32,525 nucleotides of DNA, taken from positions 1-32,525 of the forward strand of contig JANWXU010000035.1 in assembly GCA_025057395.1 (NCBI GenBank), written 5' to 3'. Shown here in pieces: positions 1 to 32,525 of this stretch. A program made the translations under genes and the position numbers. The notes beneath the pieces are model-generated. The model saw only the letters and a list, made by a program, of their open reading frames with translations, did no database searches and was not told where the DNA came from. The number at the start of each line of letters is the position of its first letter. Position 1 is the stretch's first letter. This DNA is from Bacteroidia bacterium. GTDB lineage: Bacteria > Bacteroidota > Bacteroidia > J057 > JANWXU01.

Positions 1-2387
1 CAGGCCTGAGTAGTGCTGCTATTCTTAGTCCTTTTGCAAGACCCTCTCAAACTACTACTTATACTCTTTATGTAATTTGTCAAGGATGTACAAGTGCAAT
101 TGATTCTGTAAAAATTATAGTAACTGCTAGTCCCAGGGCTTCTATTGCAGCTTCTAGGCTTCGCTTTTGTGCTGGTAGCGGCGGTACGCTTCTTACAGCT
201 ATTGTAAATGATGGCAAACCTCCGTATAGATACCAATGGTCTCCGTTAGAAGGATTAGTTTCACCTTTTTCACCCTCTACACCTGCTAATCCTGTTCAAA
301 ATATTACCTACAGTTTATTAGTTTCTGATGCAAATGGATGCACTTCTACTCCAAGTACAGTACCTATTACAGTAGATACTCTACCTAAAGCTAACGCAGG
401 ACCTGACGTTCAAATCTGTAAAGGAAGTAATGCAGGTGCCTTTTTAAGAGCCCCTATTAACTTAAACTACGATTATTATTGGACGCCCACAACAGGATTA
501 AGTAACCCACGGGCGGAAAATCCATTCGCTTCCCCTGATACCACTACTATCTATACTCTTAAACTGATAGATAGAAATACAGGCTGCTCTAGTGAACTAA
601 CTACTTTAGATACTGCTGCTACTGTTACAGTTTTTGTACGCAATACCCCTATTGCGAGTGTGGGAAATAGATATCGTTCGATTTGCCTAGGCGATAGCAT
701 TCAAATTGGAGATTATCCTCGCAATGGAGGACCTAATTATACCTTCGAATGGACCCCCAGTATTGGACTTAGTGATTCTACTGTCAATTTTCCAAAGGCA
801 TCTCCCTCTAGAAGCACCTATTATTACTTTCGAGTAGAGTCTAATGGCTGCAAAAGCATGGCAGATACACTTTTCATTCAAGTTAATACACGCCCTATTG
901 CTATCGCAAATAATAATTTCATTGCTATCTGCCCTAAAGATAGTGCCACAATTAAAATAACTGTAAGCGGGGGGCAACCTCCTTATTCTTACTTTTGGTC
1001 TCCAAGCACCTACATTAGTGATCCTGGGGCTTCAGAAGTAAAAGTATCGCCTCCTCAAAGTTTAACCTATAGAATACAAGTAGTGGATAAAAATGGATGT
1101 AAAAGTGAAAAATATGAAACAGTATATATAGAAGTTAAGCCAGTACCAGAATTAAAAATAAACCCTAGTAATCGACCCTTTTTATATTGCCCTAATGGTG
1201 ATAGTCTTCAATTTAATCCTTACGTAAGTGGCAATGTTGCGCTCTATAGCTATCAATGGATGCCTCCTACTGGCATATCCAACCCTACACAAAAAAATCC
1301 CAAAGCAGCTCCCTCTACTAATCAATTGTACACTCTAGTAGTTACGTTTGGAAATTGTAAGGTAAAGGATTCTATTTTCGTGCAAGTAGGTCCGTTACTC
1401 AAGGCTCAAATTGTAGCTTCCCAAGATACCATTTGCGAGGGTGAAAAATTATTACTCAAAGCTAGTGGAAACTTGGGCTCAGGCACTTTCCGTTGGAAAA
1501 TAGAAGAAGGCAAAACTCAAAGTTATTTTTCAGGAAAAATTTTAGAAACTTTTCCAACTACCCATGCTACTTATTACCTAGAGTTAAAAGAAAGTGGCTG
1601 CCTCTCAACAGATACTTTCCATATATTTGTAAAACCTTTAGCTTACGCTCAATTTGAGTACAGTAGACCCCAGAACTGCGATTCTGCTCAAATTATTGTA
1701 TTCAACCGAAGTAGAAACGCTCGATTTTATCTGTGGCAAGTAGATAAAACTGGAATAATTAGCAACGAAGATAAACCTAAGTTTATATTTCAAGATACAG
1801 GTACTTATAAAATCATTTTGCGTATTTTCAATGATTCTGCATGTATTCAAGATACTACCTTTATGCAAACAGTACGAGTTACCCCTCCTCCTAAGGCACA
1901 TTTTACTTTCTTTCCTTCACTCAAAGATACCTTATATATCCCCAATGCTACCCTCTACCTTCGGGATAGTAGCCAAAGAGCCCGTTCTTGGTTTTGGCAA
2001 TTTGGAGACGGTAGTATTTCAGAACAAAAAAATCCTATACACCAGTATCAAAAACCGGGAGAATATTTCGTTAAACTTTTAATTACAGATGAAAATGGCT
2101 GCAGTGATGAAAAAATAGTAGGCCCATTTGTAGTAAGAGAAATAGAACTACGCCTGCCCGATATTCTTACTCCTAACAAAGATGGAATTAACGACACGTG
2201 GGAAATCTTTTATAACGGTACGGAAGACTACCATTACCAAATTTTTGATCGATTTGGAAAACAAGTTTATCAGGGTAAAAAGGGAGAAGCTTTTTGGAGT
2301 GCGGAAAATGTACCTAGTGGCACTTATTATTACGTCTTTTACCTAGGTAAAAAAAGAATAAAGGGTACTATTACCATTTTACGCTGA
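1..2387 (+). CDS. Giant PKD/Ig-like surface protein, T9SS type B (CHU_C) C-terminus; 5' partial
   Basis: The reading frame is open from base 3, so the gene starts upstream; 794 residues are visible and the GTG at 660 is internal, not the start. It is a chain of modules of about 80-90 residues. Most carry a W-x-P ... GLS/GIS ... NP ... P-x-x-T-x-Y motif and end in a Gly-Cys or similar Cys, as in SprB/PKD-like adhesins of Bacteroidota. A PKD module near the end has the W-x-FGDG ... NP-x-H-x-Y signature (about bases 1900-2115). The last 85 residues hold LPDILTPNKDGINDTW, the hallmark of the gliding-motility-associated C-terminal domain, which is a type B T9SS sorting signal. Expected role: exported through T9SS and held at the surface or released as an adhesin or motility factor; the exact role is unknown. 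It ends 11 bases before guaA. Confidence 0.9.
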   Translation, partial: GLSSAAILSPFARPSQTTTYTLYVICQGCTSAIDSVKIIVTASPRASIAASRLRFCAGSGGTLLTAIVNDGKPPYRYQWSPLEGLVSPFSPSTPANPVQNITYSLLVSDANGCTSTPSTVPITVDTLPKANAGPDVQICKGSNAGAFLRAPINLNYDYYWTPTTGLSNPRAENPFASPDTTTIYTLKLIDRNTGCSSELTTLDTAATVTVFVRNTPIASVGNRYRSICLGDSIQIGDYPRNGGPNYTFEWTPSIGLSDSTVNFPKASPSRSTYYYFRVESNGCKSMADTLFIQVNTRPIAIANNNFIAICPKDSATIKITVSGGQPPYSYFWSPSTYISDPGASEVKVSPPQSLTYRIQVVDKNGCKSEKYETVYIEVKPVPELKINPSNRPFLYCPNGDSLQFNPYVSGNVALYSYQWMPPTGISNPTQKNPKAAPSTNQLYTLVVTFGNCKVKDSIFVQVGPLLKAQIVASQDTICEGEKLLLKASGNLGSGTFRWKIEEGKTQSYFSGKILETFPTTHATYYLELKESGCLSTDTFHIFVKPLAYAQFEYSRPQNCDSAQIIVFNRSRNARFYLWQVDKTGIISNEDKPKFIFQDTGTYKIILRIFNDSACIQDTTFMQTVRVTPPPKAHFTFFPSLKDTLYIPNATLYLRDSSQRARSWFWQFGDGSISEQKNPIHQYQKPGEYFVKLLITDENGCSDEKIVGPFVVREIELRLPDILTPNKDGINDTWEIFYNGTEDYHYQIFDRFGKQVYQGKKGEAFWSAENVPSGTYYYVFYLGKKRIKGTITILR

Positions 2388-2398
2388 ATATAAAATTA

Positions 2399-3916
2399 AT
2401 GAAAGAAAAAGTATTGATTATTGATTTTGGTTCTCAATATACTCAACTCATTGCACGTAGAATACGCGAGCTTAATGTTTACTCCGAAATTGTTAATTAT
2501 AAATCCTTTAAAGCAATTGATAGCTCCATAAGGGGCATCGTTTTAAGCGGAAGCTCAGCCTCTACTACCCAAGCTTTACACCCTAGCATCCAATGGAACT
2601 TTCCTAGTAACCTGCCCATTCTAGGCATTTGCTACGGAGCTCAATGGATAAGCAACTTTTTTGGCGGTAAAGTAGAAAGGATTCATGCAAGGGAGTATGG
2701 AAGGGCTTGTTTCGAAATTCTACAAGAATCTCCTTTATTCAAAAGGACCGACAAAAAGTCTATAGTATGGATGAGCCATGGAGATACTATTACCTATATA
2801 CCCCAAGACTTCCAGATACTAGGAAAAACAGATAGCATTCCAATAGCTGCATTTTCTCACCGAGAATTGCCTATTTATGGTGTTCAATTTCATCCGGAAG
2901 TAAGCCATACTACTTTTGGCTCTGAAATACTAAAAAACTTTTTATTTGAAATATGTAATATCCAAGAAAAATGGACCACAAAAGAATTTATTGAGGAAGC
3001 AATAGAAGAAATTCGGGATAAAGTACAAGAGGGGGAAGTAATTTGCGCTCTTTCTGGGGGAGTAGATTCCAGCGTAGTAGCCATGCTGCTACAAAAAGCT
3101 TTACCCGGTAAGTTGCATTGTATTTATATTAATAACGGATTATTAAGAGAAGGGGAATTTGAATCTGTATTAAAAACCTACCAGAGCTTAGGATTAAAAG
3201 TTCAAGGAGTTGATGCAAGTACTCGCTTTTTAGAAGCCCTTAGAGGAGTTACAGATCCTGAAGTTAAAAGAAAAATCATAGGAAATTTATTTATCGAAGT
3301 ATTTCAGGAATTTGCTTCTCAATTTCCTAATATTACCTACTTAGCTCAGGGCACGATTTATCCTGATGTTATAGAAAGTAGTACAATAGAAGGGATGGTT
3401 ATTAAATCCCACCATAATGTAGGGGGGTTACCAGAAAAAATGCAATTGCAAATACTAGAACCCTTACGTAAATTATTCAAAGATGAAGTACGAGAAGTAG
3501 GAAAATTACTAGGCTTACCCTCGGAAATTATTGATCGTCACCCCTTTCCAGGGCCAGGTTTAGCTATCCGCATTATAGGCGAAGTAACTCCCCAAAGGAT
3601 TCACATAGTAAAACAAGCAGACGCTATTTTTATACAAGCTCTTAAAGAGCAGCGGCTGTATCAAGAAGTGTGGCAAGCTTTTACAGTTTTACTACCTGTC
3701 TGTTCAGTTGGAATCATGGGAGACGAACGAACTTATGAAAATGTTCTTGCTTTAAGGGCTGTAACCAGCATCGACGGAATGACAGCGGATTGGGCAAAGC
3801 TACCGTATCCCTTCTTGACAGAGGTGGCTAATAAAATCATCAATCAAGTCAAGGGAATTAACCGCGTAGTGTATGATATTAGCTCTAAACCTCCTGCTAC
3901 TATTGAATGGGAATAA
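2399..3916 (+). CDS. guaA: GMP synthase (glutamine-hydrolysing)
   Basis: Converts XMP, ATP and glutamine to GMP, the last step of de novo guanine nucleotide synthesis, in the cytosol. At 505 residues it is full length for the family. The N-terminal class I amidotransferase has the nucleophile Cys78 in GICYGAQ and His165/Glu167 in FHPEVSH. The ATP-pyrophosphatase domain has the P-loop SGGVDSS (219-225). The C-terminal dimerisation part keeps HPFPGPGLAIRI and the terminal KPPATIEWE. The oxyanion-strand motif, usually SGGP or (in Bacteroidota) SGSP, reads SGSS at 50-53. The ATG at 2399 fits the family N-terminus (FGSQYTQLIARR); there is no clear Shine-Dalgarno site. It sits 11 bases after the adhesin and 7 bases before the next gene, so co-transcription is possible. 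Confidence 0.98.
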   Translation: MKEKVLIIDFGSQYTQLIARRIRELNVYSEIVNYKSFKAIDSSIRGIVLSGSSASTTQALHPSIQWNFPSNLPILGICYGAQWISNFFGGKVERIHAREYGRACFEILQESPLFKRTDKKSIVWMSHGDTITYIPQDFQILGKTDSIPIAAFSHRELPIYGVQFHPEVSHTTFGSEILKNFLFEICNIQEKWTTKEFIEEAIEEIRDKVQEGEVICALSGGVDSSVVAMLLQKALPGKLHCIYINNGLLREGEFESVLKTYQSLGLKVQGVDASTRFLEALRGVTDPEVKRKIIGNLFIEVFQEFASQFPNITYLAQGTIYPDVIESSTIEGMVIKSHHNVGGLPEKMQLQILEPLRKLFKDEVREVGKLLGLPSEIIDRHPFPGPGLAIRIIGEVTPQRIHIVKQADAIFIQALKEQRLYQEVWQAFTVLLPVCSVGIMGDERTYENVLALRAVTSIDGMTADWAKLPYPFLTEVANKIINQVKGINRVVYDISSKPPATIEWE

Positions 3917-3923
3917 AAAGAAA

Positions 3924-5663
3924 ATGACAATAATAAAACTTTGTTTCATTATCTGGTCTTTTTTCTTTTTCTATAGCCACAATCTCTTTTGTCAATTAAA
4001 AATTGATAAAAAGTCGCAGCTTTCCTTTAAACAAGGGAAAATTTATTTTGAACAATCGAACTACCAAAAGGCCCTTGAGTACTTCAATTCAGCACTCGAG
4101 CGTAAATTTAATCTTTACACTACTCCTTCTTTATACATGCGCGGGCTATGTTATTTTTATCTAGATAACTACACTAAAGCTATTCAATCTTTTGAGCAGC
4201 TTCTTAAGAATTATCCTGAGTCAATTTATGTACCAGAAGCACAGTATCATAAAGCTTTGCTTATGCTAAGCAGGGAAGAAACCCAAACCCAAAAAGGCGG
4301 CTTGTATTTATTAATGAATCTTGCTCAAGACACAACGCAAGATGAAGAATTAAGACAAGATGTAAACGCAGCAATCCAACATTTTTTACTAAATGTAGCT
4401 AATCAAGAATTTTTAGAAGATTACCTTAAAATAGTAAGGCCAGCCTTTCGTCCGCTTGTATTAGAAGCCTTAGCCCTGAAAGCTCATGCGCAAAAAAACA
4501 TACCCCTCCTTAAAGAGTATATTCAACAATACCAAAAAGAAAATGGAAAGTTAAGCTGGAGAATGAGTAAACTGTATACCCAAAGTTTTACTCCTGTTAA
4601 GGTAGGAAGCTTCAATATAGCCTATGTAGTTCACTTAGGCGCTCTTAATCATGATTCTTCGCGGGCACCTCGCCTTGCTGCTCAACTAATTGCAGGCTCT
4701 CTAATAGCCTTTGAAAAGCTCAATAAATATAAAAAGTGGAAAATTCATGTGAAAGTTTTTGATACTCAAGGAGAAGCTAGTACTATAGAAAAAATTCTAT
4801 CCGAAGAACTTCCCGCTTTTCAACCCTCTCTAATCATTGGAGATATTTTTAATAATGCTACTAAGATTATAGCCGACTATGCTGAAAAAAATAAAATCTT
4901 GCATATTGTTCCCTTTTCTCCCAGCGATGAGCTCGTAGAAGATCGTAAGTACGTTTTATTAGCTAATCCTTCTATCTCTACGCAAACCCAAGCACTAGTT
5001 CAATTTGCTAAAGAAAAATTGAAACTTAAAAAAATCTTAATAGTATCTGATGGAAAAAAAATTAGTGACTTATTAGCCCAAAGCTTTCAAAAATTTTGCT
5101 ATAAGGAAAAAGTATTTTGTTCTTATGAAAAAATTTCTGAAGAGGCCTCCAAGAAAAAAAGATATATTACCGCAATTGCAGAGGAGTTTCGTTTCAATAA
5201 ATTCGATGGACTTTACATACCTATTACCAATGAGGGCTTTTTAGTGGATTTACTCTACCAACTCAAAAAAGAAAAAGTTTTTCCTATTCTAATTGGAACT
5301 CCTGATTGGTCTAAATTTAAAAATTCAACCAAGAAGCTATTATCTGAGTTTGAGGCAATAACCCAAGAATTGTATTTTCCTAGAAATGATTCAGCTCTAT
5401 TTCAAGAATTTACTACTTTATATGATCAAAAATTCAACAACTCTCCTACACGATTTTCTTGCCAAGGTTTTGATATTGCTAACTACATTCTTAAGCAATT
5501 AGAAAACGTAAACGATACCACTACCCTTTTACAAGCAATAAGAAAAGCTTCTCCCTTTAAAGGATTAATTCAAAACTATTATTTTGCTAACGCAAACGAC
5601 AATCAGTCTGTACAAATTATAAGATACCACCTTAATGGCATAGAAAAATTGAAAAGATGGTAA
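3924..5663 (+). CDS. TPR plus type 1 periplasmic-binding-fold protein (substrate-binding/LppC-like)
   Basis: I start at the ATG at 3924 (579 residues) because it begins a clean signal peptide (Lys, hydrophobic stretch, ending Phe-Cys just before Gln24); the longer frame from 3873 overlaps guaA. Residues about 30-115 form two or three tetratricopeptide-like repeats (YFEQSNYQKALEYFNSAL, then LDNYTKAIQSFEQLL). Residues about 225-575 resemble the type 1 periplasmic binding fold of branched-chain amino-acid binding proteins and LppC/LpoA: an opening strand FNIAYVVHLGAL, a helix rich in Ala/Leu, and the later segment FDGLYIPITNEGFLVDLLYQL. TPR plus this fold is shared with LpoA-type activators of cell-wall synthesis, so a periplasmic scaffold or sensor is as likely as a transport partner. 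No permease lies nearby. It overlaps the following lipoprotein gene by 7 bases. Confidence 0.8.
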   Translation: MTIIKLCFIIWSFFFFYSHNLFCQLKIDKKSQLSFKQGKIYFEQSNYQKALEYFNSALERKFNLYTTPSLYMRGLCYFYLDNYTKAIQSFEQLLKNYPESIYVPEAQYHKALLMLSREETQTQKGGLYLLMNLAQDTTQDEELRQDVNAAIQHFLLNVANQEFLEDYLKIVRPAFRPLVLEALALKAHAQKNIPLLKEYIQQYQKENGKLSWRMSKLYTQSFTPVKVGSFNIAYVVHLGALNHDSSRAPRLAAQLIAGSLIAFEKLNKYKKWKIHVKVFDTQGEASTIEKILSEELPAFQPSLIIGDIFNNATKIIADYAEKNKILHIVPFSPSDELVEDRKYVLLANPSISTQTQALVQFAKEKLKLKKILIVSDGKKISDLLAQSFQKFCYKEKVFCSYEKISEEASKKKRYITAIAEEFRFNKFDGLYIPITNEGFLVDLLYQLKKEKVFPILIGTPDWSKFKNSTKKLLSEFEAITQELYFPRNDSALFQEFTTLYDQKFNNSPTRFSCQGFDIANYILKQLENVNDTTTLLQAIRKASPFKGLIQNYYFANANDNQSVQIIRYHLNGIEKLKRW

Positions 5664-6004
5664 AAAAAATCATTAATAGCTTAATATTAATAATGTTAAT
5701 TGTAATTCAAAACTTTCAGTGTTCCTGGTGGCAGCCTCAAGAAAATAATCTTGTTCAAAAGAATTATATTGAAGCTTATAAAGAGCTATATGTGTATTCA
5801 GTTTATTTACAGCAAACTACTTTTTCTCCTAAGCAAAAAGATTCCCTTTTTATACTTAAACTTGAGCAAACTTGCCAAAAACTAAACATCTCCAAAAAAG
5901 AACTAGCTCAACACTACGAAAAGTTAACCTCTAACCCCGATGTAGCTATTCCCTTTTATGATTCTTTAATTAGCTACTTAGAAAAAGAAACAAACAAAAA
6001 CTAA
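5657..6004 (+). CDS. Small DUF4296-like lipoprotein
   Basis: 115 residues. The start ATG at 5657 overlaps the end of the previous gene, which implies translational coupling. The N-terminus is Lys-Lys followed by a hydrophobic stretch ending at Cys22 (QNFQC); this is a loose lipobox, so lipid anchoring is likely but not certain. The mature part is helical and has the order seen in DUF4296 lipoproteins of Bacteroidota: a short Ala/Tyr-rich helix, a run with KQKDSLF, an LNISKKELAQHYEKL helix, a 'SNPD' turn and a final helix. The function of that family is unknown. It is convergent with the large gene on the other strand, with only 12 bases between the stops and no evident terminator hairpin there. 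Confidence 0.65.
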   Translation: MVKKIINSLILIMLIVIQNFQCSWWQPQENNLVQKNYIEAYKELYVYSVYLQQTTFSPKQKDSLFILKLEQTCQKLNISKKELAQHYEKLTSNPDVAIPFYDSLISYLEKETNKN

Positions 6005-6016
6005 AAATTACACAAG

Positions 6017-9000
6017 TTAAGGGGTAAATATAATTGAAGGGGACCACGAAGAAAACTTACCTAATTCGCAAATTTTTCTTACTTGCGCCTCATAGGTTCT
6101 CCCCACCTGTAAACCAGAAGTTAACCAGGGGGAAGAAGTATTAATATATATCCAATTATTAGTTCCGTAAAGGCGATACCTGAGCATAACTTCTCCCTCA
6201 CCTGGTAAATCTACTTGCCAATGTAAGGCTGCATTTTCATAGCGTAAGCGAGAGGGCGTAAAACATTCACTATTTAGTGTAATTATTTTCTCACTCATTT
6301 CTCCTATAATACTTCCACCAGCACAAAGTGGAATTAGGCGCAGGATATAAGTACTTCCACCCTGCAAGTTAGTTAAAGTAAAAGAAGGTTGCGTAAGTAA
6401 AATTGTGTCTTGAACATTTCTTCCCTGCCTTTGCACAAGCAGCCAATAGAAGCTATGAAGACTATCCTGTCGCCATCGACTTTCTACTTGAACGCTGCTG
6501 ATTTGTATATTCCAATCTTGAACAGCTAAGCAAGGTATAGTTTGAACCCTAAGAGTAGCTTTCTCTTTTGATTCCTGGTTAGAAGTACAAATAGTTTGCA
6601 CACTAGCCTTGTAAGTTTGGTTAGGTAATAAGCCATTAAGCATCAAAACTGTATCTTCAGTGTAATAGGTAACAATAGTAGACAAGAATTCTAAACTAAC
6701 TCGATAGCCTTTAGCACCCTCTACTGAAGACCATTGCAAATAAAGAGGAGTTGTATGAATACCATTTGCTGAGCGCCACTCTAACTGCCTAGGAGCCGAA
6801 CAAGAATAGGCAACAACATTAATACTTTTTTCTGCAATGCAATTTCGACTATCTGCTACCCTCAATAAATATTGCCCTGGCAGCAGAGGTCCTATTAAAG
6901 GTTCCGTTTGCCAACCCTGGGGTTCAATTTGATAACGATAGGGAGGAAAGCCGCCCCTAACCATTACCCTTAACCATGCAGCTTCTTCAGCATTAGGAAA
7001 ATACTGAAGCTGGGTTTGCAATTCTAAAAGGGGAATAACCTCCAAGACCAAAGGGACCACAGGTGAGAACCCACATTCTTTATTTTGTGCAGCAAGGTAG
7101 AAAGTAGTAGTTTGGGTGATAATCGGAGTTGTAAAAACAGGCAATGAATAAGTTCCTTCTAAATTCCACTTTGCTAAAAGCTGGGCTTGAGTAGGCTCAG
7201 CATACAAAAATACACTATCACCCACTCCATTTTCTAGGAGCAACGTAAAAGTAAGCCTACCGCCCCCACAGCGAGTACTGCCCTCAGCCTTTAGGGTCGG
7301 GAGCTGTACAAAAGTGGCAACTACAGAAGCAGGTACTGCTGATGTGCAGCCCGTAGCCTTGTCTACACTCCAAACATGATATTCCTTTTCTCGCTCCATT
7401 TGTAAAACAGATAACTGATAGGGCGGCAAAGGTTCCGAAATTGCCAATGGAGGTAATTCGATACTTTGATTTTTTTCATAAAGTAGGTACTTAAAATTAG
7501 ACGTAGCTAAAGAAAAATTAGGCGTAAAAGTAATAACCCCTGGTGGAGCCCCACAAGTTCGAATGGAAGTCACGCTAGGGGGAGCGGGAAGGGGATGTAC
7601 TTGAGTTTGCAATCGAATAGGGGAAGTAGTACAACCCTCTGGACTACGTCCCTGAACTATATAACTAGATAACGGTTGGAAAAGCGAAAAAATAAAGGGA
7701 GACGTTCTTTTCCATTGTAATAAAATACCTGCTGTATCGCTTAGCATTACAGAATAACTGGGATTGGCTAATACTGTAAAAGTTATAGGCCCTATACCAC
7801 AACGTTCTAAAATAGTTTTTTCTACTCGTATTGGCTCTGCCTGGATCACCCTTAACGAATAAAAAGTGGTTTCAGAAGTGCAACCACTTTGAACAGCTAT
7901 TACTGCATATTTACCACTATTTTCAACCCCTGCATTAGGAATAATAAGAGGATTAATATAACTAATTTTGCCTTCTGGTGTTTTCCAAAATATTTGGGCT
8001 TGACTAGATGTAAAAGCCTGTAAGTTTATATCTTTGCCATTACACAAAATTGTGTCTCCAATTACCCAAGGAGGTGAAGGAAGAGCCCGAACTAAAATAT
8101 CGACACTTTTCTTCTCAGTGCGACATTGGTTATAAATTCCTTGAGCTACATATTTTCCACTTCGAGAAGGAGAAGAATTAGGAAATTCAATAATTCTACC
8201 CATGGCACTGAAATTTTGTGGACCTTCCCAAAAAACAATTACGTCACTAATGCTTTGAGCAGTAAGAATCAAATTTTGCCCACTACAAATAGGAGTATTA
8301 CTACTTAAAGAAAGAGGGAGAAAATAACTTTTAAAACTTGCAACCCGTTCCGAACGGCAGCCCTCTTGCTCCACTATTAAACGAATAGAATGAGTACCCT
8401 CTGTTTCTACTTGCCACCCTTCCAATGGGTTAGGCGTTGCTCCTATATGCATCGAATGAGTGCAATTATCGCAAATAACATGAAAAATTGTTTTTTCATT
8501 TAAGGGAGCATTGCCTGTATAGGTCAAAAAGAAAGGTGCTCCTACACAAACTGAATCAGATAGCAAAAAATCCGCAGTAGGAGTAGGAAGAACTTCTATA
8601 GAAACTGGAATATTAGCAACACAACCTTGGTTTTCTGCCCTAAGAACTACCTGAGTAATTCCTGGTCTCTGCCAAGATATGAAGAAAGGTCCTGCAGTAG
8701 TGAAGGGATAAGGAGTTGCTTGACAACCCTCGCAAAGCCAATTATAATTAGTTACATTACTACCAACTTCTGGAACGGCTTCCACAGTTAATAAAGAACC
8801 TGTACAAACTTTCCTGGCGGAAGTAAGCAACTTTACTTTAGGAGTATCAATAATAGAAATGGAAAAAAGAGTATCACGGGCACAAGTGCTTTCTATAACC
8901 TTCAATTCAATAGTAACGGGGGTAGGACTAAAATTGAAAGCAACTCTATGGGGGCCTGGTCCTTGGGCACTTGTAGGAATAGCGTTTTGACCAAAATACC

Positions 9001-11497
9001 AAAGAACCTGTGTGTTATTGTTTCTTGGTCCCAAGTACTCTAAAGATATAGGTTGGGCAGTGCAATAGGGTGGGGAACTAATTCGCAAAGGAAGCCTCGA
9101 AGGGGGAGCAATAACTTTCAAGTTACGGGTGTAGAGATTGCTTGAGCATCCGTCTTGAATAGCAATTAGTTCAATTGTATAATTTCCTGCAGCACTGAAC
9201 CTAACGGGTGGAGGAACAGCCTCTTCACTCTGAGCAGGATTACCACCTGGAAAGCGCCAAAAGTAGATAGTTCCGGGTTGGACAGAGGAGGTAAGAGTGA
9301 AATTGGCAGCAGCGTAGGTACATATAGAATCGGGACCACTAAATTGCGCTGATGGTTTAGGCAATATTTTAACTGTTAGAGAAACTTGAACAGCAGTACA
9401 AGGAGGCAAAGGAGTAGCAATAAGTTGAGTGGTTACAACTCCAGGAGCATTCCACTTATTAATAATAGGACCAGCACCACTTGCGCTGGTTAGTTCGGCA
9501 TTTCCCGAAAAATTCCATGTATATATCACCCCAGGCTCAGGATTAGTTATTGAAAATACAACCGCTTGTCCTACACAAGCTTCAGAAGTGTTTACAATAA
9601 CATTAGGTACCGCTGTACGCCTAACATTAATAAGAATAGGAGCAAAATTAGAAATAGAGCAACGTGCAGCAGCAGGGAAATCACGCAAAATAACCGATGT
9701 TATTTGTAAGGTAGCGCTTTGCGATAAAGCAGGAATAGGGAAACTAAATTCTCCATTACCTGCTCCTAGCAAGGGGGACTGAGGTTGACCGTCTAAAGTA
9801 TAATTGATTTGCCAACGATAAGATTGATTTTGACAGCTCACCCCAGAAATACGAAAAGGCAAGCGAAAGGGCGCCCCAGCACACGGCAAAGAGTCAATTG
9901 GAAGAGGCTCTATAGATACTGTTTCAAAAACTTGTACTCTGTGGATAACACAAAACTTGGTTGCAGAATCACAAAACTCACGCACGCCTGCCATTTGACT
10001 AATAATTTGTTTTTCTCCGCACGTAGGAAAAGCTACCTCTAAATAGGGCACCGAAGTAGGGGGCGTTGGCAAAACGCCTTCTACCAACCAAGAAAATCTA
10101 TCTACTTCGAAAAGTGATCGAGCTCGAAAAATAAGAGTTTCCCCTTTACAGGCATATCTAGGCCCTTGAATTTGAAAAGCTGCGTCTACTATACTAGCAG
10201 CCCCGGCATATCCATAGGAATCTATATCTGCATTCCCATATACACTAGCAATAAAACCAGTGCCTGCAGAACGTATAGTTGAGTTACCGGGTGGAATAGG
10301 GGAACGGGCATGTACAAAATTATCATTACCAATTACTGGTAGCCATTGTAGAGGTCCACAAGTGCAAGTAATATTACTTTCATTACCCCGGGCAGTAACA
10401 ATACTTGTAAAATGAGTCCAGGGGGCACCTAAATTCATTCCACTGATAGTAACTTCTTTAATAGCAAGTTCATCGACAGGCGGAAGTAAAATAAAAAAAG
10501 GGTCTGTATTCAGGTCTGTACTTTGTCCTTTATTGAAGTGACCGCAAAGAATAGGTTTATTAGATTTTACAGCTATGCCATTATTACCTGATGGGACTTC
10601 AAAGGTGTAAGTTTGCCCACATTGAAGAACAATAGGGGAATTATTACCAATTATTACTCGAGTATCGTTAGCGGCGGCTAATATTTTGCCAATATCTCCA
10701 ATTTGGCGTGCTGCAAAGGGAGAAAAGACAAATTGTTGACCCCAAAAGCTAATAGGAGGCATTTGCTCTACTAAGTGGTCACGAGCACCTGTGCCTCCTA
10801 AATTTGTCCAAACATGACCCGCAAATACAGCAAAGGGAGCAGCAGCACAACCTAGAGCCCGCACGCGGGTTCCCGATAAATCACCCCCTTCAGAACGTAG
10901 GCGTAATAATTCACCTGCTTGCAAAGTTACAGTATAGGTATTTCCAGCCTGCCAGTTATTACAAAGAGGTGCTGTGGGAGTAATTTCAAGAACCGTATTG
11001 TTATACGGTGCCACTATCATAAACTGTTGATTAGCTATGCCATTAGGGGTAGGGTTATTTTGCGTTTCTCCATGAGTTAAAATGTAATAATCAATGCCAA
11101 GAGTAGAAATAGGATAAATAATAGCAGCGTCGCTTGAATTATCGGCTTTGTTGAGCGCAAAAACTGCAATGCTATCTTGGGCAACAATACGTATAGCTTT
11201 TTTTTCAATTTGTCCACAACTGCTTATGTGAGCTAGGTTATTAGGCAAAGTTATAGAGGTAGTAGTATTGGCAGCCAAAGTAAAATTTTGGGACCAACCC
11301 ATGCCCGGTATACTCACTGTACCCGAAGTATTTACAGCAGCACTTAGATGTATAGATAAGCTTACATTTCGGTTGGTATTGTGCATAAAACCTAGCCAAA
11401 ACTCCTTACCCTTTGTAGAAATTGCTTGCGCCCAGAGGGAAGAGCAAGAAAGAAAGAAAGAAAGAAAAAAATGAAGTGTAAAGGATTTAAAAGACAT
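6017..11497 (-). CDS. Large secreted IgGFc-binding-like surface protein with Ig/PKD-like and fibronectin III modules
   Basis: 1826 residues. A signal peptide ends in SLWA before QA (residues 23-25). The mature N-terminus, about residues 27-440, has the pattern of the bacterial IgGFc-binding N-terminal domain: STKGKEFWLGFMHN, later QFMIVAPYNNTVLEITP, AGELLRLRS and DHLVEQMPP. Residues about 445-1560 are a series of beta-sandwich modules of 80-100 residues with paired cysteines (PKD/Ig-like). About 1563-1826 are three fibronectin III-like modules (for example LQWSSVEGAKGYRVSLEF). No recognisable type A or type B T9SS C-terminal domain is present; the protein stops inside the last fibronectin-like strand. 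A surface or extracellular adhesin is the likely role; antibody binding should not be assumed from the domain name. The signal-peptide codons contain a four-base tandem repeat. Confidence 0.85.
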   Translation of the reverse strand: MSFKSFTLHFFLSFFLSCSSLWAQAISTKGKEFWLGFMHNTNRNVSLSIHLSAAVNTSGTVSIPGMGWSQNFTLAANTTTSITLPNNLAHISSCGQIEKKAIRIVAQDSIAVFALNKADNSSDAAIIYPISTLGIDYYILTHGETQNNPTPNGIANQQFMIVAPYNNTVLEITPTAPLCNNWQAGNTYTVTLQAGELLRLRSEGGDLSGTRVRALGCAAAPFAVFAGHVWTNLGGTGARDHLVEQMPPISFWGQQFVFSPFAARQIGDIGKILAAANDTRVIIGNNSPIVLQCGQTYTFEVPSGNNGIAVKSNKPILCGHFNKGQSTDLNTDPFFILLPPVDELAIKEVTISGMNLGAPWTHFTSIVTARGNESNITCTCGPLQWLPVIGNDNFVHARSPIPPGNSTIRSAGTGFIASVYGNADIDSYGYAGAASIVDAAFQIQGPRYACKGETLIFRARSLFEVDRFSWLVEGVLPTPPTSVPYLEVAFPTCGEKQIISQMAGVREFCDSATKFCVIHRVQVFETVSIEPLPIDSLPCAGAPFRLPFRISGVSCQNQSYRWQINYTLDGQPQSPLLGAGNGEFSFPIPALSQSATLQITSVILRDFPAAARCSISNFAPILINVRRTAVPNVIVNTSEACVGQAVVFSITNPEPGVIYTWNFSGNAELTSASGAGPIINKWNAPGVVTTQLIATPLPPCTAVQVSLTVKILPKPSAQFSGPDSICTYAAANFTLTSSVQPGTIYFWRFPGGNPAQSEEAVPPPVRFSAAGNYTIELIAIQDGCSSNLYTRNLKVIAPPSRLPLRISSPPYCTAQPISLEYLGPRNNNTQVLWYFGQNAIPTSAQGPGPHRVAFNFSPTPVTIELKVIESTCARDTLFSISIIDTPKVKLLTSARKVCTGSLLTVEAVPEVGSNVTNYNWLCEGCQATPYPFTTAGPFFISWQRPGITQVVLRAENQGCVANIPVSIEVLPTPTADFLLSDSVCVGAPFFLTYTGNAPLNEKTIFHVICDNCTHSMHIGATPNPLEGWQVETEGTHSIRLIVEQEGCRSERVASFKSYFLPLSLSSNTPICSGQNLILTAQSISDVIVFWEGPQNFSAMGRIIEFPNSSPSRSGKYVAQGIYNQCRTEKKSVDILVRALPSPPWVIGDTILCNGKDINLQAFTSSQAQIFWKTPEGKISYINPLIIPNAGVENSGKYAVIAVQSGCTSETTFYSLRVIQAEPIRVEKTILERCGIGPITFTVLANPSYSVMLSDTAGILLQWKRTSPFIFSLFQPLSSYIVQGRSPEGCTTSPIRLQTQVHPLPAPPSVTSIRTCGAPPGVITFTPNFSLATSNFKYLLYEKNQSIELPPLAISEPLPPYQLSVLQMEREKEYHVWSVDKATGCTSAVPASVVATFVQLPTLKAEGSTRCGGGRLTFTLLLENGVGDSVFLYAEPTQAQLLAKWNLEGTYSLPVFTTPIITQTTTFYLAAQNKECGFSPVVPLVLEVIPLLELQTQLQYFPNAEEAAWLRVMVRGGFPPYRYQIEPQGWQTEPLIGPLLPGQYLLRVADSRNCIAEKSINVVAYSCSAPRQLEWRSANGIHTTPLYLQWSSVEGAKGYRVSLEFLSTIVTYYTEDTVLMLNGLLPNQTYKASVQTICTSNQESKEKATLRVQTIPCLAVQDWNIQISSVQVESRWRQDSLHSFYWLLVQRQGRNVQDTILLTQPSFTLTNLQGGSTYILRLIPLCAGGSIIGEMSEKIITLNSECFTPSRLRYENAALHWQVDLPGEGEVMLRYRLYGTNNWIYINTSSPWLTSGLQVGRTYEAQVRKICELGKFSSWSPSIIFTP
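11446..11464 (-). repeat. Tetranucleotide tandem repeat in signal-peptide codons of the large adhesin
   Basis: On the + strand four consecutive AAAG units are preceded by AAG, giving 19 bases, and followed by a run of seven A (11465-11471). Read in the gene's direction this is repeated TTTC/CTTT that encodes the hydrophobic core FFLSFFLS at about codons 10-17. Adding or losing one unit shifts the frame within the first 20 codons and would switch the 5.5-kb gene off, the usual architecture of a slipped-strand phase-variable gene. Confidence 0.7.
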
Positions 11498-11520
11498 AGC
11501 AACGTTTCCAAACTTTCAGA

Positions 11521-11542
11521 TAGAATAGCTATAGAATAGCTA
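11521..11542. repeat. Two tandem 11-bp direct repeats upstream of the large adhesin
   Basis: TAGAATAGCTA occurs twice without a gap (11521-11531 and 11532-11542), 24-45 bases upstream of the adhesin start codon at 11497. The position would suit an operator or a leader element for that gene; no regulator can be named. Confidence 0.6.
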
Positions 11543-11545
11543 CTA

Positions 11546-11566
11546 AGGTTTATTCAAAATAAACCT
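11546..11566. repeat. 9-bp inverted repeat with 3-base loop upstream of the large adhesin
   Basis: AGGTTTATT (11546-11554) and AATAAACCT (11558-11566) form a perfect hairpin around CAA. It lies just outside the 11-bp direct repeats, between the divergent adhesin and tRNA promoters. It could be a protein-binding palindrome or an RNA hairpin in the adhesin leader. It has no T-run after it on either strand, so it does not look like a terminator. Confidence 0.55.
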
Positions 11567-11612
11567 AAATTTAAGAGGTAAGCCTTCCAGGGTCAATTTT
11601 TTTGAAAAAAAT

Positions 11613-11644
11613 TTGCAAGCAATGCTGCTTTTTACCTATCTTTG
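11613..11644 (+). promoter_or_regulatory. Bacteroidota-type promoter of the tRNA cluster (TTG - 21 bp - TATCTTTG)
   Basis: TTG at 11613-11615 and TATCTTTG at 11637-11644 match the -33 and -7 elements of the primary sigma factor of Bacteroidota (TTG, about 19-21 bp, TAnnTTTG). The predicted start would fall about 6-10 bases later, directly before the 5' end of tRNA-Ser at 11661. This is the best promoter match I found in the window. Confidence 0.75.
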
Positions 11645-11660
11645 CCTCGTAATAATCACC

Positions 11661-11749
11661 GGTGAGGTGGCTGAGCGGTCGAAAGCGGCAACTTGCTAAG
11701 TTGTTGTAGGGCCAAAACCCTACCGTGGGTTCGAATCCCACCCTCACCG
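11661..11749 (+). tRNA. tRNA-Ser (anticodon GCU)
   Basis: An 89-base class II tRNA. Acceptor arms GGTGAGG and CCTCACC pair, with discriminator G. The anticodon loop TTGCTAA (anticodon GCT at 11695-11697) sits on stem GCAAC/GTTGT. A long variable arm (TAGGG ... CCCTA) and T-arm GTGGG-TTCGAAT-CCCAC follow. It reads AGC and AGU codons. CCA is not encoded. Confidence 0.97.
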
Positions 11750-11799
11750 CTGTATAGTTGTATAGTATAATAGTATAAAGGAGTTCTTTTCAAGCACAT

Positions 11800-11874
11800 C
11801 GAGGCATAGCGCAGTCCGGCTAGCGCACCTGCTTTGGGAGCAGGGGGTCGCAGGTTCAAATCCTGCTGCCTCGA
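11800..11874 (+). tRNA. tRNA-Pro (anticodon UGG)
   Basis: Acceptor arms CGAGGCA and TGCCTCG pair perfectly, with discriminator A. The anticodon stem CCTGC/GCAGG encloses TTTGGGA (anticodon TGG at 11835-11837), and the T-arm is GCAGG-TTCAAAT-CCTGC. CCA is not encoded. The 50-base spacer after tRNA-Ser is AT-rich and holds two copies of TGTATAGT (11751-11766). Confidence 0.97.
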
Positions 11875-11913
11875 CTTTGGCTATTAAAAATACACCAAAG
11901 ATAAGTTAGATAA

Positions 11914-11987
11914 GGTTCCGTAGCTCAACCGGATAGAGCAACAGATTTCTAATCTGTCGGTTGCAGGTTCGAGTCCTGCCGGAATCA
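11914..11987 (+). tRNA. tRNA-Arg (anticodon UCU)
   Basis: Acceptor arms GGTTCCG and CGGAATC pair with one G-U wobble, discriminator A. The anticodon stem ACAGA/TCTGT encloses TTTCTAA (anticodon TCT at 11948-11950), and the T-arm is GCAGG-TTCGAGT-CCTGC. It reads AGA/AGG. CCA is not encoded. The spacer before it has a short hairpin, CTTTGG (11875-11880) with CCAAAG (11895-11900), perhaps a processing signal in a joint transcript. Confidence 0.97.
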
Positions 11988-12603
11988 CTCTCCCAAAAAC
12001 TCTTTATCTACACCTACCACCTACCTAAATTATCCAATTAAAAGATAACAATAAGCAGCACAAGCCTATATTTACGAATTAATTTGTCTATATTTGAAGG
12101 GTACATGTTATTCTCTAGTTAGCCTTAAAGGATAAGCTTGTTGCATTTTTAATACTTAAAATTTTAATACTTAAAAAAAGAATACGAGTGGTACTTTTTA
12201 TTTTCATTTTTTATCTCAATTAGCATTGTGAGTCACCTAAAAAGACCCAATAGTTTGAATTTTTGAATTACTGTGTAGTTTCAACTAGAAATAAAATATA
12301 GATAGTGAAGCTGAGTGGATTCAACTATGTTCTGTCGCTAACGTTAGTGGAGCAGCTTGAATTTATAGATAAGGGCTCTTGCCCCCTTCTTTCGGCTCAT
12401 AACTCTCAAAGAGGTTTTACTAACAAGGCTCACCTATGGTTCTAGTGTTCGAAAAAACTTTCTTAATAAAGAAAAAGCCATAGACTACAAAATGTCGCAT
12501 AGAAGTGAAAGACAAAAGCATAGAAATAAAATTACTCCGAAGCTGTGAGAAAAAATTATTTATCTTAAAAAAGTAGTTTTACTGCAATAGAAAGAAAGAT
12601 AGA
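11988..12603. other. Gene-free 616-bp stretch; candidate structured RNA at about 12300-12485
   Basis: No convincing reading frame is present. A TATATTTG (12089-12096) matches the -7 promoter element on the + strand but has no good -33 partner. From about 12300 to 12440 the sequence is clearly less AT-rich than its flanks and full of short complementary segments: AAGCTG (12308-12313) with CAGCTT (12353-12358), the palindrome CTAACGTTAG, GGGC-TCTT-GCCC (12373-12384), and CTATGG (12434-12439) with CCATAG (12478-12483) enclosing a second small stem. I could not match it to tmRNA, RNase P RNA, SRP RNA or a riboswitch. A non-coding RNA or a long leader of the following gene is possible but unproven. 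Confidence 0.3.
12147..12176. repeat. Two tandem 15-bp palindromic units
   Basis: TTTTAATACTTAAAA is repeated exactly, head to tail (12147-12161, 12162-12176). Each unit is an inverted repeat, TTTTAA and TTAAAA around TAC. Two adjacent palindromes in an intergenic region resemble a double operator, but low-complexity AT sequence is an alternative. Confidence 0.5.
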
Positions 12604-13686
12604 ATGAGAAACCTTCTCATACCTCAAAATTGGATTAAATTCTGTGTTTCAATTATCGGAGCCTCCTTATTATATATATTATCTGCCTATAGCCAAGAAA
12701 CTATAGTAGTATATAAAGTAATATTTTTGAAAGGTACCATACTAAAAAATGGTACACAAAAGTTAGAAATAGGAAATGAAATTACAGATAAAGATAAGTT
12801 TGACTTAATAGAGCCTGATGCCACCTTTTCAGCATATAATTCTCAAAAGGGAAAAATTACCTATACCAAGAATGGAATAAGGTTTGAGCCTACTCATGGC
12901 ACTGCAGGAGCAACACGGGGTAGCGACACTTATTTTTGTTATTTCAACCTATTTGAAACTAGAGAGATTGATAAACAAAATACAAAAGTTACTCCTATAG
13001 ACGTTATTTCGCCCCAGGTTAATGGTTCAGTAGTAATTTCTCAAGATTCTTCTTTTAAAATTACCAAGGGTAGAAGATTACCTTATGACTTTATGATTTT
13101 CTACTATGCCCTAATTGATTTTTGCAAACCTTCCTGCTGTAAATGTAGAGAAGATTCTATTGAGCACTTTTTTTCCACCTACCAAGCGCAATTTTACCTA
13201 CGCGTGAAAGAAGCAGGAAATGTTAAAATACCCATAACCCGTACTCAAAATAAACTTCTTTTGAATAAAAACTTACTGCATAACCACAAACTTATACAAG
13301 CCTACAAAGCTAATAAGATGGAAGAGATTGACTTCTGGATAGAACTAGAAATTAATAAGCCTATGATTTCTAGTGAATTAGAAGGATGCTTTTCCAGCGA
13401 AGCAACCGGGCAAAGCTCCGATGCTATGCGTCCTAAACCACCACTGAGCATTCCCTTTCAACCTATTCTTTATAGCAATTTAGACATGAAAGTACGTGAA
13501 GGAATGCGTGAAGAAATAAAGTCTCAATTGCGAAAAATTCCTTATAGCTTTTCTGCACAGTTAGTGCTACTATCTATTCAAGAATATTTGAAACAAGAGA
13601 AAAATATATTAGTAAATTTAGAGGATTTGTATAACTTTCTAAAGTTTAATTTTACAGAAGAGCTTATATCGCGTAAGATGCTCTAA
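12604..13686 (+). CDS. Exported protein of unknown function
   Basis: 360 residues. A signal peptide (hydrophobic residues about 12-28) ends in AYS before Gln31. The first mature 60 residues are a beta-rich segment (VVYKVIFLKGTILKNGTQKL, then EIGNEITDKDKFDL), similar in feel to small FecR/SH3-like domains at the N-terminus of many Cytophagales hypothetical proteins. The middle holds a Cys cluster CKPSCCKCRED, which could bind a metal or form disulfides. The C-terminal third is helical and charged. I do not recognise the family. It lies 7 bases before the LRR gene and probably shares a transcript with it and surE. Confidence 0.75.
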   Translation: MRNLLIPQNWIKFCVSIIGASLLYILSAYSQETIVVYKVIFLKGTILKNGTQKLEIGNEITDKDKFDLIEPDATFSAYNSQKGKITYTKNGIRFEPTHGTAGATRGSDTYFCYFNLFETREIDKQNTKVTPIDVISPQVNGSVVISQDSSFKITKGRRLPYDFMIFYYALIDFCKPSCCKCREDSIEHFFSTYQAQFYLRVKEAGNVKIPITRTQNKLLLNKNLLHNHKLIQAYKANKMEEIDFWIELEINKPMISSELEGCFSSEATGQSSDAMRPKPPLSIPFQPILYSNLDMKVREGMREEIKSQLRKIPYSFSAQLVLLSIQEYLKQEKNILVNLEDLYNFLKFNFTEELISRKML

Positions 13687-13693
13687 ACTTGCA

Positions 13694-14212
13694 ATGAAAA
13701 AAATTCTTCTCAACATAATATATCTATACTTAAGGCTAGCAGCTGCGGCTTATTGCCAAGAAATTCCTATATTTCCCTCGCACGAGCTTGAAAAATATCC
13801 TTTGCATACCCAACTCCACAAAGCTTTACAAAAACCTAACGAAGTACTTCGTTTAGACTTATCCCAACAGCAACTAAAAAAAATACCACCTGAGGTCTTT
13901 CTTTTTCCTAATCTTCAAGAACTAAATTTAAGTGAAAATCAAATTTCAGAACTACCTCCTACAATTAGTCAACTAAAAAATTTAAGATATTTAAATTTGT
14001 ACAAAAATAAGCTTAGAACTATTCCCGCTGAAATTGTAGAATTAAGAAAATTGGAAGTTCTACTACTTGGTAAAAATCGTATAGAACTATTGCCCTCAAG
14101 CATAAGAGGATTAAAAAAGCTAGTTTATCTAGATGTAAGTGGGAATAATTTAAGTACTTATGAAATTGATTATTTGTATAAACATTTACCTAATTGTACC
14201 ATTCGGCACTAA
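13694..14212 (+). CDS. Small exported leucine-rich-repeat protein
   Basis: 172 residues with a signal peptide ending AAAAYC before Gln22. Residues about 50-155 contain five repeats of about 23 residues with the LxxLxLxxNxLxxLPxxI pattern (for example LQELNLSENQISELPPTI), that is, bacterial/plant-type LRRs closed by a C-terminal cap segment. LRR proteins of this kind mediate protein-protein contacts in the periplasm or at the surface; the partner is unknown. It follows the previous gene by 7 bases, and its stop shares one base with the surE start (TAATG), so the three genes look translationally coupled. Confidence 0.85.
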   Translation: MKKILLNIIYLYLRLAAAAYCQEIPIFPSHELEKYPLHTQLHKALQKPNEVLRLDLSQQQLKKIPPEVFLFPNLQELNLSENQISELPPTISQLKNLRYLNLYKNKLRTIPAEIVELRKLEVLLLGKNRIELLPSSIRGLKKLVYLDVSGNNLSTYEIDYLYKHLPNCTIRH

Positions 14213-15027
14213 TGAAATCCAATAAAAAACTAGAGATCCTTATTTGTAACGATGATGGCATTACAGCACCAGGTATCTACCACCTCATTCAAGCAGCAAA
14301 AGAATTTGGTAACCTAACTATCGTTGCTCCCGACTCACCCCAAAGCGGCATGGGGCACGCCATAAGCGTTGGCAAACCACTGCGTCTGAATAAAGTACAT
14401 TTAGAGGGCGAAACCGAGGGGTGGGCTTGCTCAGGAACTCCAGTAGATTGTATCAAGTTAGCTACCGGAGTCATACTGAAACATAAGCCCGACCTCATAC
14501 TTTCCGGCATTAACCATGGAGCTAATTCTTCTATTAATATTTTTTATTCGGGTACTATGTCTGCTGCTATAGAGGGGGCCATAGAAGGAATTCCTTCCAT
14601 GGGCTTTTCTCTACTAAATTGGAGTATGGATGCTGATTTTACTGCTTCTAAAGAAATAGTAAAAATTCTATTGCAAAAATTCTTAGAAAATCCATTTCCA
14701 CCACATGTGGCACTAAATGTAAATATTCCCGACCTACCCTTTGAAAGAATCAAAGGAATTCGTATTACTCGACAAGCTCAAGGAAGATGGGTAGAAGAAT
14801 TTGATCATAGAAAAGACCCTTACGGAAGAGACTACTATTGGCTTACAGGAAAATTCTGCTTAGAAGAAGAGGGGGAAGATACAGATATCTGGGCATTAGA
14901 AAATGGATATGTTTCAGTTTGCCCTGTAGAAATTGATGCTACTGCTCATCATGCTATTCCTTCTTTCAATATGTGGCGCCTCCCCCATCATTTTGAACAT
15001 CCTTCTCAAGTAGAGGAGAAATTTTAG
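14212..15027 (+). CDS. surE: 5'/3'-nucleotidase SurE
   Basis: Dephosphorylates nucleoside 5'- and 3'-monophosphates in stationary phase and stress; cytosolic, metal-dependent. The ATG at 14212 (271 residues) gives the family N-terminus; an upstream ATG at 14194 lies inside the LRR gene and is less likely. Metal-binding residues are visible: Asp14/Asp15 in CNDDGITAPG, Ser45 in APDSPQSGMGHAIS and Asn101 in LSGINHGANSS. The GTPVDC motif follows Trp71. Family proteins are usually about 250-265 residues, so it is full length with a slightly longer tail. The last 62 bases overlap the 3' end of the ABC ATPase gene on the other strand. Confidence 0.97.
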   Translation: MKSNKKLEILICNDDGITAPGIYHLIQAAKEFGNLTIVAPDSPQSGMGHAISVGKPLRLNKVHLEGETEGWACSGTPVDCIKLATGVILKHKPDLILSGINHGANSSINIFYSGTMSAAIEGAIEGIPSMGFSLLNWSMDADFTASKEIVKILLQKFLENPFPPHVALNVNIPDLPFERIKGIRITRQAQGRWVEEFDHRKDPYGRDYYWLTGKFCLEEEGEDTDIWALENGYVSVCPVEIDATAHHAIPSFNMWRLPHHFEHPSQVEEKF

Positions 15028-16641
15028 GTAAAGGTAATATCGCTTGTATTAAGTTGCGAGTATACGGATGTTGTGGTGCCATTAATACCTGCGAGGCAAG
15101 TCCAGCCTCTACTATCTCCCCTTTGGCTAAAACAATTACATAATGACAAAGATATTTAACTAACTCCAAATCATGAGAAATAAATATGATAGATAAAACC
15201 TGCTCCCTGAAAATACTCAAAAGTAATTCAATAATTTGCTTTTGCATAGGTAAGTCAAGGGCAGCAATAGCCTCGTCACAAATTAAAACACTAGGGTTTA
15301 ACAAAAGTGCCCTAGCAATGCAAATTCTTTGCCTCTGCCCACCTGATAATTCTCTAGGGTATCGCTCTAGATAAGAATTATCAAGTCCTACTTTTTCTAA
15401 AGTAACTACTGCCAAGTTGATAGCTTGAGCTCTAGTATCCACCAGGCGATGGAACAATAAAGGTTCTGTTAAAATTTGCCTTACCTTTTGATAAGGGTTT
15501 AAAGATGCATACGGGTCTTGAAAAACCATTTGCAAATACTTACGCAAAGGCTTCAATTTTTTTTCACTATATTTACTTACCTCTTTACCCAACCAATAAA
15601 TTTTTCCTTCTGAACAAGAATAAAGCCGAAGCAAAACCTTTACCAAAGTAGACTTTCCACTGCCTGATTCTCCTACAATTCCTAATATACACTTTTGAGG
15701 CAGAGCCCAAGAAATATTTTTCAGAACCCAAGACTTTTCTTTTTTAGCCCCAAAAAACCAATTTTGAGAAGAGTAACTAAAAGAAACATTTTGCATGCTT
15801 ACTAAACTATTATTCTCAGTAGCCCAGTTTACTGCCTCCCCTAAAAGCGGAGCTATATTTTTTTTCCATCCTAACAATGCAAATATTTGCCTTGTAGAAT
15901 TTTCCATGGCGGCAGTAAATAACAATTCTGTATTACCCTTGTCAACAATTTTACCCTGGTCTATTACATACAATTGATGAGAATAATTATAAATAACTCC
16001 TAAATCGTGGCTAATTAATAAAATAGCCATGTTGGATTTGGCTTGTAAAGCAAGTAGCAGATCAAAAATAGATTTTTGGATGGTAGGATCTAGGGCAGTG
16101 GTGGGTTCATCACAAATAAGTAATTGGGGGTTAGTAATTAAAGCTTGTGCTATCATTATTCTTTGTTTTTGCCCTCCAGATAGCTCGTGCGGATAGGCAG
16201 AATAAACTTTTTCTACCTGCTCAAATTCTAACTCTTGTAGTAGATTATAAATTTGAAGCTTAGCAGCACGCAAAGATAGAGACTGATAAACCTGTAGAGA
16301 CTCTAAAATTTGTTCTCCTACCCTTTGTAAGGGGTTAAGTGAACTTTGGGGGTCTTGAAAAATAATTCGGATTTCTTGATTACGTACATACCTTAGCTGA
16401 GAAGAAGAAATTTGAAGTAAGTTAATATTACCCAAACGCCGAGATTCAAAGAAAACAACACCACTAAGCTTTTTTTTTTGGTGGGAGGAAGTAATTGTAA
16501 TAAAGTAAGAGCTAATAATGATTTACCACTTCCTGAAGCTCCTATTAAGCCTACGCGTGAAGCAGCCTCTACCTGTAAGTCTATATTTTGAAGGATTTGC
16601 TTTTCACCCAAACTTAGGCAAAGATTTTGAACATTTAGCAT
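14966..16641 (-). CDS. Fused DppD-DppF type peptide ABC transporter ATPase, interrupted by a -1 frameshift at A10
   Basis: Two NBDs of the oligopeptide/dipeptide transporter type in one chain, which powers peptide or nickel import with separate permeases. The gene begins at the ATG at 16641 with a Walker A GASGSGKS. After LLPPTK the frame is lost in a run of ten A (gene sense; 16470-16479 on the map) and the intact part continues in another frame to 14966. With one extra A the product is a smooth 558-residue protein. NBD1 continues with IIFQDPQSSLNP, LSGGQKQR, LLICDEPTTALDP and LISHD. NBD2 has GESGSGKST, VFQDPYASLNP, LSGGQRQR, a Walker B with unusual following residues (DEAIAALD in place of DEPTSALD), ISHD and a C-terminal HPYT motif. 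It starts 22 bases after ettA. Possible explanations: transcriptional slippage, a decayed gene, or a homopolymer error. No permease genes are in the window. Confidence 0.85.
16470..16479 (-). repeat. A10 homopolymer at the ABC ATPase frameshift
   Basis: Ten T on the + strand, ten A in the gene. Reading as printed gives LPPTKKKSLVVLF and then a stop 36 codons later. Adding one A (or removing two) gives LPPTKKKKLSGVVFFESRRLGNINLLQISSSQL, which joins the Walker A half to the Q-loop half with normal family spacing. Confidence 0.85.
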
Positions 16642-16663
16642 ACAAATGCTTCCCTTATAAGCC

Positions 16664-18331
16664 TTAGGTTAAAGACTTATATTTTGCTTTCTTGGTAATA
16701 TCTTTACCTCTGTGTTTTTGCAAAAATTCCACATATTCGGTAAAATTACCTTCGTAGAAAATTACCTCATTTGCTTCAAAAGCAATTATATGAGTGGCAA
16801 TACGGTCCAGAAACCATCTATCGTGTGAAATAATTAAAGCGCAACCTCCAAAATTTTCAATACCCTCTTCTAAAGCACGTAAGGTATTTACGTCTATATC
16901 ATTGGTAGGCTCGTCTAATAACAGAACATTAGCCCCCGATTTTAAAATCTTAGCTAAGTGTAAACGATTTTTTTCACCTCCTGATAAATCTTTAACTTTT
17001 TTATTTTGCTCAGTACCTGAAAAATTAAATCTTGCTACGTAAGCACGTGCATTTACTTCTCGATTACCTAAGATTATCACTTCATTGCCACCAGTAATGG
17101 CCTTAAAAACATCGTCTTCAGGATTCAAGTCTCTATGCTCCTGGTCAGCATAACCCAATACTACTGTGGAGCCTATTGTAATTTTACCGCTATCAGGTTG
17201 TAGCTCACCTGTGATTAGGCGAAATAAAGTAGTTTTACCTGCCCCATTAGGTCCAATAATTCCTACGATAGCTGCTTTAGGAATATTAAAAGAGAGGTTT
17301 TCAAAAAGAACTTTATCACCAAATCTTTTAGTAACATTTTCAAAATTAATAACTACATCACCTAGGCGAGGGCCTGAGGGAATAAATATTTCTAATTCTC
17401 TTTCTCGTTCTTGGGCATCTTGTTGTAGTAGCTTTTCATAAGCATTAAGGCGAGCTTTTCCTTTTGCCTGGCGAGCTTTAGGAGTCATATGAATCCATTC
17501 GAGCTCTCTTTGAAGAGTTTTAATGCGCTTTGTTTCAGCCTTTTCTTCTTGCTCTAAACGTTTCTTCTTTTGTTCTAACCAGGAAGAATAGTTTCCCTTC
17601 CAGGGGATACCCTGCCCCCTATCTAATTCAAGTATCCACTCAGCAACATTATCTAGAAAATACCTATCGTGGGTAACAGCAATCACAGTTCCTTTGTATT
17701 CTTGCAAATGCCTTTCTAGCCAGGCAACAGATTCGGCATCCAAGTGGTTGGTAGGCTCATCTAGCAATAAAATATCAGGCTGTTGAATAAGCAAACGACA
17801 GAGGGCAACACGCCTTTTTTCCCCTCCTGAGAGTACTCGAATAGGAGTATCGGGCGGAGGGCAGGAAAGAGCTTCCATTGCCCTAGCTAACTTAGCATCA
17901 ATTGACCAGCCATCAATGGCATCTATTTGGTCTTGCAAAGCGGCTTGCTCATTAATTAAATCTTCCATCTCCTGAGGCGTAAGCTCCTCCGCAAAGCGAG
18001 CACTAATAGCCTCATATTTATGAATAAGTTCATATACATGCTTAGCCCCTTCTTCTACTACTTCTTTCACGGTTTTATTAGGATCAAGAACTGGTTCCTG
18101 CTCCAAGTATCCCACTGTATATCCTGGTGTTAATTTAGCTTCGCCCAAAAAATCCTTATCCACCCCCGCCATAATCTTAAGTAAAGTACTTTTACCCGAA
18201 CCATTCAAACCAATTACACCTATCTTAGCTCCATAAAAGTAAGATAAATATATACCTTTTAGAACTTGTTTATTAGGCGGGTATATTTTACTAACCCCCG
18301 CCATCGAGTAAATTACTTTTTCAGTAGACAT
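16664..18331 (-). CDS. ettA: Energy-dependent translational throttle protein EttA (ABC-F)
   Basis: Ribosome-associated ABC-F ATPase that binds the E site and gates the first translation steps according to the ATP/ADP level. 555 residues, the usual length. It opens with the EttA-type YSMAGVSKIYPPNKQVLKGI. NBD1: Walker A GLNGSGKST (41-49), LSGGEKRR (167-174), DEPTNHLD (191-198). A charged linker with WIHMTPKARQAKGKARL is the P-site tRNA interaction motif. NBD2: GPNGAGKTT, LSGGEKNR, DEPTNDID. It ends in a KYKSL-type tail as in the family. It lacks membrane segments and is not a transporter. The following ATPase gene begins 22 bases downstream. Confidence 0.96.
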   Translation of the reverse strand: MSTEKVIYSMAGVSKIYPPNKQVLKGIYLSYFYGAKIGVIGLNGSGKSTLLKIMAGVDKDFLGEAKLTPGYTVGYLEQEPVLDPNKTVKEVVEEGAKHVYELIHKYEAISARFAEELTPQEMEDLINEQAALQDQIDAIDGWSIDAKLARAMEALSCPPPDTPIRVLSGGEKRRVALCRLLIQQPDILLLDEPTNHLDAESVAWLERHLQEYKGTVIAVTHDRYFLDNVAEWILELDRGQGIPWKGNYSSWLEQKKKRLEQEEKAETKRIKTLQRELEWIHMTPKARQAKGKARLNAYEKLLQQDAQERERELEIFIPSGPRLGDVVINFENVTKRFGDKVLFENLSFNIPKAAIVGIIGPNGAGKTTLFRLITGELQPDSGKITIGSTVVLGYADQEHRDLNPEDDVFKAITGGNEVIILGNREVNARAYVARFNFSGTEQNKKVKDLSGGEKNRLHLAKILKSGANVLLLDEPTNDIDVNTLRALEEGIENFGGCALIISHDRWFLDRIATHIIAFEANEVIFYEGNFTEYVEFLQKHRGKDITKKAKYKSLT

Positions 18332-18392
18332 AAATAGCTATTGAAAGTAAATTAAATAAATTAGAAAATTAGGAGAAAAAATTAAAAGATAC

Positions 18393-19865
18393 TTAATGAA
18401 TAACAAAAGGCATAGTATAAGTCTGAAAAGATGTGTGCTCTCTTAGTTGTACAAAATAAAATCCTTGGGGTAAGGGTGGTAAAAAAATAGTAGTAGTCAA
18501 ATTTTCAGTACAAACTTGCAATGGAACAAATAATTGACCATAGGAATTAAACAAAAGGATCTGACTATTTGAAAGATCTTTGCCAGTCAGGTGAATTATA
18601 TCGGTTGCGGGATTAGGATAAAGCACTAAAGAAGAAACACTAGGAGCACCTGTGGCTATCTCTAGTGGATCATTATCTAATAAATTAACAGTAAACTTAT
18701 TATAAAAACCTAGCTGTGCATTAGGACTTGTAGAAGTAAGAAGTACACTAAACTGCATTTTAGGAGGGTCAGGAAATAAATTATTAAGAATGGGTATCTT
18801 AATTTGTTTAAGTGTATCCCCAGGTAAAAAAATCAAATTTCCTCGCACAGGTAAATAATTTTGATTTTCTAGGGCAGTACCCTCAACTGTTCGATAGTTT
18901 ACTCTAATATCCTCAAACCAAGGATAAGATAGACGCACTTTTAAATCCAATGTATTCTCAAAATTTCCTGTTACTTCTAAAATCGTAGTATCCGCTAAAC
19001 AACGGGGGTCTAAAGGAGGACAATTTACTTGAAATTGTACATTAGGCTTAAAATCATCATCAATAATATGCACTCTAACTTGAGAAGGATACCCTAAGAT
19101 GTAGCCCTCTGAAACTCGAGTAAGGTAGCAATCGAAAAATAGAGTATCTTCATACAAAATGTTATCCAAAATAGGAATTTCTATTTTAAGCAAACTATCT
19201 TGAGAAGAAAAAGAAAAGGTAGTATCTAAGGGAATGTAATTTTTGAAGGGAATAGCAGTGCCTGGCCTTGTTTCGAGCGAAATAGTACCGGAGTTTCTAA
19301 GTTGCTGGGCTTGTAATGTAAGAATTACCTTTTTGCTATTTTCCAGAGTAGAAATATGCGGATAAGTGAATGTCCAAGCGGGTAAGTCATTATCTTGAAT
19401 AACAACATTAATTTTATCAATATTACCAATTTTAAGATTGTGAGTAGAGTTGATTGCTACATAAAAAATTTCTTGATTCTCAATTAACGCATCATCTACT
19501 ATTTTTACTACAATTTCTTTTATAGAATCCCCAGGCATAAATGTAAGAGAGTCAGTTAATAAAATAAAGTCCTGGAAGGATAAACACGTCGGAGTGATAT
19601 TTTGCGCTTTTAAGGTAACAGTAGCCGAAGTAGAAGCAAACGCCTTATCTAAGGTAACGGAAATTCGCAAAATACCAATGCCTTCATTAACCACAATCTG
19701 ACTTTCTACAAAAGAAATAGCGGGTATAGAGCCAGCATCAAAACTATTGCTTTTTGTTACCAGGGGAGGAAAAGTTAATAAAAAGAAAAATAGCAATAAA
19801 CTTAAGTTTCGCAGTTTAGAAATATAAAAACGCTCTAAATTGAGCGTTAGGTAAATAAATTTCAT
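18393..19865 (-). CDS. Secreted Calx-beta protein with T9SS type A sorting domain
   Basis: I start at the ATG at 19865 (490 residues). The longer frame begins with TTG at 19940 and runs through a terminator hairpin, so it is unlikely. A hydrophobic signal segment SLLLFFFLLTFPPLV follows an unusually long basic n-region (about 20 residues). Three Calx-beta-like modules of about 110 residues follow, each with an NEG-like start, a FxPGDxxKxIxIPIxxD strand and an acidic D-D/N end (for example MPGDSIKEIVVKIVDD). The last 85 residues have LVLYPNPATDIIHL and a terminal beta pattern with GFYFVQL, the type A T9SS C-terminal domain. Expected outcome: export by T9SS and anchoring or release at the surface. 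The ligand is unknown. Confidence 0.85.
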   Translation of the reverse strand: MKFIYLTLNLERFYISKLRNLSLLLFFFLLTFPPLVTKSNSFDAGSIPAISFVESQIVVNEGIGILRISVTLDKAFASTSATVTLKAQNITPTCLSFQDFILLTDSLTFMPGDSIKEIVVKIVDDALIENQEIFYVAINSTHNLKIGNIDKINVVIQDNDLPAWTFTYPHISTLENSKKVILTLQAQQLRNSGTISLETRPGTAIPFKNYIPLDTTFSFSSQDSLLKIEIPILDNILYEDTLFFDCYLTRVSEGYILGYPSQVRVHIIDDDFKPNVQFQVNCPPLDPRCLADTTILEVTGNFENTLDLKVRLSYPWFEDIRVNYRTVEGTALENQNYLPVRGNLIFLPGDTLKQIKIPILNNLFPDPPKMQFSVLLTSTSPNAQLGFYNKFTVNLLDNDPLEIATGAPSVSSLVLYPNPATDIIHLTGKDLSNSQILLFNSYGQLFVPLQVCTENLTTTIFLPPLPQGFYFVQLREHTSFQTYTMPFVIH

Positions 19866-19872
19866 AATCAAT

Positions 19873-19939
19873 AAAAATGACCCAATTGCATACAAATTTA
19901 ATTTTTTTCTTTGAAAATTTACACGCTGCAATTGGGTCA
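19873..19939 (-). terminator. Rho-independent terminator after the BNR/sortilin-like gene
   Basis: In the minus direction a perfect 13-bp stem (TGACCCAATTGCA at 19939-19927 on the minus strand, paired with TGCAATTGGGTCA at 19890-19878) encloses a 36-base AT-rich loop and is followed at once by five U (19877-19873). It starts 19 bases past the stop codon of the gene at 19958-22876. The loop contains TAAATTTG (19900-19893, minus strand), which matches the -7 promoter consensus and could start the next gene, whose ATG is at 19865; the -33 element is poor. Confidence 0.65.
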
Positions 19940-19957
19940 AATTTATAATTACCTATT

Positions 19958-22876
19958 TTATTCTATTATAAGTTTGGTCGTTTTTATAGTCAATTTTGCT
20001 CCCTTATAAAAGGAATATTTCAATACATAAGTACCTTTAGCAAGAGTAGAAAAATCTAAAATTTCTCGATGTAAGCCAGCAGGTAGATAAGAATAAGAAT
20101 AAGCTTTGAGTATTTTTCCATCGAGGCTATAGATTTCCAAGTTTACATCAGAAGGAGTATCTAAAATAAACTCAACAGTTGCTGTTTGTTGAGCAGGATT
20201 AGGATAAATGCATATATAGGAATCCTTTTGCAGGGGCGTGGGATTAAAATTACTTGTGGTTCGATTCCCCTGAGTTAAACGACTTTCAAAAACGCCCCTA
20301 CCAAAAGTGGCTATGTAAATTTTAGGATCTTTAGCAGCCTCTAAGTAGTTAACGTTTTCTAAACAACGGCTACGAGGGTCATTATTCTCATAGCGCTCAC
20401 ATCGATACTTATAGTCCCATTGTTTATAAAAAATATCAAAAACAGGAACTCTTTCCATATCACCCCTATTAGCACTTAACCATTCAATATCGTCGTTATC
20501 CTTACCTAGTTGGGTAGTAGAGATATGATAAAGGCCATATTCAGTGCCTACTAGCAAAAGCGTAGTATCAGCAGGGGTAGCAGGCTTAGGGTTAGGATGA
20601 AATAGCGCACTATAGATAGGCATAAATGGCATACTACCATGGATAGGAGAAAACGTAGGTTTTTGTCCTGTTCGAGCATCAAAGCTAACATAAATACGGT
20701 AGTTTTTAGAAAAATCAACTTCGTCGAATAAATCATATCCCCCATATGTAACTACTAAAGTTTCGGGGTCGGCAGGGTTCACAGTAAGGCTTGTTATCCA
20801 TTTTCTAGGAGTATTAGGAGGAGTTATGTCTTCCACCTTAAATTTACTTCCTGCAGAAGTATCGGGATTATGTGCTTGGGTTATTCTAAATATTTTTCCT
20901 TTAGTAGTACCTGCAAAAACAGTATGGGTAGTATCCCCTGAAACAGTAATAGCTGAGAAATAACTGTTAGGATCTATTTTGTCACGTGTAATAGCTGTCC
21001 ACGTAGGAGGCGGTAAGGAGTCTGACCCAAAGGGATTAAAAGGATTTTTGACAAGCCATATTCGCTGCGAAGTGCAATAAAATAAGTATTGAGGATTGAG
21101 TACAACGCTATTGCGTGATACACGATTACCCGTAGTTTTTACATTCAGCACCTCATCTAGTACAAAAGCCGTAATAGGATAAGGATTATCTGTAGGATCC
21201 GGAACCTGAGTATTAGGTTTAAGAATATTATCATTTCGAAATTCATATTTCGGGTTATTTTCAGGAAAGCCAAAAAAGCGCTCAAAATTTTCTCCATCAT
21301 CCAAAGAGCGTTGGAGAATTGCACCAGGTAAAGCAGCTACTATATTGGAAGGATTGAAAATAGAAGACCTTACCCTCCCTCTTTGGGTACGAAGAATAGG
21401 TCGGTACTTTTGGTCATACACATGCTGCCGAAAACGCTGCAAAAGTCCAGTATTTTGAGTAGAAACCAATATTTCGTCTCTCAAATTAGCTGCTACACTA
21501 ATTGCCGGAGTAGTATTATAGTAACCAGTTGCTAATTGAAATGTTTTTCCTCCATCAGTTGTCCTTATAATTTCATTATCTGAGCTGAAATAAATGATAT
21601 TAGGATTAGAAGGGTGAATAGCGGCATTATGCAAGTTCGCGGGCACATAGTCTTCAAAGCGGGGTAAAGTACGAGAAGAGGTAAAAGAAGCCCATCCTCT
21701 GGCAGGGGAATAGTCTAATAGCTGCTGCCCTCCCATCCAAATGTGATGCGGGTCTTCAGGATCTACTAGTAATAAAACACTATACACTCCTCTACCTCGT
21801 CCAGCTCTAGTAGCTAAAGGAGCAAACGACAAATTAGGAGGAACCGTGCCTATTGCCGTTGAACGGGGAGCAATTTGTTGCCAGGTATTAGCAGCGTCTT
21901 CCGATTTCCAAACGCCCGCTAAAAAGCCATTTAAATTGACTTCTAAGATATATACTATGTTTCTATTACTAGGAGCCACTGCTACCTCCATTCTTCTTTT
22001 AGGTACATTACTAAATACGTCAGCTGTATTCCGAGGTAGTAGTATATCCCCTATAACTTTTGTAAAAGTATTACCATTATCGTCAGAAACAAACACATTA
22101 TTATGAGTAGCTACATACACCCGCCCACCATTACCAAACTCAATATCCATAATAGGGGCATTTCGTAAAGAATCAACAGAACTACGTAGAGTAGGAATGG
22201 CAGCATTATAATTATCTACAGGGCGAGAAACAGTCCGAAGCCTATCATCACTATAAAAAATTCCTCGGTGTGTGCCAATGAAAACACGTCCATTGGGTGC
22301 TACCGCTACTTTTTGAATGGAGATAAAGGGATTACGCGTATCAAAAGATGTATTAGGATAAACGAACTTGTCACTCCAAGTGGCATTAATGTTGCTAAAA
22401 GTCTTACCCCCATCTTCAGACTTAAATACCCCCTGACCCGGCAATCCTACATATCCTAAGTACCCTTCCTGATAAGTATTCAAATCAGCTAAAGGCGGAA
22501 TAAAAAGACTAGGAGCATCAGTATTATAATTAAAAACCATTTCACCAGTACCTACATAGATAATATTTTCATTATTAGGGTCTATAGCTATTGAAGAAAC
22601 AGATAAACATCGATTAATATTAGGATTATTTGTAACCTTATTAAAACCGACAACAGGCTGCCAACGAAAACCTCCGTCTGTAGATTCCCACAAGCCCCCC
22701 CCTATAGCACCAGCATATAGTTTCCCACTTTTTGTAATAGCTAAAGCACGAGTACGCCCCCCAAAGTTATCTGGACCAATATTTCGCCATGCATAGTCAA
22801 AAGGCTGAGAGAAGAGCAAAAATGGAAACAAAATAGCGCTTATTATTAAAGCAAAATTCTTTGTGAGCCCAAGCAT
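19958..22876 (-). CDS. Secreted BNR/sortilin (VPS10)-like beta-propeller protein with T9SS type A sorting domain
   Basis: 972 residues. Signal peptide with hydrophobic core, ending LLFS before Gln24. The mature start carries WRNIGPDNFGGRTRALAI and GAIGGGLWESTDGG, the pattern of the large Bacteroidota family annotated as glycosyl hydrolase/VPS10 or 'exo-alpha-sialidase-like'. Asp-box elements (S-x-D-x-G-x-x-W or similar: KSEDGGKTF, VSDDNGNTF, RTTDGGKTF, KSEDAANTW) recur through residues about 60-500, which indicates beta-propeller blades. The C-terminal 85 residues with ICIYPNPAQQTATVEF and LAKGTYVLKYSF are a type A T9SS signal. No catalytic function can be assigned; sialidase activity should not be assumed. 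A strong hairpin terminator follows the stop. Confidence 0.88.
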   Translation of the reverse strand: MLGLTKNFALIISAILFPFLLFSQPFDYAWRNIGPDNFGGRTRALAITKSGKLYAGAIGGGLWESTDGGFRWQPVVGFNKVTNNPNINRCLSVSSIAIDPNNENIIYVGTGEMVFNYNTDAPSLFIPPLADLNTYQEGYLGYVGLPGQGVFKSEDGGKTFSNINATWSDKFVYPNTSFDTRNPFISIQKVAVAPNGRVFIGTHRGIFYSDDRLRTVSRPVDNYNAAIPTLRSSVDSLRNAPIMDIEFGNGGRVYVATHNNVFVSDDNGNTFTKVIGDILLPRNTADVFSNVPKRRMEVAVAPSNRNIVYILEVNLNGFLAGVWKSEDAANTWQQIAPRSTAIGTVPPNLSFAPLATRAGRGRGVYSVLLLVDPEDPHHIWMGGQQLLDYSPARGWASFTSSRTLPRFEDYVPANLHNAAIHPSNPNIIYFSSDNEIIRTTDGGKTFQLATGYYNTTPAISVAANLRDEILVSTQNTGLLQRFRQHVYDQKYRPILRTQRGRVRSSIFNPSNIVAALPGAILQRSLDDGENFERFFGFPENNPKYEFRNDNILKPNTQVPDPTDNPYPITAFVLDEVLNVKTTGNRVSRNSVVLNPQYLFYCTSQRIWLVKNPFNPFGSDSLPPPTWTAITRDKIDPNSYFSAITVSGDTTHTVFAGTTKGKIFRITQAHNPDTSAGSKFKVEDITPPNTPRKWITSLTVNPADPETLVVTYGGYDLFDEVDFSKNYRIYVSFDARTGQKPTFSPIHGSMPFMPIYSALFHPNPKPATPADTTLLLVGTEYGLYHISTTQLGKDNDDIEWLSANRGDMERVPVFDIFYKQWDYKYRCERYENNDPRSRCLENVNYLEAAKDPKIYIATFGRGVFESRLTQGNRTTSNFNPTPLQKDSYICIYPNPAQQTATVEFILDTPSDVNLEIYSLDGKILKAYSYSYLPAGLHREILDFSTLAKGTYVLKYSFYKGAKLTIKTTKLIIE

Positions 22877-22927
22877 ATCTTAACCCTAAATAAAATGTAA
22901 TTGGCTAACTCTAAATTTATCAAAAAA

Positions 22928-22935
22928 CAAATATA
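22928..22935 (-). promoter_or_regulatory. Possible -7 promoter element before the BNR-like gene
   Basis: TATATTTG on the minus strand matches TAnnTTTG, about 50 bases before the ATG at 22876. A TTG exists upstream (22967-22965) but at 29 bp, which is outside the usual spacing, so this is a half match. Confidence 0.35.
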
Positions 22936-22977
22936 ATAAAAAAGAATATGCCTAAATTATAAATCAAGGAAACAACA

Positions 22978-25900
22978 TTAAAAGTCTAGCCTTTGTATGA
23001 ATCGGTTAATTTCAAGAGAAAAATTTATTCTTTGCCCTAACGCATCCCAAGAATCAGGAAAAGTATTAGGATAAAAGGATCCTAGAATAGGATAATTAAT
23101 ACTAAAAAATCCTTTACCAAAAGAAAAACTAATTCCAGCGGCATAGGCAGTTCTTACCTCGTTTTTGCCTATTCTAGGCATTGCACCAATATCTAGAAAA
23201 CCATGAACAAAATCTAATAATTTAACAGGAGCCTGGATAGTTAAATTAGCAGATACTAACCAATCATCTGTATAGGGTTCAAGCTCAAGAATAATACCAT
23301 CTTCATAAGTCCAGCTACGAAAGCCTCCCATATCTGCAACTAGTTGTCGGCTTAAAAAGCCTGTTGTTTCTTGCTTTCTATCTAACAAAATACTTTCTCC
23401 CAAAGGGTCACGGCTACCACTGAAGCGATAGGCTAAATCAAAAGGAACTTCTTGGTTTAATAGCCACTTGCCTGCAAAGCTACGTAGAGAAATAAAAGCA
23501 TGCTGAGTGTAACGATAGCTTATAAAAGGCGCAATACTTATCCTTACTGCTTGGGCATTATGGTAACCTAATTCAAAATCCCATCCATATTCCCATAACC
23601 TTTTATCCATTGAATAGTGCCAATCGATAGCAATAAAGTAAGGGCGAAAATCTTGCTCCACTCGCCATTCCGCCCCTACATACCGAGCTAATTGATGAGA
23701 ACGGAGAGTAAGATAATGAATTGGAGCCCTGCGCCAATTGGGCTGTAAGCGATAAAAAGGAGAAGCAAAGACTTTTTCAGAAGATAATATCTTTTGAAAA
23801 GGTTGAAAATAAAAAGTAATTGAATTTTTGAGGCGAAAAAGATCCGAGAATTGGGCAACTCTTGTTTTCCACTCAATTTTTCTAAATATCTCGTTAGGAA
23901 ATACCCGTAAAGTAAAGCCTGCACTGCCTACAAGTCTCTTACTACCTAAACTATACATTGGCATTAGATGGAACTCAAAATGCTGCCTAGGATAGGGCTG
24001 AAAATAAAAAAGTCCTCCTGCCATAAATCCATCGTTAGCATTGGCTCCTAAAGCAGGTATCCAAAATATAGGTTTTTGATACATATTTTCTAGGCGGTAT
24101 AAAAACTTTAGCTCTATCTCCGGAAAAGCAGGCAAAAAGCTTCTATTGTAATACAAATTATTATGAACATTTCTTTCGGGCAGCACCTGCGTAGGATTTA
24201 TAACTACAATATGCCATCTTTCAGCATCTTCAAGTTCGCAAACAACGGTAATTTTATTGAGAAAAGGCTCCGTTTTAAGGGTTTGTAAAATCTGATGACT
24301 TTTATCTTGAATAGCTAAAATAGCAGGCAACAAAAAACCACTTTTATTCTCAATATGAATGTAGAGCTTACCATTTTCGTTTTCAACATTTTCAATTTTG
24401 AAATCTACAGTTTCTTTAGTATTAACAAGTCCTTGAAAAAACCATGTTAAGTCTTTTTGACTTACCTTTTCGAAAACAGCTTGCATATCTTGTGGGTAGG
24501 GATGTTTGAACTGCCACTGCGCAAAATAGGCTTGCATGCACTTATCAAAAAGAGCTTGTCCTAAATAATTTTCTAGGTAATTGAGAGCAAAAACAGATTT
24601 GGTATAAACAATTAACCCATAATTAATGCGAGTATACCAATCGGCTGGCAAGCTAATAGGCTGAACTCTATTAGTAGACTCGACAAACTTATACGAAAAT
24701 TTAGCTAGCGTAGCATTTCCAAATAAGTCGCCGCCTAAAAAGAATCGCCTTCTGGGCAATTGCAGGTCATTTTGAAATTTTTTCTTCAAAGATAAATCAG
24801 GAGAGTAGCTTGTAATGCCCTCCAAAATATCCATTATCCGATTTTCATAGTAAGAATTAAGGCCCTCATCTAGCCAGGGATATAAGCGCTCATTAGAAGC
24901 CAAAACACCATAAAACCAATTATGGCCTAGTTCATGCACAATTACCCTTCGAAGTGTAGAAGAATTATTTATAGGTCCTATTACCGTAATCATAGGGTAT
25001 TCCATTCCACTACCAGCTCCCAAGGCTCCACTTACTGCTGTTGCTTGCGGATAAGGATATTCCCCTACTAGCTTTGAGTACCAATAAATTGCTTCTTTGA
25101 TGTACTTGGTTGCCTCCTGCCAGTGCTTCTTTTCTGAAGCTCTATATAGAGCCTTAACTTGGATAATTCTTTTAGAATAGGGTAAAAGTAAAGTATCTCT
25201 ATCTTCGATGTATTCCTTATCACAAAACCAAGCAAAATCATGCACACTATCGGCAACAAAATGATAAATTATATTTTTAGGATTTTTAGAGTCGGCAAAT
25301 TCTCTTTGCAGCACTCCTGTAGCAGCAATCTTGTATTCTTTAGGTAAACTTATTTGTACGTCAAAACGTCCCCATTCACTATAAAATTCACCCTGGTCTA
25401 AATAAGGCATGGGGTGCCATCCTTGGGCGTCTAATACTACAGGTTTAGGATACCATTGGGTAATTTGATATTGATTATCAGTATGCCCCATTCGTGAAAA
25501 TGTATATGGAATTTTCACACGAAAAGGAGTTTTTATCTTAATGCTTTTACCGGAATTCAAAGGAAAGGGTAATTTCAAAAGCAAAACTTCTAAAATCTTT
25601 TTTTGTTTAGCTACGTAAAAGGCACTGCCTTCTATCGTATTCAAAATAGGATGCTCCACGGGTAAATAGCTCCACTCAATGGGTTGTCCTTCAATACTAA
25701 AGTTCAAACTATCTATTCCTCCCCTTTCCTCATCTCGAGCATAATAAAAGCTAAGATTATTATTTTCTACTTGATGGCGGGTAAAAGGAGTATTCCTGCT
25801 TTGGTAAGCATTAGGCCATAAATGAAGGTAAATATAAGTAAGAGCACTATCGGCATTATTGTAGTAAATACACTCCCACTCTCCTTTTAGAAAGTGGCTT

Positions 25901-26055
25901 TGATCATCTAGCGTAACTTTTATGTTATATTCTACACGTTGTTGAAAATACGGAGCATCACTAAGATATTGAGCCTGTATTTTGTGTATAAAGAATACTA
26001 ATAAAAGTAATTGTATTACCTTCATTCTAAAAATGAGGCCGTTTATAAATTTCAT
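22978..26055 (-). CDS. M1-family metallopeptidase with apparent C-terminal outer-membrane beta-barrel
   Basis: From the ATG at 26055 the product is 1025 residues; a start at 26025 gives an even shorter signal peptide, and one at 26082 would overlap proC by 23 bases. The signal peptide ends HKIQA before Gln. Residues about 40-560 are an M1 aminopeptidase: exopeptidase-type GAGSGMEYP, then the zinc site HELGHNWFYG (His374, His378) and the third ligand Glu397 in DEGLN, 18 residues after the second His as in the family. From about residue 660 to the end the sequence is no longer peptidase-like. It shows alternating hydrophobic/aromatic strands and ends in Phe, like an outer-membrane barrel. It is 4 bases from the end of proC. 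The fusion suggests an outer-membrane-anchored peptidase. Confidence 0.88.
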   Translation of the reverse strand: MKFINGLIFRMKVIQLLLLVFFIHKIQAQYLSDAPYFQQRVEYNIKVTLDDQSHFLKGEWECIYYNNADSALTYIYLHLWPNAYQSRNTPFTRHQVENNNLSFYYARDEERGGIDSLNFSIEGQPIEWSYLPVEHPILNTIEGSAFYVAKQKKILEVLLLKLPFPLNSGKSIKIKTPFRVKIPYTFSRMGHTDNQYQITQWYPKPVVLDAQGWHPMPYLDQGEFYSEWGRFDVQISLPKEYKIAATGVLQREFADSKNPKNIIYHFVADSVHDFAWFCDKEYIEDRDTLLLPYSKRIIQVKALYRASEKKHWQEATKYIKEAIYWYSKLVGEYPYPQATAVSGALGAGSGMEYPMITVIGPINNSSTLRRVIVHELGHNWFYGVLASNERLYPWLDEGLNSYYENRIMDILEGITSYSPDLSLKKKFQNDLQLPRRRFFLGGDLFGNATLAKFSYKFVESTNRVQPISLPADWYTRINYGLIVYTKSVFALNYLENYLGQALFDKCMQAYFAQWQFKHPYPQDMQAVFEKVSQKDLTWFFQGLVNTKETVDFKIENVENENGKLYIHIENKSGFLLPAILAIQDKSHQILQTLKTEPFLNKITVVCELEDAERWHIVVINPTQVLPERNVHNNLYYNRSFLPAFPEIELKFLYRLENMYQKPIFWIPALGANANDGFMAGGLFYFQPYPRQHFEFHLMPMYSLGSKRLVGSAGFTLRVFPNEIFRKIEWKTRVAQFSDLFRLKNSITFYFQPFQKILSSEKVFASPFYRLQPNWRRAPIHYLTLRSHQLARYVGAEWRVEQDFRPYFIAIDWHYSMDKRLWEYGWDFELGYHNAQAVRISIAPFISYRYTQHAFISLRSFAGKWLLNQEVPFDLAYRFSGSRDPLGESILLDRKQETTGFLSRQLVADMGGFRSWTYEDGIILELEPYTDDWLVSANLTIQAPVKLLDFVHGFLDIGAMPRIGKNEVRTAYAAGISFSFGKGFFSINYPILGSFYPNTFPDSWDALGQRINFSLEINRFIQRLDF

Positions 26056-26059
26056 AAAG

Positions 26060-26851
26060 TTATTTTTTATGTTGAATTCCATCGATAGCGTGGAAAGACG
26101 ATAAAATTCCTTTTATGAGAGCAGAGCTAAACCCCTGATGTTCCATTTCATTAAGGCCAGCAATAGTGCATCCTTGAGGGGTTGTTACTTTGTCAATTTC
26201 ACTCTCAGGGTGTGAATCTTGGTTTAAAATTAGAGCGGCTGCCCCTCTTACGGTTTGAGCAGCTATTTTTAGAGCAGTTTGAGAATCAAAACCAATTTGA
26301 ATTCCTCCCTGCATTGAGGCACGAATATAGCGAAGGGCAAACGCTAATCCACAAGCACCTAGTACAGTAGCTGCATCCATCAAGTGCTCCTCTATAAACA
26401 CACTTTGCCCTAACTTATTAAAAAGTGTTAAAATAGCTTGTTTTTGTTGTTCGCTAAGGTTAGCAGTACTAATGCATGTCATCGACTCTCTTTGAGAAAT
26501 AGCAGTATTAGGCATAGCACGCGCAATATACACCTGTGGACCCAAATGCAATTTCAATTCTTGCAAAGAAAAACCTGTTACTAAAGAAATTAATAGCTGG
26601 TGCTCAATAAAAGGACGAATTTCCTCTAAAACTTTAACTACTTGATGAGGCTTTACTGCAAGCATAACATAATTAGCAGCACCAATAAATGCCGTATTAG
26701 AATCAGAAATTTGTATACCTAAGCTTTTAAGATACGTAATCTTTTGTGGATTACGCCGCGTAACAGTAATGTTATAATTCGGTTCTGCTTCTTTCAAGCC
26801 TTTAGCAATAGCACAACCTAAATTTCCTCCACCAATAATTAAGATATTCAT
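26060..26851 (-). CDS. proC: Pyrroline-5-carboxylate reductase
   Basis: NAD(P)H-dependent reduction of 1-pyrroline-5-carboxylate to proline, the last step of proline synthesis, in the cytosol. 263 residues, normal length. The Rossmann loop is GGGNLGCAIA (7-16). VMLAVKPHQV marks the second part of the nucleotide fold and ARAMPNTA the central motif. The C-terminal helical domain has ASMQGGIQIGF, the catalytic-region pattern TVRGAAALIL and DKVTTPQGCTIAGLNEME. The gene lies 43 bases after ppx and 4 bases before the peptidase, all in one direction. Confidence 0.96.
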   Translation of the reverse strand: MNILIIGGGNLGCAIAKGLKEAEPNYNITVTRRNPQKITYLKSLGIQISDSNTAFIGAANYVMLAVKPHQVVKVLEEIRPFIEHQLLISLVTGFSLQELKLHLGPQVYIARAMPNTAISQRESMTCISTANLSEQQKQAILTLFNKLGQSVFIEEHLMDAATVLGACGLAFALRYIRASMQGGIQIGFDSQTALKIAAQTVRGAAALILNQDSHPESEIDKVTTPQGCTIAGLNEMEHQGFSSALIKGILSSFHAIDGIQHKK

Positions 26852-26863
26852 TAAATAAAATAA

Positions 26864-26889
26864 ATTAGTAAGTAATAGATTAGTAAGTA
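26864..26889. repeat. Two 11-bp direct repeats, period 15 bp, between ppx and proC
   Basis: ATTAGTAAGTA occurs at 26864-26874 and 26879-26889 in the 43-base gap between ppx and proC. It may be a local duplication; no function is indicated. Confidence 0.5.
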
Positions 26890-26894
26890 TTCAA

Positions 26895-28448
26895 TTACTT
26901 AGCCTGTTTAATTTCCAATTTGCAGTTAAAAGCAATTTCAAAAAGTTCTCTAGCCTCCAAAGCAGCACTCATTTCTAGATCAACGTTTTTACTGCTTTTT
27001 ACCATTAGTATAATAGTTTTATTATTTTGAATATTCACTCGCACATCTTCTACTGCTAAACGATGAGCGCGATCCAAATTAGTAGCAATACGTAAAATAC
27101 CAGCTAGCTTTTTTACCAGTTCTTTATGTTCTCGATATAAAAGATTATAATGCATGTGCTCTAAAGAAGGTAAACTCTTGCGATGATAGCGTACCAAATT
27201 ACTAAGTAGAAGAATTTCATTAGCCGTAAAACCCGGAATGTTACTATTTTGTACTATATATTGGCTGTGTTTATGATGCCCACTTCGATTAATAAAATGG
27301 CCTATATCCAAGAGTAATGCCGCATATTGTAAAAGCTCACGCTCGTGTGCTCCATAGTGATGCAAAGCATAAGTTTGATCAAAAATTTGAGTGGCTATTT
27401 TACTCACTAAACGAGCGTGCTCCCTAGCATAGTTGTATTTTTCTGCCAGCTGCAAGATAGCCTTTTCTCTAAAATTTTGTTCATACAGTTCTAAAGGTTG
27501 TAATAGACGCTGAGTTTCCATGTAGTTTACAAGAATCCCTTCTTTGAGGGCATAGGTAGAAACCATAATTTGATTAATATTCAGCTCTTGAAGTAGTAAG
27601 TTTACTAAAATCACACCCGTTAGTATCATATCCACTCGATTAGGATCCATTCCTGGTAGGGCTAAGCGTTCGTCTCTTGATTTAGCTAAAATCTTATCGT
27701 GTGCCTCTAAAAACTGCTTACGGTCAAATATAAAACCATTAAGGGTATCTACAAGATGCCTATCCCCTCGCTGATGGGCAATCATTGCGCCTAGAGTCTC
27801 AAAAGTACCGGAAGAACCAATAAGGGTAGCTAGCTGAAATGTTTTCAGTTGCTCTAGAGTTTGTTTTAGAGCCTCTCGAAAATATTGAATAGTAGACTGA
27901 ATTTGTTCCTGTGTAATAGGATCGTCGGGCTGTATAAACTCCAATGCACGCGCGGCTCCAACCTCAATGCTTTGCAAATATTTAGCGCAGACACGATTAG
28001 CTACAATCAGCTCTACTGATCCTCCTCCAATATCTACTATCAATACATCTTCTTGTGCTGGTAAAGTTAATCCGTATCTGATTCCTTGGTATATTAAAGA
28101 AGCCTCCTCATAACCATTAATCACTTTAATAGGAATGTTAGCTAACTGCCAAGCCTGCTTAATAAACGCCTCACTATTCTTAGCTCCGCGAATAGCTGCA
28201 GTAGCATAAGCAAAAACTTTTTGCGCCCCCCGGCTATCAATAATCTTTCGGAAATTTTCCATAGCTCGCATACCACGCTCAAAAGCTGGTGGTAAAATTT
28301 CATTTTTTTCCATTCCCCCTTCTCCTAGCTTAACCGCTTCTTTATACTTTTCTGTAATATAAAAACTTCCTTTTTCATCAATTTCCACAATCAATAAATG
28401 AAAAGTATTCGTTCCTAGATCTATTACTGCGATAGTCTCTGCTGCCAT
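26895..28448 (-). CDS. ppx: Ppx/GppA exopolyphosphatase or pppGpp phosphatase
   Basis: 517 residues, the length of Ppx. It belongs to the ASKHA phosphatase family, which degrades polyphosphate from the end or converts pppGpp to ppGpp; the two activities cannot be told apart here. Motifs: phosphate-1 loop VIDLGTNTFHLLIVE, GYEEASLIYQGI, phosphate-2 loop VDIGGGSVELIV, and GSSGTFETLGAM. The C-terminal helical HD-like part has HFINRSGHHKHSQYI and LVRYHRKSLP, as in E. coli Ppx. The HD motif is degenerate: AALLLDIGHF has Leu where the first metal His would be. The start ATG faces the sensor gene across 275 bases of AT-rich DNA, in which I found no good promoter pair. Confidence 0.93.
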   Translation of the reverse strand: MAAETIAVIDLGTNTFHLLIVEIDEKGSFYITEKYKEAVKLGEGGMEKNEILPPAFERGMRAMENFRKIIDSRGAQKVFAYATAAIRGAKNSEAFIKQAWQLANIPIKVINGYEEASLIYQGIRYGLTLPAQEDVLIVDIGGGSVELIVANRVCAKYLQSIEVGAARALEFIQPDDPITQEQIQSTIQYFREALKQTLEQLKTFQLATLIGSSGTFETLGAMIAHQRGDRHLVDTLNGFIFDRKQFLEAHDKILAKSRDERLALPGMDPNRVDMILTGVILVNLLLQELNINQIMVSTYALKEGILVNYMETQRLLQPLELYEQNFREKAILQLAEKYNYAREHARLVSKIATQIFDQTYALHHYGAHERELLQYAALLLDIGHFINRSGHHKHSQYIVQNSNIPGFTANEILLLSNLVRYHRKSLPSLEHMHYNLLYREHKELVKKLAGILRIATNLDRAHRLAVEDVRVNIQNNKTIILMVKSSKNVDLEMSAALEARELFEIAFNCKLEIKQAK

Positions 28449-28723
28449 TAGGTTTTCAAGTAAGATTTAAAATAAAAACTACAATATTAACACTATCTGT
28501 TTTTTACGTGTATTTATTTTAGTAAGATTATTAATTAGTTTTCTCTAAATTATACTACCCTACTGAATTGATATTTACACAAAAACTTTTATTTGAACTT
28601 TCGTGATCAACAATAAAAAACCATCTTTTTATTACAAGATATAATTAGAGTAATTCTCTATAAGAAAGAATTGTATACTACAATCAAGTTTTTTAATCAA
28701 TTAATTCAAAATTGAACTTTGCA

Positions 28724-31606
28724 ATGCAAACATTAAGCTTTACTACTAAATTTACCTTTAGTTATTTAATTGGTACTCTTTTGCTAGTACTTACTTCAAT
28801 TATAGGAGTAATTGAGCAAAATAGTATCGAAGAAAATACCCAAAAATCCAATACTTACTGGAAAGCTCTAGATAACCAAATTTCCCGGCTTCATCGTACT
28901 GCTACTACTTTGCAGCAAACAGCAAGCGTACTAAGAACTGCACCAGACCAAACCACCTACTTAGCTACCCTTAGTAAATATGAAGGACTTAAAAAACAAA
29001 TGAATAAACAAATGGGTAGGCTACAAGAAATGTATTCCCCCACAGCTTTTGCAGAGTCTATGAATTTACTCGAAGACCTAAATCGTTACTATCAGTCTTA
29101 TGTGACCTCTCTGCAACATTATGAGGAATATATTCAATCTAAAGTACCTGCTTTTGCTGATAAAATTATGGTAAATAGCCTCTCTCCCTCTTTTAGCCTA
29201 ACTCTACAAACTTTAGAAATTATACGAACTCATGAAATAAACCAAACATTCAATAGTATCTTAATTGCAAAAAAAAATCTAGACTTAAATAAAGTTTTAC
29301 TTGCTTTTTGCTTAATTGGAATATTCCTAAGCTTAATTGTATATCCTAGCTATCTATTACTTAAAGTTCGTTCAAAAATAGAAAAACTTACCTTTAAACT
29401 ACACTCTCTATTTCGAGCCGAAAACGCTACCTCCCCAAACTATAAAAACGAACTCGAGCGTTTAGAAAAAGAAATTGATATTTTACAGAATGAAATCCAA
29501 AATTTAGATTTTTCTTTGCAGCAATTGGCAGAAAAAAATTGTCTTCCTCAGCAAGCTTCAACTTCTTCTTCCTCTTCTTGGATTCACTTTCGATTACGAA
29601 CATTAGAGCAAAAAATTTTAGTTTTAAGCGAGGAAGACCAAATTAAAAAATGGCAAATAAGTACGTCTAACCACTTCCATGAATTGATTAGTAGTCAAGC
29701 CTTAAGCTCAGACTTAGCAGAAATACTCCTAAAAGAAATTATTAACTACTTTGAGTTCATTATTGGGGCTATCTATGTAGCAGCTCTCACTGAGCGAGAG
29801 GAAATAGTACTAAGATTACATTACAGCTATGCGTTACATTCAGAAGTTCCTGAAAAAAGGACTATTAAACCAGGAGAAGGACTACTAGGGCAGGCCATAA
29901 TTGAAAAGAAAATTATTTATATTACTCAAATTCCGGTCGAGTTTTTTAGTATCCAATCTGGTTTAGGGGAGGCCCCTCCCCAAGCATTGCTAATAGTTCC
30001 TATTATCTTTGGAGATCAAATAGTAGGAGCCCTAGAATTAGCTTCCTTCCAAAATTTATCCCCTGCAATTTTTACATTTTTTGAAAATTTTAGCCATCAA
30101 TTTGGAGTATACTTTTATCACTATCTTTTCCTAAAAAATAATACCTCTTTAGCTATTGCCGCTGGAGAAAAGCAATATCTTTCAAGTTTAAGTTCCTCTA
30201 CTCCGATTGCAGAAAAAAAAAATGATCATTCTAATGAGCTTGAAAAAAAATGTCAACAGCTGCAAGAACAGAATCGACTTTTAGAAACTCAACTCCAAGA
30301 AAAGGAAGCTCAAGCTATCATCTGTAAAAAGGAGCTCGAACATTGTCAAGAAGAAAAAAAGATGGAGCAACAAAAGCACCTACAGGAGTATAATAAATTA
30401 AAGCATAAAAATGCAGAAATTATTTTGCAATTAGCTAGTCTAGAGCAAGAACTTGAAAACACTAAAGAAGAAAAAAAAGCATCTACCCAACTTAAAAACG
30501 AAATTGAACATCTGTACTCAGAGAATCAAAAACTAAGCCAAGCTCTTATACAAACTGAACAACAACTCAACCAGTTGCAAGACGAAAAAGAAAAAGTTAA
30601 ACTCCAAATAGCAGCATTAGAAAATATCTTCCAAAAGTATGAAGAATTGCAATTATCCTATTTTCAATATGATGCTTTGGCTTCTGAAATAGAACTTCCG
30701 CCTTTAAAGAAGAATAATCTTATTGATTCAAACTCGCTTATTGAAAGGGTCAAAGAATTAATAGAAACTTACTTTTCTAATGAATTAACCAATAATGATC
30801 CGGTATTACTTTACTTTTGGAAAAAAGGTGATAAAAACATCCAATATTTTCTACTATTTCTCATGCCCAATTCTTCCTCTCCTTTTCTTTGGCAAGGGCT
30901 TTTGATTCTTCTTCCGCCAACCGTAGGATCAATTGAGCTTCTTACATACTCCTTCTTGAACTACTTGCAGGAGCTAGTAAGGACTAAAAATAAAAATAGT
31001 GATTCCGCAAATATATTATTGGTACCTAGCAATATTTGCCAACAATTAAAACTTAACATTGAGCAAGCTGAAGATAATTTAGCTAAAATTTCGTTTTTTA
31101 TTTCTCCTCCTGCCTCCGAACCTAAAGAAGCTGCTCAACTACAACAAATTATACTAGAAGCGAACTTGCCATCATATTCAATCACCTTAGCTCCTGAAAT
31201 ATTGAAACCTTACGTAAGTGCAATAACTCTTGAAAATAATATATACCAAAATTTACTTAAAGAAGCAGTAGGTTTCTTAGAAATGAATAAAGTAGGATTT
31301 ATTGAAGATTGTAATAAAAATGTACTAAATATGCTTGAACTTCCTCAAAAGGAAGAAATTATGGGCAAACATCTTACTAGTATAATGCCCCCTCAACATG
31401 AAGTAATTTTTGATACTATTATTGAAAAAATCAATAAACAAGAATATCTATTTCAAAAGCTTACACTTGTTAAAGCTAGTTGCCAGATAGTGGAAGTGGA
31501 AGCTTACTTTATACTAAAAAATTTATCTTCTAATTATAATAGTTCTAGTCAAGACTTTAAGCTACTTGTTTTCCTGCTAAATAAAGCTCCGCTTACGATA
31601 AATTAA
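28724..31606 (+). CDS. Membrane sensor: two TM helices, GAF domain, long coiled coil, C-terminal PAS-like domain, no output domain
   Basis: I start at the ATG at 28724 (960 residues); a TTG four codons upstream is the alternative. TM1 at about 9-30 and TM2 at about 190-213 bracket a helical periplasmic region of about 160 residues, like a four-helix-bundle sensor. A coiled segment (about 215-270) leads to a GAF domain (about 320-465: GEGLLGQAII, LLIVPIIFGDQIVGALEL). A coiled coil (about 500-645) of Glu/Lys/Gln heptads follows, then a region with no match. A PAS-like domain (about 850-950) contains VGFIEDCNKNVLNMLEL and MGKHLTSIMPP. There is no histidine-kinase, cyclase, EAL, HAMP or methyl-accepting signature. 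It overlaps the SUKH gene on the other strand by 30 bases and is close to a SpoIIE phosphatase. Confidence 0.85.
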   Translation: MQTLSFTTKFTFSYLIGTLLLVLTSIIGVIEQNSIEENTQKSNTYWKALDNQISRLHRTATTLQQTASVLRTAPDQTTYLATLSKYEGLKKQMNKQMGRLQEMYSPTAFAESMNLLEDLNRYYQSYVTSLQHYEEYIQSKVPAFADKIMVNSLSPSFSLTLQTLEIIRTHEINQTFNSILIAKKNLDLNKVLLAFCLIGIFLSLIVYPSYLLLKVRSKIEKLTFKLHSLFRAENATSPNYKNELERLEKEIDILQNEIQNLDFSLQQLAEKNCLPQQASTSSSSSWIHFRLRTLEQKILVLSEEDQIKKWQISTSNHFHELISSQALSSDLAEILLKEIINYFEFIIGAIYVAALTEREEIVLRLHYSYALHSEVPEKRTIKPGEGLLGQAIIEKKIIYITQIPVEFFSIQSGLGEAPPQALLIVPIIFGDQIVGALELASFQNLSPAIFTFFENFSHQFGVYFYHYLFLKNNTSLAIAAGEKQYLSSLSSSTPIAEKKNDHSNELEKKCQQLQEQNRLLETQLQEKEAQAIICKKELEHCQEEKKMEQQKHLQEYNKLKHKNAEIILQLASLEQELENTKEEKKASTQLKNEIEHLYSENQKLSQALIQTEQQLNQLQDEKEKVKLQIAALENIFQKYEELQLSYFQYDALASEIELPPLKKNNLIDSNSLIERVKELIETYFSNELTNNDPVLLYFWKKGDKNIQYFLLFLMPNSSSPFLWQGLLILLPPTVGSIELLTYSFLNYLQELVRTKNKNSDSANILLVPSNICQQLKLNIEQAEDNLAKISFFISPPASEPKEAAQLQQIILEANLPSYSITLAPEILKPYVSAITLENNIYQNLLKEAVGFLEMNKVGFIEDCNKNVLNMLELPQKEEIMGKHLTSIMPPQHEVIFDTIIEKINKQEYLFQKLTLVKASCQIVEVEAYFILKNLSSNYNSSSQDFKLLVFLLNKAPLTIN

Positions 31607-32116
31607 ATTTAGAAATTCTTCAAAACTTTCAGCAACAAAATAAACATTGGCCTCTTTTTTAGGGTTTTGAGAATCAAATTGGAAAAAATAGATATGATAG
31701 TTATCTAAGTCCATAGCCATAATATTTCCAAAGGCATCACAAGCAATAGGTAAATACTTGTTTTTCAAAAGATTCTTATAGTAAACCCAATTATAGTATA
31801 GGTTATACTTAGGAGATTTTCTAATATTAAAAAAAGTATAAATTACAAAGCTATACAGCTTTTGAGGAAAAGGCGCAGACGAGTACACGTCACAGGCATA
31901 TTCAAGCGTAGGAAAAACTGACTTTTGTTTTAAGAAATTAATATAACTTGCAGGAAGTTTATGCGATAATAATTTTTCAAAGGCTTCCAAATTATTTTGG
32001 GGTTCCTCTTTTTTATTTTGTGGAATTGCGGCTATAGCTCCTTTTTTAATATGCTCCAGCCATGTAAACAAACTTTTAGCCCACTTTCCAAAAGTCATTA
32101 CAGTGGTAATAAACAT
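31577..32116 (-). CDS. SUKH superfamily (SMI1/KNR4-like) protein
   Basis: 179 residues from the ATG at 32116 (an ATG at 32098 is also possible). No signal peptide, so cytosolic. Family features from about residue 40: an early helix LEAFEKLLSHKLPASYINFL (the LPxxYxxFL motif), a strand KYLPIACDAFGNIMAMDL (the xPIxxDxxGN motif), IYFFQFDS, and a closing FVAESFEEFLNLI. SUKH proteins include many immunity proteins for polymorphic toxins, but also regulators; no toxin gene is visible next to it. It lies 25 bases after the SpoIIE gene and in the same direction, so the two may be co-transcribed. The 3' end overlaps the sensor gene by 30 bases. Confidence 0.8.
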   Translation of the reverse strand: MFITTVMTFGKWAKSLFTWLEHIKKGAIAAIPQNKKEEPQNNLEAFEKLLSHKLPASYINFLKQKSVFPTLEYACDVYSSAPFPQKLYSFVIYTFFNIRKSPKYNLYYNWVYYKNLLKNKYLPIACDAFGNIMAMDLDNYHIYFFQFDSQNPKKEANVYFVAESFEEFLNLIYRKRSFI

Positions 32117-32141
32117 TCGTTTATTGTATTTTAGTAGAAAA

Positions 32142-32525
32142 TTAGCTAAATCTTATCCCTGCTACTGTAATATCATCTAGTTGCTCATATTTACCCATCC
32201 ATTCAAATAACGTATTTTTAAGAGTATTTTCTTGCTCTGTTACCGATAAATGGCTTATTTTAAGCAACAAATCCTTAAAACGTGTCGACATAAATTTTCT
32301 TCCTTTTTCTCCCCCAAACTGATCTTGGTAGCCATCAGAAAAAAGATAAAGCATATCTCCTTTTTGAACTTCCGTTCTTTGTAAGGTAAATTTTCTTTCC
32401 TCCTCATGCTGCTGCCCTCCAATTGCTTTTTTATCAGGCTTAAATTCAATCATCTGGTTATTGCGAACCAAAAGTATAGGGTTATTTGCACAGGCTAGAC
32501 ACAATGCCGGTTCCCCCGGAATGAA
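32142..32525 (-). CDS. SpoIIE/PP2C-type serine phosphatase, C-terminal part; 5' partial
   Basis: The frame is open to the window edge; the TTG at 32504 is internal. About 127 residues are visible, the end of a SpoIIE-family PPM phosphatase domain: ACANNPILLVRN (usually AGANNPLYLIRN), then AIGGQQHEEERKFT, GDMLYLFSDGYQDQFGGEKG with the metal-binding Asp of the SDG motif, and the closing QLDDITVAGIRFS (DDITV motif). These enzymes dephosphorylate serine/threonine, often on anti-sigma-factor antagonists, and in Cytophagales often sit behind large sensor modules, which would lie upstream of the window. The neighbouring sensor is on the opposite strand. Confidence 0.9.
   Translation of the reverse strand, partial: FIPGEPALCLACANNPILLVRNNQMIEFKPDKKAIGGQQHEEERKFTLQRTEVQKGDMLYLFSDGYQDQFGGEKGRKFMSTRFKDLLLKISHLSVTEQENTLKNTLFEWMGKYEQLDDITVAGIRFS

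Follow-up and report, generated by a model that had tools for sequence, protein, structure and literature searches.

Omp85 proteins build the outer membranes of bacteria, mitochondria and chloroplasts, and to our knowledge few enzyme fusions to their barrels are on record. One of these is the type Vd patatin-Omp85 protein PlpD, in which an enzyme lies N-terminal to a 16-strand Omp85 barrel. The enzyme of PlpD is reported to be periplasmic, and type Vd release of the enzyme to the surface or medium is disputed for PlpD itself (PMC11116518). Heinz and Lithgow (2014), in their section on subfamilies, describe ten bacterial Omp85 subfamilies, some of them without POTRA domains, whose N-termini include patatin, PF00149 and WD40 domains. 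The 'Metallo' subfamily carries a non-POTRA enzyme domain (PF00149) on its barrel, and M1 is not named in that section (PMC4104836). BepA, of peptidase family M48, is a zinc enzyme that works in the periplasm, at the outer membrane; it can mature LptD as well as degrade it at the BAM complex, and so acts as both protease and assembly helper (PMC8423444).

The protein described here is encoded in a window of 32,525 nucleotides (the whole stretch of DNA that was analysed). It joins a zinc peptidase of family M1 to a predicted C-terminal barrel, which we call type A; a second kind of M1-linked barrel, found elsewhere in the same genome, is called type B. PlpD has a patatin lipase and one POTRA domain and is a dimer, whereas the window protein has an M1 domain, no POTRA that we could find, and a barrel without the VRGF/Y motif. 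The 'Metallo' enzyme domain likewise differs from M1. With TamA, TamL and BamA the predicted barrel shares its fold over nearly the whole domain, and type B also shares LRGY and F.D.G motifs; however, the window protein has an enzyme instead of POTRA domains, and type A is missed by PF01103. Domains I-III (by fold) and the zinc motifs are those of ERAP1 and aminopeptidase N, but a barrel is predicted at the place of the helical domain IV of ERAP1 and GMEY replaces GxMEN. BepA possibly has a similar role, although it belongs to another peptidase family, has a TPR domain and lacks a barrel. Enzyme-Omp85 fusions are not new as a class; the M1 version is new as far as our literature searches show. 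No M1-barrel fusion appeared in titles or abstract openings among the matches listed from the open-licence literature. The accessible text of the TamL paper (PMC12045153) names no M1 protein, nor does that of the F. johnsoniae BAM paper, where the word 'peptidase' occurs 0 times in the main text (PMC12611786).

Table 1. Features of the fusion gene in the window (residues are counted from the first ATG).
Feature	Position	Strand	Basis or remark
M1 peptidase-barrel fusion, 1034 aa from first ATG	22978..26082	(-)	in-frame ATGs at 26082, 26055, 26025
Signal peptide, residues up to 37	25972..26082	(-)	cleavage expected before Gln38
M1 domain I, about residues 46-300	25183..25947	(-)	predicted model, fold alignment
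M1 catalytic domain II, about residues 301-560	24403..25182	(-)	Pfam, predicted model, fold alignment
GMEYP, residues 359-363	24994..25008	(-)	variant of GxMEN exopeptidase motif
HELGH zinc motif, residues 383-387	24922..24936	(-)	sequence, alignment
Third zinc ligand E406	24865..24867	(-)	sequence, alignment
Y493, probable catalytic tyrosine	24604..24606	(-)	alignment
All-beta domain, residues 561-660	24103..24402	(-)	at place of ERAP1 domain III
Predicted 16-strand barrel, Omp85-like fold, residues 669-1023	23014..24078	(-)	AlphaFold2, fold searches
Long loop between strands 11 and 12, residues 877-940	23263..23454	(-)	conserved D892, R902, Q913, G919
Tail with short helix, residues 1024-1034	22981..23013	(-)	AlphaFold2

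The first-pass annotation had started the gene at 26055. This is indeed an in-frame ATG (codon 10), but the open reading frame extends to a first ATG at 26082, and a further one lies at codon 20 (26025). Since proC ends at 26060, we judge a start at 26055 or 26025 more plausible than one at 26082. Gln38, the expected mature N-terminus, is present in 107 of the 112 alignment rows that we call active (window included), the remaining 5 being gapped there. This agrees with the Q-rule of Bacteroidetes (PMC10653852). Pfam and NCBIfam scans of the window protein found no C-terminal T9SS sorting domain, and the possibility that it is T9SS cargo was rejected on that ground.

Peptidase_M1 was the sole Pfam match in the window protein (residues 372-550, E 5.3e-16, 59.3 bits against a cut-off of 27.7), and the NCBIfam scan returned M1 families only, all far under their cut-offs. 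The HExxH-x18-E motif and the tyrosine are complete (H383, E384, H387, E406 and Y493), as is GMEYP, so that the complete M1 motifs claimed for the first half were confirmed. Y493 is probably the catalytic tyrosine, as in LTA4H and ERAP1, and the GMEYP position presumably has the exopeptidase role of GxMEN. The zinc motif, Y493 and GMEY are present in 112/112 active rows, 80 of which were selected through such motifs. By its sequence, the window protein is a member of peptidase family M1. In the predicted model, the fold of domains I-II matched F3, ERAP1 and LTA4H at Z 28-32, and residues 48-669 aligned with ERAP1 59-640 (6q4r, 3qnf) at Z about 31; several other fold-alignment rows run on to about residue 785. 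By the ERAP1 alignment, the barrel would stand about where ERAP1 has domain IV. The model places a beta-sandwich domain before the barrel, not at the C-terminus. A HEAT-like or Ig-like C-terminus, or no barrel at all, had been named beforehand as outcomes that would speak against a barrel enzyme; none of these was seen in the AlphaFold2 models. A HEAT/ERAP1-C ending was rejected, a barrel being predicted there.

The barrel and its fold class come from structure prediction. AlphaFold2, run on the full-length sequence together with 28 relatives, reached pLDDT 81.7 and pTM 0.80 and placed 16 strands between residues 669 and 1023. The last 380 residues, modelled with 46 relatives, again gave 16 strands if one bulged strand is counted once (pLDDT 88.1, pTM 0.85). 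The barrel was folded alone because the full-length fold search gave only M1-type matches among the matches listed. When the barrel was searched against the PDB with Foldseek, the best 50 of 785 matches were all from Omp85 proteins or complexes, led by TamA (8us3, E 2.8e-8), with modest TM-scores of 0.37-0.48 by query. VIA-align takes the Foldseek hits as its input and is therefore not independent of that search; the best 50 of its 684 matches with Z of 2 or more were again of the Omp85 kind. The best was 7vku_A (Z 17.3, 278 aligned, 4.5 Å), and BamA 8xnb_A scored Z 16.6 (274 aligned, 4.4 Å); overall, rmsd was 4.0-6.0 Å and identity 6-12%. The matches covered TamA, BamA, FhaC, SAM and TOC. Where the entry title gives a complex, as with SAM, TOC and part of the BAM entries, we read the matched chain as the Omp85 subunit from its length and residue range. 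Judged from the VIA-align ranges only, nearly the whole barrel aligned with that of BamA in the same chain direction.

The predicted strands also alternate between hydrophobic and polar residues. With strand ends set by hand from both AlphaFold2 models, the contrast was 1.15 in the barrel versus 0.55 ± 0.10 in within-strand shuffles (0/5000 as high); strands of the M1 part, taken as a control, gave 1.03 versus 0.72 ± 0.13 (43/5000 as high). These results agree with the first-pass annotation, which had read the strand-rich second part as a barrel, and an M1 enzyme on an outer-membrane barrel is thereby supported by prediction. The aromatic character that it had noted (F, W and Y) held up as a small excess only, 18.4% in residues 661-1034 versus 15.1% in 45-660. 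The argument from the terminal Phe fails across the active relatives. The last residue in 109 active rows (window included) is F in 24, Y in 4, L in 24 and another residue in 57, and in the window protein about 10 residues, with a short helix, follow the last predicted strand.

BamA-like barrels have a periplasmic N-terminus. As the M1 part takes the POTRA place, the fold suggests that the enzyme lies in the periplasm. The catalytic domain had previously been left as either periplasmic or at the surface; the BamA-direction alignment points to the periplasmic side, and the surface side is not favoured. With this topology, 5 of the 8 modelled surface loops have 2-6 residues, two have 15 and 18, and one has 64. 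This last and longest loop, between strands 11 and 12, stands at what we take to be the place of Omp85 L6. The short loops, the long loop at that place and the lack of a Pfam TonB plug lend no support to the proposed role in peptide uptake.

We predict from these models that the barrel is Omp85-like by fold only. It was not filed in the Omp85 family because PF01103, POTRA and VRGF/Y are all absent. PF01103 did not match the window protein, nor any of 47 barrels, at E up to 1; a search of its own genome matched four other genes. The Pfam scan found no POTRA domain, and residues 48-669 align with M1 domains instead. VRGF/Y was found in 0/111 active and 0/24 inactive rows of type A (0/135). The type A loop has other conserved residues: D892 (111/112 active, 20/24 inactive), R902 (111/112 and 19/24) and Q913 (110/112 and 24/24). 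D964 is present in 92/112 active and 24/24 inactive rows, and G966 in 83/112 and 22/24; we take this DxG in strand 13 as a candidate for the inner-wall acidic motif of Omp85. Profile comparison gave 82.8% for the type A against the type B barrel in global mode, while the local alignment covered 44 columns only (70.5%). Type B reached 91.9% with a TamA/TamL-like Omp85 profile of 12 rows, and type A 12.2%. With a BamA profile the values were 0.4% for type A, no better than unrelated controls, and 0.2% for type B; FadL and OMP_b-brl_3 control profiles gave at most 0.7%. The low values of type A with TamA/TamL and BamA indicate that its sequence tie to Omp85 runs through type B. PDB sequence-profile searches with the barrel alignments gave nothing usable.

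Type B comes from one of three further M1 genes of the same genome, on contigs C200, C244 and C95. The C200 gene (L038:4025-7267) encodes 1080 aa with a C-terminal region of the barrel type, GGGLNLRGY and a terminal Phe. The C244 gene (774 aa) is without such a region, and the C95 open frame of 581 aa runs off its contig. C-terminal regions of type B were found in 36 of 60 related genomes, a count that takes in the window's own genome. All 30 type B proteins that were fetched have [LMV]RG[YF], mostly as GGGLNLRGY; R321, G322, D378, G380 and the terminal Phe are invariant, and the F.D.G motif is present. The terminal Phe is thus a constant feature of type B, not of the window's gene, and C200 is the better textbook case of the first-pass idea. 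The zinc motif is present in 27 of the 30 type B fragments. One fragment (L084) is cut, and two proteins of one genus code (g4; L080 from G013 and L089 from G003) lack the motif, a loss that is separate from the one in type A.

A scan of genome contigs with the single window protein found no relative. The type A barrel profile found related barrels in at least 52 of the 296 genomes sampled across the phylum, the window's own genome among them, and in at least 28 of 140 genera; these are lower bounds, since in most genomes no more than 6 candidates were scored. The M1-barrel fusion is common to many Bacteroidota, and the family models that were searched detect its M1 part only. A further set of 80 named loci are the best 80 from a scan with A1 and were found through active-site patterns, so that HExxH in 80/80 of them holds by construction.

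Two family codes (f48 and f28, by our guess Flavobacteriaceae and Weeksellaceae) hold 34 of the 52 genomes with a type A barrel. HExxH...E was not found in frame in 33 of these 34 genes, the 34th (G311) being cut by the contig start. The remaining 18 comprise 17 with the zinc motif, two of which (G065 and G073, of another class) matched the barrel weakly, and one (G094:C45:59417-60577) with an in-frame stop; other members of its family code, f49, have the zinc motif. We aligned 24 inactive proteins, which have other residues at H383, E384, H387, Y493 and GMEY, with E at 406 in one row. They occupy one side of a branch with SH-aLRT 100, in a tree that was built from 66 of the 136 rows, with 10 named loci out of the 80 among them, kept the zinc-site columns, came from a short search and has some long branches. 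L013 was omitted from the full alignment by length, and L234, L244 and L245 lie outside it. A full type B barrel was not found in the 20 inactive-clade genomes searched; three gave weak partial matches, one of them within the type A gene itself.

The two groups differ in which half is better conserved. M1 identity exceeded barrel identity in 5879 of 5886 active pairs (means 47.5% vs 27.3%), and in only 14 of 276 inactive pairs (36.1% vs 44.2%). At a barrel identity of 30-40%, mean M1 identity was 50.5% in 1038 active pairs and 25.2% in 102 inactive pairs. These pairs are non-independent, and active-site patterns had served to select the majority of the active rows; L030, L031 and L035, which contig ends truncate, were omitted. 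Rows fetched by the barrel alone avoid this selection, and their direction agrees: M1 (residues 300-660) was more alike in 94 of 105 active and 76 of 528 inactive pairs. In these sequences, the barrel, rather than the enzyme, is the better conserved half of the inactive clade. R867, Q913 and D964 are kept there in 24/24, and F or Y is terminal in 22/24. The fusion itself, the complete zinc motifs, the signal peptide, the conservation across the family and the lineages without the zinc motif can all be read from the sequences. Since lineages with and without the zinc site share one kind of barrel, they amount to a natural experiment, which makes the roles of enzyme and barrel separable genetically.

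Taken together, we think it probable that the window protein is a Sec-exported M1 enzyme on an Omp85-like barrel, embedded in the outer membrane and facing the periplasm. After export by Sec, the C-terminal 16-strand barrel would sit in the outer membrane and hold the zinc aminopeptidase at its periplasmic face, in the position that the POTRA domains of BamA and TamA occupy. There the M1 domain would bind the N-termini of peptides or unfolded proteins and, in the window's lineage, trim them. As the zinc motif was lost in two protein types and the barrel was kept, holding or handling at the membrane, and not only cleavage, is suggested. Most likely the protein is an enzyme, or a protein that handles substrates, embedded in the outer membrane and facing the periplasm; we infer its location, topology, activity and substrate class from the fold and the family. 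None of the neighbours identified points to a substrate.

Two narrower versions share this location, so that confidence in them overlaps with that in the periplasm-facing enzyme. The protein might be an assembly or quality-control factor: an insertase or helper of Omp85-like kind, in which a domain derived from M1 replaced POTRA as the module that handles substrates and sorts or trims stalled outer-membrane proteins, much as BepA deals with LptD. We regard this as possible, though on the unlikely side. The Omp85 proteins studied before assemble or translocate proteins (PMC11116518), and with BepA a metallopeptidase of dual role at BAM is already known (PMC8423444); the barrel kept after loss of the zinc motif in two protein types also fits. 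However, POTRA was not found, VRGF/Y is absent in type A, and inspection by eye of the neighbour clusters that recur in at least 4 loci revealed no bam or tam gene. We would put forward, equally tentatively, that M1-barrel fusions are a POTRA-less branch of the outer-membrane assembly and quality-control machines of Bacteroidota. The peptidase would have taken over substrate handling from POTRA and become a non-catalytic binding domain at least twice, with a type A L6 signature of its own (D892, R902, Q913) replacing VRGF/Y. It is also somewhat unlikely that the barrel is a plain anchor, tethering an aminopeptidase whose task is to trim peptides that reach the periplasm. In active rows conservation is higher in the enzyme than in the barrel, with zinc motif and Y493 throughout (80 of the 112 being motif-selected), as an anchor would predict, but the inactive clade keeps R867, Q913 and D964 and conserves its barrel better. 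If the barrel were a mere tether, it should not have survived the loss of the zinc site, as it did in two protein types; this speaks for a membrane-side role of barrel and binding domain together. Highly improbable, in our view, is the type Vd idea of a self-secreting enzyme, with the M1 domain exported through its own barrel to the cell surface. An N-terminal enzyme with a C-terminal barrel is the autotransporter order, and AaaA is reportedly an aminopeptidase autotransporter (PMC3426542), but the Omp85-like fold and the long loop at the L6 place do not favour it. PlpD, the archetype, was itself found periplasmic (PMC11116518).

We also looked at the neighbourhoods. Of the 80 named loci, 24 (L137, L139, L153 and 21 more of L136-L215) have an LpxH-like gene as the immediate downstream neighbour of the type A fusion. 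BLAST with a single representative placed an LpxK-like gene upstream in 7 of 80, and 5 of these share the strand of the fusion; a looser cluster had 8. The LpxH representative stayed below the NCBIfam cut-offs for its families, and the LpxK representative exceeded that of TIGR00682. BLAST did not find LpxH or LpxK in 20 inactive-clade or 20 type B neighbourhoods, and LpxH was not among the window ORFs scanned with Pfam; a lipid A link was not used for function. In 21 of 80 named loci the fusion is preceded, on its own strand, by a gene for a ResA/TlpA-like protein. The inactive-clade flanks carry a dehydrogenase E1 and a LOG-type protein (read by eye) in 14/20 loci each, and UvrA in 12/20.

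Within the window, the next two genes downstream (18393-22876, minus strand) both have a type IX sorting domain; Pfam gave one weak Sortilin-Vps10 match in one and Calx-beta domains in the other. A protein of 1826 aa (6017-11497, minus strand) has IgGFc-binding, Ig_7, PKD and fn3 domains, with no sorting domain among its Pfam matches. At 31577-32116 (minus strand) we observed a SUKH (SMI1/KNR4) protein, a family often seen as immunity proteins.
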